DNA of 64,000 bases from a virus. The position numbers and the translations under genes are program-made. The stretch covers positions 46,396 through 110,395 of IMG/VR virus record IMGVR_UViG_3300046007_003718; one strand, written 5' to 3'. Shown here piece by piece: positions 1 through 64,000 of this stretch (positions within the stretch are counted from its first letter, which is position 1; each line of letters starts with the position of its first letter). The notes below the pieces were generated by a model. That model saw nothing but the letters and a program-made list of their open reading frames with translations, searched no databases and was not told where the DNA came from.

Positions 1-135
1 GAGTCGCCCGGTGCTGTTCTCCCTGAGCCAGAGGGTGCCCTCCTTCTCGGGCTTGCCGACGTACATGCTCATCCCCCGCCCGGTGACGGTGTTGCCACCG
101 GGGCAGGGAGCAGAGATGAATGAGGTGGCCCCCAT
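1..135 (-). CDS. Partial hypothetical protein, cut by left edge
   Basis: The first 45 codons of an unrecognised protein that continues past the left edge. The ATG lies directly behind the stop of the gene at 139-441 in the junction TAAACGATG, with AAGGGGG about ten bases upstream, so translation is probably coupled. The visible part is rich in Gly, Pro and Thr and shows no domain I know. Third codon positions are strongly G/C, as in the next genes. Confidence 0.65.
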   Translation of the reverse strand, partial: MGATSFISAPCPGGNTVTGRGMSMYVGKPEKEGTLWLRENSTGRL

Positions 136-138
136 CGT

Positions 139-441
139 TTACACCCCCTTCTCGTCGTTGGGAAGGAACATGGCCTCGCGCTTGGCAGCCTTGGCGAACG
201 ACGACCCGCTGATGGAGTACCTGCGGGGCCGGGACGGGGCGGCGATCAGAGCCGCGTGGAACTCGGTCGCCAGCGACTCGGCCTCGTAGGCGCTCGCCAG
301 AGCAACGTCGGCCTCCAACCCCTCGGGCAGAGCGTCGGCCTGCCGGTGGTACTCCTCGGCACGGGCTTCCAGCGCGTCCACGATGAACGCGGCCTCACCG
401 ATGCAGAGGTTACGGATGGAGACTCGGTACGGATTACCCAT
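139..441 (-). CDS. Hypothetical protein, 100 aa, mostly helical
   Basis: The ATG at 441 is chosen because GAAAGGACAG precedes it and because a longer reading would run back through the promoter at 471-499. The protein is unrecognised. Residues 20-75 are rich in Ala and Glu and look helical; the C-terminal 30 residues are basic. It is the first gene behind that promoter and its stop is coupled to the partial gene at the window edge. G+C-rich codon use matches the neighbours. Confidence 0.75.
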   Translation of the reverse strand: MGNPYRVSIRNLCIGEAAFIVDALEARAEEYHRQADALPEGLEADVALASAYEAESLATEFHAALIAAPSRPRRYSISGSSFAKAAKREAMFLPNDEKGV

Positions 442-470
442 GATGCTGTCCTTTCGGTTGGTGTTGGGGC

Positions 471-499
471 ATTGTAGCACGCCCCTCAGACGGATGCCC
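471..499 (-). promoter_or_regulatory. Promoter with atypical -35, before 139-441
   Basis: The -10 TACAAT (471-476) is 17 bases from GGGCAT (494-499). The -35 is poor, but the same GGGCAT-N17-TACA arrangement, with nearly the same spacer, recurs at 950-978. The conservation is better evidence than the hexamer itself. Confidence 0.5.
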
Positions 500-518
500 T
501 CCCCGTTTATCCGGGGAG
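499..518 (-). terminator. Short GC hairpin around TAAACGG
   Basis: A 7-bp inverted repeat (CTCCCCG/CGGGGAG) encloses the recurring ATAAACG sequence and touches the -35 of the next promoter. No U-run follows. It may be a remnant of a gene boundary rather than an active terminator. Confidence 0.4.
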
Positions 519-526
519 GGGAGGCA

Positions 527-552
527 GGGCAGGGCGGTGGCCCGCCCTGCCC
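527..552 (-). terminator. Terminator-like hairpin after 560-913
   Basis: An 11-bp perfect GC stem with a four-base loop begins about ten bases after the stop codon of the gene at 560-913. There is no clear U-run, so it may act as a strong 3'-end hairpin rather than a classical intrinsic terminator. Confidence 0.6.
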
Positions 553-559
553 CTGTCGT

Positions 560-913
560 TTAGACCCCCTGCTCGGTGGTCTCCTCGTCCTGCGGCCCCT
601 CCTCGTACTCGCGGGCGGCAGCGAGCAGCACCTCGGCAATCTCGCGGGCCTGCTGGGCGGTGAACTTGGCGTGAACGTATCCCTTCTCCTGCCCCTCGGA
701 GGTTGCCAGCGTCCCCAGCACCATGACCGTCACCTCACCGAACTTTCCGCCAGCGATCTGGTAGTCCTGCCGGTGAGTCGTGAGGGAGTCGTTTCGCTCA
801 TGGGTGAATGAGGTGCCGTCGTTGGTGACGTAGGTGTACGGGCCGACGCCCTCGCCCTGCACCGTGTAGGTGGTGTAGTCGTCGTTCTCGTAGTTGCTGA
901 TGTTGATGCTCAC
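560..913 (-). CDS. Hypothetical protein, 117 aa, GTG start
   Basis: The GTG at 913 is preferred: GAGGAG lies seven bases upstream, whereas a longer reading would overlap the -10 of the promoter at 950-978. The N-terminal 70 residues alternate polar and aromatic residues and look beta-rich; residues 83-108 form an Ala/Glu helix with the core AREIAEVLLAAAREYEE, followed by an acidic tail. No family is recognised. It ends at the hairpin at 527-552. Confidence 0.75.
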   Translation of the reverse strand: MSINISNYENDDYTTYTVQGEGVGPYTYVTNDGTSFTHERNDSLTTHRQDYQIAGGKFGEVTVMVLGTLATSEGQEKGYVHAKFTAQQAREIAEVLLAAAREYEEGPQDEETTEQGV

Positions 914-949
914 GATGAAACTCCTCGGTTCAGTTGCTTGCTGAGGGGA

Positions 950-978
950 AGTGTACCACACCCCTCGGACGGATGCCC
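950..978 (-). promoter_or_regulatory. Promoter before 560-913
   Basis: TACACT (950-955) is separated by 17 bases from GGGCAT (973-978), the same unusual pair as at 471-499. The start of transcription would fall about 30 bases before the GTG at 913. Confidence 0.5.
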
Positions 979-1004
979 TGCCCGTTTATTCGGGGAGGGG
1001 CGAG

Positions 1005-1036
1005 GGAGGGGGAGGGGAGGTGGCCCCTCCCCCTCC
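1005..1036 (-). terminator. 13-bp GC hairpin after the SprT gene
   Basis: A perfect 13-bp stem (GGAGGGGGAGGGG and its complement, six-base loop) begins about ten bases after the stop of the SprT-like gene. It has no U-run. Position and strength suggest a transcript end. Confidence 0.65.
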
Positions 1037-1046
1037 GGGGTGGTGA

Positions 1047-1808
1047 CTAGGCCCCGTGGGGAGCCGTCACCTTGGGCTTGCGGGTCTTGCGGGCGACCAC
1101 CTGCATACGCTCGCCGCAGCAGGGGCAGATCGGCGTGCCAGCCGCTTCCAGCCACTTGGCCGTCATGTTGAGGTTGTAAACGTCCTTGCCCTCACCGCTG
1201 GGGTCGCAGCCACGGGTGCCGTCCTCCTGCGGGGTGCAGCAGGCGACCTTCACCAGACGGGTGGCCTGCGGCTTGTGGACGACGTTCATGCCCTTGTGCG
1301 GGTACTCGCCCAGCGACTCGCGCAGGCGGGCAGTCAGGGCCACGAAACGGTCCCCGGCGTAGGTGGCGGTGGGCTTGCCAGCGAGGCCGATGGTGCGAAT
1401 CATCTCCACGAACGGACCCTTGTGGCCGTTCTTGTTGCCGTCAATGGCGTGGACAATCTCATGGGCGAGAACGTCCAGCACACCCGGCTCGCGCTCGTCG
1501 TTGCCCAGCGTGTCCTTGCGGCCCGTCTTGGGGCCGATAGCGTGGGCAAGGGCGGGCGACACGGTGATGTGCCGCACGTTGCCCTCGGGCGAGGAAGTCT
1601 CATGGTAGGCCATGCCGACCACGGAACCCTTGCCGCTCTTACCCAGCCACGCCCGCTTGTGCGAAAAGGACAGGTGCGGGGCGACGGTGTAGCCCTCGGG
1701 CATCGGGAAGCCAGCCTCGGCCAGAATGGTGAGCAGGCCGTCAGTTGCGGCGGCGATGTAGGACTCAGGCGTGTCGTGGACCTGAGCGTGAATCGGTGAG
1801 TAACCCAT
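1047..1808 (-). CDS. SprT-like zinc metalloprotease
   Basis: A 253-residue protein with the zincin signature HEIVH at residues 116-120 and a further candidate zinc ligand, His129, nine residues later. SprT/SPRTN proteins have an HExxH active site plus a C-terminal zinc ribbon; here Cys pairs occur around residues 190-205 and as CPCCGE near residue 235. Eukaryotic SPRTN cleaves DNA-protein crosslinks; in phages the substrate is unknown, and proteolysis of host or DNA-bound proteins is inference. SprT-like genes are common in actinobacteriophages. The start is supported by AAGGAGACAG seven bases upstream. Two promoters lie upstream (1842-1870, 1909-1937) and a hairpin follows. It is one of the most G+C-rich genes in the window. 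Confidence 0.85.
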   Translation of the reverse strand: MGYSPIHAQVHDTPESYIAAATDGLLTILAEAGFPMPEGYTVAPHLSFSHKRAWLGKSGKGSVVGMAYHETSSPEGNVRHITVSPALAHAIGPKTGRKDTLGNDEREPGVLDVLAHEIVHAIDGNKNGHKGPFVEMIRTIGLAGKPTATYAGDRFVALTARLRESLGEYPHKGMNVVHKPQATRLVKVACCTPQEDGTRGCDPSGEGKDVYNLNMTAKWLEAAGTPICPCCGERMQVVARKTRKPKVTAPHGA

Positions 1809-1841
1809 GATGCTGTCTCCTTGGTTGGTTGCTGTACGGGG

Positions 1842-1870
1842 ATTAAACCAGATGGTGTGAGCCGTGTCAA
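1842..1870 (-). promoter_or_regulatory. Promoter for the SprT-like gene
   Basis: A consensus TTGACA (1865-1870) lies 17 bases from TTTAAT (1842-1847), about 35 bases before the ATG of the SprT-like gene. Confidence 0.7.
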
Positions 1871-1908
1871 GTGCCCGGTGTGGGCGGCTCGTTTATCCCT
1901 GCCCCGGC

Positions 1909-1937
1909 AGTATGACAGATGCTCCGGGGGAATACAA
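1909..1937 (-). promoter_or_regulatory. Second upstream promoter
   Basis: TTGTAT (1932-1937), 17 bases, CATACT (1909-1914). It fires towards the SprT-like gene and lies directly behind the hairpin at 1938-1967. The roughly 40 bases between the two promoters contain ATAAACGAG, which elsewhere marks gene ends, so a small gene may have been lost here. Confidence 0.5.
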
Positions 1938-1967
1938 GCCCTCCCCGAATCCTCGCTCGGGGAGGGC
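1938..1967 (-). terminator. Intrinsic terminator after 1979-2218
   Basis: An 11-bp perfect stem (GCCCTCCCCGA and its complement, eight-base loop) directly follows the gene at 1979-2218 and is followed by TTGTATT. That stretch also forms the -35 of the next promoter. Confidence 0.75.
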
Positions 1968-1978
1968 GTTTAGATGCC

Positions 1979-2218
1979 CTAGAGGTCGGCCTCGTACTCA
2001 TCGGCCAGCCGGTCCAGCGTGTAGGCCTGATACTCGGCCTCCCGGTGGGTCTCCATCCACTCACGCTCGCGCTTGGGGTCGTAAGCGAACCCATCCTCAT
2101 CCCCGAATCCTGCGGCGATATGCAAGGCATCAGCGGCCTTCTCACGCAGAGCCTCGGCTCCTGCCCTCAGAACCTCCACCCTCTCCTGCTGAATCATCCG
2201 GCTTGTTGCAACACCCAT
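1979..2218 (-). CDS. Hypothetical acidic helical protein, 79 aa
   Basis: The start at 2218 is set by AGGGAGACAACG directly upstream. The protein looks all-helical with heptad-like leucines at residues 15-35, and an acidic, aromatic C-terminal half. No family is recognised. It is the only gene between the promoter at 2246-2275 and the terminator at 1938-1967. Confidence 0.75.
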   Translation of the reverse strand: MGVATSRMIQQERVEVLRAGAEALREKAADALHIAAGFGDEDGFAYDPKREREWMETHREAEYQAYTLDRLADEYEADL

Positions 2219-2245
2219 CGTTGTCTCCCTGTTCGTTGTTGGGGG

Positions 2246-2275
2246 ACCGTAGCACAGATTGGGGAGAGGGCACAA
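2246..2275 (-). promoter_or_regulatory. Promoter before 1979-2218
   Basis: TTGTGC (2270-2275), 18 bases, TACGGT (2246-2251). It is a weaker match than later members of the array but has the same position relative to gene ends. Confidence 0.45.
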
Positions 2276-2283
2276 GGCCCCGT

Positions 2284-2469
2284 TTATCCTTCCACCCACG
2301 ACCACACCTCGGGGTCGGTAGGATGCTGCTCGGGGAGGGTGGCAAGGCGCGGCCATGCAGTCATGCCTTCCTGCTCCATGATGGTGAAGGCCGCGTTTAC
2401 ACGGGCGGTGATGTTGGTGAACTGCCCCTCACGGAGCCACTCCATGTACCGCTGCTCATCGCTCAACAT
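2284..2469 (-). CDS. Hypothetical protein, 61 aa
   Basis: The ATG at 2469 lies ten bases after AGGGGG and overlaps the end of the gene at 2456-2635 by 14 bases. The protein is Trp-rich for its size (four Trp) with a helical first half. No function can be assigned. It is the last gene of a three-gene operon (2796 to 2284). Confidence 0.65.
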   Translation of the reverse strand: MLSDEQRYMEWLREGQFTNITARVNAAFTIMEQEGMTAWPRLATLPEQHPTDPEVWSWVEG

Positions 2470-2635
2470 GACCAAGCCCCCTAGTAAGAATCCACGCATC
2501 CAGAGCATCCTGAACAAACGATGTGATGCGCTCCTGCACCGTATCAAAGTCCACGGTGCCCTCCTGCTTGTCCCACTCAGCGGCGTCCAGCGAAACCTGA
2601 ACGGAGATTGGCAGAGAGATGTTGCCGCTTACCAT
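2456..2635 (-). CDS. Hypothetical protein, 59 aa
   Basis: A short gene with a strong ribosome binding site (AGGAGGAAG, five bases before ATG). The product begins with a beta-like segment of alternating hydrophobic residues, followed by an acidic helical half ending LGHVER. It overlaps both neighbours, which supports it as a real translated frame. Confidence 0.7.
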   Translation of the reverse strand: MVSGNISLPISVQVSLDAAEWDKQEGTVDFDTVQERITSFVQDALDAWILTRGLGHVER

Positions 2636-2796
2636 GACACTTCCTCCTTGTGCTTACGCTTGCGCGTGTAACGGATGTTTACACGCTCGGGCGCATCCTT
2701 GCGCGAGCGCCTGACCTCAATGCGAACCCGCTGGCGCATACGACGCGCACGCTTAGGCTCAACGAACTTCTCCTCGTCCCGCTCTTGCTCGTACAT
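2629..2796 (-). CDS. Very basic small protein, 55 aa
   Basis: AGGAG precedes the ATG by six bases. About two fifths of the residues are Lys or Arg, with runs such as KRARRMRQRVR and RKRKHK, so nucleic-acid or ribosome binding is plausible (inference). It is the first gene behind the promoter at 2860-2887, with the 13-bp repeated leader between. Its stop overlaps the next start. Confidence 0.7.
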   Translation of the reverse strand: MYEQERDEEKFVEPKRARRMRQRVRIEVRRSRKDAPERVNIRYTRKRKHKEEVSW

Positions 2797-2812
2797 GGTA
2801 TCTCCTAATAGT

Positions 2813-2844
2813 TATCTATCTAACTAATGAATATCTATCTAACT
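2813..2844 (-). repeat. Leader direct repeat, 13 bp twice
   Basis: TATCTATCTAACT (minus strand AGTTAGATAGATA) occurs exactly at 2813-2825 and 2832-2844, 19 bases apart, in the untranslated leader of the gene at 2629-2796. Related AGTTAG(A/T/G)TAG sequences occur near 12551, 13895, 14976, 15016 and 16883, each just before a gene start. Confidence 0.75.
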
Positions 2845-2859
2845 GCTTGCTGCTCAGAC

Positions 2860-2887
2860 AGCATACCATCTCAGATGAGAGATGCAA
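2860..2887 (-). promoter_or_regulatory. Promoter, TTGCAT-N16-TATGCT
   Basis: TTGCAT (2882-2887) and TATGCT (2860-2865). A clear member of the left-arm promoter array. GCTG..CAGC forms an inverted repeat across the end of the -10 and the expected start site. Confidence 0.75.
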
Positions 2888-2895
2888 GGCCTCGT

Positions 2896-3225
2896 TTATT
2901 CGCCCTCAATCTCCATACCAATCGTGAATCCTAGGCTAGCACCAGACTTGGTGTTGTAAACGCCGTCAGGCACCCATCCGCTAACATCGTAGAACGACTC
3001 CAACACAGTCCCCTTCACGGATTCTAGCGAACGGTGAAGGGTAAACCACACTTCACTCTCATGCACCTTGCGCTCAACTAGAAGCCACGGACGCTCCTGC
3101 TGCCCAGCAACCTCCAACCGAACATTGTCTGGGTCAATGTGGAAATCCTGATCGTAGTCCTCTAGGATTTCCACAATCACCTTATTGGTGATCTGAACAT
3201 CGTCAGGGATGCAACTAACACTCAT
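2896..3225 (-). CDS. Hypothetical protein, 109 aa
   Basis: An unrecognised soluble protein with alternating beta-like segments and many acidic residues; no Cys pairs or membrane segments. It starts three bases after the upstream stop in a TAAACGATG junction, and its own stop is followed by ACGAGGCC and then a promoter. It is the last gene of the operon starting at 3869. Confidence 0.75.
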   Translation of the reverse strand: MSVSCIPDDVQITNKVIVEILEDYDQDFHIDPDNVRLEVAGQQERPWLLVERKVHESEVWFTLHRSLESVKGTVLESFYDVSGWVPDGVYNTKSGASLGFTIGMEIEGE

Positions 3226-3228
3226 CGT

Positions 3229-3489
3229 TTAATCCTCCTGTATGATTTCGGCAATATAACCTGCATAGCAGTTAAACTTCTCCTCATCGTTGGCTGATGA
3301 AGGAACCTCAACATAACCATCGTGAACCCAAACATCATGCCCATCTATGCAACCGGGCTGACCGTCAAAGAGCATACGGCAGACCTGATGTGAAGTGCTG
3401 CCGTCGTCGTAGAACTGCCACCAATCATCAGAGCCAAAGCGGAGGCGATGAAGGGTCACAGTCTCCTGCTCGTACTTCTGGGGAGGCAT
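3229..3489 (-). CDS. Hypothetical protein, 86 aa
   Basis: The ATG at 3489 (MPPQKYEQE) is used because it lies two bases after the stop of the upstream gene. The product has an aromatic stretch WWQFYDDGS near residue 25, a single Cys pair spaced by about ten residues, and a C-terminus rich in Asp/Glu. No family is recognised. Confidence 0.7.
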   Translation of the reverse strand: MPPQKYEQETVTLHRLRFGSDDWWQFYDDGSTSHQVCRMLFDGQPGCIDGHDVWVHDGYVEVPSSANDEEKFNCYAGYIAEIIQED

Positions 3490-3491
3490 GA

Positions 3492-3869
3492 TTAAACGCC
3501 CCACTCAGAAAGGTTGCCATTGGCACGCTCAGGGACTCGGACACGGTACTCGGGGTAATAGACCTCACCGTTGGTGGTGTCCACGATAGCAACCACTACC
3601 CACACACCCTGTGCGTCAGCGTCCACCACAGAGTCGTAGATAGAGGTGTCGGCGTACTCGGCAGCCTCGTCCCACTCATCCTTGCCGTCGTAGAGAACAT
3701 CGAAGTCCCCGCCCTTGACGACAGCGATGAAGCGGTACAGGTTGCCGTCAGAATCCCAGAATCCCGACTGCGGGGAGCCATGACGGGGAGTTCCCCACGC
3801 ACTCTGAATCCTGTCCATCATCTCCTCAGCCTGCTCGCGCTGCTCAATCTCTGCATCGGTAATGCTCAT
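3492..3869 (-). CDS. Hypothetical protein, 125 aa
   Basis: AAAGGAGATT precedes the ATG at 3869, which lies about 33 bases after the -10 at 3902-3907. The first 25 residues form a charged helix (EQREQAEEMMDRIQ), followed by a beta-rich, acidic body. Unrecognised. First gene of a three-gene operon (3869 to 2896). Confidence 0.75.
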   Translation of the reverse strand: MSITDAEIEQREQAEEMMDRIQSAWGTPRHGSPQSGFWDSDGNLYRFIAVVKGGDFDVLYDGKDEWDEAAEYADTSIYDSVVDADAQGVWVVVAIVDTTNGEVYYPEYRVRVPERANGNLSEWGV

Positions 3870-3901
3870 CAGAATCTCCTTTAGTTTGTTGCTGCTTAGA
3901 C

Positions 3902-3929
3902 AGCATAGCACCTCAGACCTAAGATGCAA
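3902..3929 (-). promoter_or_regulatory. Promoter, TTGCAT-N16-TATGCT
   Basis: TTGCAT (3924-3929) and TATGCT (3902-3907), followed by a GCTG..CAGC inverted repeat and an AAAGGAG ribosome site. Confidence 0.75.
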
Positions 3930-3937
3930 GTGCCCGT

Positions 3938-4162
3938 TTATTCGTCGTAGTAGTCGAAACTGTCTGAGACCGGACCTTCCTGCTGTAGCAGGGAGAACAC
4001 TTCCCACGCCTCGTCCTCGTCCTCTATGTAGAAAGAAACGTCCCGTAGTCCAAAGCCAGCACCAGAATCGAACTGATAACCCTTAGACTCTCGGATGCCC
4101 TCAAAGAAGTCCTGCAACTCGTTTAGACGCTCAATGGGATATGAAGCAGAAACAACAAACAT
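3938..4162 (-). CDS. Hypothetical protein, 74 aa
   Basis: The start is coupled to the upstream stop (TAATG). The product reads like a small alpha/beta fold: a beta strand MFVVSASYP, a helix around residues 12-30, then a strand and an acidic helix ending in DYYDE. Unrecognised. Confidence 0.75.
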   Translation of the reverse strand: MFVVSASYPIERLNELQDFFEGIRESKGYQFDSGAGFGLRDVSFYIEDEDEAWEVFSLLQQEGPVSDSFDYYDE

Positions 4163-4497
4163 TATCCCTCCCTCCACTCAGGCCCCTCGTCCAGAATGTC
4201 CATAACCTGAACATCTCCGGGCTGGCAATCAATAAGGTCATGCCAAGCCCAACGGTCGGGGCAATCATCTGAGGCATCGGTTGTGATGCGAAGGGTGATG
4301 GTGTAAACGCGCATCTCTCTCACGTTCAGAACGTAAGCAGGAAACCTCTCACCACAGTCGTAGCACTTGTAGCCACAGACCAGAACCTCACGGTCATGCT
4401 CATCAATCTCAACATCATGCCCAGACTGCGAGGTGACGTTCTCAGACTGACAGTTTACACAACACTCGGGATTATCAACAAAGTTTACGGCACTCAT
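4162..4497 (-). CDS. Zinc-ribbon protein, 111 aa
   Basis: CVNCQS near residue 13 and CYDCGE near residue 46 form a four-Cys zinc-ribbon pattern, followed by a beta-rich segment and an acidic C-terminus. Small zinc-ribbon proteins of unknown role are common in phage early regions. The start is in a TAAACGATG junction after the gene at 4501-4680. Confidence 0.75.
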   Translation of the reverse strand: MSAVNFVDNPECCVNCQSENVTSQSGHDVEIDEHDREVLVCGYKCYDCGERFPAYVLNVREMRVYTITLRITTDASDDCPDRWAWHDLIDCQPGDVQVMDILDEGPEWREG

Positions 4498-4500
4498 CGT

Positions 4501-4680
4501 TTAACCATCCTGTCGGGGAGTGATGTACCCAGCCTCAATCAGAGCCGCAGCCATGCGACCGTAAGAGCCTTGCAGGCTCCATGCCATACCTGTATCCACA
4601 AGGTACTGAAAGAGGTCAATGATACCCTCCTCATCCAACTCACCCTGCTCATACTCCATAATCGAACTAACGTAATCCAT
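4501..4680 (-). CDS. DUF7417-like small phage protein, 59 aa
   Basis: Starts [18 protein letters not shown] and contains the core [20 protein letters not shown], which I recognise as a very widespread small protein of actinobacteriophages (DUF7417 type, named from memory). No biochemical role is known to me. AAGGAGATAG is the ribosome site, immediately behind the 26-residue membrane protein gene. This gene is one of the better host-range clues in the window. Confidence 0.85.
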
Positions 4681-4690
4681 TTCTATCTCC

Positions 4691-4771
4691 TTACCTAGTC
4701 AGAGAAAACGTAAGACCGGCCACTACCCACACGGCCAGAACGCCAACTGCGATTACAATAAAAGTTTCCAT
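4691..4771 (-). CDS. 26-residue single-pass membrane micro-protein
   Basis: AGGAGG followed by GCAAG and ATG gives a strong start. After METF almost all residues are hydrophobic ([18 protein letters not shown]), a single membrane helix ending SLTR. It is the first gene after the promoter at 4799-4827 and is followed ten bases later by the DUF7417-like gene. Function unknown; a membrane peptide that alters the host is speculation. Confidence 0.65.
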
Positions 4772-4798
4772 CTTGCCCTCCTCGTTGCTTGCCTTGTA

Positions 4799-4827
4799 AG
4801 CATAGGGAATATATCTCACTAATGCAA
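4799..4827 (-). promoter_or_regulatory. Promoter, TTGCAT-N17-TATGCT
   Basis: TTGCAT (4822-4827) and TATGCT (4799-4804) with the best spacing; an imperfect GCTTaCAAGGcAAGC repeat follows. Confidence 0.8.
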
Positions 4828-4844
4828 CTATTCGTTTATTCAGC

Positions 4845-5060
4845 CTACCACTCAAAGCGAGCGGAAAGAACCTTGTGGTCTGGGAACAAACACCTAACCT
4901 GCTCCATCGCTCGGTCCACCATCTCTGTGATGATTTCACTATCCTCAAGGTTTCCCCAAACATAGTCTAGCGTGTCCTCGTTCTGCTCGGTCAGGCTTGC
5001 CTCATAGGTAAAGTTATCGGCAATACCATTCTCACTAACCATCTCAACGGTAACAAACAT
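4845..5060 (-). CDS. Hypothetical acidic protein, 71 aa
   Basis: The ATG directly follows the stop of the gene at 5061-5417. The N-terminus (MFVTVEMVSENG) looks like an exposed strand, followed by acidic helices and a C-terminus with one Cys. No family recognised. Confidence 0.75.
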   Translation of the reverse strand: MFVTVEMVSENGIADNFTYEASLTEQNEDTLDYVWGNLEDSEIITEMVDRAMEQVRCLFPDHKVLSARFEW

Positions 5061-5417
5061 TTAGATGCGCTCCTCGCTCATTGTGTCCTGTCGGATGTTC
5101 TCCATCTCCTGTTCGTTGAGCCATGCGTAAGCCTCGGCACGACTCTCCTCGTCAGCCGCAGCCTGTCGCAGAATCTCGTTCCACTCCTCGGGGTCGGTGA
5201 CATAGGACTCAGCATCAATCTCGTCCCGACGACGCCGATACTCCTCCTCAATCTGAGCCTCAATGATGCCCTGTCGGTACTCAACCCAGAGAGTCAGAGC
5301 CTCATCAAGAATGACGAACTGCTCAATGGTGAGGTCTCCGTTTACAGTCAGGTCGTCCAGACGGTGATAGAGAGCCGTAGCCTTGTCCTGCATAATCATA
5401 ACATCGTCCTGCATCAT
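5061..5417 (-). CDS. Hypothetical helical protein, 118 aa
   Basis: Nearly all-helical and highly charged: residues 50-75 (EAQIEEEYRRRRDEIDAE) and the last 40 residues look like amphipathic or coiled-coil segments. AAAGGAGATAG precedes the double ATG. It sits 30 bases behind the promoter at 5448-5476. Unrecognised. Confidence 0.75.
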   Translation of the reverse strand: MMQDDVMIMQDKATALYHRLDDLTVNGDLTIEQFVILDEALTLWVEYRQGIIEAQIEEEYRRRRDEIDAESYVTDPEEWNEILRQAAADEESRAEAYAWLNEQEMENIRQDTMSEERI

Positions 5418-5447
5418 TGGTCTATCTCCTTTCGTGCTTGCTCGTCA

Positions 5448-5476
5448 AGCATACAGGTTAATAGGAAAAAGTGCAA
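5448..5476 (-). promoter_or_regulatory. Promoter, TTGCAC-N17-TATGCT
   Basis: TTGCAC (5471-5476) and TATGCT (5448-5453), followed by the inverted repeat GCTTG-ACGAG-CAAGC. Confidence 0.8.
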
Positions 5477-5484
5477 CCCCTCGT

Positions 5485-5856
5485 TTATTCAGCGTAGAAG
5501 GGGTCGGGGCACCAATGCGAAGCAATCTCCATCTCTCGCTTCCACGAACGCTCCTCCTCCACACACTCGGAGAATCGCTCAATAATGATAGAACCGATGC
5601 CCTCCAACTCCTTGCGGTCTGTATCAATCTGGTTCATCGTGCAGTACGAAGCATCCTCAGCATAATCCCAATCACCATCAGGCTCCTTGGTCAGCACAGA
5701 GAAGCGAAGCAGAGGCTCGTCGGTAGGGTCGGTAGGGTCGAAGTCCCCATACCATCCCTCGCCAATGTAGTCCCACTCAACCTTCACAGTCTGGTCGTCG
5801 TTCGTAACCTCTAGTGGAATAAACGACTCAATCTCAGTTGTCCAATCCTTACTCAT
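5485..5856 (-). CDS. Hypothetical protein, 123 aa
   Basis: AGGAGGAAAG precedes ATG. The first half is beta-rich and acidic, with a duplicated DPTDPTDE segment near residue 42; the second half is a long amphipathic helix and ends near CPDPFYAE. Unrecognised. Confidence 0.75.
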   Translation of the reverse strand: MSKDWTTEIESFIPLEVTNDDQTVKVEWDYIGEGWYGDFDPTDPTDEPLLRFSVLTKEPDGDWDYAEDASYCTMNQIDTDRKELEGIGSIIIERFSECVEEERSWKREMEIASHWCPDPFYAE

Positions 5857-5864
5857 CTTTCCTC

Positions 5865-6032
5865 CTAGCGTCCGTAGTAGTCTGGGTGATTCATACGATA
5901 CTTAGCCTCCTGCTTCATGGCTGCGATACACTCATTATCGCAGCGAGCAGGCAAACCAAGCGTTACCACGTTATACAGCATAACACTTCCAATCACAGAA
6001 AGCGAAGCGTAAAGAATAACCTTCCACATCAT
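5865..6032 (-). CDS. Small N-terminally membrane-anchored protein, 55 aa
   Basis: Residues 3-25 (WKVILYASLSVIGSVMLYNVV) form a membrane segment or signal anchor. The polar remainder has a Cys pair (CDNEC) and ends HPDYYGR. The start overlaps the previous gene by ATGA. Probably displayed on the outer face of the membrane; function unknown. Confidence 0.7.
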   Translation of the reverse strand: MMWKVILYASLSVIGSVMLYNVVTLGLPARCDNECIAAMKQEAKYRMNHPDYYGR

Positions 6033-6196
6033 CGGTTTCTCCATTCAGTATAAACGCCCACAACTTCATTGTAGATATCGAACGGCTCATCTAGAGTGTG
6101 GCCTGCATCGTCCCGATAGCCACAGTCGTCGTTAGAACCAACATCGCATGAAAGATAGCACGCAAGACCTTGGAAATAGTAGTCAGGCTCTAGCAT
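6029..6196 (-). CDS. Hypothetical Cys-containing protein, 55 aa
   Basis: A translated frame fixed by its ATGA overlap with the next gene and by starting two bases after the upstream stop (TAAACATG). Three Cys (residues 13, 17, 25) might bind metal. Acidic, with Tyr-rich ends. Unrecognised. Confidence 0.65.
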   Translation of the reverse strand: MLEPDYYFQGLACYLSCDVGSNDDCGYRDDAGHTLDEPFDIYNEVVGVYTEWRNR

Positions 6197-6198
6197 GT

Positions 6199-6408
6199 TT
6201 ATTCTCCATCCTCGGGGTAGCCAGCCTGTGAGCGCAGGCTATCAATGAGTGACTGAATAAACTCAACATTCTGCTCGTCAGCATCCTCGTAAGATGAGGA
6301 GTCACGAATCTCCTCAACATTCTGCCAGAGAGACCAAAGAATGTAGTCCAAGTCCTCAATCGGCAGAGTCACGTTTACATCTCGGTTCCAAAAGTCGTTG
6401 GTAGTCAT
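6199..6408 (-). CDS. Hypothetical acidic protein, 69 aa
   Basis: Start coupled by TAATG to the upstream gene. A strand region (VNVTLPIEDLDYIL) is followed by helices with many Asp/Glu. No recognised domain. Confidence 0.7.
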   Translation of the reverse strand: MTTNDFWNRDVNVTLPIEDLDYILWSLWQNVEEIRDSSSYEDADEQNVEFIQSLIDSLRSQAGYPEDGE

Positions 6409-6626
6409 TACATAACCTCCGGTGTAGGAATGTGCAGTCGAAGTCCACCAGCCTCGTAATCGTTCAGAGCATAGTGGATAGCATCAGGCAGGGTAGCAAT
6501 CATAGTCTCTACCTCCCCACCGTCGCCGGGACCACCATGATACCAGATATCCCAGCACCTATCATCCATCGCGGGATAAATGTCGTACACGAAGCCCTCG
6601 CCGTAGATACGATCAATAGTCCTCAT
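6408..6626 (-). CDS. Hypothetical protein, 72 aa
   Basis: The ATG at 6626 (MRTIDRIYG) is chosen because it overlaps only the acidic tail of the upstream gene by 14 bases. Contains a Gly-rich turn HGGPGDGG in the middle. Unrecognised. Confidence 0.65.
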   Translation of the reverse strand: MRTIDRIYGEGFVYDIYPAMDDRCWDIWYHGGPGDGGEVETMIATLPDAIHYALNDYEAGGLRLHIPTPEVM

Positions 6627-6936
6627 CGTCGTCCTCGTCCATCTCAAAGTCGAACTCCACGATGAGGCGAGCGACACGACCATCGTTGTCGTACTCAACG
6701 AACACCGGATAAACGCCGTCACCCCAGCCGGTGCTGGTGCAGACCGCATCAGAAAAACGACCCTGAGTAGAGAACTGCCCCGCCCGCTCGTCGCTCAGGC
6801 TAGCCGCACAAGCGCGACCATATGGGGAATCCTCACCGTACTCGCCGTCAAGGACGTAGCAGGGGTCCACAACGAACACCTGACCAGAATCAACGGGAAC
6901 CTGTCCCACCTTCACGCGCATACCAGACCTACTCAT
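6613..6936 (-). CDS. Phage protein with DPCYV motif, 107 aa
   Basis: The segment VPVDSGQVFVVDPCYV (residues 13-28) resembles a family of small phage proteins that carry a 'VDSGQL...DPcY' signature; I recall them as DUF4241-related but cannot check. The remainder is beta-rich and ends in a run of Asp/Glu. First gene behind the promoter at 6965-6994; function unknown. Confidence 0.7.
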   Translation of the reverse strand: MSRSGMRVKVGQVPVDSGQVFVVDPCYVLDGEYGEDSPYGRACAASLSDERAGQFSTQGRFSDAVCTSTGWGDGVYPVFVEYDNDGRVARLIVEFDFEMDEDDDEDY

Positions 6937-6964
6937 TACTGCCTCCTTTGTTGCTTGCTCGTCA

Positions 6965-6994
6965 AGTGTAGCAGATCAAGTCTGCCGATTGCAA
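6965..6994 (-). promoter_or_regulatory. Promoter, TTGCAA-N18-TACACT
   Basis: TTGCAA (6989-6994) and TACACT (6965-6970). The leader has the same GACGAGCAAGCAA sequence as at 5448, but the 5' arm of the inverted repeat is changed. Confidence 0.65.
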
Positions 6995-7002
6995 CTACTC
7001 GT

Positions 7003-7194
7003 TTAGATGCGGGTACGCTTGCTGCGCTGATTGACCCTCATCAGAATCTCGTAAACCTCAGCCTCATTCACCGCCTCATGCAGAGAATCAAACTCAGCAT
7101 CCGTGAACTCGCTCTCATCAATCACGATAAGATCATCCTCGTCGCATCCACCCCAACTGCCGTCAGCGGCGCTCATCCAGATCACACGACCCAT
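7003..7194 (-). CDS. Hypothetical protein, 63 aa
   Basis: An acidic middle (residues 18-50) and a basic C-terminus (NQRSKRTRI). Starts two bases after the upstream gene. Its stop is followed by ACGAG and a promoter, the usual gene-end pattern of this arm. Unrecognised. Confidence 0.7.
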   Translation of the reverse strand: MGRVIWMSAADGSWGGCDEDDLIVIDESEFTDAEFDSLHEAVNEAEVYEILMRVNQRSKRTRI

Positions 7195-7196
7195 GA

Positions 7197-7454
7197 CTAG
7201 GCCTCCCGAATGATCGTAGAGATATACTCAGCGAGCATACCACGCTCATCAGAGTCGTCAGGAAGGGGAATAACGATGCTGCCCACATTGGTCTTAGTGC
7301 CGTGGGCAGTCGTGGACTCAATCAGGATGTTTATACGACCACCCGGCTTGGCAAAGATGCCGACCTCGTAAGTGCGAGCGTAATCCTTTCCTGCATCACG
7401 CTCCACCTTGTAGATATAGGCCACACCGTTTACATCGTTATTGGTACCAATCAT
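7197..7454 (-). CDS. Hypothetical beta-rich protein, 85 aa
   Basis: Alternating hydrophobic/polar residues through most of the length suggest a small beta barrel or sheet (VAYIYKVERD, GRINILIEST, VGSIVIPLPD), ending in a helix. Located directly after the gene at 7456-7872. Confidence 0.7.
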   Translation of the reverse strand: MIGTNNDVNGVAYIYKVERDAGKDYARTYEVGIFAKPGGRINILIESTTAHGTKTNVGSIVIPLPDDSDERGMLAEYISTIIREA

Positions 7455-7455
7455 A

Positions 7456-7872
7456 TTATGCCTTCCTTTCGTAAGAATCGTACTTTTCGTTTAGAATCGG
7501 TCGAAACTTCTGCTCAACAAGCGCCTGAGCAGTTTCATACACTTCCTGAGCAAATGCGTTTGTCCACGCCCCGGTCATATCAAAAGAGTCAGGGAGATAA
7601 GTGTCGAACAACTCATCCACCAACTCGCAGGGAGAGGGCCAATAAACGCTGTCCACGTTCTTATCCCAATACTCCCATGCGATGTTAGCGAATACCTTGC
7701 CCACATACTCTGCATTGTTATTGGAATAAATGACCACACCATAGATGCTCCCATCGAAGGGGTCCACATACGGAGTAAAGGTGATGCCTGCATCGTACTC
7801 CACGGTCTCCTGAAAAGTCTCGCGGAAGTCTTGCAGCACAGCCTTGCTAACAGAACCATAGGACTCACACAT
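7456..7872 (-). CDS. Hypothetical protein, 138 aa
   Basis: The ATG at 7872 is used because it overlaps the upstream stop (TAATG); a longer reading adds four residues only. The product has a beta segment around residues 30-60 and helical flanks, with several Trp and Tyr. Unrecognised. Confidence 0.7.
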   Translation of the reverse strand: MCESYGSVSKAVLQDFRETFQETVEYDAGITFTPYVDPFDGSIYGVVIYSNNNAEYVGKVFANIAWEYWDKNVDSVYWPSPCELVDELFDTYLPDSFDMTGAWTNAFAQEVYETAQALVEQKFRPILNEKYDSYERKA

Positions 7873-8027
7873 TAGGCATCCCACCCACTCACGCGGGCCT
7901 GCTGCTTGGCCTTACGGCGCTGGGTCTTGCGACTCTGGATGCCATGCGTCTGAGAGTGCATGATAGCGAACCGCTGGCCGGTCGTGCTGGTGTCCTGCCG
8001 GAACTTCTTTCGCTGCTTGTTGGTCAC
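7872..8027 (-). CDS. Small basic protein, 51 aa, GTG start
   Basis: AAAGGAG lies six bases before GTG at 8027; the ATG two codons earlier would have no spacing. About a third of residues are Lys/Arg (KQRKKFRQD, SRKTQRRKAKQQAR). RNA or DNA binding is plausible but not shown. First gene behind the promoter at 8056-8084. Confidence 0.65.
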   Translation of the reverse strand: MTNKQRKKFRQDTSTTGQRFAIMHSQTHGIQSRKTQRRKAKQQARVSGWDA

Positions 8028-8055
8028 GATCATCTCCTTTGCTTGATGCTCTAGC

Positions 8056-8084
8056 ATCATACAGTATGGAATCCAAAAGTGCAA
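8056..8084 (-). promoter_or_regulatory. Promoter, TTGCAC-N17-TATGAT
   Basis: TTGCAC (8079-8084) and TATGAT (8056-8061). The inverted repeat here is GATGC-TAGA-GCATC, different in sequence from its neighbours but the same in pairing. Confidence 0.75.
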
Positions 8085-8092
8085 CTGCTCGT

Positions 8093-8302
8093 TTATTTGC
8101 CTTCCTCTAGGGCAATCAGAGCATTGACAATCTTGCGGGCCTTCTCCTCTGCTTGCTTCATGTAAACGCTACGGTCGCCCTTCACATCCTTACGGACAAC
8201 GATGATACAGACCTCTCCACCCTCCTCATCCATGACCTCAATATGGTCTGCATGAGGAAGGGCAAAGTCGGGTTCCTCGTTCCAATACCAAGCATACATC
8301 AT
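8093..8302 (-). CDS. Hypothetical protein, 69 aa
   Basis: Double ATG start after GGTGATTTAG. Aromatic N-terminus (MMYAWYWNEEPDF), a beta segment GEVCIIVVRKD in the middle and a charged C-terminal helix. Unrecognised. Confidence 0.7.
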   Translation of the reverse strand: MMYAWYWNEEPDFALPHADHIEVMDEEGGEVCIIVVRKDVKGDRSVYMKQAEEKARKIVNALIALEEGK

Positions 8303-8311
8303 CTAAATCAC

Positions 8312-8779
8312 CTATCCGTAGATGAGCCGACCGAACACAGCAATCTGAACCAGAACATCGGCGCAGTCTGCGTCAAGATAGCCGGGGTCGTTCTCACGAA
8401 GGGCACGCTGAATGTAGCCGGTGATGCTGGTGTTAGCAGGAGGCTCCTCCTGAACAAAGGTCTGGAAAGCCTTAGTCAGATTCTCAGCATTGACCGTATA
8501 AATAGGGGATTCGGTCTCAGCCACATCCTCATTCTCGCGGAGAGTAACCTCGTACCACAGTTCATCAAGAATGTCTCCACTCTCAGGCTTAGTTACCTTA
8601 ATGTTTAGAGCGTCAGCCCAATAGAAGGAAGCGCCATAGGAACCATCAAAAGCCCCGACAAGCACAGCGTCCACCATATGCGCGGTAATAGGAAGGGTCG
8701 TCGTGACCACACCAACCACCGTGGACTTGTCGTACTTCTCCTCTAGAGCCTTAAGACTCTCCGATACATAGTCACTCAT
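8312..8779 (-). CDS. Hypothetical protein, 155 aa
   Basis: GGAGCAAT precedes the ATG at 8779. Mixed alpha/beta composition, one short low-complexity Val/Thr strand (VVGVVTTTLPIT) near residue 22, acidic throughout. Unrecognised; first of two genes behind the promoter at 8809-8837. Confidence 0.7.
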   Translation of the reverse strand: MSDYVSESLKALEEKYDKSTVVGVVTTTLPITAHMVDAVLVGAFDGSYGASFYWADALNIKVTKPESGDILDELWYEVTLRENEDVAETESPIYTVNAENLTKAFQTFVQEEPPANTSITGYIQRALRENDPGYLDADCADVLVQIAVFGRLIYG

Positions 8780-8808
8780 ATTGCTCCTTTCGTTTTCCAT
8801 CTGAATAG

Positions 8809-8837
8809 ATGGTATCAGATCAACCAACCAACTGCAA
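8809..8837 (-). promoter_or_regulatory. Promoter, TTGCAG-N17-TACCAT
   Basis: TTGCAG (8832-8837) and TACCAT (8809-8814), with CCATCT..AGATGG as the inverted repeat downstream. Confidence 0.6.
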
Positions 8838-8845
8838 CTACTCGT

Positions 8846-9082
8846 TTATACTCCACGCCAACCAGAACAGGTGCCGCATGTGCAACAGCAACTTGTGGGG
8901 GATGCAAGCCAAAGGTAAGCGATAGCCCTCTCAGCATAACGTCCTTTACTATCGGCACAATAAATACGCTGCCAAATAGAGATTGTATCATCGCAGAAGT
9001 AACGCCTATGGGGGTTATCCCATGCCCTCTTATAGATAGGCTTATTAAACCACTCATTATTAGAGCATCCACATCCACACAT
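8846..9082 (-). CDS. Cys-rich protein next to tRNA-like RNA, 78 aa
   Basis: Ten Cys in 78 residues: CGCGC at residues 2-6 and a C-terminal cluster SCCCTCGTC, with two single Cys between. These could bind zinc or a metal cluster. AAAGGAGG lies seven bases before ATG. The gene starts 25 bases after the tRNA-like element, so both should be on the RNA released by the hammerhead ribozyme. I do not recognise the family; a protein partner for that RNA is speculation. Confidence 0.75.
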   Translation of the reverse strand: MCGCGCSNNEWFNKPIYKRAWDNPHRRYFCDDTISIWQRIYCADSKGRYAERAIAYLWLASPTSCCCTCGTCSGWRGV

Positions 9083-9107
9083 AAAAGCCTCCTTTAATGA
9101 TTTATAC

Positions 9108-9201
9108 TACCCCTAGCGGGAGTCGAACCCGCGATAAACTTCCGCGTAAGCCAAGCGTCCTTGTGCGTTACCGGCGTCGTTGCCGCTAGACCATTAGGGG
9201 C
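9108..9201 (-). ncRNA. tRNA-like cloverleaf lacking a normal anticodon arm
   Basis: The 94-base element has a 7-bp acceptor stem (GCCCCTA/TAGGGGT), a D arm (GTC/GAC with a TAGCGGCAAC loop), and a perfect T arm at 9132-9116 (GCGGG-TTCGACT-CCCGC). No 5-bp stem with a 7-base anticodon loop can be formed. Instead bases 9174-9142 fold as a rod: CCG/CGG, GTAA/TTAC, GC/GC and CAAG/CTTG, with three single-base bulges and a GACG tetraloop. There is one extra base between acceptor and D stem, position 8 is A rather than U, and no CCA is encoded. It could be a non-decoding tRNA mimic, a degenerate tRNA, or a tRNA with an insert in the anticodon arm. Confidence 0.7.
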
Positions 9202-9451
9202 ATGAGTATTATAGACGGTTCCACAATCAAGTCAAAGGTAGGCTTGACGTAACAATGCCCGCTCCCTGCTCACCCGTCACCGACAACCGATTCCTTTAGT
9301 TTACTTATTATTAGTATAAATGGCTCTCGCGCCTAACGTCCCATATTGGTTGTTAGGATTTCCCGACCTACCAATCGGTTTCTTACGGAGATTCCTCCAC
9401 CCCACTAGGTCAAGAGTGGTAGCCCTCGCCTAGTAGGTCGTGAGAACCGCT
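9202..9451 (-). ncRNA. Structured non-coding RNA between ribozyme and tRNA-like element
   Basis: About 250 bases with no credible ORF on the coding strand. Perfect complementary segments include CGACCTAC (9440-9433) with 9371-9364, AACCGATT (9380-9373) with 9292-9285, CCTAAC (9357-9352) with 9337-9332, GGAG-GAAT-CTCC at 9398-9387, GTCAA (9248-9244) with 9235-9231, and GACGG (9278-9274) with 9218-9214. The first two interleave and would form a pseudoknot. The 5' end would be set by hammerhead cleavage after 9452 and the 3' end by processing at the tRNA-like 5' end. I do not recognise the RNA family. Confidence 0.6.
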
Positions 9452-9497
9452 GACGCCTCTCGGCGTTTCGTCCTATCAGGACTCGTCAGAGCGGCTA
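9445..9497 (-). ncRNA. Hammerhead ribozyme, stem I open
   Basis: All conserved elements are present in order. Stem I is CCGCT (9494-9490) with AGCGG (9451-9447), extended by a G-U and an A-U pair. The core is CTGACGA (9489-9483). Stem II is GTCC-TGATA-GGAC (9482-9470), followed by GAAA (9469-9466). Stem III is CGCC-GAGA-GGCG (9465-9454). TC follows, with the predicted cut after C9452. This fits the consensus CUGANGA, stem II, GAAA, stem III, UH. The ends open at stem I, as in type I hammerheads. Its 5' part overlaps the last codons and stop of the gene at 9476-9646, so cleavage would separate that mRNA from the downstream RNA. Confidence 0.93.
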
Positions 9498-9646
9498 GTT
9501 GCCATTACCTTCTTATGAACCTGCATAACCCAACCATCCTCAAAGTCGTGAGCATCACACGCCTCGCCAAGACTTTCGTAGGGGCCATAAGCCATGTACC
9601 CCGTAGAGAGATTACCGACAAGAAATACAAAAGTGTAGTCACCCAT
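9476..9646 (-). CDS. Hypothetical protein ending inside the ribozyme, 56 aa
   Basis: The ATG at 9646 (MGDYTFVFLV) follows AAAGGAGATAG. The small product looks alpha/beta and ends SRSDES. The last seven codons and the TGA also encode stem I, the catalytic core and half of stem II of the hammerhead, so the C-terminal residues may be constrained by RNA structure rather than protein function. Ribosomes reaching the stop would unfold the ribozyme, so translation could regulate cleavage (inference). Confidence 0.75.
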   Translation of the reverse strand: MGDYTFVFLVGNLSTGYMAYGPYESLGEACDAHDFEDGWVMQVHKKVMATSRSDES

Positions 9647-9676
9647 GAATCTATCTCCTTTCTCGCTTGCCCAACA

Positions 9677-9705
9677 AGCATACAGCACTCAATCTAGAAA
9701 TGCAA
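9677..9705 (-). promoter_or_regulatory. Promoter for the hammerhead/tRNA-like operon
   Basis: TTGCAT (9700-9705), 17 bases, TATGCT (9677-9682), followed by GCTTG-TTGGG-CAAGC. It would drive the gene at 9476-9646, the ribozyme, the structured RNA, the tRNA-like element and the gene at 8846-9082. Confidence 0.8.
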
Positions 9706-9708
9706 GCC

Positions 9709-9966
9709 TTAGTCGGACTCTGAATAAACGTAACTGACCTCTCCCGAAAGATGATCTGAATGGCGATCATCAAAGAAACGATTGTCGTAAGTACCCCAGA
9801 CTTCCTCTCCGGGGACATTAGACGCTGCTGCTTTAGACGCATCAAGGATAGAGTTAGCCAAACTCATAGCCTCGTCTGGATAGAGAGATAGGATAAACCC
9901 GAAAGTGCTATCTCCCGAATCAATCACAACTTGGTCCTCCACAACTGAAACATAGAACTTACTCAT
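9709..9966 (-). CDS. Hypothetical protein, 85 aa
   Basis: The ATG at 9966 is preceded by GGAGTGAGT and lies about 33 bases behind the promoter at 10000-10028. The first 30 residues are beta-like (KFYVSVVEDQVVIDSG), then a helix and an acidic C-terminus. Unrecognised. Confidence 0.75.
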   Translation of the reverse strand: MSKFYVSVVEDQVVIDSGDSTFGFILSLYPDEAMSLANSILDASKAAASNVPGEEVWGTYDNRFFDDRHSDHLSGEVSYVYSESD

Positions 9967-9999
9967 ACTCACTCCAAAGTCTGCTTGCCACACACCTGT

Positions 10000-10028
10000 A
10001 GATTAGCAGCCCCCTATCCCCGTGTCAA
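10000..10028 (-). promoter_or_regulatory. Consensus promoter with -35 in a terminator loop
   Basis: TTGACA (10023-10028), 17 bases, TAATCT (10000-10005). The -35 hexamer occupies most of the loop of the 12-bp hairpin at 10009-10040. Confidence 0.75.
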
Positions 10029-10040
10029 GGGATAGGGGGC
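10009..10040 (-). terminator. 12-bp hairpin after 10048-10536
   Basis: A perfect 12-bp inverted repeat (GCCCCCTATCCC and complement, eight-base loop) begins seven bases after the stop of the gene at 10048-10536. There is no U-run. It overlaps the -35 and most of the spacer of the next promoter. Confidence 0.65.
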
Positions 10041-10047
10041 AACCGAT

Positions 10048-10536
10048 CTAAATGGCCGCGCCGAAGAACTCGGGCTGCTCCTCTGGGGTGTCCACGGCCT
10101 GCTGCTCAAAGGCGGGAGTCGGAGTAGAGAACTGCATGAGCGAGTAGTCGCCGCTCAGGACAAGAGCGACCTTAGTGAGAATGCTCCTCAGAGCCTTATT
10201 CTCCTCCTCCACAGCCTCTAGACGCTGAATAAACTGAATGGAAACGGCCTCGTCGTCCATGCGCTCGTTGAGCATACCCTCAACGACATACTCCACACGG
10301 GAGTCGAAGTCGTCAATGTCGTCGGAATCGAAGGTGCGATAGCGAAGGGCCTCCTCAACTCCGTCAGAGAAGTCAAGGTTGTTGTCAATGTAGTCCTGCA
10401 CGCGACCATCAATGTCAGACTCATCCACGACAGTCTCAGCGATATCGCGGATAAACGACTCGCTGTTATAGACAGCCTCGGTGGCCTTCTCGTCCACCAG
10501 AGTCTCAATGTCTGCGGGCCAATCCTCAAAACTCAT
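10048..10536 (-). CDS. Hypothetical acidic protein, 162 aa
   Basis: A strongly acidic, helical protein: residues 1-85 are rich in Asp/Glu, and a coiled-coil-like segment with the core LEAVEEENKALRSILTKVA lies near residue 110. The C-terminal 35 residues are Pro/Gln-rich and probably disordered. Possibly a DNA mimic or adaptor, but nothing specific supports this. Behind the promoter at 10569-10596. Confidence 0.75.
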   Translation of the reverse strand: MSFEDWPADIETLVDEKATEAVYNSESFIRDIAETVVDESDIDGRVQDYIDNNLDFSDGVEEALRYRTFDSDDIDDFDSRVEYVVEGMLNERMDDEAVSIQFIQRLEAVEEENKALRSILTKVALVLSGDYSLMQFSTPTPAFEQQAVDTPEEQPEFFGAAI

Positions 10537-10568
10537 TACAGTCTCCTCTCGTTGATTGCTTCCCTAGA

Positions 10569-10596
10569 AGCATACAGTATGGATTCTAAAAGTCAA
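10569..10596 (-). promoter_or_regulatory. Promoter, TTGACT-N16-TATGCT
   Basis: TTGACT (10591-10596) and TATGCT (10569-10574). The downstream inverted repeat is GCTTC-TAGG-GAAGC. Confidence 0.75.
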
Positions 10597-10599
10597 GGG

Positions 10600-11019
10600 C
10601 TAGTGCCAACCCTCGTCCTGCTCATCTAAACACTCAGTCAGAGCCGCGATAGCACTCTCCAAAGCGGGAGGGGTATAATCCAGACCAGCAATCGTGCCAT
10701 TGATTAGCGCACGAATCTCGTCCTCGTACAGATAAACAGGCATCTGCCCCTCATCAAGCACGTTTTCCCAATCGCTAGAGATAACGCTAAGAGATGCAAC
10801 TCCGCTCAGAGGCACGACGCACTCGTAAACAGGAGCAGCATCGCGGATAAACGACCGTCTTGCCATGAAAGGCTTACCCACAGAAAGATGCTTCTGAAAA
10901 TCAATAAGACGACGCTGCTTTGCAGGCTCGGGATTCTCCCTAGCCCACTCAGTAGTGTTCTCCCAATCAGTATAAAGGGTGCGCCCATCAACAGTACGAA
11001 TCTGGATGTAAGAACTCAC
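10600..11019 (-). CDS. Hypothetical protein, 139 aa, GTG start
   Basis: Starts at GTG overlapping the upstream stop (TAGTG). Begins with strand-like SSYIQIRTVDGRTLYTDWEN; the C-terminus is helical and acidic with one Cys. Unrecognised. Confidence 0.7.
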   Translation of the reverse strand: MSSYIQIRTVDGRTLYTDWENTTEWARENPEPAKQRRLIDFQKHLSVGKPFMARRSFIRDAAPVYECVVPLSGVASLSVISSDWENVLDEGQMPVYLYEDEIRALINGTIAGLDYTPPALESAIAALTECLDEQDEGWH

Positions 11020-11183
11020 TACTCCACCTCAATATCGTTAGAAAACTTCATAACGTCCCAGCCATAATAACCCTCAATCAGAGAAGCGGCCTCCTCAATC
11101 GCAACCTCCCGGTCAAAATCAGGAGGAGCAATCACCGAAGTTGTGAGGGTGAAATAATCTCCAATAAAAGTCACATTCATCAT
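11019..11183 (-). CDS. Small conserved phage protein, 54 aa
   Basis: The sequence GDYFTLTTSVIAPPDFD and the end GYYGWDVMKFSNDIEVE match a pattern I know from many small actinobacteriophage proteins; no role is established to my knowledge. AGGAGATGGATAG precedes the double ATG. It is the first gene of its operon and couples to the next by TAGTG. Confidence 0.75.
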   Translation of the reverse strand: MMNVTFIGDYFTLTTSVIAPPDFDREVAIEEAASLIEGYYGWDVMKFSNDIEVE

Positions 11184-11218
11184 CTATCCATCTCCTTTCA
11201 TCGCTACGGGAGTAGCGT

Positions 11219-11224
11219 AGCATA
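11219..11224 (-). promoter_or_regulatory. Weak promoter candidate (-10 only)
   Basis: TATGCT lies 36 bases before the gene at 11019-11183 and is followed by a GCTAC..GTAGC inverted repeat as at other array promoters, but no good -35 is seen at 16-18 bases. Confidence 0.35.
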
Positions 11225-11227
11225 GAA

Positions 11228-11761
11228 TCACTTAACAGGCAAGGTCCGAAGGTGACGGACCCTATCTCTTGCCCAACGCCTACGAGGCTCGGTAAACGGG
11301 TAGTTGTTCTCAATGCAACCATCCAGCATCTCCAAAACCCTGCTCTCGTCAGACCCCGTTTGTACCGCGAAGTCGTGAATCATCCCGCGAGCGATCTTAA
11401 GGTCGTGAAGGTTCTTTTCCCTGAGAAGTTTACGGTCGTCAGTAGCCTTGTTCTTACGAGCCTGCCGAATAAGACGCTTGGCCTCATCCTTTACCTCACC
11501 AACAAGGTGCTTGTTTGCACCAAGGAAGGTCTCAATGCAGTTGGAACCGGCGATGAGGTCGCCCCCATTGTCCACATCAGAAAGGTGGAACTCATACCGG
11601 ATTCCACCGTGACCACACACCTCGCAGGTAGTGTAGTTACCGGGACCGCGATCAACAGCCCCGACAAGACGAAGCCGGTGAGCATCCCTCTGCTCCTCGG
11701 GAACACGAATGTCCTCAAAGAACTTCTGGATACCACCGGCCTGTCGCTTGCTGAACTCCAT
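11228..11761 (-). CDS. Zinc-finger protein, 177 aa
   Basis: CEVCGHGGIRYEFHL near residue 45 and GSNCIETFL near residue 72 fit a treble-clef-like zinc site. Similar proteins with a CxxC..IRY..G..C pattern are widespread in phages, function unknown. The second half is basic and helical (RLIRQARKNKATDDRKLLREK), which could contact nucleic acid. Behind the promoter at 11792-11820. Confidence 0.75.
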   Translation of the reverse strand: MEFSKRQAGGIQKFFEDIRVPEEQRDAHRLRLVGAVDRGPGNYTTCEVCGHGGIRYEFHLSDVDNGGDLIAGSNCIETFLGANKHLVGEVKDEAKRLIRQARKNKATDDRKLLREKNLHDLKIARGMIHDFAVQTGSDESRVLEMLDGCIENNYPFTEPRRRWARDRVRHLRTLPVK

Positions 11762-11791
11762 TAGAATCCCCTCTCGCTTGCTTACGAAGGA

Positions 11792-11820
11792 AGCATAGCA
11801 TACCCATTAGGGGGAATCAA
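11792..11820 (-). promoter_or_regulatory. Promoter, TTGATT-N17-TATGCT
   Basis: TTGATT (11815-11820) and TATGCT (11792-11797). The -10 is duplicated as TATGCTATGCT. Confidence 0.7.
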
Positions 11821-11823
11821 GCC

Positions 11824-12183
11824 CTAGTAGTGACCATCATCATAATCACAGGGGAAATCAGGCTCGCGGGGTTCATCATCGTACCATCCACTTGCAGCCT
11901 CATACTCAGACTCAGCGATATCACAACAAGCCTCAAAACTCAACTCAGCAACGATGTATCGTTTAGATGCCTCTGGCTCATCCTTAACGATACTGTCGTA
12001 CAAACTCTGAATCTCCTCCTGAGTACCAATCTCGTCTGGAACCTTGTCGTAGTTGATGATATCTCCCGTTTCGGGGTCTGTATCATACAGCCCGTACAAA
12101 CCGCGCTCATAGACGAGTTCTGCCTGCTTCTGAAAAGAATACTCAGGCGGGTCGTAATAAGAATCTGGCATATGAAACGACAC
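11824..12183 (-). CDS. Hypothetical acidic protein, 119 aa, GTG start
   Basis: AAAGGAGGACTTGTA precedes GTG at 12183, which overlaps the upstream stop (TAGTG). Rich in Tyr, Asp and Glu, with a CC pair near residue 93 and an end reading PDFPCDYDDGHY. Unrecognised. Confidence 0.7.
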   Translation of the reverse strand: MSFHMPDSYYDPPEYSFQKQAELVYERGLYGLYDTDPETGDIINYDKVPDEIGTQEEIQSLYDSIVKDEPEASKRYIVAELSFEACCDIAESEYEAASGWYDDEPREPDFPCDYDDGHY

Positions 12184-12332
12184 TACAAGTCCTCCTTTGT
12201 AACAGGAATACAGTTTTCGCAATATGGAAGCCCCTCAGTCCAAGTAACTGCCTTGGTTGCTGGGTTAATCAGCACCACTTTGTCGGTCTCAACCGTATGA
12301 CCACACATACATACAGTAGTCTTTGTGTCCAT
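12183..12332 (-). CDS. Small zinc-binding protein, 49 aa
   Basis: CMCGHT near residue 9 and CENC near residue 40 give four Cys suited to a zinc ribbon. GAGGAGGAAAG precedes ATG. The stop is shared with the next gene's start. Role unknown. Confidence 0.7.
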   Translation of the reverse strand: MDTKTTVCMCGHTVETDKVVLINPATKAVTWTEGLPYCENCIPVTKEDL

Positions 12333-12369
12333 CTTTCCTCCTCTCCCCCTATTGCTCTGTCGCTCAGAC

Positions 12370-12399
12370 AGCATAGCATAGGTCGTTGGCTAAAAGCAA
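12370..12399 (-). promoter_or_regulatory. Promoter, TTGCTT-N18-TATGCT
   Basis: TTGCTT (12394-12399) and TATGCT (12370-12375), with the -10 again doubled (TATGCTATGCT) and GCTGTC..GACAGAGC following. Confidence 0.6.
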
Positions 12400-12412
12400 A
12401 TGCTCGTATAAA

Positions 12413-12532
12413 TCATCGGGCGTGCCAAAAGTTTGGCTTAGGAACGCTAGCCTTGCGAGGCTTGCTGACCTTCATCTTAGCAACACGAACCTTACGCGGC
12501 TTGCTAACACCTGTACGACGAACCTTACGCAT
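12413..12532 (-). CDS. 39-residue basic repeat protein
   Basis: AAAGGAGATTAC precedes ATG. Sixteen of 39 residues are Lys, Arg or His, and a VSKPRK unit occurs twice with a similar spacing between (GVSKPRKVRVAKM, KVSKPRKAS). It looks like a histone-tail-like nucleic-acid-binding peptide; the target is unknown. It lies directly upstream of the doubled -10 promoter at 12370-12399. Confidence 0.65.
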   Translation of the reverse strand: MRKVRRTGVSKPRKVRVAKMKVSKPRKASVPKPNFWHAR

Positions 12533-12590
12533 GTAATCTCCTTTGTTTGATCTATCTAACTTACGAAGTAACTCTATCAACTTACATATC

Positions 12591-12773
12591 TTAAGTCAAG
12601 TCATCCTCGTCATCTTCATCTATAACTATAAATGTCCTTATGAACATCAATAACATTCCTGAGATTATAGCCCATACCCCGGCGTTCCAATCTCCTGTAA
12701 GCAAATAAAAGGTGCCGAAAAAGAAGCAGACGAGAGCAACGAATAAACCCGCTGCTCTAACCAAGTCAGTCAT
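12591..12773 (-). CDS. Two-helix membrane protein, 60 aa
   Basis: Hydrophobic stretches at residues 9-25 and 31-51 are joined by a GDWNAG turn; the C-terminus is acidic (DEDDEDDLT). The ATG at 12773 overlaps the end of the next gene upstream by eight bases. Size and topology would suit a small holin-like or membrane-modifying protein, but the lysis cassette lies elsewhere (60 kb). Confidence 0.7.
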   Translation of the reverse strand: MTDLVRAAGLFVALVCFFFGTFYLLTGDWNAGVWAIISGMLLMFIRTFIVIDEDDEDDLT

Positions 12774-13062
12774 TAACAATCTCTTTCCACGCTGCCCATG
12801 CCGCCTTACTTGCTCTATCTAGTCGAGACCATCGCTCTTTGTAGAATCTAACTCTAGTCTGAATAGCATTGTAGGATTCCATCTGCATCTCTACTTTGAG
12901 AATGTCTTTACTTCCGGGGAAGTCTGGTACGTTGGGTTTGCGAATGGTGCTTGCTATATCCCTCGCTATGAGGTAATCGCGGTGCGCCTCATTTGCACGA
13001 CGAGATATAGCCTTCCAAGCCCTATAGAACAAATCTGCGTTCTTTGGGCTAGGCTCGGACAT
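12766..13062 (-). CDS. Hypothetical basic helical protein, 98 aa
   Basis: The ATG at 13062 overlaps the end of the winged-helix gene by 14 bases. Helical, with Arg/Lys and Trp through the length (FYRAWKAISRRANEAHRDY). Unrecognised. Confidence 0.7.
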   Translation of the reverse strand: MSEPSPKNADLFYRAWKAISRRANEAHRDYLIARDIASTIRKPNVPDFPGSKDILKVEMQMESYNAIQTRVRFYKERWSRLDRASKAAWAAWKEIVND

Positions 13063-13828
13063 AACGAGTACCCCTACGCTCTCCCTCAATGTTTACACGC
13101 TCATCGTTCTGTAGAACATAACGCACGCTAGTCCACTCAGTAGTCGAAAGACCGAAGTGCGAGATGAGTTCTGCCTTAGACGTTGGCCCATTGTCTGAGA
13201 TAAACTGAACAATAACATTCATCACATCAGTATCAACCGTAGGCGTCTTGTCCTCAACGATAACCTCATAAGTGCGACCGGGGACAGTATAGTTTGTCCC
13301 TCGCTTGGTGCCGTTCTTAACTACCTTGCCTGTCTCAACCGCAGCGTTGATTACCTCGGAATAGATCGAAGCCGGGATAAGGTCGCCAATATGCTTCTTA
13401 GTAACAGGCTGGTCTGACTCCTCTACAAAGAGGATAAACTCGTCGCGTACAGCAGCAATCCTCTGAGCCTTCTCGTCGCTCTGCTTGCGCCCCGGCTTGT
13501 ACCGAAGGACGCGACCATACTCATCAACGGGGGCACCGCGAGCAATAGCAGCCTGATCGGCTCGCTCCTGACACTTGGCAATCCACTTTCCCAAGTAATC
13601 CTCACGATGGTTAATAGCCTCGTCCTCGGGCAGAGAGCGAAGCAACTCCATACGGTTATCATGCACCTCGTTTAGATCCTCAAAAGGAAGCGTAATGCGA
13701 TCATTGTCTGATGTAAGAATAGTTGCTTCCTTATCCTGTGCCGCAAGCACAAGTGCATATCGAAAGCCACCCTCGCTATTCCAAAAACTAATCGTGTCAC
13801 CGCGAACGGGCGCAACCTTGGTCTGCAT
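13049..13828 (-). CDS. Putative DNA-binding protein with two winged-helix regions
   Basis: 259 residues from the ATG at 13828, chosen for its strong AAAGGAGG-TTGAT site. An upstream ATG at 13891, behind an AGTTAGGTAGG leader, would add 21 basic residues and remains possible. Residues 5-55 look like a small beta-barrel; residues 125-175 and 200-259 each have the helix-helix-strand order of a winged helix (for example SKAELISHFGLSTTEWTSV). A transcriptional or replication regulator is the likely role, by inference. It is the longest gene of its operon. Confidence 0.65.
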   Translation of the reverse strand: MQTKVAPVRGDTISFWNSEGGFRYALVLAAQDKEATILTSDNDRITLPFEDLNEVHDNRMELLRSLPEDEAINHREDYLGKWIAKCQERADQAAIARGAPVDEYGRVLRYKPGRKQSDEKAQRIAAVRDEFILFVEESDQPVTKKHIGDLIPASIYSEVINAAVETGKVVKNGTKRGTNYTVPGRTYEVIVEDKTPTVDTDVMNVIVQFISDNGPTSKAELISHFGLSTTEWTSVRYVLQNDERVNIEGERRGTRYVRA

Positions 13829-13902
13829 ATCAACCTCCTTTGACTTAACATTTCTCTTAGTAAGTTTGTTACTCACTCGTTTCTTACCCATAAGTTACCT
13901 AC

Positions 13903-14127
13903 CTAACTCTCTACTGTCAAGGCCTCATCAAAGATCGCATTTAGACTATCTGCGATCACATCCCTCTCTTTAGTCAGACAAGGGGAACATTGTGCCTCGG
14001 GGTTATACCGTGAGAGGCGAGCATCGCACCGGGTACAATGCCGCACCTCCGCAGGCTTGTCGTCCACGAAGTCAAATGGGACCATATCGCCCATAGATTT
14101 CGCAGGAATAATCTCATCAAATCGCAT
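13903..14127 (-). CDS. Zinc-ribbon protein of actinobacterial type, 74 aa
   Basis: The core HCTRCDARLSRYNPEAQCSPC is a four-Cys ribbon of a kind that I know from actinobacterial and actinophage regulators. Flanking regions are acidic. It supports an actinobacterial host. Role unknown. Confidence 0.75.
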   Translation of the reverse strand: MRFDEIIPAKSMGDMVPFDFVDDKPAEVRHCTRCDARLSRYNPEAQCSPCLTKERDVIADSLNAIFDEALTVES

Positions 14128-14137
14128 AACTTACCTC

Positions 14138-14395
14138 CTAGAACGAGTCCGGGTATTCTGCTGAAAGGATAGTCAGCATAAAGTTAAGAGAGTGAAACGT
14201 AGAGTCGGCAGGAGTCCATGCCTTCTCAAAGTTGTCATACACACGCCACTCCTGCTTGCGGCCACGCTTACCAATGCCGCGAATCATAAAGCGCCCATCC
14301 TTGGACTCATATACACCGGACTCAACACGGTGAAGGGACTTAGTGCGGGGACGGCCCCGGCCACGCTTCTCCTCAGTAACAGTTGCACTAGACAT
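14138..14395 (-). CDS. Small protein with AT-hook-like motif, 85 aa
   Basis: KRGRGRPRTKS at residues 10-20 matches the AT-hook core (RGRP) that binds the minor groove of A/T-rich DNA. The remainder forms beta-like segments (GRFMIRGIGKRGRKQEWRVYDN) reminiscent of a small DNA-binding domain, and a helical end. AGGAGATTCAT precedes ATG. DNA binding is an inference from the motif. Confidence 0.7.
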   Translation of the reverse strand: MSSATVTEEKRGRGRPRTKSLHRVESGVYESKDGRFMIRGIGKRGRKQEWRVYDNFEKAWTPADSTFHSLNFMLTILSAEYPDSF

Positions 14396-14544
14396 ATGAA
14401 TCTCCTTTAGGTCGTATTGACGATATAACAGTAACTTAGCATAGGTACTATAGGAGATGCAAGTGTAACTATAATCGCATTTATACGGAGATATTCGCGG
14501 GGCGTTTAAACGCTGAGTCCACGGGGGCGTACAAACGCTGACCT
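14396..14544. repeat. Composition boundary with repeated GGGGCGT-AAACGCTGA
   Basis: No gene is seen. Two related copies, GGGGCGTTTAAACGCTGA (about 14500-14517) and GGGGGCGTACAAACGCTGA (about 14524-14542), lie in tandem; the first contains the 12-bp palindrome GCGTTTAAACGC. A -10-like TATGCT (14438-14443) has its TTGCAT only 13 bases away, so I do not call a promoter. G+C content drops to the right of this point. Confidence 0.5.
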
Positions 14545-14970
14545 CTACTTCTCGTCAAGAGGAGGAGCGTCTGGAATGGAGCGGATAAACTCCTCAACGA
14601 TAGCCTCCTCTTGCTCCCCGATTTTCTTATCAACGCGCTTCTTAAACTCGTCAATCTGCGCCTTGTATTGATCGGGGAATAGAGCCTGCATTTGTTCGAT
14701 AGAAACAAGGACGGTTGCCATCGCGCTTGCAAATTCAGAAAGAGAAGAAACAATCGCCCTTCCATTTGGAGTGTCTACGATCTCTGCCAACTCGTCGGGT
14801 GGAATTTTAGCCATTTTAATATCCACTTCAGAACCGATGGCGCTAAGAAGGTTGTGAATGCCCTCCATAATCACGATTGCCATCTCGCTGATGTTCATCT
14901 CTTTTGCCGTTTCCCAATTGGCATTTATAATCATCTTTAACTTGTCGGGCACTTTATCATCTTTAGGCAT
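14545..14970 (-). CDS. Hypothetical helical protein, 141 aa
   Basis: All-helical prediction with a Met/Ile-rich first half and a charged C-terminal helix (DEFKKRVDKKIGEQEEAIVEEF). The start lies after an AGTTAGTTAGATAAT leader motif rather than a clear Shine-Dalgarno site. Unrecognised. Confidence 0.7.
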   Translation of the reverse strand: MPKDDKVPDKLKMIINANWETAKEMNISEMAIVIMEGIHNLLSAIGSEVDIKMAKIPPDELAEIVDTPNGRAIVSSLSEFASAMATVLVSIEQMQALFPDQYKAQIDEFKKRVDKKIGEQEEAIVEEFIRSIPDAPPLDEK

Positions 14971-15028
14971 AATAATTATCTAACTAACTTTCTAATAGAA
15001 TTTAATAGGATTTAACTATCTAACTAAC

Positions 15029-15208
15029 TTAAATTAGTCCCATCTTACGAAATGGGGATGTGCATCCTACAGGGCACCAACCATCCATCTCTACATATTC
15101 ACCGTGGGGGCAAATTAGGTGAAAGTCGAAAGGGTCATTGCCTTCCATCTCCCAATCATCTGGTAGCAAATCTTCTAGAGTCTCCCAAAGACCATCATAC
15201 TTGCTCAT
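15029..15208 (-). CDS. Small Cys-containing phage protein, 59 aa
   Basis: ICPHGEYVEMDGWCPVGC followed by SPFRKMGLI resembles a short C-terminal module common in actinophage proteins (CPxGE..CP.G..SP...GLI), possibly a zinc site of three Cys and one His. The start at 15208 overlaps the previous gene's end. Function unknown. Confidence 0.7.
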   Translation of the reverse strand: MSKYDGLWETLEDLLPDDWEMEGNDPFDFHLICPHGEYVEMDGWCPVGCTSPFRKMGLI

Positions 15209-15479
15209 CATCACCCTCTCGTAAATAAATTAATAAACTATCTATCTGACTATTTACTGCTGAAAGATTCTCCATCATAGTTTTCTTAATCTTATCAGAT
15301 TTTGATTCATGAAACAACTGCATTAGTTCATCTCTTTCCAAGAATAGATTAACTAACTTATTTGAAAGATACAACTTTTGTTCAGCGATTTCTTTTTGTT
15401 CAAGTGCTTCTGCCATCTTTTTCCAAAGATGCTCTGCTTGATAAAAACGCCACGGGTCTTTTTCTTTATCTTCACTCAC
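15195..15479 (-). CDS. Coiled-coil protein, 94 aa
   Basis: A continuous, charged helical sequence with heptad-like leucines from residue 20 to 85; likely a dimeric coiled coil. Overlaps the neighbour on each side by several bases. No function recognised. Confidence 0.7.
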   Translation of the reverse strand: MSEDKEKDPWRFYQAEHLWKKMAEALEQKEIAEQKLYLSNKLVNLFLERDELMQLFHESKSDKIKKTMMENLSAVNSQIDSLLIYLREGDDEQV

Positions 15480-15738
15480 TACTTAAATTTTCGTTCTTTT
15501 CGTTAGAAAGAGCCTTTTCCTTAGCAGACCGCGATGCTAAACGGAATAAATCACCATCTGCATTTTTTGAAGCCCATATTGAGAGTCCACGCTTTTTTGT
15601 CTTTGCAATAACATGCAATTTATCTCCAGAGATGTGGCATTTGCCCGGAGTGTGCGTTTCGGGGTCTTGCCAAACTTTCTTTTCTTTCCAGCCTTTAATT
15701 TCTTCAGGCGGGTTGCGACCTTCTCCCAATGGCTCCAT
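15472..15738 (-). CDS. Hypothetical basic protein, 88 aa
   Basis: The ATG at 15738 follows AGGAAGGATAAACAA, just behind thyX. Contains a Lys-rich central beta segment (KLHVIAKTKKRGLSIWASKN) and a charged helical C-terminus. Unrecognised. Confidence 0.65.
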   Translation of the reverse strand: MEPLGEGRNPPEEIKGWKEKKVWQDPETHTPGKCHISGDKLHVIAKTKKRGLSIWASKNADGDLFRLASRSAKEKALSNEKNENLSSE

Positions 15739-15742
15739 TTGT

Positions 15743-16600
15743 TTATCCTTCCTGTGATCTGAATACGTTTGGCGCGATTCTTTGAAGTTGTATACGGACA
15801 AGTTTTGCAACTTCTTGGAACATAGCATCTGCTTCTGGGGTGTCGCGCTTTTGTAGATATTCATACCAAGACCTAAGATTGCCTGTGATAACCATCTTTG
15901 TTTCCGTACATTCTGGAAGGATTGCTCTCGCCGCCTCTCGGCTTTGCTTCTTAAGTGCAAAAGAGTCCTCCCCAATACTATTGTAAAGATCGCTAAGGTT
16001 ATCAACATACTTCTTTCCAACCTTTTCGCCATAATTCAAAAACTCCTTCTCAATATTCTTCTCTCTCCACAGAGCGGGAGGAATAACTAACTCAACCTTG
16101 TCGGGTACAAAAAATCTTTGAGAAAGTTGTGAATAATTAAAATGACGATGCCTGACCTGTTCATGACTCCAATAACGCGGGACTCTATCAACATAGATGG
16201 AAACATGAGTATGTTCTAAAATTGAATAGTGACCCACTTCCATAATATGTTCAAGATAGTCTGACGCATTCTTTCGCCCTGCCTTGTCACCAAATGATTG
16301 ATAACAAATTCTTCCAGCAAAGATTGGAACCTGTTCTTCTAAAGCAGAGTCATCCTCAATCTTATGACCAAACAATTCCGACAACTCTCTAAAGGGAGAG
16401 GGATATTTAAATGAATCCCACATCGGACGAGATGACTGAATCGCCACCACGCGAGGTTTGCCAAGGAAAACACGGCTGTATTTACCCTCAAACACAAGAC
16501 GAGATACATCACCCCACACACCTGTAAAGGTGTCTTTTTCAACGTATTCCTTTAGGGGTGTCGTTACATCTGACTTAAATAAACTTAAAAGTGATTTCAT
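15743..16600 (-). CDS. thyX: Flavin-dependent thymidylate synthase
   Basis: 285 residues. The ThyX motif RHRx7S is present as RHRHFNYSQLS at residues 150-160, and SILEHTH at residues 126-132 matches the conserved His/Glu region. ThyX methylates dUMP to dTMP using methylenetetrahydrofolate, NADPH and FAD. Actinobacteria and their phages often carry it. With the deoxynucleotide kinase at 17811 it would raise the dTTP supply for phage replication. The ATG at 16600 is used because it lies just behind the upstream stop. Length is slightly above the usual 220-260, mainly through the N-terminal 60 residues. Confidence 0.95.
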   Translation of the reverse strand: MKSLLSLFKSDVTTPLKEYVEKDTFTGVWGDVSRLVFEGKYSRVFLGKPRVVAIQSSRPMWDSFKYPSPFRELSELFGHKIEDDSALEEQVPIFAGRICYQSFGDKAGRKNASDYLEHIMEVGHYSILEHTHVSIYVDRVPRYWSHEQVRHRHFNYSQLSQRFFVPDKVELVIPPALWREKNIEKEFLNYGEKVGKKYVDNLSDLYNSIGEDSFALKKQSREAARAILPECTETKMVITGNLRSWYEYLQKRDTPEADAMFQEVAKLVRIQLQRIAPNVFRSQEG

Positions 16601-16602
16601 AA

Positions 16603-16884
16603 CTAGAATGGCCTTCTCATTCCACACTTGTCACATCTTGTTAAATAATGACGATGAGGGCCAGAACAATCTGGTTCATCGCAGCCCCATTCCTCTTTTG
16701 GTAGTGGAGACTTGCCAAAATTTCTTGGAGTAACATTTGAAGAGAACTTACCCTCTAGAATCTTTCGTGAATGCATATCGGTGCCAAGATACTTCAAAGG
16801 TCCAGTAGTGGTTCCTTCGGGGATACCATCTCTAACCGGATCCATTACTTTAACTTTAATTGGCTTATCTTTATTATCACTCAT
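16603..16884 (-). CDS. Zinc-ribbon-tailed protein, 93 aa
   Basis: The C-terminal 30 residues contain CDEPDCSGPHRHYLTRCDKC, a Cys/His pattern fit for zinc. The first 60 residues are basic and beta-like. AGGGAG with the AGTTAGTTAG motif precedes ATG. Function unknown. Confidence 0.7.
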   Translation of the reverse strand: MSDNKDKPIKVKVMDPVRDGIPEGTTTGPLKYLGTDMHSRKILEGKFSSNVTPRNFGKSPLPKEEWGCDEPDCSGPHRHYLTRCDKCGMRRPF

Positions 16885-16896
16885 CTAACTAACTCC

Positions 16897-17187
16897 CTAT
16901 GGTGTAATTAAGGAACCACCACCAACGGCTCCCGCTGCTGCTGCTCCTTGCATCATACCAGCCAGTTGTCCAAGAACAAAGGCTAGATTAGCAATGCTAT
17001 TAAATCTTCCGGCAAAATTGATTGCTTCATCAACATTTAGAAACAATTCACTCTTATTACCATTAATATCTGTGACAAGCAACTTAACTCCAAGACCATA
17101 CAGAGGATGTTCACTAATCCCGACTGAAATACCCTTATTGTTAGAAGCCGAAGGCTCTTCTTGTGCTTGCTTCTCTTCTTCTGACAT
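16897..17187 (-). CDS. Hypothetical protein, 96 aa
   Basis: A charged N-terminus, a beta-rich middle (GVKLLVTDINGNKSELFLN) and a Gly/Ala-rich C-terminal tail that is mildly hydrophobic (GMMQGAAAAGAVGGGS). Unrecognised. Confidence 0.7.
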   Translation of the reverse strand: MSEEEKQAQEEPSASNNKGISVGISEHPLYGLGVKLLVTDINGNKSELFLNVDEAINFAGRFNSIANLAFVLGQLAGMMQGAAAAGAVGGGSLITP

Positions 17188-17202
17188 AATTACCTTTCTT
17201 AT

Positions 17203-17433
17203 TTAAAATTTCCACGGCTTAGAATCAAACAATGTTAATTGATTGTTAAAATCCTCAACCTCGGGAGTTTCTACGCTGGCAGACTTTTCTGCTAGATCTA
17301 ATCTTTCTCCATCAGATCTAACTGAGATACCCATATCATCTATTACAATAGATATTCTATCAGTCGCATTAACTTTTGTTTCAAACGGCATCTCGTTATC
17401 TTTATCAATGCGAATTCTAATCATCTGACTCAT
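17203..17433 (-). CDS. Hypothetical beta-rich protein, 76 aa
   Basis: The second ATG of an ATGATG pair (17433) has GAGG at normal spacing and overlaps the end of the gene at 17417-17803. Alternating residues suggest several strands; ends QLTLFDSKPWKF. Unrecognised. Confidence 0.65.
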   Translation of the reverse strand: MSQMIRIRIDKDNEMPFETKVNATDRISIVIDDMGISVRSDGERLDLAEKSASVETPEVEDFNNQLTLFDSKPWKF

Positions 17434-17803
17434 CATCCACCTCTTTCCAAAATCTAAATACTGGACTAATAAGCCCAGCGCGAATTGCCGCAGCAACCGC
17501 TGACGGAGGGATTCCTATATTCATATATTCTTCCACTTCCCGGATTGTAATTGATTCTGTTCTCTGCTCTACTTCAAAATTCCGGGTTAACTGCACATAC
17601 ATTACTTCAGAATCTGGTTCTCTAAAGTATTTAATACCTTGTTCAGCAAATGCTTGAGAAAGTTCAGAAAACCATTTTTGATAAGGATCTTGTGAAATCT
17701 TTTCTTGCTGATTCTTTATGTGCAATTCATTAAACTGAGCGCGAAATTCTTCAACCATCTCTGGGTCAAAAAGATCATCGAACTCATCTTTGTTCATAGT
17801 CAT
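17417..17803 (-). CDS. Hypothetical protein, 128 aa
   Basis: A helical, acidic first half and an Ala/Val-rich helix-turn region near residue 95 (MNIGIPPSAVAAAIRAGLISP) that might be a helix-turn-helix; the end is strongly acidic. Function unknown. Lies directly after the nucleotide kinase gene. Confidence 0.65.
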   Translation of the reverse strand: MTMNKDEFDDLFDPEMVEEFRAQFNELHIKNQQEKISQDPYQKWFSELSQAFAEQGIKYFREPDSEVMYVQLTRNFEVEQRTESITIREVEEYMNIGIPPSAVAAAIRAGLISPVFRFWKEVDDESDD

Positions 17804-17810
17804 GATATAT

Positions 17811-18371
17811 TTATGAGGGAATAATCAACTCACTAACAACCTCAAGCACCCTTTCTTTAAATTGATTCAAAGAACTTTTATTATCTATTATATAAGAAAA
17901 GTATTCATCAGGCAAACGTTCTTCAGAAATATGAGAATCATTATGAAATAGATCGGGCCTATTTATGCGAATAATATGACCGCCAAGATGTTTAATTCTC
18001 TCTGCTTCATTCTTAAAACGAACATCCGTAATAATCCACAATTCATCATCTGGAACGGTAGGCTCTCTGGGTAATATCATATCTACCCAAAAATCATCAC
18101 CGAAAATATCTCGGTGCGCTTCTGTACCATACCTTTGAGCAAAACTTCTCCAAGTGTATGAATGCTCAAAACTCTGACTTTCAATCTTAAAGACGCCCCG
18201 CTCTTCCTTTAGTGTGTTTATTTCTCTTATTGAAACGCCAAAGAGAGCCGCTAGGCTCTCCTTGATCTTGTCAGCAAATGCTAACCTTTGAGCATGAGGA
18301 TATACGGATTGAATAAAATTGTAAGCGGTATCTTTTCCAGCCCGCTTACCTCCATGTAATCCAATAATCAT
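17811..18371 (-). CDS. Deoxynucleoside monophosphate kinase
   Basis: 186 residues with a P-loop GGKRAGKDT at residues 7-15, a TDVRFKNEAERI helix near residue 115 and GGHIIRINRP thereafter, the order seen in phage T4 gene 1-type dNMP kinases. These phosphorylate dNMPs to dNDPs for phage DNA synthesis. The C-terminal helix ends the fold normally. It lies close to thyX, as part of a nucleotide-supply group. Confidence 0.85.
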   Translation of the reverse strand: MIIGLHGGKRAGKDTAYNFIQSVYPHAQRLAFADKIKESLAALFGVSIREINTLKEERGVFKIESQSFEHSYTWRSFAQRYGTEAHRDIFGDDFWVDMILPREPTVPDDELWIITDVRFKNEAERIKHLGGHIIRINRPDLFHNDSHISEERLPDEYFSYIIDNKSSLNQFKERVLEVVSELIIPS

Positions 18372-18373
18372 AT

Positions 18374-18643
18374 CTAGTTAGACTGTTCGCCTGTCATGTT
18401 CTCATAAAAATCATCAATCTCTTGCTGAATAGAATCTTCAGCATGACGACGAAGTTCATCCTCAATCTCAGCACGACGAGTCCTGACATACTCATCATAA
18501 GCCTCCTGCTCTTCTTCCGTATCTGGACGAGGAGCCAAAGGCTCTTCATGAGCAAAAGAACGAGAGAAAACAACATTTTCATATTGGTTTCTTGGATTTG
18601 TAACCTTAGAGGTCAAACCAACACTAACCTTAATAACTGTCAT
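18374..18643 (-). CDS. Hypothetical acidic protein, 89 aa
   Basis: Starts with a beta segment (VIKVSVGLTSKV) and continues as a long Glu-rich helix (TEEEQEAYDEYVRTRRAEIEDE, read in part). Probably partly coiled-coil. Unrecognised. Confidence 0.7.
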   Translation of the reverse strand: MTVIKVSVGLTSKVTNPRNQYENVVFSRSFAHEEPLAPRPDTEEEQEAYDEYVRTRRAEIEDELRRHAEDSIQQEIDDFYENMTGEQSN

Positions 18644-18645
18644 AA

Positions 18646-18873
18646 CTACCCCTTATTTACAGCAATAGCAAGACTATTGAGATTGCTTCCCTTAATAGAC
18701 TCCTCAACCTGAGAAACAATACGCTTTACAATATCATCAGAAATTGGCGAACCTTGCATATCATATACAGTAACACAGACAGAACGCGGATAATGCTTAT
18801 ACGCTGTCCAATTATTGTTGTTGTGCTTACGTCGCTTATTGTTATTATTCCTGTTGTTGCCCTGACTAGACAA
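18646..18873 (-). CDS. Asn-rich N-terminus protein, 75 aa, TTG start
   Basis: AGGAGTTAAA precedes a TTG start. Residues 3-22 are a low-complexity Asn/Lys/Arg stretch (GNNRNNNNKRRKHNNNN). The rest forms a small alpha/beta unit (VCVTVYDM, IVKRIVSQVEES). Function unknown. Confidence 0.65.
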   Translation of the reverse strand: MSSQGNNRNNNNKRRKHNNNNWTAYKHYPRSVCVTVYDMQGSPISDDIVKRIVSQVEESIKGSNLNSLAIAVNKG

Positions 18874-18881
18874 TTTAACTC

Positions 18882-20183
18882 CTATTGAATTGATCCGAGA
18901 TTAATACGTTCAAAAGATGTAATACCATGCTTGCGATTCATAGTGATGAGAGCCTGTTGTGCCTCATCTCCTGCGTGCATAGTATCAAATGCATACTCAT
19001 CTGGCCCCTTAATGGAACCATTCACTACAAGATCACATCCACGACCGGGCCACCAAAGCAACTGGTGGAAGTGACCCATTACTAGCATATCAACTGACGG
19101 CATCCCAAGACTCTTAAGACCCTCCTGAAAAGCCGCCCTTTTCTTTGCAAGCCCATAGAATGGAATACCTGCAAAACTTGATGACTTATAACCATCACCG
19201 TGAGTCATGCCGACGCGGTGGCCTGCAATCTCATGAATATAAATCATATCCTTTGGTACGATAACTTTGACATTCTTAATTGGCTCAACGATAGCCTTCA
19301 CCATCATACCCATCATGTATTCAAGATTATCATACTTATTCTTGTGGCGTGGCTTGTGGTGAATGCGAGGGTGATTACCCGGCATGATAACAACTTCAAC
19401 CTCTGGGAATATCTCAGACATTGAACCAATCATATCTACCATAAGATGTGCCATTCGTACAAACTGGTCAGAAACTGGAGTCTCATTGCTCTCAGCCAAC
19501 TCTTCGTGGATATTCCCACTAATCATATCGCCAAGAAACGCTAGAACGATCTTATTGACTGGATAATCATTACTCTTGATTTCATAGAAGCGAGAAATCT
19601 TCTGAGCGAGAAATTCCATACGACGATCACAGATATCCATATTATACTTAATATCAAACATATCTACAGTCTCTCCGTAGTGGGCGTCTGAAATTAGAGC
19701 AAACATGGTGTGAGGATCGTCACCGATAGCGGGGTTTGGTCCTACACGGAATACTGGCTCATAGGGATTTGATTCAATTACCTGAACAATGCGATCTGCA
19801 ATACGATCCTTATCATCAACGATCTTTTCATATTCCTTAATCATCTTAAGGGTATGACGCTTATCAGCATTTAGACGAACAATTTCTCTATTCGCTGTAA
19901 GCAACTCATCATGAATGCGATCCTCTTCTGTCTCTTCCTCTTCCAGACGACGCTTTGCTCTCTTGATGGGAGACTTATCTGCATCGAATGAAAAGATTTC
20001 ACTATCCCAACGATCAATTGCTCGGCGCACAGAACGATCAGAAGTGGAAAGACCATAACGATCTGTAAGAAAGCGGGAAATTGCCCCAGCAGTCATTCCA
20101 TCCACATAACAGTCAATAATTATGTCTTTATACTCGTCTAGTGGTGACACTGACGATTTACCATCTGGGGTATTAGTACCCAT
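18882..20183 (-). CDS. Calcineurin-like metallophosphoesterase with N-terminal HTH
   Basis: 433 residues. Metallophosphoesterase motifs appear in order: SDAHYGE (residue 165), LGDMISG, MPGNHPR, THGDGY and GHFHQ, supplying the Asp/His/Asn ligands of two metals. Residues 18-60 read as a helix-turn-helix (MTAGAISRFLTDRYGLSTSDRSV, in part), and residues 75-135 as a charged coiled coil. The fold hydrolyses phosphodiesters or phosphomonoesters; a DNA nuclease role like Mre11 is one possibility, not shown here. AAGGAG lies seven bases before ATG. It is next to the portal gene. Confidence 0.85.
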   Translation of the reverse strand: MGTNTPDGKSSVSPLDEYKDIIIDCYVDGMTAGAISRFLTDRYGLSTSDRSVRRAIDRWDSEIFSFDADKSPIKRAKRRLEEEETEEDRIHDELLTANREIVRLNADKRHTLKMIKEYEKIVDDKDRIADRIVQVIESNPYEPVFRVGPNPAIGDDPHTMFALISDAHYGETVDMFDIKYNMDICDRRMEFLAQKISRFYEIKSNDYPVNKIVLAFLGDMISGNIHEELAESNETPVSDQFVRMAHLMVDMIGSMSEIFPEVEVVIMPGNHPRIHHKPRHKNKYDNLEYMMGMMVKAIVEPIKNVKVIVPKDMIYIHEIAGHRVGMTHGDGYKSSSFAGIPFYGLAKKRAAFQEGLKSLGMPSVDMLVMGHFHQLLWWPGRGCDLVVNGSIKGPDEYAFDTMHAGDEAQQALITMNRKHGITSFERINLGSIQ

Positions 20184-20210
20184 TAAGTAACTCCTTGATT
20201 AGAGAATTAA

Positions 20211-22340
20211 CTATTCTTTTTCATCTTCACTAGAGATGTTATCATCTTTTACTTCTTCTGGAAGTATATCATCTCTGATTAATGAAATCTTTTTAGCATT
20301 CTTTGGGCGGTTTATCTTTTCTACAAGCCTACCGTCCTTCTCTTCAAGGACTTTACTCATACTTGATCTTCCGCCCGGAGGTTGGATGGGAGTTCTTTCA
20401 TTAGAAACTTCAGGCATACCGCCCGGAGTTGGGCTTATTGGCTGTGCGGCTGGAGTTGTACCACCCGGCTCTGGTGGGATAAGAATGCCACCGGGGCCTT
20501 GCTCTGGGGCACCCTCTTCACCTTCTGCTGGCGGCATCATTCCACCACCGGGGACCATTTCTTCATCCATACCGGGGAATTGATTTGGGTCAAGACCAGC
20601 ATTAGGATCTAGTCCAGACATAATGATTTCCTGCAACAAGTCTGGAGGAATGGGAAGATTCTGAGCCTTAAGCAGACGATAAATCTTGACCTTAGCCTCT
20701 TGCTGTGCAACAGTCTTTTCGATAGCCTCTTCTTCAAACCTTGCAAGTTCTTCCTTGAAGGTGTAAGGCAGACCAACCATAAATGTCTGATCTGAAATAG
20801 GAACTCCAGAAGCCTTGAGTTGGGCAAGGAATTGACGCTGAGTAGCCTCATCTCTAAGATCAAGAACTTTCATGTTAATTTCTGGAATAAGCAATTTGTG
20901 TCGTTCGACAACCATGATGTTGCCCTCTTCATCATATTCAATATGCTCTTCCATGATTGGGACGCGAGTATCACCACGCTGTTCGTAATCGTAATGTTCA
21001 TTAGCCTCAGCAACAACTCGGGCGCGGTCCATGAAGTGCCTCTTCAAGAAGTTCTGGTATGTACGAAGGATTTGATTAAGGAACTCAGCCTGTAGTGCTG
21101 ATGATGCATATGGTTGTGCATTAGAACCAGCAGAAAGTAGGCTTGGGTTTACACCAAACAACTGCATTAAACGACGTTCAATTCTGTCGAAGTCATCGCC
21201 TAGATTTGGCATCTGCTCACGACCAAATACATTTTGAATATCTACGCCGAAGTGGTGGACAAGAACACGGAAGTCTGAAGCGAGAGCGATATCAATATCA
21301 TCGCGGAAGGCCTCACACTCATCTGGACCGGGCATCCAAGGTACACCATCTCCAATATCCTGAACACCTAACTTGGCTAGAATCAGTGGGGAGTACAAAC
21401 GCTCTGCAATAGCATCCTGAGAAGCAAGCAACTTCTCTTCATGCATAAGTGTGCGTAATCCTCTAAGAAGCAGAGGGGTTCCGTGAATGTCCCAATCGTT
21501 AATCTTGAAAGCAACCTGCTTCATAAGAACGTTCGAAACAGGAATATTTTCATTCTTGATCAAATATGGAATAAGTTCCGGCCAATCCTGAACAAGAGTT
21601 TCGTAGTCTGTAGTAGGACTCTTCTTTGCCGCGAGTTCCTTTAGGAATTCAGGTGGTTTAATCTCAAACTGCTGAGTTCCAAGAAGCGGATACTGCTTTA
21701 GTACCACATCTTCTGGATTGATAAGTTCTTCTCTTTCCCAAATACCAAGAGTCTCATTAAATGAGCCGAGAGGAAATGCCTGTCCCACTGTCCAGTATTC
21801 ACGGCCAAGACGTACAAGGAATTCCTGATAGTCAAGACGATCAAAGAAAAGATCCTCGTACCATTGTGTGAGTTTTGGATCTTTAGAACTTAGTTCCATT
21901 CCTACTAAGGGGAACCTAGTAAAAATATCAATCAAGATAGGAACAAGGTAATGCGTCATGTAGTATAGACGCAGCCACTGATACAACTTCTGACGATGCG
22001 TATCATTTTGAATATTCCAAGGAATACCAGAGAGTTCCCAGTATTCCACCGGATCGTAAAAACGAGGAATAGCAGCAATATAGTCTCCACCGCCCGCTGC
22101 TGTTTTGTTAATAGAAGAAACCCTACGGTTTCTAGAGAACTCAGACGCAAGAGCGCGGTTGGCTCTCATATCTTTAATTGTGTTCTCTAGACTGTCAGGA
22201 CCGTTAGGGTCACTAGTAGCAAGGTTGTACGACTCCCAAGCCGCAATCTTCTTACGAAGGTCGTGCTTAGGGAGCGTACCTCCCATTTCCTGAATTGCTT
22301 TTACCTTCTGATCTGATGAAAGATGAGGAAATTCTGGCAT
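20211..22340 (-). CDS. Portal protein
   Basis: 709 residues. The order of features fits a phage portal: an N-terminal region with IPRFYDPVEYWELSGIP, an aromatic helix (YQWLRLYYMTHYLVPILIDIF), the wing and stem with SLLSAGSNAQPYASSALQAEFLNQ, and a Pro/Gly/Met-rich disordered C-terminus (about residues 590-660) ending in a charged tail. Portals form the dodecameric DNA gate at one capsid vertex and dock the terminase. It lies downstream of terL, separated by two very large genes. A KTA motif occurs at residue 83. The ATG has no clear ribosome site, and TTTGG-ATATAATATAA is directly upstream. Confidence 0.85.
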   Translation of the reverse strand: MPEFPHLSSDQKVKAIQEMGGTLPKHDLRKKIAAWESYNLATSDPNGPDSLENTIKDMRANRALASEFSRNRRVSSINKTAAGGGDYIAAIPRFYDPVEYWELSGIPWNIQNDTHRQKLYQWLRLYYMTHYLVPILIDIFTRFPLVGMELSSKDPKLTQWYEDLFFDRLDYQEFLVRLGREYWTVGQAFPLGSFNETLGIWEREELINPEDVVLKQYPLLGTQQFEIKPPEFLKELAAKKSPTTDYETLVQDWPELIPYLIKNENIPVSNVLMKQVAFKINDWDIHGTPLLLRGLRTLMHEEKLLASQDAIAERLYSPLILAKLGVQDIGDGVPWMPGPDECEAFRDDIDIALASDFRVLVHHFGVDIQNVFGREQMPNLGDDFDRIERRLMQLFGVNPSLLSAGSNAQPYASSALQAEFLNQILRTYQNFLKRHFMDRARVVAEANEHYDYEQRGDTRVPIMEEHIEYDEEGNIMVVERHKLLIPEINMKVLDLRDEATQRQFLAQLKASGVPISDQTFMVGLPYTFKEELARFEEEAIEKTVAQQEAKVKIYRLLKAQNLPIPPDLLQEIIMSGLDPNAGLDPNQFPGMDEEMVPGGGMMPPAEGEEGAPEQGPGGILIPPEPGGTTPAAQPISPTPGGMPEVSNERTPIQPPGGRSSMSKVLEEKDGRLVEKINRPKNAKKISLIRDDILPEEVKDDNISSEDEKE

Positions 22341-22359
22341 TTATATTATATCCAAACTG
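22341..22359 (-). promoter_or_regulatory. Late-promoter candidate before portal
   Basis: TTTGGATATAATATAA resembles the two longer candidates at 48911 and 59810 (TTTG, two to four bases, TAATATAA) but lies against the start codon, so it would give an almost leaderless mRNA. Confidence 0.3.
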
Positions 22360-22383
22360 TTGATAGGTATATCATACCACACA

Positions 22384-25242
22384 TTATCTTTTAGAACCAG
22401 ATCCCCAGCCAATGAAATTATCATCATATACTCCAAGTGACTGGATTGCTTGTTCTGGGGTCATACCATCAGACATAAGTTTTTCAACTTCATTGTCTAT
22501 TAGATCAAAATCTAGAGGTGCTGCGCCTTCTTTAGAATTTTCTTGCTTTAATTCCTTAAGACGCTTATGCAAATCGGCTAATTCGTCAGAAGCGATATCA
22601 TCATCGCCGGGATAAATATACCCACCGTCAAGCACGCCGCGTTTTAGTTTAGCAATCTCTTTTTCAATCTCTTCTATTTCATCACTTCTATTTGCTGAAG
22701 TCTTAGCATTTTCTATTTGCTTAACTTTAGCAGCAGCCCAAGTGCGACCGGCGTTTCCGCCCCATGCTAACCAAGCAACATCCCAAGGAGTTATTTCGCC
22801 TTGCTTTGCTTTTTGCGAACGACCACCCGCATGACGCTCAAAGAATGAGTGCATACGCTTTACATGCTCGGGAGTTAATTCTTGCCCTTCGGCAATTTTC
22901 TTTGCTCTAGTTAGGGTTGCTGATTCAAATCCATCTCCAGCCTTACCTTCTGAGTGATACTTAATGCCACGCCTTGCAGCACTACGCACACCTTCTGGTG
23001 GTACTAGATTTAGATCGGATGCCTCCTTGACAGAGGCGCTAGATTTTTTTGAATCGCTTCCAAAAATAGGGTCTCTTTTGTTTCTTTGATTTTCAGATGC
23101 TAAATCGTATGCGTGCCTTTGAGCATCTTGATGTGCTGTTTCGCCATGAAACTCTTTTATCTTTTGTCCATTACTGGCATTAAGCACTACAGCATACATC
23201 CCATCTTTAGTTGATCCATACGCAAAATCTCCGAGCCTATCAAATTCCATTGCCTTGTCATTTGATAAAATTATTGAAGATTTTTTTGGAGCATTATCCT
23301 CTTGCTTAACACCCTTAGCGTTCATATCTGAAGTGGCCTGAGCCTTTTCTTTATCTTTAGTATTTTCAGAATAAGGTGCTTCTCCACCGGGCTGAATAAA
23401 CTCACGAACTGGCTCACCAAAGTCAGTAAAGTCTTGATGTTCTAATCCCAATTCTTTTTGCTTTTGCTTAACATCTAAATTTTTGTACTTCTCGCCTTCT
23501 GATCCGCCAATTTCTTTATCAATACTCATTCTGCTTGGATCAGAAGCGCCTGCGGGTAGCCCCGGTTCATTTTGCTGAAGTTGGGCCATCTCGCCAACGG
23601 CTTCAACGAGAATAGAAGCGGTCTTCTCTGGGATTCCCTGAGCAACATAGAATTCTTCTAAGGCCTTTACGCTCGCACCACGAAGATAATCGTAACGATT
23701 TGGTCCTCTTGTCTTGAATTGAGGCTCCCCCTCAATCATCTCTTTTCTTCTACGAGCATTTTCTTTCATCTTTTCTTCTGCTCTTGATTGATCTTCAATC
23801 ATATCTTCATACTCGCTCTTTTCAGAAGAAGGGCTATTTAATTCAATAGTAGGTTGCTCTTGAGCCTCTAGTTCATCCATCTTTCTTGCTCTAGCAGGCA
23901 GTGGCTTGTCTTTGCTTGACCAGTCTGGAGCATTGTAACCAACATCATTATTGCGGTCCATAAAGCCACGAAGCATTTCTCTCCAACCAGCATTCTTTTG
24001 AATCCATTCTGGTACAAGGGAATCTGCGTTCTCTAAAATAAATGCAGCCTTTTTCTTTTCACGATCTGCATCACACTTCTCACAAGAGCCGGGAGAGCAA
24101 GGCTTAGTTCCGGGGACACGCTTGTACCCATCCCAGCAATTACATTCCTTAGCCTCTCTTACTGAAGAATTCTTTCTTTCATCTCTTTCGTTCCATCTTG
24201 ATTGGTATTCATGAGCCGCATCGAATGCTTCATCAAGACTATCGTAAACATCACGAACATCATGCCCCGAGAATATCAAGTTACCTCCCTTCCCCTCGTA
24301 GTAACCGGGAGGGATGTGAGATAACTGATAGCGAGTCTCCCTACGTCCGGGGTAATCGGGTGGATCAAAGTCTAGAAGGCCCATATCAAGTTGCTCTTCT
24401 CTACTTTGAGGATCAATATTCCACTCACCATGCGGTCCCTTGGCAGTGTAATAATCGTCCCCGTGGTCTTGCCAATCAATGTTAGCGGTCTTTACTACTG
24501 AAGATTCTTTCTTTTCTTCTTCTTCGTCCTCTTCTTCTTTTTCTTCAGAATCTGACTCCTCATCCTCTTCATCTTCTTCCTTGGATTCATCTTCTTCGGT
24601 CCAAGGCTTGTCCCATTCAGCCTGCCTGATAGTCGCCTCTTTTAAATCAGTTCCTGCTGCTTCGTCTAAGGAGTGATCAACACCACTATCATAAAGGGCG
24701 CTTAGAGCCTTACTAATTTGTTCTTCTAGCGACCAATACTTATCACTACCTTCCTCTTCACTATCAATACCATCTAATTCACTCTTCAGATGCTCAAGTT
24801 CCATCTCTAATTGATTCTGGTCTTGATTCCAGCCCCCCTGAAGTGCAGATTGTACAAGTGGCTTATACTGATTCCAATACAGTTCAATCTGATCTAAGTC
24901 CATATTGTAGCCAACATAATCATTGATTAGATCTGAATGTGCTTCGTCTTTTCCAGCAAATGGATCAACATATGGGTTTGCCTTCTTAACAGCAGCCTCT
25001 TTTAAATGAGTTACTGTTGCATCATAGATAGTCTCTGAAGGAATGTCATACTCTGCGGCATACTTATCCGCAACTGAACGAATGTCATCAGAAAGGAAAT
25101 CAACTCTCTCTGGATTCTTGGCTACGAAACTTTCAAAACGCTGTTCGCATTCTAACTGTGAGGCCATAATAGCCTTAGTTGGATTAATTCTTTCAGCCTC
25201 TTGTCTCATATTGAGTTCTAGGCTCTCAAACATATCGCTCAT
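22384..25242 (-). CDS. Large mosaic virion-associated candidate, 952 aa
   Basis: The ATG at 25242 overlaps the upstream stop. Regions in order: an acidic helical N-terminus; a run of Glu/Asp/Ser (residues 220-255); a compact aromatic segment (residues 260-340); a Cys segment ECNCWDGYKRVPGTKPCSPGSCEKC (in part) near residue 370; a charged linker; and near residue 800 a module with RAAR..GIKYHSEGK, LTPEHVKRMHSFFERHAGG and WDVAWLAWGGNAGR. I recognise the last as a domain often attached to phage head or prohead-core proteins. Segments are joined by short K[TSVE]A motifs. It lies between terminase and portal, so a role in the head is likely but unproven. Confidence 0.6.
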   Translation of the reverse strand: MSDMFESLELNMRQEAERINPTKAIMASQLECEQRFESFVAKNPERVDFLSDDIRSVADKYAAEYDIPSETIYDATVTHLKEAAVKKANPYVDPFAGKDEAHSDLINDYVGYNMDLDQIELYWNQYKPLVQSALQGGWNQDQNQLEMELEHLKSELDGIDSEEEGSDKYWSLEEQISKALSALYDSGVDHSLDEAAGTDLKEATIRQAEWDKPWTEEDESKEEDEEDEESDSEEKEEEDEEEEKKESSVVKTANIDWQDHGDDYYTAKGPHGEWNIDPQSREEQLDMGLLDFDPPDYPGRRETRYQLSHIPPGYYEGKGGNLIFSGHDVRDVYDSLDEAFDAAHEYQSRWNERDERKNSSVREAKECNCWDGYKRVPGTKPCSPGSCEKCDADREKKKAAFILENADSLVPEWIQKNAGWREMLRGFMDRNNDVGYNAPDWSSKDKPLPARARKMDELEAQEQPTIELNSPSSEKSEYEDMIEDQSRAEEKMKENARRRKEMIEGEPQFKTRGPNRYDYLRGASVKALEEFYVAQGIPEKTASILVEAVGEMAQLQQNEPGLPAGASDPSRMSIDKEIGGSEGEKYKNLDVKQKQKELGLEHQDFTDFGEPVREFIQPGGEAPYSENTKDKEKAQATSDMNAKGVKQEDNAPKKSSIILSNDKAMEFDRLGDFAYGSTKDGMYAVVLNASNGQKIKEFHGETAHQDAQRHAYDLASENQRNKRDPIFGSDSKKSSASVKEASDLNLVPPEGVRSAARRGIKYHSEGKAGDGFESATLTRAKKIAEGQELTPEHVKRMHSFFERHAGGRSQKAKQGEITPWDVAWLAWGGNAGRTWAAAKVKQIENAKTSANRSDEIEEIEKEIAKLKRGVLDGGYIYPGDDDIASDELADLHKRLKELKQENSKEGAAPLDFDLIDNEVEKLMSDGMTPEQAIQSLGVYDDNFIGWGSGSKR

Positions 25243-27698
25243 TATAGTAACCATCCTTCATCTGAAATTTCAGTGTTTGACTTTTTCTTTTTAGGCTTTT
25301 CTTCGCCCTCTTTCTCATCATCTTCTGCCTCTTCTTGCATATCGTCAATCTCATCAATGGTTTCAAAAAGAGTGGAGGCAGCAAATCTATCAACAAAATC
25401 ATCAGGCTCATTTTCTGCCATTTGACTCATTTCATCAGGATCCATCTGATGTGCAACAGAAGAATCTAGATATTGCTCAATTTGAAATGATGCTCCGGGA
25501 ATATATTTATCTAGGTCATCAAAATTCGAAAGGGGAGCATTGACAATATCTTCGGCATGAAGAAGAATTTCTTCTTTTAATTTATTGATTTCTTGTTCCC
25601 ACTTATTATTATCCCAACGAAATCCGTCTTCCGCATCTGTTTTAGAACCGCTTCTAAGAACACGCATTCCTTCTCTTGCATAATTTATCAATTCTTGAAT
25701 TTCTGCTTCTGATTCATTTTCTGATATTTTTTCAGTCGCTTCTCTCATTTGAATAACAAAAGAACGACGAACTTTTTCTACATTTGCAAGGAATTCATTA
25801 GCAATTTCTTGAGCCTTCTCTGCGGGAAGAGCAGAAACTTTAGGCTGAATAAATGTAGTTGCAAGTCTAGCAACTTCTTGTCCATCACCGATCAGAACAG
25901 GAGAAATGTCTGAAACGAATTCAACGGAGGCAATTCTAGCGAATTCATTCCAATTAGTTGCTTCTAGTTCTTCTTCCATTTCCGCAGCAATGAGTACGAT
26001 TGATTCTCCACCACCGGGGCCAAATGCATATCCACCAGCGGCTTCCTTGCCGAACTCGTACTTGGGTAGGCTATTTACATATTCATCTTCACCAACGAAA
26101 TCTGCGCTAGCGAGGCGAGTCTGACAAAATACAATTTCGTTAGCAAGGGCAACCTTAGCCTCTCCAAGAAGTCCCATCTCGGCAACATCTTTAGTTGTTG
26201 AGATTCTGTTATGAACTTCTCTTTGCAACTTAGTTGCAGCCTTAATTCTTTGTGAATATGTGTTTCGATAATCCTCTGGTAGAGCCTCTAGAGCGTCATA
26301 CCAGTCACCGCTAAGGTGTGCTGCAATCTTGTCTAGCAATTCATCTCTAGTATCAGCAAGTTTATCTTGCCTTACCTTTTGTAAATCTTCAATGGGGAAT
26401 TCATATTCCCCACCATTTTCTAATTTTACACTCGCCATTTTGCCGTAGAGAGTATCCCATACTCCAGTTACCTCTCCTGTGTTTCCACTGGCTCTGACGA
26501 TAGTGCCGGGATTGATCGCAGGATCATCCTCTAGTTCTAGATTCTCAGCCACTTGATTTGCCTCCTCCTCGCTAGCGCCTTCATTTTGCAGAATCTGTAC
26601 TAAGTCAGTTTTAGTCATTTGTGGATCATTGGAAACAAAATCTTGACCTCTTCCGCCCCAATATCCTAGATCTTGATCAGAACCCATCTCTGGAGCCTGA
26701 CCAGAATCTTGTCCTTCTGTAAAGAATTGTCCATCTTCAGTATCTTCGGGACCACCAATAAAACCCCCACCAGTAGCCTCAAAGTCATTTGGACCGGGAG
26801 CGCCCTCTAGTGAGTCGTTGATTCCTCCGGGGCCACCCTCGTCACCCATTCCAGCACCATATGGAAAATCACCACTTGGACCCATATCTAGATCTTCTGG
26901 GGCATCACTTTCAGGACCAATTCCCGATAGGTCTGCTCCGGGGTATCCTTCGTCCCCCTGATCCTCCGCTCCACCTTGCTCCCTAGGAAGAGATGCGGCA
27001 TGGGCTTCTTCGTCAGTTGCCCCAGCACGTTTTAGTTCTTCGATAATTTGATCCTGAGAGATTCCCTTATCTTGCAAAGTAAGACCAAGTTCTCTCCAAG
27101 AGAGTTCTACAGATGTTTTATTAACATTTGAAGTCTTTCCGCCAAACAGTTCATTTATGAGTTGTTGAATTGATTGGGAAGAAACGTTATGCTTTTCTAG
27201 CATAGTTCTTATAAATGAAGAATCAATTTCATCACGATTAGATTCTGCATGATTTAGCAACTCTTGGAGTGCAGCGGGAGGCACATCGTCGTATTTATAT
27301 CCGGGATCGGCATAATCTGCAAAAGCATTATCATCCCCCTCTTGAATATCAGTATGTTGATTAACTGACTGAGAACCTTCATCTGTATTGAGCATATCAA
27401 TAGCATTTGAAGCATCTTCTCTTGTATAACCCATCTCCAGAAGGGCATCTAAGATTTGACCAAGATCAATATTAGTGCTGAACATCACCTTGGCTGCCTG
27501 TAGGGCGTTTACTCCAGAAGACTTTAGATAGGTAACTTCAGGGCCATCCTGAAATACCATCATTACTGCCATTTTTGCTGTTTTGGGATCAAATCCCATT
27601 TGAGTAAGTTCTCTAACAATATTTCCGATATTGCTGTATCTCACATCTGGTCTCTGCTTTACCAGAGTGATTGCAGCAGAGAGGTCGGTTTTTGCCAT
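25242..27698 (-). CDS. Large mosaic protein with UBA-like repeats, 818 aa
   Basis: AAAGGATAATCTT precedes the ATG at 27698. Several three-helix segments have the 'L..MG....A..A' pattern of UBA-like folds (ELTQMGFDPKTAKMAV, ALLEMGYTREDASNAI, ELKRAGATDEEAHAA, ILQNEGASEEEANQV). A Gly/Pro/Asp-rich low-complexity stretch lies around residues 240-350, then a small SH3-like barrel with the core EVTGVWDTLYGKMASVKLENG (in part), and helical C-terminal domains ending in a Glu/Lys tail. Possibly a head-associated or internal virion protein; function unknown. Confidence 0.55.
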   Translation of the reverse strand: MAKTDLSAAITLVKQRPDVRYSNIGNIVRELTQMGFDPKTAKMAVMMVFQDGPEVTYLKSSGVNALQAAKVMFSTNIDLGQILDALLEMGYTREDASNAIDMLNTDEGSQSVNQHTDIQEGDDNAFADYADPGYKYDDVPPAALQELLNHAESNRDEIDSSFIRTMLEKHNVSSQSIQQLINELFGGKTSNVNKTSVELSWRELGLTLQDKGISQDQIIEELKRAGATDEEAHAASLPREQGGAEDQGDEGYPGADLSGIGPESDAPEDLDMGPSGDFPYGAGMGDEGGPGGINDSLEGAPGPNDFEATGGGFIGGPEDTEDGQFFTEGQDSGQAPEMGSDQDLGYWGGRGQDFVSNDPQMTKTDLVQILQNEGASEEEANQVAENLELEDDPAINPGTIVRASGNTGEVTGVWDTLYGKMASVKLENGGEYEFPIEDLQKVRQDKLADTRDELLDKIAAHLSGDWYDALEALPEDYRNTYSQRIKAATKLQREVHNRISTTKDVAEMGLLGEAKVALANEIVFCQTRLASADFVGEDEYVNSLPKYEFGKEAAGGYAFGPGGGESIVLIAAEMEEELEATNWNEFARIASVEFVSDISPVLIGDGQEVARLATTFIQPKVSALPAEKAQEIANEFLANVEKVRRSFVIQMREATEKISENESEAEIQELINYAREGMRVLRSGSKTDAEDGFRWDNNKWEQEINKLKEEILLHAEDIVNAPLSNFDDLDKYIPGASFQIEQYLDSSVAHQMDPDEMSQMAENEPDDFVDRFAASTLFETIDEIDDMQEEAEDDEKEGEEKPKKKKSNTEISDEGWLL

Positions 27699-27732
27699 AA
27701 GATTATCCTTTAGTAAATGCATTTACTACCAA

Positions 27733-29664
27733 TTATAGGGTCGGACGGCGTGTTTTATTATAAGTGTTTTGCCTTGGAACCCTTTTTGCACTGCGAACTC
27801 GCATCGGTTCTGCTTTTCTTTCGTAAAAATGAGACATAGATTCGGGCACATTGCTTGCGGGACGAGAGTTATATCCACCGGGCGCACCCATAACAAGACC
27901 CTCAGAATATGGCTCCATTTGTACAAAATCGCCAACTAATGAATCAACAACTTCCATTATACAGTCTGCGATATCCTTTGTGGTTACAGGTCCAACTTCC
28001 TGTTTTACCACACGATTTCCCTTCTGCTGAAGAAACTTTAGTTCATTTTTAGCGAGTTCAAGGAGGGGGAAATCAGCAGGAGCGTGTACCAAACCGAGGT
28101 TTATTGCTGTTTTAAACCTATCTGCTCTTGCAAAGTTTAACTTTTCTGTAGCAGTAACTTCTCTAATCATTGTTTCGCCAGCACCTTTTTTGCGGCTTTC
28201 TTTCCTAAGCCACTGAATTAGCCCCTTTGATTGGAATTGATCGAAAGTAAATTCTTTTGGTCTAAAAAGCAAGATCTTTTCAAGGATTTCGTCTTGAACA
28301 TCAAGGTAGTTAATTGTGTGATCTGGGAAGTCTGCTGGGATCCATGCGTGAATAAGGTCAAAGAATACATGAGGTATTTCTCTTCCTTGCTCATCTTCGT
28401 GATATTCAACATGCCCAACTGCCAGACCAAAGTTGGCGGTAGTTGTTGAGGGGTCGCAATGCCCCTTAAATACAACACCGGGACCATAGCCAGCGCGGTC
28501 CTTAGTCGTTCTTAATATACGATTCTTCCAAGGCTTAAACATATCATCAACCTTGTTTGGATCTAAAAACCCGTCTATGACTTCTGCAAACTTAGAACGA
28601 CGCTCAACTGAAAATTTCTCAGGATTACGTTCTTCTTCCAAAGCCATTGCTTCATCTACTCTTGGAGAAAGCACAATTGCATTCTTAAAACGTCGTTCTG
28701 GATCTTTATCCCAATCCTTGTAAAGTTCCCATGAAGGAAACTGAAAACCCATCATACGGTAGTCAAGAATTTCACTTGAAAGTTGCTCTTGATCTGGTAT
28801 AATATCCATTGCGACGAGATAGTTACTATAGAACTTTCCTACCTTAGTATATGGAGAAGAGTTCTCAAAGATAAGAGCATCTTCTTTAAACTGGTCAAGT
28901 GCAGGACGAGCCGCCTCTAGAATTTCATCGGCTCCCGATTTACTATTAACACCTTCCATCATGTGAGCCATCTCATCCATGATAAGAACCATCGTTGCTT
29001 CTCCACGGATGGTAGAAGCGTTTGCTGCTGAAGGCTTGATTCTAATAGATGCCAAGTCTCTTTCTGCTTTAAATGCACTACCTGCTTTTAGTTGAGCAGC
29101 CTTCTCAATATCAGCGGGAGTCATAAGACTGATTTCTTTTTCAAGAAACTTTGACCAGTATGGTCTAAGTGCTTCGCATGAAGTAACAGCGCCGTTAATA
29201 TCGGCAAACTGATAACGCTTTGCCTGATCTTCGGATGCTGCGATTGCAGTTACCCAAATCGCCTTATCGCGGTCAATCCCATATTTGTCTTGTGGATTTT
29301 CCATATTGATGAGATCATAAATCTTTTTAGCAACCGCAAGGCCAGTGATGTGGCCTTTTGAAGAACGACGACCTCCGATAAGCATCACCTCTCTAAAGTG
29401 ATCATAGTTCTTATCTCTAAGCGTCTGAATGCGTTCACGAATTCTGGGAGAGATCATTACTTCTCCAGATTTGTTGTGAATCCATTCATCTAGAACATCT
29501 TCTTCATAGCCGGTGAGTTCTTCAAGAAAGATTAGTTTAAGAAGAAGACGCTGCCTAGGATAGAGAGGCTTATTACAATAATCACTAGACTCCGCAAATT
29601 CAACAATTGAAATATTTTTATCTCTAAGATTATTTGTAAAAAAATCTAAAAGATCAGTTCCCAT
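27733..29664 (-). CDS. terL: Terminase large subunit
   Basis: 643 residues. An ATPase Walker A variant GGRRSSKG is at residues 97-104 and a Walker B MVLIMDEM at residues 225-232. The C-terminal nuclease has an acidic start (GHCDPSTTTANFGLAVGH) and the FTFDQFQSKGLIQWLRK segment typical of phage terminases. TerL cuts concatemeric DNA and pumps it into the capsid through the portal. The last 80 residues are basic and low-complexity. The start overlaps the upstream gene's stop (TAATG). Confidence 0.92.
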   Translation of the reverse strand: MGTDLLDFFTNNLRDKNISIVEFAESSDYCNKPLYPRQRLLLKLIFLEELTGYEEDVLDEWIHNKSGEVMISPRIRERIQTLRDKNYDHFREVMLIGGRRSSKGHITGLAVAKKIYDLINMENPQDKYGIDRDKAIWVTAIAASEDQAKRYQFADINGAVTSCEALRPYWSKFLEKEISLMTPADIEKAAQLKAGSAFKAERDLASIRIKPSAANASTIRGEATMVLIMDEMAHMMEGVNSKSGADEILEAARPALDQFKEDALIFENSSPYTKVGKFYSNYLVAMDIIPDQEQLSSEILDYRMMGFQFPSWELYKDWDKDPERRFKNAIVLSPRVDEAMALEEERNPEKFSVERRSKFAEVIDGFLDPNKVDDMFKPWKNRILRTTKDRAGYGPGVVFKGHCDPSTTTANFGLAVGHVEYHEDEQGREIPHVFFDLIHAWIPADFPDHTINYLDVQDEILEKILLFRPKEFTFDQFQSKGLIQWLRKESRKKGAGETMIREVTATEKLNFARADRFKTAINLGLVHAPADFPLLELAKNELKFLQQKGNRVVKQEVGPVTTKDIADCIMEVVDSLVGDFVQMEPYSEGLVMGAPGGYNSRPASNVPESMSHFYERKAEPMRVRSAKRVPRQNTYNKTRRPTL

Positions 29665-29984
29665 TATTCAATTTCCTCAATATCCTGATTCAATTCTCTA
29701 GCCTTCTTAACTTCGTACTGTTTCTTCTCATGATCAAATCCAGAGATAGGATCTACCCGATCAATGATAGTAACGACAAGTTCAAGAATATCTGTATCTT
29801 CGTTGAGTTGCCAATCGGCATCTGCTTCGAATCCGTTATCATATAAACGGCCTTCTAGTTCTGCAATCATGTTCCACATTGTATCAAAGTTGTTATTAGC
29901 ATCTTTATATTTATATTCAATGCGTCCAACAACATCTCTAATTTTAACGATATCCTCATCGTACAGATTAATCATGCTGTCCAT
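29664..29984 (-). CDS. Hypothetical acidic protein, 106 aa
   Basis: GAGGAGGAAATTG directly precedes the ATG at 29984, inside the end of the candidate small terminase gene. A helical, acidic protein (residues 1-50 DEDIVKIRDVVGRIEYKYKD in part). Between small and large terminase candidates, so a packaging accessory role is possible, but no domain is recognised. Confidence 0.7.
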   Translation of the reverse strand: MDSMINLYDEDIVKIRDVVGRIEYKYKDANNNFDTMWNMIAELEGRLYDNGFEADADWQLNEDTDILELVVTIIDRVDPISGFDHEKKQYEVKKARELNQDIEEIE

Positions 29985-30681
29985 CAATTTCCTCCTCTGA
30001 AATAATAATTTGGTCAACGGGAACTTCCACATCGCCAACCGTTGCTTTCTCTACCCCAGATTCTAGACTTAGAATATCTCCCTTAGCAATTTCTTTTGCT
30101 CTGGCAGCAACAGCAGCATGGAGGTCTGGAGGAACAATTTCTCTAATTGCCTGCACCATAGATTTAACCTGAATCATCATCTTTTCTTCAAGAACTGAGT
30201 AACCATCATTCATCAACTCTTCTCTCAGTTCGATAGCCTTAAGAATGTCCTTCGGATCAAGATTCAAATCTTCATAGATTAATTGGTCCCATCCCTTTTG
30301 AATGAATACATCTAGGTATGCCTTACCAGAAATGATTCTAATTTCATTTTCAGCATTTGCCTTCTCGTACTCTTCTGCGTGCTTGTCAATAATTGCACGA
30401 TACGCAGACTTCTCTAGATTAAGGTGCGACTCTTTATGACGCTGAACAGAACGATAACTAATGTCTTCACCTGCGTTCTGCAAAGACTCTGCAATCTTTC
30501 TAACGCTAAAGCCACGGATAAGCATCATATCTACATTAGGACGCCATTTAGATTGGCATACTTTGCAACGGCTTGATGACACGACTTCAAAAAGTTCGTT
30601 TTCTCCAGCGGCTGGAAGTCTACTTGACTTCTCTTTTTTCTTGCCGTCATCTTTTTCTGGCTGTTCTGGTAGTTTAGGCAT
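29968..30681 (-). CDS. HTH protein, candidate terminase small subunit
   Basis: 237 residues. A zinc-like CKVCQSKW precedes a helix-turn-helix pattern (MMLIRGFSVRKIAESL...ISYRSVQRHKESHL) at residues 38-85, a layout common in phage proteins that recognise packaging or regulatory DNA. The remainder is a long helix bundle (residues 95-200) suited to oligomerisation. Position just upstream of terL supports a TerS role, but this is inference; a transcription regulator is the alternative. Confidence 0.55.
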   Translation of the reverse strand: MPKLPEQPEKDDGKKKEKSSRLPAAGENELFEVVSSSRCKVCQSKWRPNVDMMLIRGFSVRKIAESLQNAGEDISYRSVQRHKESHLNLEKSAYRAIIDKHAEEYEKANAENEIRIISGKAYLDVFIQKGWDQLIYEDLNLDPKDILKAIELREELMNDGYSVLEEKMMIQVKSMVQAIREIVPPDLHAAVAARAKEIAKGDILSLESGVEKATVGDVEVPVDQIIISEEEIDGQHD

Positions 30682-31019
30682 TAGCGGTAAAAACTTGCTC
30701 CGTTGACTTTACGCTGGTACTCACTGTTAACTTTACGCCCATCTGGGTGAGTTCTATTGTAATATCCTTGCTGAATAGAAGGATCTGGAATACCCACCTT
30801 TGTATAAATCTCTCTCTTATAACGAGTTCTCATATGCTCTTTAAATAAAATAGGATTTTTATGGTGTATTCTATTACCGGCTCGCACATCTGCTTTTAAT
30901 ATCATATCGGTAATATAGTCAAGTTGAGCAGGAGTTAAGTTTGGGTCGTTAATATCAAACTCATAATACTCCTCTTCAAATGTTAATTCTTCAAATTTGT
31001 TATTAATCTCTTTGCTCAT
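30681..31019 (-). CDS. Hypothetical protein, 112 aa
   Basis: The ATG at 31019 has GGAG six bases upstream and overlaps the end of the sigma-like gene. The first half is acidic and Tyr-rich, the second basic with TRYKREIYTKVG and ending GASFYR. No recognised domain. Confidence 0.65.
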   Translation of the reverse strand: MSKEINNKFEELTFEEEYYEFDINDPNLTPAQLDYITDMILKADVRAGNRIHHKNPILFKEHMRTRYKREIYTKVGIPDPSIQQGYYNRTHPDGRKVNSEYQRKVNGASFYR

Positions 31020-31350
31020 CTTCATCTCCAAAATAAACATCTGCCAACTGACGAGATGCGCTTTCTACATATTGCCCGACAGACACTGTTGTTATGCCCA
31101 TGATCTCAGCAACATCTTTTTGCTTTTTATCTAAAATAACGTTGAGATAAAAAGCCTCTTTCTTTCGTGGGCTTAATTCTTCTAACCCAACGCCCAGATC
31201 ATGAAAAGATATCGTAAGCCCACGATGGCTTATTGCGTGCTTACCTGTAGCCCTGACGTATTCTTGAAATTGAAGATAATTTCTATATAACTCACGCATG
31301 ACTTTGTGCTTTTGAAGAGTTTCTGCATCTTTCTTTTTTGTCTTTGGCAT
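31003..31350 (-). CDS. Sigma factor region 4-like protein, 115 aa
   Basis: Residues 58-108 follow sigma region 4: LSPRKKEAFYLNVILDKKQKDVAEIMGITTVSVGQY and a closing helix, matching 'L...r..l.l.y..g.s..EIA..lg.s..tV...'. There is no region 2, so it cannot melt a promoter alone. It could recruit host RNA polymerase as a late activator, or be a stand-alone DNA-binding protein. The start overlaps the ruvC stop. Confidence 0.65.
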   Translation of the reverse strand: MPKTKKKDAETLQKHKVMRELYRNYLQFQEYVRATGKHAISHRGLTISFHDLGVGLEELSPRKKEAFYLNVILDKKQKDVAEIMGITTVSVGQYVESASRQLADVYFGDEDEQRD

Positions 31351-31883
31351 TACTCTTCTTCCTTTACATGATGAAGGTCTGGAAAGTAACTCATTCCAAT
31401 CGCAATAGCATCAGTTTCGTCAAAAGGTATATCACTTAACTTTCGTTCTTGTTGGATTTCAGGGTATTCCGCAATTACCGCTCTGCGAATAACAGCCTTA
31501 CTTGCAGAAGAATCTCCAACAATCATCGTCTTGACAGACCTTGCTGATATATCTTTCCATTCTATTTCATCTTCATAAGCCATAATCTTACACACGGCGA
31601 TTACTGAAATAACAAGAGGCAATTGAGGGGATATGCCAAAATTTCCTTTATTGGAAATGGGAGGAATAATCTCAGCGATTATATGAGTAACTTTATTTTC
31701 TTCAATTAATTCATCAAACCAGTGATACATATCATAAAGACCAGTGTTCAAATAGGCTTGATATTTTTCGTCTTTGCCACGTTCTCTTGGAGATCTAACT
31801 CCGTGAGTGATTAACTCAGCGTTTTCATCAAAAATTGCGTACCCGAATCTTTTAAAGCCGGGGTCAATTGCTAGTAACCTCAT
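31350..31883 (-). CDS. ruvC: RuvC-like Holliday junction resolvase
   Basis: 177 residues with the RuvC/RNase H fold pattern: LAIDPGFKRFGYAIFD at residues 4-19 (catalytic Asp7), IIAEII near residue 69 and FDETDAIAIG near residue 155. RuvC enzymes cut four-way junctions; in phages this resolves recombination intermediates before packaging. It overlaps the downstream sigma-like gene and the upstream nuclease gene by four bases each. Confidence 0.85.
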   Translation of the reverse strand: MRLLAIDPGFKRFGYAIFDENAELITHGVRSPRERGKDEKYQAYLNTGLYDMYHWFDELIEENKVTHIIAEIIPPISNKGNFGISPQLPLVISVIAVCKIMAYEDEIEWKDISARSVKTMIVGDSSASKAVIRRAVIAEYPEIQQERKLSDIPFDETDAIAIGMSYFPDLHHVKEEE

Positions 31884-32578
31884 TTAGCCTCCGGTGGTGT
31901 TTCATTCTGGACGCATTCCCAAACATATGACCATTTCTTATAAATATCTTGTATAAGATTTTCATCATATTCAATAGCAATTTCTCTTAGATCGTGTGCA
32001 GGCAATCCACCCTTACCGGGGGAGCCTCCTTTTCTAATGCAGAGAATAAATGCCTTTCTAATACCAGTCCAATCCATATAGCAATTGACTTGGGCGGTCC
32101 ATTTAGCAAGAGTTTGAGGAAAGGGTCCAGTATCAAACTCATTGTCATTCATGGTCTTTAGATCTACAATGTATTCGCCACCCTTTGGCATATCAACAAT
32201 AAGATCCAGCGTTCCCTTACCTGTCCATCCATCTGGATGATCATACCCATAAGATCTTTCGACATTCTCTGGTTTTGCGTATCCCATTGCAACCAGAATG
32301 TTTTGGTAATAAGCGTGCCAAAAGTGACCACAATCAAAAACGCGCCTTAACCCGGCAGAAACTCTTTTCTCTTCTTGTCCGGTTAGACGCTTATACAACT
32401 CATGTGGAGATGCCAAACAATCTCCTGATGGGTGAAAACATTGATCTGGAACTCGTCTAAAGTTTTCTATTTCTACGGTCCACTTGTCTGGAAACTCTCC
32501 CCGATTTTGATATTGATCAATATAAGGGACAAGCATATTTCCAGTTGATAATTTTTTTAGTAGTGTTTTATTTAGCAT
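31880..32578 (-). CDS. PD-(D/E)XK nuclease, Cas4/RecB-like
   Basis: 232 residues. GTLDLIVD near residue 122 followed by YIVDLKT near residue 140 gives the D-x(n)-(D/E)xK catalytic triad, with an upstream FDCGHFWHAY helix as in RecB/Cas4 exonucleases. A Cys pair (QCFHPSGDC) occurs near residue 50, but the four-Cys iron-sulfur set of Cas4 is not complete. Probably a DNA exonuclease for recombination. Confidence 0.75.
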   Translation of the reverse strand: MLNKTLLKKLSTGNMLVPYIDQYQNRGEFPDKWTVEIENFRRVPDQCFHPSGDCLASPHELYKRLTGQEEKRVSAGLRRVFDCGHFWHAYYQNILVAMGYAKPENVERSYGYDHPDGWTGKGTLDLIVDMPKGGEYIVDLKTMNDNEFDTGPFPQTLAKWTAQVNCYMDWTGIRKAFILCIRKGGSPGKGGLPAHDLREIAIEYDENLIQDIYKKWSYVWECVQNETPPEAK

Positions 32579-32918
32579 CTTCAATAATTTCTATATCGTC
32601 ATGAATTGATCTAACTACAAGATCAATAGCCTCTCCAGTCTCTAACTGGAAACGAATAAACATTGTCGGTCTACGGTTCTGTTCTTGAGCCTCTTCAATA
32701 ATCTTATTCCACGTTTCTAACTTAACAGAATAAGACTTTTTTTCAGTAGCCTTGCACTCGGCTGTGAAATCAAAGTTTTCACCAATCTCAAACCTAACGT
32801 CGCCACGATCAGCCCAAGATGCCCCGGACGATGCAGACCTTCTACCATTATACATTTTAGCAATGTATGTTTCATGGCGTCTTGCTAACTCAGTTGTTGT
32901 TTTTGCTCTACTTTGCAT
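32568..32918 (-). CDS. Hjc/VRR-type nuclease-like protein, 116 aa
   Basis: A basic N-terminus (GRRSASSGASWADRGDVRFE) is followed by FTAECKATEKKSYSV, giving Asp..Glu-x-Lys spacing as in archaeal Hjc resolvases and related restriction-fold nucleases. It would cut branched DNA. It would be a second junction-cutting enzyme beside RuvC. Moderate confidence; a non-catalytic relative is possible. Confidence 0.6.
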   Translation of the reverse strand: MQSRAKTTTELARRHETYIAKMYNGRRSASSGASWADRGDVRFEIGENFDFTAECKATEKKSYSVKLETWNKIIEEAQEQNRRPTMFIRFQLETGEAIDLVVRSIHDDIEIIEDAK

Positions 32919-32941
32919 TTAAACCTCTTATAAGAAATATA

Positions 32942-33115
32942 TCATAAAATAGAGCCGCCGTCGTCTTCCCAACGAGACATTTCTCTATCATATTCTTCAA
33001 ACCAATACTTAAACGTTTTTAAGTATTCTTCATTTGGCATATCTCTATATTTCCATGCCAATTGTATCATATTTATAATTCTAGGATCTTTAGACAGAGA
33101 GTTCGATTGAAACAT
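32942..33115 (-). CDS. Hypothetical small protein, 57 aa
   Basis: The ATG at 33115 lies within the last codons of recA, read in another frame. Helical, Trp/Tyr-rich (LAWKYRDM, FKYWFEEYDREMSRW). Unrecognised. Confidence 0.6.
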   Translation of the reverse strand: MFQSNSLSKDPRIINMIQLAWKYRDMPNEEYLKTFKYWFEEYDREMSRWEDDGGSIL

Positions 33116-34106
33116 CTTTAAACATCTCTTTTCTAAGTTTTTCAATGTTTTCAGGATCTGACTTAAGAAAATCTACTAAAGCATTTCTTCCTTGATAACT
33201 TTCTTCCCAAAGATCGTACCAAGATCCCCTTTGCTTTACTAATCCCATACGCAGAGCAACACCAACAGTAGATTCAACAATATCTACTCCAATATCATTA
33301 TTCTCTGTCTTAGTATGATAAAGATCCCATTCAGCATTTCTCTTAGGTGGGCTTACCTTTGACTTGTTAATAGTTGCTACGGGGCGAAAACCAATCTCAA
33401 CTGGCTCACTTTCCCCCGGAATGGTAGCCTTCTTAACTCCAGCAGAGCCACCCTTCTTGACTTGAATAATTACAGCGCAAGCATGATGGAGAGCGTGACC
33501 ACCGGGAGCGTGTACAATCGGAAGCCCCTGACGATTAGCAGTATCTCGCACTTGATTGAGGAGAAGGAAAGCCTGCTTAGTCTTGGCAATACGAGGAAGT
33601 AATTGCTTTACCATCTGCGTAATAATTCCAGATTGACCATATGCCTGCTTCTTACCGTCTTCATCCAGTTCTCTTTCTGACGCCATAGCACCAATTGAAT
33701 CTACTACTACAATGCCAAGAGCCTCCTCTTGAGCAAAGTGTACGGCGTGCTTTGCAGTATCTTCAGCAGACTCTGGAGTAGTAACGATTAAACGATCAAT
33801 ATCTACTCCAAATTGTTTTGCAAATTCTGAATCAAAAGAACCTTCAAGATCAACATATGCAGCATACTGACCATTCTTCTGAGCCTCAGCAACTGCCATG
33901 TAGGCCATTACAGACTTACCCACACTCTCTGGACCAAAGACCATAGTGATTCCACCTTTTGGATACCCACCGATCCCAAGTGCATAATCAAGGGAGGGGA
34001 TTCCTGAAGATGATGCTTCGACCTTCACTGTATTACTCGCAATTCTAACATTGTCTGAACCAAACTCTTTAGATGCCTTCTTTAGAATATCTTCAACTTC
34101 ACTCAA
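33090..34106 (-). CDS. recA: RecA recombinase
   Basis: 338 residues. Walker A GPESVGKS at 58-65, LEGSFD near 87-92, Walker B GIVVVDS at 131-137 and the loop LLLNQVRD near 181-188 match bacterial RecA. RecA coats single-stranded DNA and drives strand exchange; here it belongs with the ssDNA-binding protein, RuvC and nucleases. The start overlaps the polymerase stop by ATGA. The C-terminal 40 residues are acidic, as in RecA. Confidence 0.92.
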   Translation of the reverse strand: MSEVEDILKKASKEFGSDNVRIASNTVKVEASSSGIPSLDYALGIGGYPKGGITMVFGPESVGKSVMAYMAVAEAQKNGQYAAYVDLEGSFDSEFAKQFGVDIDRLIVTTPESAEDTAKHAVHFAQEEALGIVVVDSIGAMASERELDEDGKKQAYGQSGIITQMVKQLLPRIAKTKQAFLLLNQVRDTANRQGLPIVHAPGGHALHHACAVIIQVKKGGSAGVKKATIPGESEPVEIGFRPVATINKSKVSPPKRNAEWDLYHTKTENNDIGVDIVESTVGVALRMGLVKQRGSWYDLWEESYQGRNALVDFLKSDPENIEKLRKEMFKDVSIELSV

Positions 34107-37100
34107 CTGAGTTCCTCCAAACTCACCAAATTAACTCCTCTATTTGTAACCTTGAGTACGGCCAATACAGGAATACACTCTTCTAGTATATCAGAGAATG
34201 CAAACAGTTGTTGTTCAAACGCTGCAAACTCTACTGTCTGGTCTCCATATTCCATTGTAATCCAAGCCATATCTTGGCCCTTCTTTGTTTTAGTCTTCCT
34301 GACTGATTTAATTTCACCAGCAACAATATGTTTTCCATTTACAGAGCGTAGATCTGAGTAGTCTGAACATTCTTCTTCAATTGCTTCTTTATATTTATCT
34401 AGAATCTTGGGAGCATCATTAGTTAGGATAATACCCAACAATTCCTTTTCAAATTCACGGCGCTCTCTCTTGGAAATTATCCGATCTTCAGAAGCATCAA
34501 AAGCGCCCGCATTAAATAGAGCCTTCGCCTTATTAGCACCAAGACGTTGCTTAGGAGATGGGCCGTCAGTTTCGCCAGCCTTCTTATCAATCAGGAATTG
34601 CTTATTCTGCGCTTCTAGCACTTCAATCATGTGATCAAAGTTATCAAAAGGACGATTCTCAATAACCCACTCGGCTCCCTTCGAAACACCCTTAACGTCT
34701 TTTAGACCTAGATAGATTTCACCGTCAATAATATCTGTTTCATACATAGACTTATTGATATCTGGAGCATTGACCTTAGTTCCCATTCGTTGGGCTTCTG
34801 CAATGAAACGTGGAACATCTTCTCTCTTATCTTCCTTGCGGATACAAGCGAGAAGGTATTCTGCGGGATAGAGATACTTTGTCCAGAGAGTCCATAAGGT
34901 AACGATCCCGTAGGCAACTGAGTGTGCCTTATTAAACGCATACTTAGAGAAACCAAGAAGTTCTTGCCACAACTCATTGGCGCTCTTTTCGTCCATATGA
35001 TCTGTTGCCTTCTCCATGTAACGAGGATAGAACTCTTCCATCTCCTTAACTTTCTTCTTACCCATGATGCGTCGAACATCATCTGCCTCTTCTAGAGTAA
35101 AACCCATCTTAGTAAAGAGACTGATGACCTGTTCTTGATACACAAAGACACCATAGGTGTCCTCCACAATGTCTGCAATAAAGGGATGAAGAACTTCGAA
35201 CTCTCCACCACTCTCACGACGATCTAGATACATATCTACATAACCAGCGCGTAGGGGGCCGGGTCGGTTAAGAGCAACGAGAACAGCAAGATCTTCTACA
35301 CTACGGCACCTCATTCTGGAAGCAATTTTCTTTGCAATACCACCATCCTCAACCTGAAAGACACCAACAGTGAGTCCACGGTCAAGAAGTTCCCAAAAAG
35401 GCTTGTCTGTTAAATCAAGTTCGTGGTGCATCTTCTTAAAATCTAGATCAAAGTCATAATCTCTCTTAATAAGACCTTGAGCCTCTTTTAGAATAGAAAG
35501 GTTCTTAAGAGCAAGGAAATCCAACTTCATGAATCCAAGGGATTCAATTTCATGCATATCGAACTGAGTTGCAATTTCCCCCTCCTTTTTGCCCGCGCTT
35601 TTATCAATTCTTAGAGGGCAAATAGCAGCAAGAGGCTCATCACCCACGACAAATCCACTAGCATGAACACTACTAGCAAAGATGCGTCCGTGAAGGTCTC
35701 CAGCAAGAGAGAATAGGTCTGGGTATTTAGCAATCCAACCCTGAAGTTCACCGACTTCCATAACATCATCCCAATCAGCCATTAGGCCAGCATCCGTCGT
35801 GCTATCAATAATGATCTTAATTTCTTCAATATCTCTCATGGGCACTTCTAGATACTTGCCTACTCTTTCAATGGCAGACTTACCATGCAACTTCATCACA
35901 GTACCGATATGGGTTACACAGTCCTCCCCGAAAGTATCGCGCATAAATTGCTTAATCTTGTCTCTGTCTTCAATAGCAAAGTCAGTATCAATATCGGGCA
36001 GACCACCCTTCTCACGACCCTTGTTATAGAATCGCTCAAAGATCAGTCCGTACTGAATCGGATCAATATCTGTAATCCCAAGCAAATAGGCTACGAGGCT
36101 TCCGCCTACAGAACCACGGCCCGGTCCTCGGACAACTCCACTTGTCTCCGCATAGTCGTTTACAAGATGTTCAATTAGGAAGAAGTCAACAAGATCCGCC
36201 TCAAAGATAGCGCTCATCTCTTTCTCAACGCGAGCCATATAGCGACCATCATCGTCAAGATCAGCAACCTTGTCAAAGTAACCCTTCTCAACGAGAGCGA
36301 CAAAACGATCAGTTCCTTCAGGCCCCCATGTGGGGATTCTCTTGCGCTTGGTAGGGAGTTCCACCTCACTCATATCCGCAATCATGTGGGTATTAGAAAT
36401 GGATTCCTCAACAATGCTTTTAGGCAGATAACTAAGTGCATCTCGGATACCCTGCTCATCTAGAATCCAGAGAGAGGGTGGATGATTGCGCTCAGATTCG
36501 GATACCTTCTTACGCATTGACATATTAACGAATGCTTCGTGATTACAATACTGATCAGCGCAAGCATAGTGGGCGTCGGTGGCGTACACAAAAGGGACAC
36601 CCTTCTTCTGACCTAACCTCACCAGTTCACCATTTACTTCACGTTGAGTATCGCTGTCATATGTGTGGAGTTCAATAAAAAATCTGTCTCCAAATATTTC
36701 TAGATATTGATCTAGTACGGCCTCTGGATTTTGCTCTTTCATAATCGCAGAAGACACCTTACCACCAAGGCAGGCAGATGTAAGGATCAACCCCTCGTTA
36801 TGCTCTTGAAGCAATTCCCAATCAACGCGAGGCTTATGATAAAAGCCTTCTAGATACGCCCTCGTAGAAATGGTCCACAAATTGTTAAGACCCTTATTAT
36901 TATAAGCAATAATAATAAGATGGCTACGATCATTTTCTGGACGATTGCCTTTAAGGTCAGACTTGTGATGTACCTTACGATCATCTCTTGCTTGGTAAGA
37001 TTCAATTCCAAGAATGGGCTTAATGCCCCGCTCGGTTGCCTTTCTATAAAACTCAACGTGGCCAGCCACAGTACCATGATCCGTTAGGGCAACGGCATCT

Positions 37101-37195
37101 GAACCGATATCTTTCACCCGATCTAAAATCTCATCAATCGTTGCATAACCGTCAAAAATAGAATAATGACTATGTTGATGAAGTGGTACAGCCAA
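34103..37195 (-). CDS. dnaE: DNA polymerase III alpha subunit
   Basis: 1030 residues. An N-terminal PHP domain (HQHSHYSIFDG, ALTDHGTVAG) is followed by the C-family palm with PDIDTDF (Asp401, Asp403) and KLDFLAL (Asp559), close in spacing to the three catalytic Asp of E. coli PolIII alpha. Downstream blocks NRPGPLRAGYVDMYLDR and FNKAHSVAYGIV are also typical. A C-terminal OB-like region (HIVAGEIKSVRKTKTKKG) is present. It is about 130 residues shorter than E. coli DnaE. It is the replicative polymerase of the phage; no separate beta clamp or proofreading subunit gene is seen in this window. Confidence 0.95.
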   Translation of the reverse strand: MAVPLHQHSHYSIFDGYATIDEILDRVKDIGSDAVALTDHGTVAGHVEFYRKATERGIKPILGIESYQARDDRKVHHKSDLKGNRPENDRSHLIIIAYNNKGLNNLWTISTRAYLEGFYHKPRVDWELLQEHNEGLILTSACLGGKVSSAIMKEQNPEAVLDQYLEIFGDRFFIELHTYDSDTQREVNGELVRLGQKKGVPFVYATDAHYACADQYCNHEAFVNMSMRKKVSESERNHPPSLWILDEQGIRDALSYLPKSIVEESISNTHMIADMSEVELPTKRKRIPTWGPEGTDRFVALVEKGYFDKVADLDDDGRYMARVEKEMSAIFEADLVDFFLIEHLVNDYAETSGVVRGPGRGSVGGSLVAYLLGITDIDPIQYGLIFERFYNKGREKGGLPDIDTDFAIEDRDKIKQFMRDTFGEDCVTHIGTVMKLHGKSAIERVGKYLEVPMRDIEEIKIIIDSTTDAGLMADWDDVMEVGELQGWIAKYPDLFSLAGDLHGRIFASSVHASGFVVGDEPLAAICPLRIDKSAGKKEGEIATQFDMHEIESLGFMKLDFLALKNLSILKEAQGLIKRDYDFDLDFKKMHHELDLTDKPFWELLDRGLTVGVFQVEDGGIAKKIASRMRCRSVEDLAVLVALNRPGPLRAGYVDMYLDRRESGGEFEVLHPFIADIVEDTYGVFVYQEQVISLFTKMGFTLEEADDVRRIMGKKKVKEMEEFYPRYMEKATDHMDEKSANELWQELLGFSKYAFNKAHSVAYGIVTLWTLWTKYLYPAEYLLACIRKEDKREDVPRFIAEAQRMGTKVNAPDINKSMYETDIIDGEIYLGLKDVKGVSKGAEWVIENRPFDNFDHMIEVLEAQNKQFLIDKKAGETDGPSPKQRLGANKAKALFNAGAFDASEDRIISKRERREFEKELLGIILTNDAPKILDKYKEAIEEECSDYSDLRSVNGKHIVAGEIKSVRKTKTKKGQDMAWITMEYGDQTVEFAAFEQQLFAFSDILEECIPVLAVLKVTNRGVNLVSLEELS

Positions 37196-37206
37196 CTTAA
37201 CCTCTC

Positions 37207-37752
37207 TTAAATTTGATAATGTATCTCGCCGTTGCCCTTTGTGATTCGGGCTTCCTTGGCAAGTTTATCACAGTAGTCATTAAACTTGTCGCCACTGTGA
37301 GCCTTAACTTTAATGCATTCTATTGGATTGAACTTTAATAAGTACGTCAATTCTCTCCAATAAGCAGAATTTGGAGTAGGGATTCCGTTCTTCTTAACCC
37401 AGCCATTCTTTTCCCAATCTTTCCACCAACCATGCCTTAGTGTATTAATCATATAGGCAGAATCGGAATAAAGATTGATTTGACATTTTTGAGAAGTTAA
37501 ATGCCAAATACCTTCTATGGCTGCCTTCAGTTCCATACTATTGTTGGTGGCGATAGGTTCGTACCCATAATCTTGGGTTAAAAACCCCTCTTCAGAATAA
37601 ATAACATAAGCCCACCCGCCTTCGTGGGTTATATGAGAAGAAGAACCATCTGTATATAAATGATAGAGGGGGAGGTCTTGCCTCCCCCTCTTTTTGCTTT
37701 TAGGACTGCCCTGCTGCCTGTCGCTTAATGCGCTGGAAAGCAGTTTCTGCAT
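37207..37752 (-). CDS. rnhA: Ribonuclease HI
   Basis: 181 residues from the ATG at 37752 (the longer reading starts at 37803). RNase HI motifs are YTDGSSS, NNSMELKAAIEG, LYSDSAYMINTL and KAHSGDKFND, giving the Asp-Glu-Asp-Asp active site. It removes RNA from RNA-DNA hybrids such as Okazaki primers. The first 30 residues are basic and overlap the end of the ssDNA-binding gene and the hairpin at 37665-37691, so the true start is uncertain. Confidence 0.88.
   Translation of the reverse strand: MQKLLSSALSDRQQGSPKSKKRGRQDLPLYHLYTDGSSSHITHEGGWAYVIYSEEGFLTQDYGYEPIATNNSMELKAAIEGIWHLTSQKCQINLYSDSAYMINTLRHGWWKDWEKNGWVKKNGIPTPNSAYWRELTYLLKFNPIECIKVKAHSGDKFNDYCDKLAKEARITKGNGEIHYQI
37665..37691 (+). terminator. 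Hairpin with U-run on the plus strand
   Basis: An 11-bp perfect stem (AGAGGGGGAGG, five-base loop) is followed on the plus strand by TTTTTGCTTTT, the form of an intrinsic terminator for plus-strand transcripts. On the minus strand it sits just after the stop of the gene at 37700-38566 with only a weak U-rich tail, and inside the rnhA reading frame. Confidence 0.6.
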
Positions 37753-38566
37753 CCTCTTCTGCTTCTGAGTCTTCCGCCCTGCGACGGGGGACTTCTGTGC
37801 CACTATTACTCTCTTCCTTGTTTACAAACTTCTGATGCTGCTTCTGCCACAACTCTGGATTGCCAAAGTATGTGTCATAGCGCTCCTTAGATCCAAGATT
37901 CTCTAGAACTTCATGAATCGTCGGGATCTTCATATTAGAATAATCAACGTCGGCTGCCTTATCTACTTCATAGCCGTGATAGATCGTTGACTGGTCATTT
38001 CCTTCACGGATGATCTTCCAAGGATTTGCGGTAATTGGTCCGATCTGGTCATTGTGACTGGCAAACTGCTGCCAGAAGTTCTGTGCAGCCTGAAAAACTA
38101 CAACGACCTCTGGATAGAAAATAGTTGTCCCATCCTTGGTGGTGTACTCATTACCCTTAACCTCAAATGAGGAGATATCTGAGATACGATTAGTCTTTGC
38201 AGATGAATCAAAGACCGGCTCTAGACCTACCGCTACAGCGGCAAAGTTTTCCTTCGGAACGTGGCCGAGTTCATCACAAATAACGCACTTACCGTCTGCA
38301 TCGTCCCAAGCGTCCATCTTGCGACAAGCAAAATCGCGGTATCCCTTACCGATACTACCATCATCCTTCTCCCATGCAACCTGAACAAAACGATGCAGGG
38401 TAACGAGGGGTACATCCTCAATATCAGTAAAGAACTGGATATACGATTCCTGACCATCCTTCAAAGAAAAGAATGGCATAAAGTCAGTTGGCTTAGAACG
38501 AGCGGTTCCTCCCCCACCCTGACTTTTCTGCTTAATTAGATTACTTCCACCCTTAAATGTCGGCAT
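37700..38566 (-). CDS. Candidate single-stranded DNA-binding protein
   Basis: 288 residues. A basic Gly-rich N-terminus, an aromatic core with a Cys cluster (FACRKMDAWDDADGKCVICDELGH) that could bind zinc as in T4 gp32, and an acidic, disordered C-terminus (EDSEAEEDAE) match the general plan of phage ssDNA-binding proteins. The position between primase and RNase H/polymerase supports this. AAAGGTGAG precedes ATG. Sequence identity is not assured. Confidence 0.55.
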   Translation of the reverse strand: MPTFKGGSNLIKQKSQGGGGTARSKPTDFMPFFSLKDGQESYIQFFTDIEDVPLVTLHRFVQVAWEKDDGSIGKGYRDFACRKMDAWDDADGKCVICDELGHVPKENFAAVAVGLEPVFDSSAKTNRISDISSFEVKGNEYTTKDGTTIFYPEVVVVFQAAQNFWQQFASHNDQIGPITANPWKIIREGNDQSTIYHGYEVDKAADVDYSNMKIPTIHEVLENLGSKERYDTYFGNPELWQKQHQKFVNKEESNSGTEVPRRRAEDSEAEEDAETAFQRIKRQAAGQS

Positions 38567-38627
38567 TATGTCTCACCTTTCTTCGTGTTAATGACTTGCC
38601 TTTATAGGTTTACTATAGCATATGAGA

Positions 38628-38780
38628 TTATTTGTTTTTATTTAGTTCTTGGTTAAGTTCTTCTCTTTCTTCTTTAGTCAACTGATCATACACAACCTTA
38701 CCAACACGCTTAAAGTAATTTTGTACAACTTCAGTTTCGACTTCAATAGATTCAGAACTAGTAAATTTTGTAAAAGCCAC
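38628..38780 (-). CDS. Small charged protein, 50 aa, GTG start
   Basis: AGGAGGAAATA precedes GTG, which overlaps the primase stop (TAGTG). All-helical with an end rich in Glu, Asn and Lys (KEEREELNQELNKNK). Unrecognised. Confidence 0.7.
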   Translation of the reverse strand: MAFTKFTSSESIEVETEVVQNYFKRVGKVVYDQLTKEEREELNQELNKNK

Positions 38781-39754
38781 TATTTCCTCCAATGGATATA
38801 GTATTGCGCTCTATTAAGATAACTCTCCCATTCCTCAAAAGGAACGTCGGCGGGATCACCCTTTGGAACGCTTACAGGGGGAACAATGTAAACTTCACAA
38901 TGATCCTTCAATAAATTAAGGGCCGTGCGAGTCGCTTTTGCTCCTGCCTCATCGTTGTCAAACCATAGAAAAACGTTTTCATATCTCCACAACATTCTCA
39001 TCTGATCTTGATTGATAGAGGCCCCAAAAGTGGCAACGACATTGCGGTATCCTACTCCCCACATAATTGCTGCCGTTTTGGGAGATTCAACAACAATTAC
39101 ATAATTTGAATCATCGTGGCATTCACAATCTCCATGATATAACGTTTCACTTTTGGGGAAATCTGGAGTATTAAGGTATTTAGCCTTCTTCTCTCCTGTC
39201 AAGTCTCGGATTTGCCACCCGACTGCCTTGCCCGCAACAAAGTGGGGAAATATAATCCCCTCTCTGTTTTGATCATAAGAGATTCTAAAATGTTCTATTG
39301 CTTCGTCGTTAAGACCCTGTTTGTACATCCACGGATGCTTGTTTGGAATGCTAGATATTTCATAGTTTGGAAATTCTTTTTCGACTAAAGATACTGGGAT
39401 AGGTTCTGAATCATCAACCATCTTAAGGAATTCTTCCTTATTCCACTCATCATCAATATCGTTTAAATATTTATCTTCTATCCATCGCTCGGCTTCTTCA
39501 TAAGAATCAAAACCTTTTATTTGATGAACAAAGTTAACCACATTTCCACCACCACAAGCAAAGCAATGGTAAAGACCATATTTCAAAGAGGTGGGATTTA
39601 CATTAATGCTAAAACTTGGGTTTTTATCATTATGGAATGGGCAAGGACACCACAACTCGCCGCGTGAATCCTCAAAGAATTCCGCGTCGTGGGTGTCCTT
39701 AACAATTTGTTCTATCGGAAGTTTATTCCGACGCTCTTGAAACAATCGGCCCAT
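38780..39754 (-). CDS. DnaG-type DNA primase
   Basis: 324 residues. An N-terminal zinc ribbon (CPCPFHNDKNPSF at 36-48 and CFACGGGGNVV-like at 64-73) is followed by a Toprim domain (IVVESPKTAAIMWG and LWFDNDEAG). It synthesises RNA primers for lagging-strand replication; smaller than bacterial DnaG (about 580), lacking the helicase-binding C-terminal domain. The start overlaps the helicase end by 32 bases and has no clear ribosome site. Confidence 0.85.
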   Translation of the reverse strand: MGRLFQERRNKLPIEQIVKDTHDAEFFEDSRGELWCPCPFHNDKNPSFSINVNPTSLKYGLYHCFACGGGNVVNFVHQIKGFDSYEEAERWIEDKYLNDIDDEWNKEEFLKMVDDSEPIPVSLVEKEFPNYEISSIPNKHPWMYKQGLNDEAIEHFRISYDQNREGIIFPHFVAGKAVGWQIRDLTGEKKAKYLNTPDFPKSETLYHGDCECHDDSNYVIVVESPKTAAIMWGVGYRNVVATFGASINQDQMRMLWRYENVFLWFDNDEAGAKATRTALNLLKDHCEVYIVPPVSVPKGDPADVPFEEWESYLNRAQYYIHWRK

Positions 39755-40958
39755 TGAATGTGAACTGTGTCTTATTTTGTAGGTTTACTTTGATTCCCCA
39801 AGTAGCGTTACTCTTACAATAACGGCCTTCTAGAATCCTCATCCTGACAATGTTTAGGTCTGCCTCATCTTCATTTCTGTGAAGAGCAACAAGGAGGTCA
39901 GCGGTCTCCTCAATTGAGCGAGATAGGCCAATCTTATCTGCTCCAGCCAGATCCTCCAACTGAGCAGCCTCTCGGTTAAACTGACAAACGCAAATATAAG
40001 GAATTTCCTGCTTGGTTGCTGCAACTTTCAAAGCGTGAACAATAGACTTTGTGTTTTCATCAGAACGACCAACATTCTTCTCGGGATGAATGAACGAAAG
40101 TTGATCAACCAAAACAACATTAGCATTAACCTTCTCGGACTCAAGGACAAAACTAGAAACCTTACGATCCTCAAATCCGGGATGGATAATGTATGCGGGA
40201 CCAAGAGCGTTAAACTCAGACATAGCACCTTCAATCTGCTTCCATTCTGACGGCATTAGAGAATTTTTAACCATCCGGGTGTAACTCACCCCACTGACCA
40301 GACACATAAGGCGCTTATACATATCCTTTTCTGTAAGTTCTAGGGTGAACAAAACCGGAATGAGGCCCTGACGGCGCTGCTCAACAAAAGCGTTGAGAAG
40401 GAACCATGACTTGAAGCGCTTTGGGCGTGCAACAAAAAAAGTCAAGTGCCCCGGTCCCGCACCGCCAGTGTGTTCATCAACATCCGGGAAGCCATAAGTA
40501 GCACCCTGCTCATTCTTCTCTGCATAAATCTTAAATTCTTCAATAAGTTCCTTGTAGTCTTCGGAAGCAAGAATATGCTTCTTGCTGCTTACCTGAGACC
40601 AAACTTCGTGTGCGCGAGAAATTAGCGCATCAACAAAATCATTGGGATCTTTAGTGTCAGCAAGTTCCTCAATAATCTCCTTATGCTTAGAGCGCACATA
40701 GCGCATCTTAAGTTTATCGGCAAGAAAATGAGGATCAACCGTTGGTCCAGTTCGAACAATTTCCCATTCGCTATTAATGGTAGTCTCGTTCGGAGGCTTA
40801 CCGTAGTCATGGAGATAGTCAAAGATAAACTGCACAAGTGGGCGCAGTTTTGAATCCTTAATCATGTTAGGGCCAACACCAGCGGCCTTGAGTTCGACTA
40901 GATTTTCAGGTACGAGAGCCTGCTGAACAAATTCATTATCAAGATCAAGTACACTCAT
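39723..40958 (-). CDS. DnaB-like replicative helicase with altered P-loop
   Basis: 411 residues. An N-terminal helical domain is followed by a RecA-fold core: the P-loop position reads ARPKRFKS (residues 177-184) instead of the DnaB ARPxMGK[ST]; Walker B is NVVLVDQ; and the region CQFNREA matches motif H3. Loaded by the product of 40955-41731, it would unwind the fork. The Gly of the GK[ST] element is replaced by Phe, so nucleotide binding may differ. The start overlaps the loader gene by ATGA. Confidence 0.8.
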   Translation of the reverse strand: MSVLDLDNEFVQQALVPENLVELKAAGVGPNMIKDSKLRPLVQFIFDYLHDYGKPPNETTINSEWEIVRTGPTVDPHFLADKLKMRYVRSKHKEIIEELADTKDPNDFVDALISRAHEVWSQVSSKKHILASEDYKELIEEFKIYAEKNEQGATYGFPDVDEHTGGAGPGHLTFFVARPKRFKSWFLLNAFVEQRRQGLIPVLFTLELTEKDMYKRLMCLVSGVSYTRMVKNSLMPSEWKQIEGAMSEFNALGPAYIIHPGFEDRKVSSFVLESEKVNANVVLVDQLSFIHPEKNVGRSDENTKSIVHALKVAATKQEIPYICVCQFNREAAQLEDLAGADKIGLSRSIEETADLLVALHRNEDEADLNIVRMRILEGRYCKSNATWGIKVNLQNKTQFTFNGPIVSRASE

Positions 40959-41731
40959 TTGATTGGTCGGACTTCCTTGTTAGAAATTAGCATGTTAACA
41001 ACATCTTTTGCTGTAGACGCACGAACGTCTGTACCAGATACTAGCACAGGGATCTGCACCATGTTGAGAAGACTCCAAACTCTAGGATAAAGTTTTTCAT
41101 GTTCTTCTGAAGATAGGTTTGTACCAATTAGGGTCGGTAGGCTGTTCTCCACGCGGTATCGGATAACCGCTTCATAAACATCAGAAAAGAATTCGTGTTG
41201 GCGAACAGACATAGGCTCAATAACCTCATCAAGAGCAAAAATTTCAGCCGACCGGACGGCTTCCATAAGCGCAACCTTATTCTCGCCATTGCTATACCTA
41301 TCAACAACACTAGTGAATGACTCAAACCACGCCTTATATCCTTGCTTAACAAGTTCTTTTAAGATCAAAATTTGAGCAAAGGTCTTGCCTGTTCCAAGAG
41401 GTCCAAAGAACGTGAGGCCACGGCCATAGCGAGAATTGAAATCGAAATTATTTATATAATCCTCTAGAAAAATTCTGAGTTCATCTTTCTCTTCATAAAG
41501 ATCATCAAAAGACAGGGAATGATACCTGATGCCAATATTTGCATATAGATAGTGTCTGCGAAGCCCCTTTTGGATATCGCAGTCACATTCATTCTCATTG
41601 CCTTCAAAGAAATAAAGGCCAGTGTCATTGCAAGTTGGGCAAAGATTTGCCTTTGCTCTTAATGTTGGAAATCTCTTCCAGAGAGTTTCATATTCTGTGC
41701 TTGGGATGCTTCTCCAAATAATCTTACTCAA
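40955..41731 (-). CDS. DnaC/IstB-like AAA+ helicase loader
   Basis: 258 residues, TTG start. Four Cys (CPTCNDTG at 31 and CDC at 49) form a zinc site, followed by an AAA+ core with Walker A GPLGTGKT (110-117) and Walker B IFALDEV (near 168). These are features of DnaC-type loaders that place the replicative helicase on DNA. Directly upstream of the helicase gene. Confidence 0.85.
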   Translation of the reverse strand: MSKIIWRSIPSTEYETLWKRFPTLRAKANLCPTCNDTGLYFFEGNENECDCDIQKGLRRHYLYANIGIRYHSLSFDDLYEEKDELRIFLEDYINNFDFNSRYGRGLTFFGPLGTGKTFAQILILKELVKQGYKAWFESFTSVVDRYSNGENKVALMEAVRSAEIFALDEVIEPMSVRQHEFFSDVYEAVIRYRVENSLPTLIGTNLSSEEHEKLYPRVWSLLNMVQIPVLVSGTDVRASTAKDVVNMLISNKEVRPIK

Positions 41732-42200
41732 CTCTGATTATCCTATCATTAATCTTTTGGTCAAAAAATACTTGTCGAATTGCCTTGTCTATTGCGGCAT
41801 TAATTTCGTCTTTGCCCTTGTATGGCAAGTAATATATCTCATCATACCACAGGGAGTCATTGATTACTTGATTCAGCAATGCGCTAGGCCATAAAAGTCT
41901 AACCATTCTCTCATCATCATCTCCCACAAAATTGGCCTTAAAAACAAAATGAGCCAAAGTGTAGAGGGAACTGGATGTAATTACATATCCTTCATCTTTG
42001 TATTTATATTCGTTTTCAAGAATATTTCCCATAAACATCATATCAACGCGATAGTCTGATATATGACCTAGTGCCAGTCCGGTCTTTTTTATGTATTTTT
42101 GGGGAAGATTGTCAAGAAGATTTAAGTTTTTATCTTTTGCTAGTGTTTTAGCAAATTTAGTTTTTCCAGACTTAGGAGCGCCTATTACACAGACCTTCAT
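41724..42200 (-). CDS. P-loop nucleotide kinase-like protein
   Basis: 158 residues with GAPKSGKTKFAKTLA at residues 7-21 (Walker A). The rest is of the small AAA/kinase type with DYRVDMMFMG and a Tyr-rich C-terminal half. A deoxynucleotide or NadR-like kinase is possible; the substrate cannot be read from the sequence. Confidence 0.65.
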   Translation of the reverse strand: MKVCVIGAPKSGKTKFAKTLAKDKNLNLLDNLPQKYIKKTGLALGHISDYRVDMMFMGNILENEYKYKDEGYVITSSSLYTLAHFVFKANFVGDDDERMVRLLWPSALLNQVINDSLWYDEIYYLPYKGKDEINAAIDKAIRQVFFDQKINDRIIRVE

Positions 42201-42715
42201 TATTCCTCCGTTGGTTTCGTAGCAACAAGAGCAACAGAAGGTCTGGTCATTTCTAAGACTTCTTCTATCACCCTTAGAAAATCAGGATCATTTTCTAATT
42301 TATTGTTTAATTTTTGTTCATCAATTTCTGGAACAAGGGTAATTATTTCTTGAAAATAAGAAGGGTAATTTTTTTGTAAAAGATCTGTATTGATAGTCGG
42401 TTTGCCGTGAGAAATCCTTCTATAAAATTGCGCCCCGTTTTCAAAAACAATTTTTTTTGGAACAAATGCTTCCTTTTCTTTAATTTTTGCTGTTCTTTGA
42501 TCTAACGAAACTAAATCAAAAGTTGGGTAACGCTGAGAAAGATATTCTCCGATATCTTCTATGTACTCAGGCACTTCAATAATTTTTATTTCTGGATCCC
42601 TTTCCGGTAAAAGTTCTGAATCCAACATATTCTTATATTTTTTAATGTCCGACTCTACTGAATCTTTAAGATCTTGTAATTCTCTAATTTTTTGATAAAT
42701 TTCTGTCGTATCCAT
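42200..42715 (-). CDS. Hypothetical protein, 171 aa
   Basis: Starts with a coiled-coil-like helix (residues 1-32), then a short basic stretch and an acidic helical C-terminus. TAATG coupling to the next gene. No recognised domain. Confidence 0.65.
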   Translation of the reverse strand: MDTTEIYQKIRELQDLKDSVESDIKKYKNMLDSELLPERDPEIKIIEVPEYIEDIGEYLSQRYPTFDLVSLDQRTAKIKEKEAFVPKKIVFENGAQFYRRISHGKPTINTDLLQKNYPSYFQEIITLVPEIDEQKLNNKLENDPDFLRVIEEVLEMTRPSVALVATKPTEE

Positions 42716-42884
42716 AATTTTTTCTCACTTCTTGTAAATGGGAACAGTCCCCACGAAAAGAAAACCCTCGGCAATCGCAAAAAGGATCACACAAGGGATA
42801 ACCAACCCCAGCAACTGTATATACTTTGCCACGGGGCGAAACTTTAGTTATTGAATTTGGAAAATCTTCTATTTTTTTATTCAC
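42684..42884 (-). CDS. SWIM-type zinc finger protein, 66 aa, GTG start
   Basis: CDPFCDCRGFSFRGDCSHLQEV fits the SWIM pattern CxCx(n)CxH. SWIM domains bind DNA or proteins. A second SWIM-like protein lies at 61409-61966. Overlaps both neighbours. Confidence 0.65.
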   Translation of the reverse strand: MNKKIEDFPNSITKVSPRGKVYTVAGVGYPLCDPFCDCRGFSFRGDCSHLQEVRKNYGYDRNLSKN

Positions 42885-43257
42885 TTATAATTTCTGAAAG
42901 AGATTCTTCTGTTGTATATGAAATGTTGATGTGATTTAAAAATTCTTTAATCATATCAATCAATCTAAAACACACAATTTGTGCAAGTATATCATGCAGA
43001 GTGTGTTCTCCACCTTCTTGGAAAACAAGTGAGTCAAAAGAAAACTCTTTATTGAAATAAAAAATTTCTACTAAGTCAACCTCTCCAGATGCTTGAGCAT
43101 CTACTAGAGCAGCAACAGAAAGTTCAAGCATTGTGTCAAACTGAATAGGTATCGCAATATCGTCTTGTTTAATTAAATTTTCTAAAGTTATTAAAACTTT
43201 TTTAGAAAGTTTTATAAACGGATTGTCTTCTATTGTTGAGTTTTCTAGATCAGTCAT
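42877..43257 (-). CDS. Hypothetical protein, 126 aa
   Basis: The ATG at 43257 (MTDLENST) overlaps the end of the previous zinc-ribbon gene; four further residues are possible. Helical, hydrophobic-acidic (ALVDAQASGEVDLVEIF), with one Cys. Unrecognised. Confidence 0.65.
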   Translation of the reverse strand: MTDLENSTIEDNPFIKLSKKVLITLENLIKQDDIAIPIQFDTMLELSVAALVDAQASGEVDLVEIFYFNKEFSFDSLVFQEGGEHTLHDILAQIVCFRLIDMIKEFLNHINISYTTEESLSEIISE

Positions 43258-43372
43258 ATTTTTCTTCATCCAGTGACCAAAAATAATTTTCCATTGGGCA
43301 GTCTGCCCTATTACAGTCCTTTGGATCTATTTTACCACAAACCTTACAAGTAACAACATATTCATCATTCAT
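43250..43372 (-). CDS. Mini zinc-ribbon protein, 40 aa
   Basis: CKVCGKIDPKDCNRADCP supplies four Cys in a knuckle arrangement. Overlaps the neighbours on both sides by eight bases, which argues for translation. Role unknown. Confidence 0.65.
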   Translation of the reverse strand: MNDEYVVTCKVCGKIDPKDCNRADCPMENYFWSLDEEKYD

Positions 43373-43658
43373 TTTCTTCTACCTTATGTCCGTATGCGAA
43401 ATTATCACACTCATTGCATAGCGTGATTAATTTTTTATTAAAATCTATGGCCCAATAGAGATCGTTATGTTTACAATCTCCTTGAATCTTTTCGGGCCAA
43501 ACTTTTTTAATATCTTTCCCCGTGAGGATCACTCTCCAGATATAAATAGGATTATCTGGGGAGTTTGTCTTCAACTTCATCAAACCATCCCCAACACAGG
43601 GTTGAAAAATTGGGGATTGTTCTTGCTCTAAATTCTCTTCTGGATCTAAGAAATCCAT
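43365..43658 (-). CDS. Hypothetical Cys/His protein, 97 aa
   Basis: GDCKHNDLYWAID and LCNECDNFAYGH suggest a zinc-binding site in the second half; the first part is acidic and beta-like. Last gene before the large protein gene at 43668. Unrecognised. Confidence 0.65.
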   Translation of the reverse strand: MDFLDPEENLEQEQSPIFQPCVGDGLMKLKTNSPDNPIYIWRVILTGKDIKKVWPEKIQGDCKHNDLYWAIDFNKKLITLCNECDNFAYGHKVEENE

Positions 43659-43667
43659 AATTACCTT

Positions 43668-46600
43668 TTATAAAAACAAATCTTGATCTTCAGTGGGAAG
43701 TTGATATGAATCTTCTTCTATTGTAGCAGTTTGTTCAAAATTTGCAAGTTCTGGATAATGTGTGCCTTCTAGATTAAGACGATCTAAATTTCTAGCAATT
43801 CCCTGTTCATCAATTAACTCTCTCTGCTGTGAGGTTGACAGGTTTGCAGTTTTATTTATAGGCTTCCATTTGGCAGCACGGTTCCAATATTCAATTTCTT
43901 CTTTTGTTTTACCCTTTTGCCAAGGCTCGTCTTCTAGCCAATGTCCTCTTGTTGGATCATCTTCTTCTCTCATAAGTCTCATCGCCCTTTGTTGTATTTC
44001 CCAAGGAACTTCCAGTTTTTGATCTTCTTTATCTTCTTCGCCATAGACGTTATATCCAGATAAGGCTAATCCAGCCCCTTCCATAGCATTTGACCAAAAT
44101 TCTTTTAGATTGGTTCTTTCATCTTCACTCAATTCATCTTTATAGGCTGGGTGACTTAAGTGAATTAAATGTTTAGTTTGAGGATTATAAAGACCTCTGA
44201 CGGTATGATCGTTATAAAGATTTCCAATCGTCATTTGATCATTGGCTTTTGCTAATGATTTGTTTTTTAATGCTTGATCATAAAGAACGTCTAAATGACC
44301 ATTTCTATCGTTAGGAGAAACTTCTGTATGATATTCTCCTGTCTCTGGATTGTGAACAGAAATGATTGCATGGTATCCATCAATGTAATAAGCCTCTTTA
44401 TCTAAAGAAGAGGTCTTTATTGGTTCAAACTTATATTTAGAAGTTCTCATCTTATCTTCATCTAAAGTAACCTCTACTCCAGATCCGCTTAAGTGAATAT
44501 CTAATTTTTTAGGACCATTATTAATTACCCTGACAAAATCAGGAACGGGATACTCGGGGGAAGTCATCTTGTAGATCTTCCCCCTTTCTAATAAATTTCC
44601 CTTAGTATCCTTCCATGCGGCTACTTTTGCAGTTGTTGCAGAGGGAAGGCCTGCTGCTGCTGGATTTGCCCTCTGACCGGCTGGAGAGATTGGAGACTGG
44701 CTGTTGGGATGGGGTGCTTGTTGAGCATTTAACCATTTTTTAGCCATTTCTGGGGGTACATTAGGATACATTTGAGAAAGTTGTGCCATCTCTTGTTGCT
44801 GCTTTTCTAATTCTGTTAATTGTAAAGGATTTGGTGGCAATCCAACATTTTGTGGACTAGCATTCCATCCAGCATTAGACATACCAGCGCCGGTATTTGG
44901 CATAGCAGTATAGTCAGCACTTTTTTCACTAGATGAACTTTTTTGTTTGCTTCTTTCTTCAGCAATCCAGTCTTTGACTTTCTTTCGTTCTTTATCTATT
45001 AAAGAAATTCTTTCAATTGGAGCGCCTTCGCTTTGCATTTCTAAAATAAGATTAGTTAAACGCTCTTCTTCGGCCATAAGTCTTGACAACATAGAGGAGT
45101 CTTGAGCCCATTTTTCTTGTTGAGGAGTGATTAAATTAGAATCTGCTTGTTGGTTAATTTTTTCATCTTCATTTTGGCCAACATGCTCACCCTTGGCGGG
45201 GAATCCTGCTTCTTCTTGAACAATACCTCTTGCCCAATCAAGGAGTTCTTTAAATTCCCACTCACCTTCTTCTTCTAAGAAATCTTTTCCTAAAGAAGAA
45301 GGGTCTGTTGCAAATCCCATCTCTTTTCTATCAGAAACTACTTCTGGATGGTTTTCAGCAATCCAATTTCCAACTTCAATAAAATTTCTTTCTGAAAAGT
45401 TTGAAGTTTTCCACTCAACGCCCAAGTTTGCAACTGCTGGATCAACTAAAGGGTCGCTATTTGCCACCTTTTGAGCCTGATCAATTGCCCAAATTGTTCT
45501 TTCTAATCCAAACGCGGGAGAAAGTTCATTTACAATCTGCTCTTCGTGTGCGCCAGATTCAAGGTATTTAGCAACCTTTGCTAAAACTGGACGGTCTTCT
45601 TCTGCATAATCTTCAAATAAAGATTCTTCAGTTTGAGCAAAAATTGGTCTGATTTTCAATTCATCGTGGGAAGCCATCGCTCCGGGAATGAGGCCCTGTC
45701 CTTGTGGCATCTTCTGAGGAGTTCCAGCGCCCTCAATTGGCACCGGGCTTGGAGTTTCATCTTGATTAGCAATAGAAGCACTACCTTCTGCTGGATCTGT
45801 TACGTCTGGAAGTCCACTATTACCTTCTTCTGGAGCGATTCCAGCGGGGAGTGGGCTTGTCATAACGGCATTGTGGTAATCTGCTGGGATTGCGGTGAGA
45901 ATAGTCTGAAGTTCAGCAATGGTGCTGGCTTCGTGAGCATAACTAAAATAAACCCACCATTCTGCTCTATTCTCTGCTTCTCCAGAATCTGCCCAAGCCT
46001 TAAGAGCAGCGATAACTTGCGCTCTAAGAGTTTCAATGTCTTCATTTCTCTTTTTAGGTCCGGGGGATGTTGCAGATTGGAACATCAAGTTGTCTTCAAC
46101 ATGCTGATATGGCATTTCATAACGATTGTTTGCATAAGTAGGCTGAGGGCCTTTTAGATCCCAATCTGTAGTTTGTACCGGCGCTGCGCCTCCAACGGCT
46201 CCTCCACCGCCCCCACCACCGGGAATTAAACTAGCAATACCAAGGCCCTTAAGAGCCGAGCCTAAACCACCTTTTGCTGCTTGCAAACCTTTTTGAGCAA
46301 AAGGAAGAAGTCTACCGGCCATAGGAAGGACTCTTGATGCAAGCATTCCTCCCGCAGCAAGAAGTGGAGCAATGGCGGTTTTATTCTCTCCCATCCTAAA
46401 ACTGCTAATTCCATTTGTTTTGGGAGAGCCTAGAAGAGAAATAATTTCATGAGTTCCGGGAAGATCTTCTTCTCCTAATTCAGAATCTGAACAAGTGTGC
46501 AAAAAATCCATAAAGCATGAGTTAAAGTGGTCTAATTCAGAACAATCTTCGCCATTTTCTTCTTTGGCTCTTTTTTCGTGATTGTAATCTTGTAAATATT

Positions 46601-46742
46601 GTTGAATAAACGCCTCTGGGCGCTCTAGAGGATCCGGATATTCGTATGCCTCTGGGTCATAACCACTATCTGCGGGACTAACCATCTCTCCAATGGCTAG
46701 TTTTCTATCCAAACTGGACATTCTAAATGCGAAATCAGACAC
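43668..46742 (-). CDS. Large mosaic virion-associated candidate, 1024 aa
   Basis: AAGGAGTTAAA precedes a GTG start. Segments in order: an acidic Tyr/Pro-rich N-terminus; a hydrophobic Gly/Ala/Leu stretch (LLAAGGMLASRVLPMAG..., residues 130-190) that could enter a membrane; Pro/Gly linkers; a helical region; a Gln/Asn/Pro-rich stretch (residues 640-710); a small beta domain; then YYIDGYHAIISVHNPETG with charged helices to the C-terminus. Short K[TSVE]A motifs mark the joints, as in the large proteins at 22384 and 25242. Probably injected or tail-associated, but this is only inference. Confidence 0.55.
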   Translation of the reverse strand: MSDFAFRMSSLDRKLAIGEMVSPADSGYDPEAYEYPDPLERPEAFIQQYLQDYNHEKRAKEENGEDCSELDHFNSCFMDFLHTCSDSELGEEDLPGTHEIISLLGSPKTNGISSFRMGENKTAIAPLLAAGGMLASRVLPMAGRLLPFAQKGLQAAKGGLGSALKGLGIASLIPGGGGGGGAVGGAAPVQTTDWDLKGPQPTYANNRYEMPYQHVEDNLMFQSATSPGPKKRNEDIETLRAQVIAALKAWADSGEAENRAEWWVYFSYAHEASTIAELQTILTAIPADYHNAVMTSPLPAGIAPEEGNSGLPDVTDPAEGSASIANQDETPSPVPIEGAGTPQKMPQGQGLIPGAMASHDELKIRPIFAQTEESLFEDYAEEDRPVLAKVAKYLESGAHEEQIVNELSPAFGLERTIWAIDQAQKVANSDPLVDPAVANLGVEWKTSNFSERNFIEVGNWIAENHPEVVSDRKEMGFATDPSSLGKDFLEEEGEWEFKELLDWARGIVQEEAGFPAKGEHVGQNEDEKINQQADSNLITPQQEKWAQDSSMLSRLMAEEERLTNLILEMQSEGAPIERISLIDKERKKVKDWIAEERSKQKSSSSEKSADYTAMPNTGAGMSNAGWNASPQNVGLPPNPLQLTELEKQQQEMAQLSQMYPNVPPEMAKKWLNAQQAPHPNSQSPISPAGQRANPAAAGLPSATTAKVAAWKDTKGNLLERGKIYKMTSPEYPVPDFVRVINNGPKKLDIHLSGSGVEVTLDEDKMRTSKYKFEPIKTSSLDKEAYYIDGYHAIISVHNPETGEYHTEVSPNDRNGHLDVLYDQALKNKSLAKANDQMTIGNLYNDHTVRGLYNPQTKHLIHLSHPAYKDELSEDERTNLKEFWSNAMEGAGLALSGYNVYGEEDKEDQKLEVPWEIQQRAMRLMREEDDPTRGHWLEDEPWQKGKTKEEIEYWNRAAKWKPINKTANLSTSQQRELIDEQGIARNLDRLNLEGTHYPELANFEQTATIEEDSYQLPTEDQDLFL

Positions 46743-46785
46743 TTTAACTCCTTGTTATGAAGATCTACCCTTTATTATCAGGAAA

Positions 46786-48213
46786 CTACAACAATACAGG
46801 TTCTGTACCACCTACAGAAATGCTAATTATGTCTCCCGTCGCGGTTCCATGTACGGTTGAGTTATCATTAATATTCAATACGAGGGGGGCGGCTTTACCA
46901 ATACCTGTTTTTTCTTTAAATGTAATCAATTGGAGGCCATTCAGGGCTATAGCACTAGTCAATTCACTAACAAAGAATTGATCGTCATCCTCTTTAAGAA
47001 TAGAAGCACTTGTAATTTCAGAAATTAAGAATAGATGATCTAATCTTGCATAATCAGCATCATAATATGGTATTTCTGTCAATATTCCTCTTTGAAGACC
47101 AATGAGAGATATTCTATTATCCGATTCTGTTAGATTTGCAGAATCTTTACTAGTAGCGTTTGCATTTATCCTTACAAAATCTGAAAGAATTGACACATCA
47201 GAAGCGATTGCTCCAATAATTTTGTTTTCTATTAAATTAATTGAATCTAAACTATTCAAAGAGTTTTGAACAATTTCTGTTAAGTGGCCTGAATCGGCTA
47301 CCGACACTGTGATAGTAATACTCTCTCCAAGTTGAATGTTTTCTACTCCAATTGGACTTGCTTCTAGCGTGCGGTTATCTTCAAAACTTAAAGAATCTAA
47401 AGCGCTATGATCTGTTGCAAGATTAAATGCTTCTTGATAAATAAATTGATCAGTAGATGATGCTGAAATCCCAAGAGAAGAAAGTGTATCGGTAATAAAT
47501 AGACTATCTTCCGCAATCAACGCAAGAGATATAAATTCTGATATGTCACCAGAGTCAACAACTGGGATAGATATATCAGGAGTATCTTCTGAGAGGATGG
47601 GATCATCTAAAGATGAAAGTGTAGTTTGAATAAATTGATAATCAAACTCATCGTTCCAATGCATGTGATCAAGACCGGGGCCATCTGCTATTATGAATCC
47701 ACTAAATTCTATAAAAGTCTGATCAAGATCAATTGATTGTACAAAAGTAGAAATGCTTTGCACAAGATCAGTTGCTGCAACTTCATCAGATTGTCTAAGT
47801 GCTATTGAATTTACAAAATCAGAAAGTGTTAATGAGTCTTCAATAAATATCTCAATTGTAGCAACATCTGCAAAAGAACTTGAGTCTTCAGAGACAAGAG
47901 ATATACTTATTTTGTCTGTAAAGTGAATAGTTTCATCAGGTACGGTAATAATAAATGTACCTATGAAATCCTGTATTGTGGCAGAATCAACACTATCAAA
48001 AGTAATAGAAAGGACCGTATCTGATGCTAAAGCAGAATCAGATAGGTCTAAGTTTACATCAAGCGTTACTTTTTCTGCAAAAGAGGCGGAATCAAAGGGC
48101 GGCTCAATTATAAATGAAGCAATTGATTCTGAAAAAGTTACAGAATCTGAAGACTGAACACTCTTGTAAGGAATAGTAATTGCATCATCAATAAATGTAA
48201 AATTAGTTGACAT
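46786..48213 (-). CDS. Acidic Ser/Asp-repeat fibre-like protein, 475 aa
   Basis: The sequence is a chain of imperfect 25-35-residue units of the form 'DS.(x)F.E.I......D' (DSVTFSESIASF, DSASFAEKVTLD, DSATIQDFIGTF, DSSSFADVATIE, DSLTLSDFVNSI). Lys and Arg are very rare over the first 400 residues, and Cys is absent. Such repeats occur in phage fibre or decoration proteins. AGGTGATCTA precedes ATG. Last gene of the operon read through or past the terminator at 48242. Confidence 0.7.
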   Translation of the reverse strand: MSTNFTFIDDAITIPYKSVQSSDSVTFSESIASFIIEPPFDSASFAEKVTLDVNLDLSDSALASDTVLSITFDSVDSATIQDFIGTFIITVPDETIHFTDKISISLVSEDSSSFADVATIEIFIEDSLTLSDFVNSIALRQSDEVAATDLVQSISTFVQSIDLDQTFIEFSGFIIADGPGLDHMHWNDEFDYQFIQTTLSSLDDPILSEDTPDISIPVVDSGDISEFISLALIAEDSLFITDTLSSLGISASSTDQFIYQEAFNLATDHSALDSLSFEDNRTLEASPIGVENIQLGESITITVSVADSGHLTEIVQNSLNSLDSINLIENKIIGAIASDVSILSDFVRINANATSKDSANLTESDNRISLIGLQRGILTEIPYYDADYARLDHLFLISEITSASILKEDDDQFFVSELTSAIALNGLQLITFKEKTGIGKAAPLVLNINDNSTVHGTATGDIISISVGGTEPVLL

Positions 48214-48241
48214 TAGATCACCTATCTATTATGTGCCGTAT

Positions 48242-48267
48242 AAACACAGAAACCCGCCGAAGCGGGT
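48242..48267 (-). terminator. Intrinsic terminator after 48295-48867
   Basis: ACCCGC-TTCG-GCGGGT (48267-48252) followed by TTCTGTGTTT on the minus strand: a 6-bp stem with a UUCG tetraloop and a U-rich tail. Confidence 0.85.
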
Positions 48268-48294
48268 AACTGATTTGTTTTAGGCTAATTTGCA

Positions 48295-48867
48295 TTAGGC
48301 TAATGAAAGTGATACAGAAAAAGTCCACGTTGAAGCAGAAGTCTTTGATCCAAGATCTTCTTGCTTACGGTTAAGCATTCTTCCGCCAGATGAGCCATTA
48401 AATACACCCCACTCATACCAGTGAAAGTTGGCATCTGCGGTTCCGTATGTTGAACGGAAGGTAATTGTACCGGCTCCTGCACCAGTCCCGTCTGAGTGTT
48501 GTGGATAAGTTGAATCCATAGCCTTACGGATTTGGTTTGCAGTACCACCAGAAGCCTGCAAATCGTTTTGAGTTGCAGCAGCGGCAACAGTTCCATTGCC
48601 TACTCCAATGTGAGCGTTAGCATTGTTAAAGTAAGTAAGAGTTTGACCGCTTGATGCATTACCATTTCCGATAAGAGTTTCCCAAATACAAGAAGCCCCA
48701 CCATGCATGAGAAGGTTGCCCTCTTTTTCAAATACTTCATAAGGTTGGCTTAGATCTTCGCCATGATATTTTTCAACTCTCCAACGGGCTTTCCACTGGA
48801 TTGGTTGGTGAGTTTCATAATTAGCGCCAATTACGCTAGCCTCACCCATTCTTGCTGATTCTTTCAT
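48295..48867 (-). CDS. Beta-rich virion protein, 190 aa
   Basis: A pattern I know from phage structural proteins: 'N..NAHIGVGNG', 'RKAMDSTYPQ', 'FHWYEWGVFNG', 'GRMLNRKQEDLGSK' and a final strand SVSLSLA. Such proteins occur beside tail fibres; exact place in the virion unknown. Ends at the terminator at 48242-48267 and has a late-promoter candidate at 48911-48929. Confidence 0.65.
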   Translation of the reverse strand: MKESARMGEASVIGANYETHQPIQWKARWRVEKYHGEDLSQPYEVFEKEGNLLMHGGASCIWETLIGNGNASSGQTLTYFNNANAHIGVGNGTVAAAATQNDLQASGGTANQIRKAMDSTYPQHSDGTGAGAGTITFRSTYGTADANFHWYEWGVFNGSSGGRMLNRKQEDLGSKTSASTWTFSVSLSLA

Positions 48868-48910
48868 TTTAAGTATTTCCTTTCTTTTACGCGCATAAAA
48901 GATATTTTCT

Positions 48911-48929
48911 TCTTATATTAAAGCAAAGT
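48911..48929 (-). promoter_or_regulatory. Late-promoter candidate
   Basis: ACTTTGCTTTAATATAAGA differs in only two of 19 bases from the sequence at 59810-59828. It lies 44 bases before the gene at 48295-48867. No standard -35/-10 pair fits, so it may be a phage-specific late element. Confidence 0.45.
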
Positions 48930-48949
48930 GTGTGGTTAGAAAGAAGGAT

Positions 48950-50587
48950 TTAAGATATTTCTGCTGATGCTGTGTAAGAAAATCCATAAGTATACCCGCT
49001 ACTGGGTATTCCACTAGTATTTCCCACAGTATAAAAACCATCATGGGTAATGTTTCCAGCAGTCATTGCATACCCTGAATTTGTATTTGATACATAAACA
49101 CTTCCAGCACTACCACCAAGATATGTACTATTATATAAAACAATTACTGGATCTGTTCTCATTCTCGTTGGAAAAATTGCTCCAGTTCTGGCAACAGTGC
49201 CGTTACCAGAATTACCATCGGCATAGACCATAGAATCATTTCTCAAAAAATACCTTCTACATAAAGATAGTTCTTGTTTAAACGTTCTTTGTTGAAAAGG
49301 AGTTGCTGTTGGACCTAACTCTAATTGTACCCCGGATAATTGCCAAGTAGCCGCAGCGGTTGCCATAAGGTTTGTTGATCCAGACGGTTGATTATAATTA
49401 GCGCTTTCCCATGTGTTTATGTTTGAAGTTGTAAATGAAGATCCGTGGCCTAGTGACCAATTAATTATCAATCCACCTGTTGTCGTCTTTTCCCACGTTC
49501 CAGTATTGTCTGCTGTGAAAGTTATAATCTTTCTTTCCCAAGTATTTGCAGCATTAATTGTATAAGAAAAGGTATAGGATCTATTCAATGCGTCATTTTT
49601 AAATGAGCCACCAAATGTTCCTGTAACGCTGGATTTTACATAGAAAGATAAAGTTACAATTTTATTTGCTGAAGTTCCAAAGCCTAAATCTTGAACATCA
49701 TATCCTTCAATATTCTGCCTTAAAAGATAATAATCGCCTGATGCTAGCGAAGTGTCTTGAGTTGCAACTGTTATTTTGGCTGAGTTTGTAGATATTCCAG
49801 CAGGTCCATCGTTAGTCACACATTGAACATTAGCGTTACCACCGCCGTTTGCATAAAATCTAAATCTGTCGGCAACAAAAACATCTGTTTGAGAATTAGC
49901 CGCAGAATTTCTTCTTCTTTCATCAACAAGCATGGCTCCATTAATAATTTTATTTCTATCGTTCTCAAACCCAGAAATAGGTTCCCATCTATTAGCAGAA
50001 GCCCTCCATCTTAGATTCCACATTGTTCCACTAGTATCATCAATAAGATATCTTACTTCTTGACCATCTATGTTGCCTGTGCTTGGCAATGATGTTACTA
50101 ATGGGGTTGATGCTAATGGAACTATGAATTGAGAGGCTTGGATTATTTTAGATACGCGGAGGAAGGCGGGGGCATAGGCGGGGGAACCTGCCCCACCTGA
50201 ACCTGCGCGTATTTGCTGCGTTGATGAAAGCGACGATACTGCTTTTACCTGATAAGTATGCGAACCAGCAGACGGTGTAAGCCGGTATTGCAAGTGAACT
50301 GGAGCGGCGGTCAGGTCGGATTGCGCTAGGCTTTCTCCCCACGGACTCGCTTTTTGTGTTCCGTCTTCGAACAGGGAAATTGTCAAGTTGTCGCCGCCCA
50401 ACCAACATCGGCCTGACGGCGCAAAAAACTCAACAAGAATTGGAGAGCCGTCGCAAACAACCGTAAGCACGCTACTGACGTTAGTAACCGACGTTCCAAC
50501 GGTTACGCTGCTCGTAATCTGCGAGTACCCCAACTCCACCAATCCACCACTAGTAGTAACTACTGTATTTTCTGATAATGAAGTCAT
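48950..50587 (-). CDS. Tail fibre protein, GGLVELGY family copy 1, 545 aa
   Basis: Family N-terminus GGLVELGYSQITS, a beta domain ending LRVSKIIQASQFIV, then the shared module VTSLPSTGNIDGQEVRYLIDDTSGTMWNLRWRA (quoted in parts), followed by a C-terminal 330 residues with DRFRFYANGGGNANVQ, YYLLRQNIEGYDV, SFYVKSS and WQLSGVQLELG, a carbohydrate-binding-like module common in phage fibres. Longest of three tandem relatives. Part of the N-terminal domain (about 50150-50540) is much richer in G+C than its surroundings. Confidence 0.75.
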   Translation of the reverse strand: MTSLSENTVVTTSGGLVELGYSQITSSVTVGTSVTNVSSVLTVVCDGSPILVEFFAPSGRCWLGGDNLTISLFEDGTQKASPWGESLAQSDLTAAPVHLQYRLTPSAGSHTYQVKAVSSLSSTQQIRAGSGGAGSPAYAPAFLRVSKIIQASQFIVPLASTPLVTSLPSTGNIDGQEVRYLIDDTSGTMWNLRWRASANRWEPISGFENDRNKIINGAMLVDERRRNSAANSQTDVFVADRFRFYANGGGNANVQCVTNDGPAGISTNSAKITVATQDTSLASGDYYLLRQNIEGYDVQDLGFGTSANKIVTLSFYVKSSVTGTFGGSFKNDALNRSYTFSYTINAANTWERKIITFTADNTGTWEKTTTGGLIINWSLGHGSSFTTSNINTWESANYNQPSGSTNLMATAAATWQLSGVQLELGPTATPFQQRTFKQELSLCRRYFLRNDSMVYADGNSGNGTVARTGAIFPTRMRTDPVIVLYNSTYLGGSAGSVYVSNTNSGYAMTAGNITHDGFYTVGNTSGIPSSGYTYGFSYTASAEIS

Positions 50588-50589
50588 AT

Positions 50590-51582
50590 TTATGCGCTCA
50601 CTCTTATTGGGGTTATTACAAGATTTGCATTTCCAACTGTTGAGCCGCTCCCTTGAGCAACGTGGTAATCGGAAAGAGCAACAGTTGTGTTTGCAGCCAA
50701 CCCGCTAAGTACAATAGTTCTATTTCCATTTTCATATTGAGATGCGGCGTTTGACATTCTTGCCACATAATAATTAATATTTCTAGAAGTAGTTGTATTA
50801 ATACAAATAATTGCATCATTACCGGAAGTAGTTGTAAGCAAACACGCTCCATTTATTAAGTAATCTCCCGCAAGGGGAACGGCTTTTGTAAGAACATCAG
50901 AGTAAGAGCCAGCCGCGTGAGTTAATGTATATTGAGTTCCATTATCGTGTTGTGTTGATATTGGTGCCCCACCTATAAATTCCCACTTATTGGCAGAAGA
51001 AGATCCAGCCCTATATCTAAAATTCCATATGATGCCATTTGTATTATCGGCCAAGTATCTCACTTCTTGTCCATCTATTGCATCAGATGGAAGAGATGTT
51101 ACTAGGGGTGCATTTGGTGTTTGTACTATTAGTTGAGAGGCTTGGATAACTTTAGAAATGCGAAGAAAAGCGGGGGTCCAGTTGGCAGAGGCGCAAGTAA
51201 TAGTTGCATTAGCCCCAATCGAAACTGCTTTAATAGTTACTGTGTGAACGCCAGCCGAGGGCGCAATTCGCATATGAGCGCTGGCGGGATTGTTCCACGC
51301 GCTAGTAGGAGTCCAGTTCCAAATTCGTCCTTGTCCGACAGTAGGTGAGACTCCATCAACTTCAATTAAGAAATATATATCAGTTGAAGCCCCCGAATCA
51401 ATGCGGGGAACGTAAACATCAACAATGCAAGGGCTTCCATCGGAAACAAAGGAAAGTGGACCAAGGACTATTGCAGCAGCCGCGCCATTTGTGATTGTCT
51501 GGTTCGATATTTTTTCAACATAAGCCAACTCAACTAAACCACCCGGAGCATTAACAACATTAGTATCTGATATAGAAGTCAT
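50590..51582 (-). CDS. Tail fibre protein, GGLVELGY family copy 2, 330 aa
   Basis: Begins MTSISDTNVVNAPGGLVELAY and carries the same LRISKVIQASQLIV and LVTSLPSDAIDGQEVRYL segments as its two neighbours. The C-terminal 120 residues are unrelated to copies 1 and 3 (beta-rich, GAAQ-like, ending VITPIRVSA). The start overlaps the stop of copy 3 by ATGA. Confidence 0.75.
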   Translation of the reverse strand: MTSISDTNVVNAPGGLVELAYVEKISNQTITNGAAAAIVLGPLSFVSDGSPCIVDVYVPRIDSGASTDIYFLIEVDGVSPTVGQGRIWNWTPTSAWNNPASAHMRIAPSAGVHTVTIKAVSIGANATITCASANWTPAFLRISKVIQASQLIVQTPNAPLVTSLPSDAIDGQEVRYLADNTNGIIWNFRYRAGSSSANKWEFIGGAPISTQHDNGTQYTLTHAAGSYSDVLTKAVPLAGDYLINGACLLTTTSGNDAIICINTTTSRNINYYVARMSNAASQYENGNRTIVLSGLAANTTVALSDYHVAQGSGSTVGNANLVITPIRVSA

Positions 51583-52580
51583 GATGAAATCCTTACGATA
51601 TTAAATCTTTGAGCAAGAAAAGAAATTGTTAAATCTCTACTTGCCCCAGACCCGGTATTAATGCCCCACAAACAATATGATTGCCCTCCTGTTAATCTTA
51701 TTAAACCATCAACCGGAGTTCTCATATACGCCCACGAATTTACGGTTGGGCCAGAAATGGTCGTTCCATTATTATTACCCGATTCTGCAAAAGTTAATAT
51801 TCTTGCTCCAGAGCCGTTTGCATCCCATTGACATTGACCTGATATATGATACAGTCCTCCTAAATTAGAAGGGATTGTAATTGTACCATTAGATACTGTA
51901 AACCCAAAGTTGTTTGTCACAGTCGCGCTTGGAAAGGTTAATTTAGTCCAAGTTTCTAATGCAAAGCCAGTTTGAGCAGCGCCTGCAACAATTTCTACGC
52001 TGGGTTGTTCATTTATATTAACCCAAGATGCCCCATTATATTTTTTATTAAAATAAGAATTGTTAATCAAATGATGCACTTCTTGATTAACAACAGGATT
52101 AGAAGGCAAATCTGTAACAATTGGCGCATTAGATTGAGTTACTAACAATTGAGAGGCTTGGATGATCTTGGATACGCGGAGGACCGCATTACCGGTCAGG
52201 GATGTCTGGAGGGTTGATCCAGTCCATCTCCACCATCTAACCGAAATAGTGCGAGAGCCCGCAGCGGGGGTAATCCTTCGGCTTTGAGCGTACGCAAGGC
52301 GAAGAACCTGATTGTTTGTATTTGCCTCAAAGTTAGAGTTGTAAACACCATCAACCCACACACCGATCTGCACACCCTCACCTGTGGCGCAGGCAATACA
52401 GCACTCAAACTCAATAAGGATTGGGCTGCCGTCGCATATGACTGTGGTTGAGACAAGTTCAGTCGCGTTTGCCTGAGTTGTCTGAGAAACGGCGACGTTC
52501 GTGCGATCCGTGGACTGGTACCCCAACTCCACCAATCCACCGGGCGCATTAACTACTTCTGTATCTGATATAGAGGTCAT
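51579..52580 (-). CDS. Tail fibre protein, GGLVELGY family copy 3, 333 aa
   Basis: N-terminus MTSISDTEVVNAPGGLVELGY, nearly identical to copy 2, then LRVSKIIQASQLLV and IVTDLPSNPVVNQEVHHLINN with KKYNGASW, which links this family to the collar-type fibres. The C-terminal domain (GLYHISGQCQWDANGSGARI and onward) resembles C1q/TNF-like trimer folds seen in phage fibres. Starts at ATGA after the chaperone-like gene. Confidence 0.75.
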   Translation of the reverse strand: MTSISDTEVVNAPGGLVELGYQSTDRTNVAVSQTTQANATELVSTTVICDGSPILIEFECCIACATGEGVQIGVWVDGVYNSNFEANTNNQVLRLAYAQSRRITPAAGSRTISVRWWRWTGSTLQTSLTGNAVLRVSKIIQASQLLVTQSNAPIVTDLPSNPVVNQEVHHLINNSYFNKKYNGASWVNINEQPSVEIVAGAAQTGFALETWTKLTFPSATVTNNFGFTVSNGTITIPSNLGGLYHISGQCQWDANGSGARILTFAESGNNNGTTISGPTVNSWAYMRTPVDGLIRLTGGQSYCLWGINTGSGASRDLTISFLAQRFNIVRISS

Positions 52581-52882
52581 GGCTTAGGATACCTATCCTT
52601 AACTTCTTTGATTACTTTTTTCCATTTATCGTAACCTTCATGATATAAAATATCTAATTGATCTATAATAGATGGATATGCAATGGCTCGTTTTTGCTGA
52701 TATTGAGCATTTTCTTTTTCTTTTTTTAAACGTTCAATTTCTTCTTCAACCTCTTTTAAAGTTGGGATTTTGTCTGGGCCAAACCATTCCACAGTTTCAT
52801 ACTGGTTATCAAAAACAGCAAAAGCGTTGTTTGGTCGCAGAGAGGCGAGTGCTTCACTAATCCCAATTGATTTATCTATCAT
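52577..52882 (-). CDS. Tail-fibre chaperone-like protein, 101 aa
   Basis: The ATG at 52882 overlaps the upstream stop by ATGA. The end YPSIIDQLDILYHEGYDKW..VKDRYPKP is a signature of small proteins that accompany tail fibres in many phages (XkdW / fibre-assembly type). The middle is a charged helix (KEVEEEIERLKKEKENAQ). Likely helps fold or attach the neighbouring fibres. Confidence 0.75.
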   Translation of the reverse strand: MIDKSIGISEALASLRPNNAFAVFDNQYETVEWFGPDKIPTLKEVEEEIERLKKEKENAQYQQKRAIAYPSIIDQLDILYHEGYDKWKKVIKEVKDRYPKP

Positions 52883-54042
52883 CCCTTTATCTCCCAAACA
52901 GTGTAGTAAGAAGCCCAGTTTGCGCTTTGGTTTAGACGACCATTAGTAGTTGCAAGATAAACAGCAATCTGCGTTGTGATTGCGGTCGGGTTAGTTGTGT
53001 TTGCAGTAAATGAGATTGACTTGACAGTACGGCTGTAAAGGTCAGCGTTAGACCCCGTTGCAACGTAAACCTCATGCGTCTGCCCTTGTACCGTCACGAC
53101 GCTTCCGCCCCAAAGCCCACGGCAGGACATACCTGCATAGGTCTGACCGGGGTGGTAAGGGGCCATTGCCCACTCAAACTGAATTAAAATAGTTGAATTA
53201 GAAAATTGTGGAGTGAATGTATATGAAGAATTTGTTGCACTTACCCAACCTGCACCAGAGCCGTTTACGCTAGTCTCGTTTGTCCAGCCGTATCTTCCAA
53301 CTTGCACAACTGATCCTGCGGGTAAACTAGAAGTGTTGATTGAAAACTCATCCCAACTTGATCCATTATATCTTTTTTGAATATATTTACCTGAAATTAG
53401 ATGATAAACTTGTTCTCCAATTTGAGGATTAGAAGGAAGTTGAGTAACAACAGGAGGTTGATTTTGATAAAACCACCCGCCCCTCGGTAAATCAGCAACG
53501 GCCTTAATAATATAATTTGTTACCAAATAAGGGGGAGAATCCGTAGGAGATGTTGAAGAAGATGCTCCTTCTGGGTTAACTTTAATATTAATTCCAGTTG
53601 TTGCAGATCTTGTCGCGGTATATGATGTACCTGTATTAGCAAGAGCAGGATTTGATTGATTAGATCCCGCAACTCCCGCAACATTATAGTCGCCAGCGTG
53701 TTGGTGGCCGGGGTCGGAAAAGTATACCGTATGTTGGTGCTTGGGTCTACGATTAGCAAGAGAAGCGCCTTCATTATTTCCCAATGTAGCCACATCAGTA
53801 TGGGTGCCTTTTCCTACTGGAATGCGTCCTCTCATATCAGGAATATTAAATGTTGTTGACCCATCTCCTGACCCATATGTTGTGCTTAAAGCAGAAAACA
53901 ATTCAGGATATTGAATTCTAGATATAGCAGAGCCATCGCAGAACAACCAACCCGCAGGGGCATTTACTCCTGCAAAGGCTTCTATGACACCCACAGGAGT
54001 TGTTTGGACTACGTTGTTTGCTAATGCTGATAAATTACCCAT
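52879..54042 (-). CDS. Tail-collar fibre, copy 1, 387 aa
   Basis: Residues 17-70 are a phage tail collar domain (EAFAGVNAPAGWLFCDGSAI, YGSGDGSTTFNIPDMRGRIPVG), ending YLVTNYIIKAVADLPRGGW. The shared central module VVTQLPSNPQIGEQVYHLI..KRYNGSSW follows, then a variable C-terminal 150 residues. Collar domains form the base of short fibres that bind host receptors. About 52900-53180 (the C-terminal part) is richer in G+C than the rest. Confidence 0.85.
   Translation of the reverse strand: MGNLSALANNVVQTTPVGVIEAFAGVNAPAGWLFCDGSAISRIQYPELFSALSTTYGSGDGSTTFNIPDMRGRIPVGKGTHTDVATLGNNEGASLANRRPKHQHTVYFSDPGHQHAGDYNVAGVAGSNQSNPALANTGTSYTATRSATTGINIKVNPEGASSSTSPTDSPPYLVTNYIIKAVADLPRGGWFYQNQPPVVTQLPSNPQIGEQVYHLISGKYIQKRYNGSSWDEFSINTSSLPAGSVVQVGRYGWTNETSVNGSGAGWVSATNSSYTFTPQFSNSTILIQFEWAMAPYHPGQTYAGMSCRGLWGGSVVTVQGQTHEVYVATGSNADLYSRTVKSISFTANTTNPTAITTQIAVYLATTNGRLNQSANWASYYTVWEIKG
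52882..52882 (-). other. ATGA overlap of fibre and chaperone genes
   Basis: The stop of the collar fibre gene and the start of the chaperone-like gene share four bases (52882-52879), preceded by GGGAGATAAAGGG; this decides the start of the chaperone-like gene. Confidence 0.7.
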
Positions 54043-54044
54043 TA

Positions 54045-55160
54045 TTAAACCTCTGCATAAAAACTAACACCATCTAATCCAACCCAAGTGTTTCCAGTTC
54101 TATAGGCATAAACATTGCCACTAGTATCAACATCAATTCTTGAGACTGTCCAAGGTTCTCCGGAGGTTGCTGGAAAAAGTTTTCTTGCTGAAGGTCGAAA
54201 ACCTGTTGGTAAAACAAAAGCAATATCTGATGTTTTACTTGAACCACTTAACAGTCCTTTAAGCATAACAATTCCATCTGGAGTTTTTAAATAACCAGCA
54301 GTGTCAAAACCTGCTCCATGATTTGCCCAACCATTTATTAATGTGGGCGCAACCCATGAAGGTTTAGAAACCGCTCCAGTATTGTACCAAGTTCCAGCAC
54401 TATATCTTTTTGCTGTTTGGTAAGTTGTCCCGGCTACTGTTTCTTGCAAATATACTTCTTGACCCTCATATGGATTAGTTGGCAAGGAAGTAATAACTTC
54501 TGGTGTAGAACTATTATACCATCCACCCCGAGGAAGTTCACTAACTGCTTTAATAATATAGTTTAATATAATTGTTGGCTGAGTATTGTTGTGGGCATTA
54601 CCGCCACCAGTATTTTGATTAGTAGCAGTAACCCCCATAGCAGTAAGATTTTGACCTCCATAAACTCCTGCAAAAACTCCAGATGGAGAGAAAGTAAAGG
54701 TTGCGCCACCTGAAAGACCACCAAAATTTGCTCCCCAACTGTGTCCACCGGGGGATTCAACAGAGTGTGAGTGAGCATTTTGAGTGTGAGTGTGAGATGG
54801 CATTTCGTTAGAAGTTAAGGTATTACTTTGAGAACCCCCACTATTCCCCAATGCAGTTCCAGAAGCACCAAAAAAAGTAGAAGTAAGTCTATTGGTGGGA
54901 CCATTATTCATATTATTGACACCATCTCTACCAGCAATAGTGCGGCCTCTTAAGTCGGGCAATGTAAAAGTAGCAAACCCATCCCCCGAACCGTAGGTAG
55001 TTCCAATAACGTTAAAGAGTTCGGGATATAATGCTCTAGATATTTGAGAGCCGTCGCAAATAAGCCAACCGTTGGGCGCATTAGTTCCTGCAAAAGCCTC
55101 TACGACTCCTACTGGTTGTGGTTGAACTGCAATGTTTGCGACTTTAGATAATACGGCCAT
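54045..55160 (-). CDS. Tail-collar fibre, copy 2, 371 aa
   Basis: Collar domain at residues 15-75 (EAFAGTNAPNGWLICDGSQI, YGSGDGFATFTLPDLRGRTIAG), a His-rich section (MPSHTHTQNAHSHSVESPGG) that probably binds metal ions along the fibre axis as in T4-type short fibres, then YIIKAVSELPRGGW, the VITSLPTNPYEGQEVYL module and a C-terminal domain different from copies 1 and 3. Confidence 0.85.
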   Translation of the reverse strand: MAVLSKVANIAVQPQPVGVVEAFAGTNAPNGWLICDGSQISRALYPELFNVIGTTYGSGDGFATFTLPDLRGRTIAGRDGVNNMNNGPTNRLTSTFFGASGTALGNSGGSQSNTLTSNEMPSHTHTQNAHSHSVESPGGHSWGANFGGLSGGATFTFSPSGVFAGVYGGQNLTAMGVTATNQNTGGGNAHNNTQPTIILNYIIKAVSELPRGGWYNSSTPEVITSLPTNPYEGQEVYLQETVAGTTYQTAKRYSAGTWYNTGAVSKPSWVAPTLINGWANHGAGFDTAGYLKTPDGIVMLKGLLSGSSKTSDIAFVLPTGFRPSARKLFPATSGEPWTVSRIDVDTSGNVYAYRTGNTWVGLDGVSFYAEV

Positions 55161-56333
55161 TTACGCACATCCCCACAATTCTGCTGAAGACTCAGCAGTT
55201 AAATTTGTTCCCGCATCATCAAGGAGGGTTATAGAAGTAATTGCAGCAACATCATTAGAACATACCGACGTATTTACAGCAGAAAGTGCAGAATATCCAT
55301 CCCATCCTGCCGAAGTTGAGTGTGCCGTTTTAACCATATATGATTGGGAATATTGCGGGAAATCAATAATGCCTCTAGTAATACAATTTATAGTCTGACG
55401 AGAACCTGACGGAATTTGACCTAGATATGCGCTAGTGTCCGTTGCATTTGTTGCCCCATTTGTCACCGTTGTACTGACACTAATTCTATATCCAAGAGAA
55501 TAACCAGACGTAATACCATTCCATCTAAATCTTCCTCCAGTATTTTGGAAACCACTTCTTGAACTGGCCATTACAAATCTTACTTGAAGATGAGTATACG
55601 TTTGAGGAATAGAAGAGTAGGACAGTGTTGTTCCGCTTAAAGTAAAATCTCCTATTTTTTGCCATCCACTACTTACCGATTGCCAACGAGTACCATCCCA
55701 TCTTTTATTCAATACCCCACCAGTTGAAGCATATAAATAAACTTCTTCACCAATTGCAGGGTTGGTTGGTAATTGAGTAACAACAGGAGGACTAGATTGA
55801 GTATACCAACCACCCCTTGCTATATCTGCTACTGCTTTGATGATGTAGTTGGTGACGAGGAAGGGGGGCATGTTCTCGCCGGAACCTGAACCCGTGCCCT
55901 TTGTCTTTAGGTAGCCAGCCCCCGCTTTGTCAACGACGTTGCCCCCGCTTACGGCCCAGATAATGTCGCCGCCAGCGTTAACGGCCCCGCCAGAGGTAGT
56001 GACCTCTCCGTAGTTGTGGATGTGGCTTTGCAGCCGGGTGTCTCCACCCTTGTCACCACGAGTGCGCGATGCGTTATTTGCAGCAGTTCCATCATTTCCA
56101 GCACCTACTGGCATTCTCCCGCGAAGATCTGGAAGATTAAAAGTTGTGCTTCCATCTCCAGAACCATAGGTTGTTCCTATTGTATTAAACAAATCCGGAT
56201 AATCTTGACGACGGACAGCGCTGGCATCACATATTAGCCAGCCAGTTGGGGCGTTCGCTCCTGCAAATGCTTGTATAGAACCTACCGGAAGTCCGGGAGT
56301 CGCAATGCTAGCAGAAGTGGAGAGGATTGCCAA
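55161..56333 (-). CDS. Tail-collar fibre, copy 3, 390 aa, TTG start
   Basis: Collar domain (QAFAGANAPTGWLICDASAV, YGSGDGSTTFNLPDLRGRMPVG), YIIKAVADIARGGW, then VVTQLPTNPAIGEEVYLYA and a C-terminal beta domain with YTHLQVRFVMASSR and ending SSAELWGCA, a pattern found in many fibre C-termini. A block at about 55850-56060 is far richer in G+C. Start is TTG ten bases after GGAGAG. Confidence 0.85.
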   Translation of the reverse strand: MAILSTSASIATPGLPVGSIQAFAGANAPTGWLICDASAVRRQDYPDLFNTIGTTYGSGDGSTTFNLPDLRGRMPVGAGNDGTAANNASRTRGDKGGDTRLQSHIHNYGEVTTSGGAVNAGGDIIWAVSGGNVVDKAGAGYLKTKGTGSGSGENMPPFLVTNYIIKAVADIARGGWYTQSSPPVVTQLPTNPAIGEEVYLYASTGGVLNKRWDGTRWQSVSSGWQKIGDFTLSGTTLSYSSIPQTYTHLQVRFVMASSRSGFQNTGGRFRWNGITSGYSLGYRISVSTTVTNGATNATDTSAYLGQIPSGSRQTINCITRGIIDFPQYSQSYMVKTAHSTSAGWDGYSALSAVNTSVCSNDVAAITSITLLDDAGTNLTAESSAELWGCA

Positions 56334-56335
56334 TT

Positions 56336-57112
56336 TTAATCACTCTCCGTGAAGAAGGCAACGCTTTGAGTGCCACTTTGAGCAACGCCATGAATAGCGG
56401 CTTGTGGAGCGCGGTCAATAACAGCAGTCTGTCCGGGGGCTAGTCTTAAACCTGATCCAGTTGCTACACCAGAGGCTCCTAGCCATATATAATCTGTGCC
56501 CAAGTTGGTTAATACGGCAGTTCTTCTTGTTCCTGATGCTGCAAGAATCTGTGCTGAAGTAGAAACCGCAGCAGAACCATGAGCAACAGCAGAACCACGC
56601 TCAATAGTATTTGCCGTTCCAGCAACGCTTACGGTTCCTTGAGTATAAATTGCCCCGGCTGCGGCATTAGTTACTGTAGTAGTGCCCGAAACAAATGCGG
56701 GAGCAGAGGCGGGAATTGTTACTGTTCCAGCAATATATCCGGGGGCTGATTGAGGAATAGTTGCTGTTGTTGTTCCTTGAACAAACAAAGCGCCACCGGC
56801 TGCATTAGTTGCAGTAGTAGTCCCTTGCACAAACAAGGCTCCTGCCGCAGCATTGGTAGCAGTTACAGTTCCGCCGACAAACCAATTGCCAGATTGAATA
56901 GCAGTAACGGGCCAAGTTCCAGAACCGACGTTTGCAGTTACTGTCCAAGAACCACCTTGATTAACAGTTCCGCCAATATTCCAGTTGCCGGATTGAATGG
57001 CATTTACGTTCCATGTTGCATTCTGAGAAACAGTACCGACGATTGGAGTTGTGCCGCTCGCAGTAACTGTTCCTTGGACCTTAACGGTATTTACTACAAT
57101 TGGAGCGCCCAT
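56336..57112 (-). CDS. Repetitive beta-strand virion protein, 258 aa
   Basis: Built from short repeats: ATWNVNAIQSGNWNIGGTV / GTWPVTAIQSGNWFVGGTV, and ALFVQGTTTATNAAGG twice, with many Thr, Val, Gly. This suggests a beta-helix or beta-solenoid fibre shaft. The C-terminal third is different and ends SVAFFTESD. It couples to the upstream gene by TAATG. Confidence 0.7.
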   Translation of the reverse strand: MGAPIVVNTVKVQGTVTASGTTPIVGTVSQNATWNVNAIQSGNWNIGGTVNQGGSWTVTANVGSGTWPVTAIQSGNWFVGGTVTATNAAAGALFVQGTTTATNAAGGALFVQGTTTATIPQSAPGYIAGTVTIPASAPAFVSGTTTVTNAAAGAIYTQGTVSVAGTANTIERGSAVAHGSAAVSTSAQILAASGTRRTAVLTNLGTDYIWLGASGVATGSGLRLAPGQTAVIDRAPQAAIHGVAQSGTQSVAFFTESD

Positions 57113-57465
57113 TATGCCGTAATCCTATTCACGAATCCGCCAACGTTTATAACAGATCCTACGCTGGCATATGCTTTAACAACAAGTCCATTTTGAAGAA
57201 GAAACGATGGAATGATTTCAATCAAACCGACATTGGCTGGCAATACAAAACTTACTTCATTATTTGCGCCAGTTCCGCCGTATTCTAAAGTAAGAGTAGC
57301 ATCGGTGCTGTGATAGTTTGTTGCAAAAATGTGAAGTTCATCAATATTTGCGGTTCCAGAAACAGCAGTATGAATAGTATTTGCAGCAGCGGTTGAAGTT
57401 CCAGTAATCTGAATAAATCTTCCGTTTGTAGAACCAGATAGTAAGAGTTTGCTAATAGATGCCAT
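57112..57465 (-). CDS. Small beta-rich virion protein, 117 aa
   Basis: Ala/Thr/Val/Gly-rich with strands typical of baseplate or fibre parts (LHIFATNYHSTDATLTLEYGG). No Cys or charged domain. Position in the fibre operon suggests a virion part. Confidence 0.65.
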   Translation of the reverse strand: MASISKLLLSGSTNGRFIQITGTSTAAANTIHTAVSGTANIDELHIFATNYHSTDATLTLEYGGTGANNEVSFVLPANVGLIEIIPSFLLQNGLVVKAYASVGSVINVGGFVNRITA

Positions 57466-58007
57466 TATCCAAATACCTCTTTGTTAAGTTTGACTAAGAG
57501 CGCCAAATCGTCCCCTCCTACATTAAGGTTCGTACCAACGATAAAGGCTCCGTCTGTCTTAAGTTGGGCAGAACCGGCGCGGTATAAGTTTGTATCCTCA
57601 GCAACTGAACCCGAACCCCACTCAACAGTACCTCCAGCATCAATACTTAAGCGAGGTTCAACATCTCCATCATCTCTTATCTGAAAGTTTTCATCGTCGG
57701 GGCTATCACCTTGAAGCAATGATTGTTGTGGGTGATTTACATAATAACGAGAAGTGGCAGATCCATATTGTGAAGAAATAGTTATGTCATATAAACCAAT
57801 TTCAAGCCAGCCAGTAAATGATCCATCAGCATTTGAGATAAGTGGTTGAGAAACCGTACCTGCGCCAGTCTCTCCTGAGTAGATCATCGCAGTGACCGAT
57901 CCGGGCACTGTTATAATTGATGCTGTCGCGCCTGAAATAGCATTACCATTAAGATCTTGCACTTTTCTCGTTATGGGCGTTCTTAGAATAAGAGGATTAG
58001 TAGACAT
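57465..58007 (-). CDS. Virion protein with Ig-like N-terminus, 180 aa
   Basis: Residues 10-95 resemble a carboxypeptidase-regulatory-like or Ig-like fold (VQDLNGNAISGATASI..GLYDITISS), and the C-terminus carries RLSIDAGGTVEWG and LKTDGAFIVGTNL, sequences frequent at the joint of phage fibre heads. AAGGTAATATAA precedes ATG. Confidence 0.65.
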   Translation of the reverse strand: MSTNPLILRTPITRKVQDLNGNAISGATASIITVPGSVTAMIYSGETGAGTVSQPLISNADGSFTGWLEIGLYDITISSQYGSATSRYYVNHPQQSLLQGDSPDDENFQIRDDGDVEPRLSIDAGGTVEWGSGSVAEDTNLYRAGSAQLKTDGAFIVGTNLNVGGDDLALLVKLNKEVFG

Positions 58008-58012
58008 TTATA

Positions 58013-58408
58013 TTACCTTCTATAAAAAGCATAGATAGCGTCATTGGCTCCGGGGGCAACAGACATTGTAATTGTATTGGTAGATAGTGTATAATCCCCA
58101 GCAGACCCCGGAGACATTAAAAGCCCGCCGACGTAAAGTTGAAGACTGGCAGATGGTGTTGGGGTTCCTGCTAACGTAAAAGTGGTGTTAGTGCTATTCT
58201 TGGTGCCAACTGGAACCTCTGAATCAACAAAAGTCGTAAATGAGGGAATAGAGGTAGGAACGTAAGCAGTTCCATTAAATATTAATGCTTGACCACTTGT
58301 TGCAGATCCTGCTGAGATAACAGAAGCGGGAAGCCCAGCGGTTCCAATATCGGCACTTCCAATATTTAGCGGGCCTAGCCTACTCTTAGGTACTTTAGAT
58401 AAACTCAT
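58013..58408 (-). CDS. Small virion protein, 131 aa
   Basis: A low-charge Ser/Thr/Gly/Pro-rich sequence with GQALIFNGTAYVPTS and LQLYVGGLLMSPG..DYTLSTNTITM, repeated motifs of phage fibre tips. Starts by ATGA overlap with the upstream gene. Confidence 0.65.
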   Translation of the reverse strand: MSLSKVPKSRLGPLNIGSADIGTAGLPASVISAGSATSGQALIFNGTAYVPTSIPSFTTFVDSEVPVGTKNSTNTTFTLAGTPTPSASLQLYVGGLLMSPGSAGDYTLSTNTITMSVAPGANDAIYAFYRR

Positions 58409-59808
58409 TTATTTCTCCATTTTTTGGAAATAGTCATTTGATTTTCTGGGGCTTCAATAGATTTTGGAGGCTTAGGCTTCTTAACTCTTTTTTCCCATTT
58501 GGTTTCCCAATATGGTTTAAAGTCAATTGGTTTAAGAGAGTCGTGCAATTGGTGAGTACCCGGACCTGTTCTTACGTTATCCCAAACTCCCCACTGAAAT
58601 GCTCCAAGCGGCATGTTGTGATATTCAGGATATTGACCTTTAATTTCTTTTAGTTGACTTTCGTATGCGTCATACTGAGAATCGGTACTAGGAACAAAAT
58701 CAGGCCTTCCTAAGAAATTCATCATGTGACGATCTACAGTTGCCAGTTCAGAACTCTTTGGTGCTAGAAGAAGCCACGCAAAAGAAGCCACTTTATTATT
58801 TACACCTTTAATATCAAAGTTTCTTAAGCCCTCGCGCCACAATTCTCCAGTTCCACCAGTCTGTTCAAAATCTTCTCTTGCTAAATCTGTTAGGGCATCT
58901 GCCGCCTGTCCAAGTTGAGCAATAGAATTAACATGATCGTGAATGTATCCGGGGTACTTTTGCCAATACATTTCTTCTCGTTCTGGGCGTTCATATTCTT
59001 GATCACCGAAAAGCATCCCTTGCTCTTCTTTCATTCCAAATGGGTGTTTTCTGTGGAATAAATCACGGTCACGATTCCATTGCTCTCTTAAGGTTTGCAT
59101 TTCTTCCAAATACACTTCGGGATCGCTCTCATCAGGCGGAACGTCTTTAATGTCCTGATAATGAATAGCATTATGAGATAAATCTTTCATGGGAGAAAGT
59201 ATTCCAACTCTCAGCGCGTTAATTACAGCCTTTTTCTGGTCCTCTGGTGATAGTCTTAAGAACTGTATGTCTTGCGCTTCAAGAAGTTGAGCATGTGGAC
59301 CAGCCCCACCTTCCCAATCAAGAGGATCGTTTGGGTTTTCACCACGGAGTTGCATTGGTTCTGCAACCTTCAACCACTTACTTAAAAATTTCTTAACCGG
59401 ACTAACATCAACAATCTCACCCATAATCTCTTTTTCGGGTTCTTCTAGTGGTTTTTGTGGATTTTTAAGATTTCTGGGCTTTAATTGTATAAAAGGATGC
59501 TTTTCTGGGTCTCTAACAACTCTTTGAAAATCTTTAGTAAACCCTTGTGCTTTTACTAGATGGGGTTCCAATCTTCCTGTTTCGTGAATTGGAAACATCA
59601 CAATAGTATCTATTTCATCAGAGTACAAGACTTCTCCGACTTTCCCTTTGGGAACTCGTACAGGTTCGTTTATCTCTGATCCGGGAGGACCACTCTTACC
59701 GGGGTTTTTTGTTGGTTCTGTGGGATGCCTTGATGGATCATATTCCATCACTCTGCCAAAAACATCCGTGCGTGTTTTGACAATATCCCCGTTTTTAAAT
59801 GCACTCAT
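58405..59808 (-). CDS. Protein with HhH-GPD DNA glycosylase-like motif, 467 aa
   Basis: Residues 3-85 are a small beta barrel (NGDIVKTRTDVFGRVMEYD, GKVGEVLYSDEIDTIVMF). Around residues 345-385 the sequence FDIKGVNNKVASFAWLLLAP...ATVDRHMMNFLG matches the helix-hairpin-helix and catalytic region of OGG1/EndoIII-type glycosylases: GVxxKVA, a hydrophobic helix, and VD-x-H with Lys and Asp about 20 residues apart. The family removes damaged bases using Lys and Asp. The rest is charged helices. It lies in the fibre operon, so a virion role with a borrowed fold, or a repair or anti-restriction enzyme, are all possible. Confidence 0.5.
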   Translation of the reverse strand: MSAFKNGDIVKTRTDVFGRVMEYDPSRHPTEPTKNPGKSGPPGSEINEPVRVPKGKVGEVLYSDEIDTIVMFPIHETGRLEPHLVKAQGFTKDFQRVVRDPEKHPFIQLKPRNLKNPQKPLEEPEKEIMGEIVDVSPVKKFLSKWLKVAEPMQLRGENPNDPLDWEGGAGPHAQLLEAQDIQFLRLSPEDQKKAVINALRVGILSPMKDLSHNAIHYQDIKDVPPDESDPEVYLEEMQTLREQWNRDRDLFHRKHPFGMKEEQGMLFGDQEYERPEREEMYWQKYPGYIHDHVNSIAQLGQAADALTDLAREDFEQTGGTGELWREGLRNFDIKGVNNKVASFAWLLLAPKSSELATVDRHMMNFLGRPDFVPSTDSQYDAYESQLKEIKGQYPEYHNMPLGAFQWGVWDNVRTGPGTHQLHDSLKPIDFKPYWETKWEKRVKKPKPPKSIEAPENQMTISKKWRNK

Positions 59809-59809
59809 C

Positions 59810-59828
59810 TCTTATATTAAGTCAAAGT
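59810..59828 (-). promoter_or_regulatory. Late-promoter candidate for the fibre operon
   Basis: ACTTTGACTTAATATAAGA lies just before the gene at 58405-59808 and just after the terminator at 59836-59865. It is almost identical to 48911-48929. Confidence 0.5.
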
Positions 59829-59835
59829 CCTCCAA

Positions 59836-59865
59836 TAAAAATGAGGCCCCCGAAGAGACCTCATT
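59836..59865 (-). terminator. Intrinsic terminator after the holin candidate
   Basis: An 11-bp stem with a UUCG loop (AATGAGG...CCTCATT, inner part with G-U pairs) followed by TTTTTATT on the minus strand. It ends the lysis operon. Confidence 0.9.
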
Positions 59866-59889
59866 CTTAAAACTATATTTAATTTTTAT

Positions 59890-60258
59890 TTAATTATTGG
59901 GAGTGAGTGGAGGAGTGATGTTTGTGTCAGAAATGACAGGATCATCCTCAAATGTAGCAATACTGTCTCCCACATCAGCAGTCACTGCTGCTGGGTTGGC
60001 ATAAGCAATGTTAGTTACAAGATTAACCTTCTGCTTTGCGAAGAACACGCGAGAAGCACCAACAATTGCCTGAGCAACAGCAGAAACAATACCTGCGGCT
60101 GTCGCTAGCCAAAAACCGTACTTGTCTGAGACTGAAGCAGGAAGACTACCCGTTAGAGTGGTCAAAAATGCTGCAATAGCAAACAATCCAGAAGTTACGG
60201 CAGTCACGATACCAGTAATAGTTACTGGACCCCAACCAACATTTACATCTGTGTTCAT
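59890..60258 (-). CDS. Holin candidate with two membrane helices, 122 aa
   Basis: Hydrophobic segments at residues 11-36 (VTITGIVTAVTSGLFAIAAFL) and about 47-72 (FWLATAAGIVSAVAQAIVGAS), a short basic stretch and an acidic tail. Size, topology and position directly after the endolysin gene fit a class II holin, which opens the membrane for the endolysin. AGGAGATTTA precedes ATG. Confidence 0.7.
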   Translation of the reverse strand: MNTDVNVGWGPVTITGIVTAVTSGLFAIAAFLTTLTGSLPASVSDKYGFWLATAAGIVSAVAQAIVGASRVFFAKQKVNLVTNIAYANPAAVTADVGDSIATFEDDPVISDTNITPPLTPNN

Positions 60259-60276
60259 TAAATCTCCTAGTTAATA

Positions 60277-61035
60277 TTAACTTGCCTTCTTGCGGAAACG
60301 GCGTAAACCGTGTCCAAGTCTCTTTTCAAGAGACTTTTGTGCTGCGTTTCTAATCTCAACTGTACCAAATGGACCATAATATCTCAAGTTACCAATTAAG
60401 ATAAAGTATCGCTTATTCTTTCCCTCGCCGCGACTTACTGGACGAGGACGAAGTTGACGATACTCTGGATTGTTCTTTAGCAACTCTAGAGTCTTATCTC
60501 TAGCAGCCTTAGACTTCCAGCGGGCAACCTTACCATTAACAGTTAGAAGTTGAGGACGAGCCTGAGTGTCTTCAAGCCAATATTCCCACTTAACTGGATT
60601 GGGAACATCTTCCTTAATTGCAGGAGGAATAATAATTGTTGCTCCCGCAATTGGACGACGACCAGTGGCTACCATATTGAATTTATTACCCTCAATTGTA
60701 GAAACTGTTCCATCATCGTTGTGCTTAGTAATAATGGCAACATGAATGCCACAATTTACCCAAAGCGAACCGGGAGGAATCGTACTACTACCATCCCATT
60801 TATACTTTTTACCATTTACACAAATTTGGGAAGTTGCTGGGTGATTAATACCAGCGTCGTCTACCCCCGCCTCTGCATACATTGCATCTGAGTACATCCC
60901 ACACCAAGGTTGTCCAGACATTCCCCACCGGGCTTCCCAGCGATCAATATCGGGACCACGATTTGAGCCTAACGGTTGCTCTTTTACCCCAAGGTACTCA
61001 AAAGCCTTCTTTACTACCTTTTCACCTTTTGTCAT
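60277..61035 (-). CDS. Endolysin with CHAP-like domain, 252 aa
   Basis: Residues 5-110 follow the CHAP/NlpC plan: AFEYLGVKEQP, then PWCGMYSDAMYAEAG with catalytic Cys45, and CGIHVAIITKH with His98. CHAP enzymes cut peptidoglycan amide or peptide bonds. The C-terminal 100 residues are basic (RYYGPFG, RLGHGLRRFRKK) and may bind the cell wall. No signal peptide. Next to holin candidates on both sides. Confidence 0.85.
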   Translation of the reverse strand: MTKGEKVVKKAFEYLGVKEQPLGSNRGPDIDRWEARWGMSGQPWCGMYSDAMYAEAGVDDAGINHPATSQICVNGKKYKWDGSSTIPPGSLWVNCGIHVAIITKHNDDGTVSTIEGNKFNMVATGRRPIAGATIIIPPAIKEDVPNPVKWEYWLEDTQARPQLLTVNGKVARWKSKAARDKTLELLKNNPEYRQLRPRPVSRGEGKNKRYFILIGNLRYYGPFGTVEIRNAAQKSLEKRLGHGLRRFRKKAS

Positions 61036-61047
61036 ATACCTTTTCCT

Positions 61048-61407
61048 TTACAATATATTGGGCAACATAGCCCCAATAAATGCACCTACTAATGGTCCTA
61101 TAATAGCAGCAGTAATTGCAATTGTCAAACTGCGCGTATGCCGCCTATCTTCTTTACTCTCAACCAGTTCCCGATCCATACTCTTTTCTGTTTGAGACAG
61201 TTGGAACTTTAATTGATCAATTTGTAACGCTTGAATTTCATTTTTCAAACTCTCCACTTGGACTCCCAACTGACTAAACTTCTCGTCTATAGATTTAGAT
61301 AGATCACCAAACGCATCCCTACTTTCCTGTCTAAAGTCTTCAAATTCTCTATAATTAACAAAATTTGAATCTTCAGGAGAGAGTGTTATGGGGAAACTGC
61401 TTGACAT
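61048..61407 (-). CDS. Coiled-coil tail-anchored membrane protein, 119 aa
   Basis: Residues 20-90 form a charged coiled coil (DLSKSIDEKFSQLGVQVESL in part); residues 92-118 (SLTIAITAAIIGPLVGAFIGA) are one C-terminal membrane helix. Located just upstream of the endolysin gene, so a second holin, antiholin or spanin-like partner is plausible. Confidence 0.6.
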   Translation of the reverse strand: MSSSFPITLSPEDSNFVNYREFEDFRQESRDAFGDLSKSIDEKFSQLGVQVESLKNEIQALQIDQLKFQLSQTEKSMDRELVESKEDRRHTRSLTIAITAAIIGPLVGAFIGAMLPNIL

Positions 61408-61408
61408 T

Positions 61409-61966
61409 TTAAATCCTTTTCCATTTTGTTGTTCTTATTCCGGGTTGTGGAGTATTGTACGTTTCCATTCCCGGAAGTGTAAGTTGTGTTCCCGGATCTT
61501 GCGGAACGCCAACTTCAGGGGCTTGCTGTTGCATAACTTCATAATTAGGCATAGGTGCTGGAGGCAATTGCTTTCTCTGTTTAAAAAGAGTCATTTGTGG
61601 ATCTGAAGTAAAAGGCTCACTCCATGATTGCCACATAGCAGCCATAATGTGAGAACAAGGACGACCTTCAAGTTTTTTCCATTGCCTTGTTCTTTGCCAA
61701 GCATACTTACCCCAATCACAACCGCATTCCCAACCACTTTTTCTAATGTTATTTATACCATCTCTGTAGATGATAATGTCATAAGTACCATTATCACCCT
61801 CAACTTGACCCTGCACAACATTCACTTCATTGACTGTTAGAAGAACACGCCCTTCGTCTTTCAGTCTTTTTGCTTTCGTAACAATATCAGCCCAAGCGGC
61901 TTCCTTAACTAAGGATAAAGCCTCTTTAACTGTTTTTGCTTGCTTGACAATTTCTAATTCAGACAT
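61409..61966 (-). CDS. SWIM zinc-finger protein, 185 aa
   Basis: ECGCDWGKYAW...GRPCSHIMAAMW in the middle matches the SWIM motif CxCx(n)CxH, preceded by a beta segment. The C-terminus is Pro/Gln-rich and ends KWKRI. SWIM proteins bind DNA or partner proteins; here the partner is unknown. Similar short SWIM proteins occur in phage structural regions. Confidence 0.75.
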   Translation of the reverse strand: MSELEIVKQAKTVKEALSLVKEAAWADIVTKAKRLKDEGRVLLTVNEVNVVQGQVEGDNGTYDIIIYRDGINNIRKSGWECGCDWGKYAWQRTRQWKKLEGRPCSHIMAAMWQSWSEPFTSDPQMTLFKQRKQLPPAPMPNYEVMQQQAPEVGVPQDPGTQLTLPGMETYNTPQPGIRTTKWKRI

Positions 61967-61967
61967 A

Positions 61968-63875
61968 TTAGTATTTCATTGCGTTAACATCATAATTTTC
62001 CTGCAAATGCTCAGGATTTGGATCATCTTCATCACGATCTATTGGATATTCATGAGCAATATCCGGTTGTGTATTAATTACCCTGCCGGAACCAAAGTCA
62101 TAAAAGGCTATTTGCTGCTCATTCTGAGCGAGCCTTAAAGCATCCATTTCGTTTGGAACAATTCTTACCAAGTCTAGGTACACTAAACCTTTACCATTTT
62201 TGGTGTCATTCCATGATCCGATCTTCACATCTGGATTCTTAGATAAAAATTTTGCATGTTCATTTTTAAATCTTTTCACATCATCTTCATCAAAATGTCT
62301 AATATCAATAGCAGTCCCGTGATCATTCAGTCCGACGCCAAAATCTTCCCCATCGAATCCTGAAAAATCAGAGTTCCAAGTGAAGCCTTGACCCTCTTTA
62401 AAAGTCTTACTCATTCCAGTATGAAAATCTGGATGCAGCGCGGCAAACTTATTTTTTGATGATATTTTATTTGCATATAGAGTATTCACGATATTCAACA
62501 ATTCTTGGCGATTATTTAAGGAAGGATGTTCAATGACTAAATCCATCAACTTTTTAATTACTTCTCCAACTTGTGGGCCAGCCGATATACCCAATACCTT
62601 GATAATATCATTTCCATTTATTGCAAGATCTTTTGGAGAAAAAACTGTTTGCGATGCTGTTTCGTTATCAACAAGATTTCTCATTTTGTCAACCATCATT
62701 CGTGTTGCTTGTTCATTTCCCTTACCCATATGATCTGCCTCTCTAAGATTGAGCAGATCGTTAGCAACTTCTGAGGAACCCGAATTATTAAGAAATTTTC
62801 TAGCGCCCTTTGGAGAATTAAAAGTAGGAAACATATGGTTGTTAATTAAATGTTTAACTCTAGAAATTCTATTTGCTGGATATCGCAGTTTTGACAAAAT
62901 TCCTTCTGCCATTTCTGCACCAACTTCATCATGATTAGCACCCTGTCCTTGCTCTCCCTTATAAAAATGTCCGACTCCGTTTTCATCTTCCCACATAGAA
63001 GATGGCTTGCCAATATCGTGCAGCAAAGCCGCCATACGAACATCTGTATCGTTAGTCAAGCCTGAAACGTTTTTCAATACATTCATAAGGTGAGTGCCAA
63101 GATCATGTTTATGGTAAGGATTTTTCTGATCAAAGCCAAACGTAGTATGCACTTCTGGCAAGAAATGCTTTAGCACACCAGTTTCTTGTCCAAGTTTAAT
63201 TGCTTCTGATGGATAGTTACCTGAAAGTATTTTCTCTAATTCCTGTCCAATAGTTTCCATTGGAGTATTTTTTAAATATGGGCCATGTAGCCTCATTTGC
63301 TCTCTTGTCTCTTCATCAGGCTGAAGACCATGCTTGCTCAATGCAGTTAACGCTCTCATTGTGCGAGAAGAATCATCTCGGAAAGAATTGGGGTGAACAG
63401 TTTTTAAAACGCCATTTTCAATATCTTTTAGACCGTCAAAGGGGTCAACAACTTTTCCAGTTTTTGCATTAACTGCAATTGCGTTAGCAGTAAAATCTCT
63501 TCTCTCTAAATCTTTCTCTACTGGAATAGATGAATCTGATTTTATTTGCCAATCTTTGTTACCTTCTCCAGTTTTTACTTCAATTCTAGGCAAAGCAATC
63601 TCTACTTCACTGCCTCCGTAATTAAATCTATAAACGGGAAATTGTTTGCCTGTTAGGGATAATTTTGCTTTTGGAACGCCTTTCAATACAGATTCTATGG
63701 TATCGCCGTTTACCTTAGCCATTAAATCAATATCTTTAGGCCTTTTACCGAGAACCACATCTCTTGGCGCTCCTCCAACTACATAAACTTCCCCAAAAGG
63801 AGAGAGACTGTCAACCGCCATCTTTGCAGCAGGATCATCATTTACTAATCTTAAAATATTTTCTGATAAATTCAT
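61968..63875 (-). CDS. cca: CCA-adding enzyme/poly(A) polymerase with C-terminal extension
   Basis: 635 residues. The class II nucleotidyltransferase head has VVGGAPRDVVLG (32-43), DID (48-50) and RRDFTANAIAV (125-135); an HD domain has LLHDIGK (284-290) preceded by HKHDLGTHLM. The enzyme adds CCA to tRNA 3' ends. The last about 160 residues form an extra domain (LSKNPDVKIGSWNDTKNGKGLVYLD in parts, ending QIAFYDFGSGR) of a kind I know from phage polyvalent or structural proteins. The gene lies in the virion/lysis region, far from the tRNA-like element. The ATG at 63875 overlaps the upstream stop. Confidence 0.85.
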   Translation of the reverse strand: MNLSENILRLVNDDPAAKMAVDSLSPFGEVYVVGGAPRDVVLGKRPKDIDLMAKVNGDTIESVLKGVPKAKLSLTGKQFPVYRFNYGGSEVEIALPRIEVKTGEGNKDWQIKSDSSIPVEKDLERRDFTANAIAVNAKTGKVVDPFDGLKDIENGVLKTVHPNSFRDDSSRTMRALTALSKHGLQPDEETREQMRLHGPYLKNTPMETIGQELEKILSGNYPSEAIKLGQETGVLKHFLPEVHTTFGFDQKNPYHKHDLGTHLMNVLKNVSGLTNDTDVRMAALLHDIGKPSSMWEDENGVGHFYKGEQGQGANHDEVGAEMAEGILSKLRYPANRISRVKHLINNHMFPTFNSPKGARKFLNNSGSSEVANDLLNLREADHMGKGNEQATRMMVDKMRNLVDNETASQTVFSPKDLAINGNDIIKVLGISAGPQVGEVIKKLMDLVIEHPSLNNRQELLNIVNTLYANKISSKNKFAALHPDFHTGMSKTFKEGQGFTWNSDFSGFDGEDFGVGLNDHGTAIDIRHFDEDDVKRFKNEHAKFLSKNPDVKIGSWNDTKNGKGLVYLDLVRIVPNEMDALRLAQNEQQIAFYDFGSGRVINTQPDIAHEYPIDRDEDDPNPEHLQENYDVNAMKY

Positions 63876-64000
63876 CAAGCAATCCTCTGGCCAATGTTTC
63901 TTAATCTGTCAAAAGTTCCATTATTGTCAAGAAATTTATAGATTATATTACCTTCACTGTAATCGCCATAAATTACTTGATCTTCTTTTCTTCTTTGCCT
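63875..64000 (-). CDS. Partial protein, C-terminal 41 residues only
   Basis: The end of a gene cut by the right edge, stopping at TGATG shared with the cca start. Residues shown are charged (RQRRKEDQVIYGDYSEGN) and end LRNIGQRIA. Not identifiable. Confidence 0.6.
   Translation of the reverse strand, partial: RQRRKEDQVIYGDYSEGNIIYKFLDNNGTFDRLRNIGQRIA

What the first reader, a model, noticed from the sequence alone, without database searches (positions are those of the whole stretch)
9108..9497. Hammerhead, structured RNA and tRNA-like cassette as one processing unit
Between a promoter (9677-9705) and the Cys-rich gene at 8846, about 390 bases hold a self-cleaving ribozyme, about 250 bases of structured RNA, and a tRNA-like cloverleaf. 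The ribozyme would make a 5'-OH end; RNase P and other tRNA processing would make the 3' end. The order suggests that a small non-coding RNA is cut out with precise ends. I know of no described phage RNA with this exact layout, though large structured RNAs near phage tRNAs are known (for example the GOLLD and ROOL types). This is the best candidate in the window for an undescribed system.
Basis: partly seen in the sequence, partly recalled or inferred. Interest (0 to 1): 0.9.

Follow-up and report, generated by a model that had tools for sequence, protein, structure and literature searches.

The report
Ribozyme-trimmed phage RNA with tRNA mimic
A group of uncultivated bacterial viruses carries a small non-coding RNA gene in which a self-cutting ribozyme appears to trim the front end and the back end folds like a transfer RNA without an anticodon; it is conserved far better than the genes beside it, so it is probably a real working RNA of unknown target.

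Summary
On the minus strand a complete type I hammerhead ribozyme (9496-9445, cut predicted between 9452 and 9451) is followed by about 250 nt of non-coding RNA and a tRNA-like structure (TLS, 9201-9108). The same block occurs in two other phage lineages (three IMG/VR records). Flanking proteins there are only 39-53% identical, but the TLS is about 93% identical. In one lineage the block sits between different genes. Compensatory changes support ribozyme stems I and III and an internal stem of the 5' domain (three double changes), and no long reading frame crosses it. ARAGORN's tRNA-Cys(ACA) is wrong: the anticodon arm is replaced by a long arm capped by CAAG-GACG-CUUG, no CCA is encoded, and the tRNA model score is below threshold. 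My reading: a trans-acting phage RNA whose 5' end is made by the hammerhead and whose 3' part is a tRNA mimic. RNase P release at 9202/9201 is plausible but untested. A promoter-like TTGACT-N16-TATAAT just before the TLS, in two of three lineages, is a rival source of the TLS. No Rfam match except the hammerhead. A second, unrelated phage pair shows hammerhead plus anticodon-less TLS, so the layout may be wider.

The parts
9677..9705 (-). promoter of the upstream gene (TTGCAT-N17-TATGCT); one of a family of such sites in the 3-12 kb region
   Evidence: pattern listing; a 36-nt repeat of the promoter/RBS region elsewhere in the genome
9476..9646 (-). upstream small ORF (56 aa, MGDYTF...RSDES) whose stop codon lies inside ribozyme stem II; homologue upstream of the cassette in G001, not in L041/L126
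   Evidence: no Pfam match
9445..9496 (-). type I hammerhead ribozyme: stem I 9496-9490/9451-9445, core CUGACGA 9489-9483, stem II 9482-9478/9474-9470, GAA 9469-9467, stem III 9466-9462/9457-9453, C17 9452
   Evidence: RF00163 29 bits; 97.9% of pairs formed over three lineages with a double change in stem I and one in stem III; local MFE
9451..9452 (-). predicted hammerhead cleavage site (C9452 | A9451), giving a 5'-OH RNA that starts AGCGGUUCUC
   Evidence: position of the conserved GUC triplet; cleavage itself not tested
9322..9451 (-). 5' domain: multibranched, closed by GGUUCUC/GAGAGCC (9448-9442/9328-9322); internal stem CCUAAC/GUUAGG (9357-9352/9337-9332) is CUCAUC/GAUGAG in G001
   Evidence: 3 pairs changed on both sides, 4 on one side, none broken; z -5.6
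9297..9321 (-). A+U-rich spacer; carries an extra hairpin insert of about 60 nt in G001
   Evidence: alignment
9208..9296 (-). 3' domain: invariant UCGGUUGUCGGUGACGG (9290-9274) and UGUGGAACCGUCUAUAAU (9225-9208), possible helix GACGG/CCGUC (9278-9274/9218-9214) around a sequence-variable stem
   Evidence: pairing of the invariant parts is inferred, not proven by covariation
9208..9235 (-). promoter-like TTGACT-N16-TATAAT; would start transcription at or near G9201, the first base of the TLS; present in L126, -35 absent in G001
9108..9201 (-). tRNA-like structure without anticodon: acceptor GCCCCUA/UAGGGGU (9201-9195/9115-9109), D-loop GG, long arm AAC-GA-CGC...CAAG-GACG-CUUG...GCG-GAA-GUU, T arm GCGGG-UUCGACU-CCCGC, no encoded CCA
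   Evidence: model R1 separates the three TLSs (115-127 bits) from the best ordinary tRNA (34.6 bits)
8846..9082 (-). downstream Cys-rich ORF (78 aa); not conserved next to the cassette in the relatives
61968..63878 (-). phage CCA-adding enzyme (tRNA nucleotidyltransferase), which could add CCA to the TLS; present in all four phage records searched
   Evidence: Pfam PF01743, PF12627, PF01966, PF13735

Best explanation
A trans-acting phage non-coding RNA. A transcript from the promoter near 9700 runs through the small upstream gene; the hammerhead folds at once and cuts between 9452 and 9451 (inferred from a complete conserved ribozyme, not assayed). The 3' product, beginning AGCGG, refolds so that its new 5' end enters a terminal helix, which competes with ribozyme stem I and would favour product release (inferred from folds). 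The RNA ends in a tRNA-like domain with acceptor, T arm and D-loop GG but, in place of an anticodon arm, a long arm capped by a GACG tetraloop. I think it most likely that this mimic is kept as the mature, nuclease-protected 3' end of a ~340-nt RNA (3' trimming by tRNase Z-type enzymes, CCA added by the phage's own enzyme) and recruits a tRNA-handling factor of the host; release of a 250-nt RNA plus a free TLS by RNase P is the second choice. The 5' domain, which is swapped for an unrelated but also structured domain in L041/L126, would be the specificity part. Shown: the conserved, covarying, non-coding block that keeps its parts when relocated. Inferred: every cutting event and the function.
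For: Block found in G000 and its copies (L123/L125), G001/L134 and L041/L126. TLS columns 93% identical, and R1 scores 115-127 bits in all three against at most 34.6 for tRNAs, while neighbouring proteins are 39% (L041) and 52-53% (G001) identical. Both-sided changes in stems I and III and three in stem 9357-9352/9337-9332. z -5.6 for the 5' domain, -2.8 for the unrelated L126 5' domain. Minimum-energy folds place the 5' end of the cleaved product in a terminal helix in all three. The block lies between different genes in L041, which speaks against a cis element of one gene. CCA-adding enzyme in all four records. No Rfam family matches the linker in any lineage.
Against: Only three lineages, so most of the 3' domain and TLS is invariant and offers no covariation test. 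Ribozyme covariation is two pairs only, within reach of shuffles (143 of 500). No transcript data. N73 differs (A, G, U) and no CCA is encoded, so aminoacylation is unlikely and 3' maturation uncertain. A promoter-like element before the TLS in two of three lineages allows separate transcription. In the window sequence the whole-product fold prefers pairing the 5' end with GAACCGU near the TLS rather than the 5'-domain closing stem, so the exact closing helix is ambiguous. The 3' domain folds no better than shuffles in the window and G001. Whether the TLS is retained or cut off cannot be told from sequence.
Confidence: 0.6

Rival explanations
1. MALAT1/mascRNA-like processing: RNase P recognises the TLS and cuts at 9202/9201, so the product is a ~250-nt RNA with a hammerhead-made 5' end and an RNase P-made 3' end; the TLS is mainly a cutting signal.
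For: G at +1 in all three, U at -1 in two of three; 7-bp acceptor, intact T arm and D-loop GG for the elbow; structured product.
Against: The TLS, including its odd long arm and tetraloop, is the best conserved part, more than a cutting signal needs; no encoded CCA; the segment just 5' of it (UGUGGAACCGUCUAUAAU) is invariant almost up to the supposed cut.
Confidence: 0.25
2. Two separate genes: a hammerhead-trimmed 5' RNA and an independently transcribed, leaderless TLS RNA started at G9201 by TTGACT-N16-TATAAT.
For: 11 of 12 match to consensus with the start predicted 7 nt downstream at the first base of the TLS, identical in L126.
Against: The -35 is missing in G001 although the spacer TGTGGAACCGTC and TATAAT are kept, and a promoter spacer should not be invariant; other promoters of this region look different (TTGcay...TATGCT).
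Confidence: 0.15
3. Cis element: the ribozyme separates the upstream small-gene mRNA from the downstream mRNA, and the linker plus TLS act as a 5' leader of the downstream gene.
For: Most hammerheads found in phage contigs here sit just upstream of start codons; Perreault et al. 2011 (PMC3088659) describe hammerheads flanking prophage genes.
Against: Downstream and upstream genes differ between lineages while the RNA is conserved; a leader would not need a tRNA fold just before the ribosome-binding site.
Confidence: 0.12
4. A decaying tRNA gene and spacer with a chance hammerhead-like sequence.
For: tRNA model 13-23 bits, below cut-off.
Against: 93% identity over three lineages whose neighbours are 39-53% identical; hammerhead E=2.0e-6 in the record and present in all three.
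Confidence: 0.03

Closest known systems
Hammerhead ribozyme, type I (Rfam RF00163), phage and prophage examples
   Same: Complete core, open stem I, GUC cleavage triplet; hammerheads in prophages are documented (PMC3088659).
   Different: Here followed by a conserved non-coding RNA and a tRNA mimic rather than directly by a gene; score below Rfam's gathering threshold.
MALAT1/MEN-beta with mascRNA (tRNA-like 3' processing signal; from memory)
   Same: Non-coding RNA directly followed by a tRNA-like cloverleaf that RNase P could cut.
   Different: Bacterial virus; hammerhead-made 5' end; TLS lacks an anticodon loop and is the best conserved part; RNase P cutting untested.
tmRNA tRNA-like domain (RF00023)
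   Same: tRNA mimic without anticodon loop, long helix in place of the anticodon arm; T arm matches the tmRNA T arm (18.5 bits).
   Different: Contiguous, no tag reading frame found, no Ala G3-U70 pair, no full tmRNA match.
GOLLD and ROOL (large phage RNAs often near tRNAs; from memory)
   Same: Phage-encoded structured RNA beside a tRNA-like element.
   Different: About 250-340 nt, so much shorter; no Rfam match; not inside the tRNA array; hammerhead at the 5' end.
Hammerhead plus TLS of phage contigs L026 and L075 (found here)
   Same: Hammerhead, short hairpin linker, then tRNA-like fold with an abnormal anticodon arm.
   Different: Linker only ~45 nt and of unrelated sequence; TLS sequence unrelated.

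Membership tests
Hammerhead ribozyme type I (RF00163) | CUGANGA / GAA core, A15.1-U16.1, NUH cleavage triplet, three helices with stem I open | tested here: met
Hammerhead ribozyme type I (RF00163) | score at or above Rfam gathering threshold (34 bits) | tested here: not met
   29.0 bits, E=2.0e-6 per record; the core is nevertheless complete
Hammerhead ribozyme type I (RF00163) | self-cleavage | not testable with these tools
   needs in vitro transcription
tRNA (RF00005) | anticodon arm with 7-nt loop | tested here: not met
   arm ends in CAAG-GACG-CUUG in all three lineages
tRNA (RF00005) | covariance model score over 29 bits | tested here: not met
   13.3, 20.3 and 22.7 bits
tRNA (RF00005) | acceptor, T arm with UUCRANY loop, D-loop GG | tested here: met
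tmRNA (RF00023) | tRNA-like domain plus tag reading frame and pseudoknots | tested here: not met
   only the 18-nt T arm matches; ARAGORN reports no tmRNA
GOLLD / ROOL large RNAs | match to the Rfam covariance models | tested here: not met
   no match at gathering or at E<=5-10
RNase P-processed tRNA-like 3' element (mascRNA-like) | RNase P cleavage at the 5' side of the TLS | not testable with these tools
   sequence context compatible (G+1, U-1 in two of three; and sequences)

The most novel reading that the evidence does not exclude
A previously undescribed class of phage RNAs: ribozyme-trimmed RNAs ending in an anticodon-less tRNA mimic, with exchangeable 5' effector domains, that act in trans on the host's tRNA or translation machinery, and that recur in unrelated phages (this group; L026/L075).
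Probability: 0.33. Interest if true: 0.88.

Novelty: new variant of a known kind. Interest (0 to 1): 0.72.

Why it matters
Many hammerheads are known in phages and bacteria with no agreed function. A conserved case in which the ribozyme makes the 5' end of a defined non-coding RNA would give that function a concrete, testable example, and a tRNA mimic without anticodon in a phage RNA points to an interaction with RNase P, tRNA-end enzymes or the ribosome during infection. A natural ribozyme-RNA-tRNA cassette also parallels the ribozyme and tRNA cassettes engineers use to release guide RNAs.

Tried and rejected
Nucleotide searches against GenBank phages found nothing, and single-protein searches of IMG/VR with neighbouring genes found only the same phage. 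Pattern hits L124, L146 and L160 look like chance matches in coding sequence. Searching isolated distant relatives (Bixzunavirus I3 and Tonenili, Rhodococcus E3 and Finch, Gordonia Stormageddon) found no hammerhead and no TLS, only ordinary tRNAs. A tmRNA, permuted tRNA or group I intron reading was considered and dropped: the order of the TLS is normal and contiguous and no Rfam intron or full tmRNA model matches. Circularisation by RtcB was considered: only one ribozyme, and no RtcB in the four phage records. Antisense pairing of the invariant 17-mer elsewhere in the window: none of 10 nt or more. A coding reading of 9301-9405 was rejected because its changes are non-synonymous at covarying pairs. 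L004 was first taken for a similar TLS but reads as a tRNA-Ser-like gene with long variable arm. No paper in the held library describes the layout; subscription journals are not covered.

Full report
Where it is. The window is bases 46396-110395 of a 110-kb IMG/VR virus record. The terminase is 34-38% identical to those of Mycobacterium, Rhodococcus and Gordonia phages, so an actinobacterial host is likely (inference). All features discussed are on the minus strand.

The ribozyme. Infernal finds Hammerhead_1 at 9495-9446 with 29 bits and E=6e-5, and E=2.0e-6 over the whole record, where it is the only hit. Stem I is AGCCGCU/AGCGGUU, stem II GUCCU/AGGAC, stem III ACGCC/GGCGU, core CUGACGA...GAA, cleavage triplet GUC; the cut would fall between 9452 and 9451. 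The local minimum-energy fold is the hammerhead in all three lineages, -20.6 to -21.5 kcal/mol.

Relatives. A hammerhead pattern scan of IMG/VR returned L041, where ARAGORN again reports a 'tRNA-Cys(aca)' about 330 nt downstream. Scans with invariant stretches and a terminase search gave the full set: L041/L126 (77- and 92-kb records that agree over the stretch compared), G001 = L129/L134/L145 (129.6 kb), and a copy of the window phage itself (L123/L125). Terminase identity to the window is 83% (L041/L126) and 92% (G001). Isolated distant relatives have neither the ribozyme nor the TLS. The one hit in bacterial genomes, L146, is chance.

Conservation as a block. The neighbouring gene at 8312-8785 is 39% identical to its L041 homologue and 52% to that of G001; the upstream small gene is 53% identical to G001's and absent in L041. 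Against that, the TLS alignment has 93% mean column identity, and the 5' domain is about 89% identical between the window and G001. In L041 the block lies between homologues of window genes 8312 and 12183, which in the window lie downstream and about 3 kb upstream of it with other genes between. So the block keeps together when gene order changes, which points to an RNA acting in trans.

RNA structure, not protein. For the window against G001, RNAalifold gives 41 pairs, none broken, 3 with both sides changed (CCUAAC/GUUAGG to CUCAUC/GAUGAG) and 4 with one side changed. In the ribozyme there is one double change in stem I and one in stem III; 97.9% of cells pair, against 33-55% when partners are slid. 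With three sequences these counts alone are weak (143 of 500 shuffles reach two double changes); the weight comes from their sum and from the slid controls. The 5' domain folds with z=-5.6. Frames across the linker are broken by stops in all three lineages. L041/L126 has an unrelated 5' sequence, also structured (z=-2.8), whose fold again puts the new 5' end in a terminal helix. This modular swap suggests that the 5' domain carries specificity (inference).

The 3' domain and the promoter question. UCGGUUGUCGGUGACGG and UGUGGAACCGUCUAUAAU are invariant in all three; between them lies a stem that differs in sequence and length. GACGG/CCGUC can pair, but other partners exist (the 5' end in the window; the D region of the TLS), and invariance gives no test; the folds of this part are not better than shuffles in the window and G001. 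The same stretch contains TTGACT-N16-TATAAT, 11 of 12 to consensus, with the start predicted at the first TLS base in the window and L126. G001 keeps the spacer and TATAAT but has no -35, so I favour an RNA role and keep the promoter as a rival.

The tRNA mimic. Acceptor GCCCCUA/UAGGGGY, T arm GCGGG-UUCGACU-CCCGC and D-loop GG are present; the anticodon arm is replaced by AAC-GA-CGC-(variable stem)-CAAG-GACG-CUUG-(variable stem)-GCG-GAA-GUU, whose variable stems keep pairing with different letters in each lineage. The tRNA model scores 13-23 bits, below 29. A model made from the three (R1) scores them 115-127 bits and the best ordinary tRNA 34.6; these three built the model, so only the gap is informative. 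The discriminator base varies and CCA is not encoded. All four records searched encode a CCA-adding enzyme, and G001 and L041/L126 also have arrays of about a dozen ordinary tRNAs elsewhere.

Mechanism. Most likely: hammerhead cut at 9452/9451, refolding of the product, and maturation of a ~340-nt RNA whose 3' end is the tRNA mimic. Second: RNase P release of a 250-nt RNA. Third: separate TLS transcript. None of the cuts is shown; all are inferred from anatomy and conservation.

Wider pattern. In a hammerhead survey capped at 120 stretches, most ribozymes lie just before start codons, a few before tRNAs. In L026 and L075 the ribozyme is followed by two hairpins and a tRNA-like fold with an abnormal anticodon arm. 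In L090, L094/L113, L095 and L048 the predicted cut coincides with the 5' end of a tRNA. So ribozyme-tRNA couplings are not unique, but the layout with a conserved structured RNA between ribozyme and tRNA mimic was found, with conservation, only in this phage group.

Verdict. A real, conserved, apparently undescribed phage RNA family with a hammerhead at its 5' end and a tRNA-mimic 3' domain; the exact 3' end and the function are open.

Noticed in passing
L090 ~8387-8480(+), L094 ~6865-6960(+), L113 ~7066-7160(+), L095 ~6471-6570(+): In phage tRNA arrays a type I hammerhead is placed so that its predicted cut is exactly the 5' end of a tRNA-Tyr gene (in L095 one that ARAGORN misses), and ribozyme stem I uses the acceptor 5' strand: a ribozyme in place of RNase P.
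   Followed up: partly
L048 ~1426-1600(+): Hammerhead with a long stem III whose predicted cut lies directly before a tRNA-His gene.
   Followed up: partly
L026 10982-11320(+); L075 minus strand 7680-7520: Second family: hammerhead, two short hairpins (AAAGCGAACGURGCUUUGA, GGGCRUAGCCC) and a tRNA-like fold with a long arm or short loop in place of the anticodon arm.
   Followed up: partly
L163 about 760-1400 (Xanthomonas phage Olaya MW802488, ~18.9-19.6 kb): Unannotated stretch with several T arms each followed by acceptor, short loop and a 5' tRNA half: looks like circularly permuted tRNA genes between repeats resembling GGTTACTTC and GTTCCCCAGC.
   Followed up: no
window minus strand at 2887, 3929, 4827, 5476, 8084, 9705, 10596, 11820, 12399: Family of similar promoters, mostly TTGcay-N16-18-TATGCT (TATGAT at 8084), in front of small genes.
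   Followed up: partly
window 1-64000: G+C falls from 65% (1-2 kb) to about 50% (3-14 kb) and about 40% (15-64 kb), so the small-gene region and the structural region may have different histories.
   Followed up: no
window 61968-63878: Phage-encoded CCA-adding enzyme with HD domain; in the record it lies near the contig end, and in G001 the homologue lies near the tRNA array, so the tRNA array of this phage may lie just beyond the contig.
   Followed up: partly
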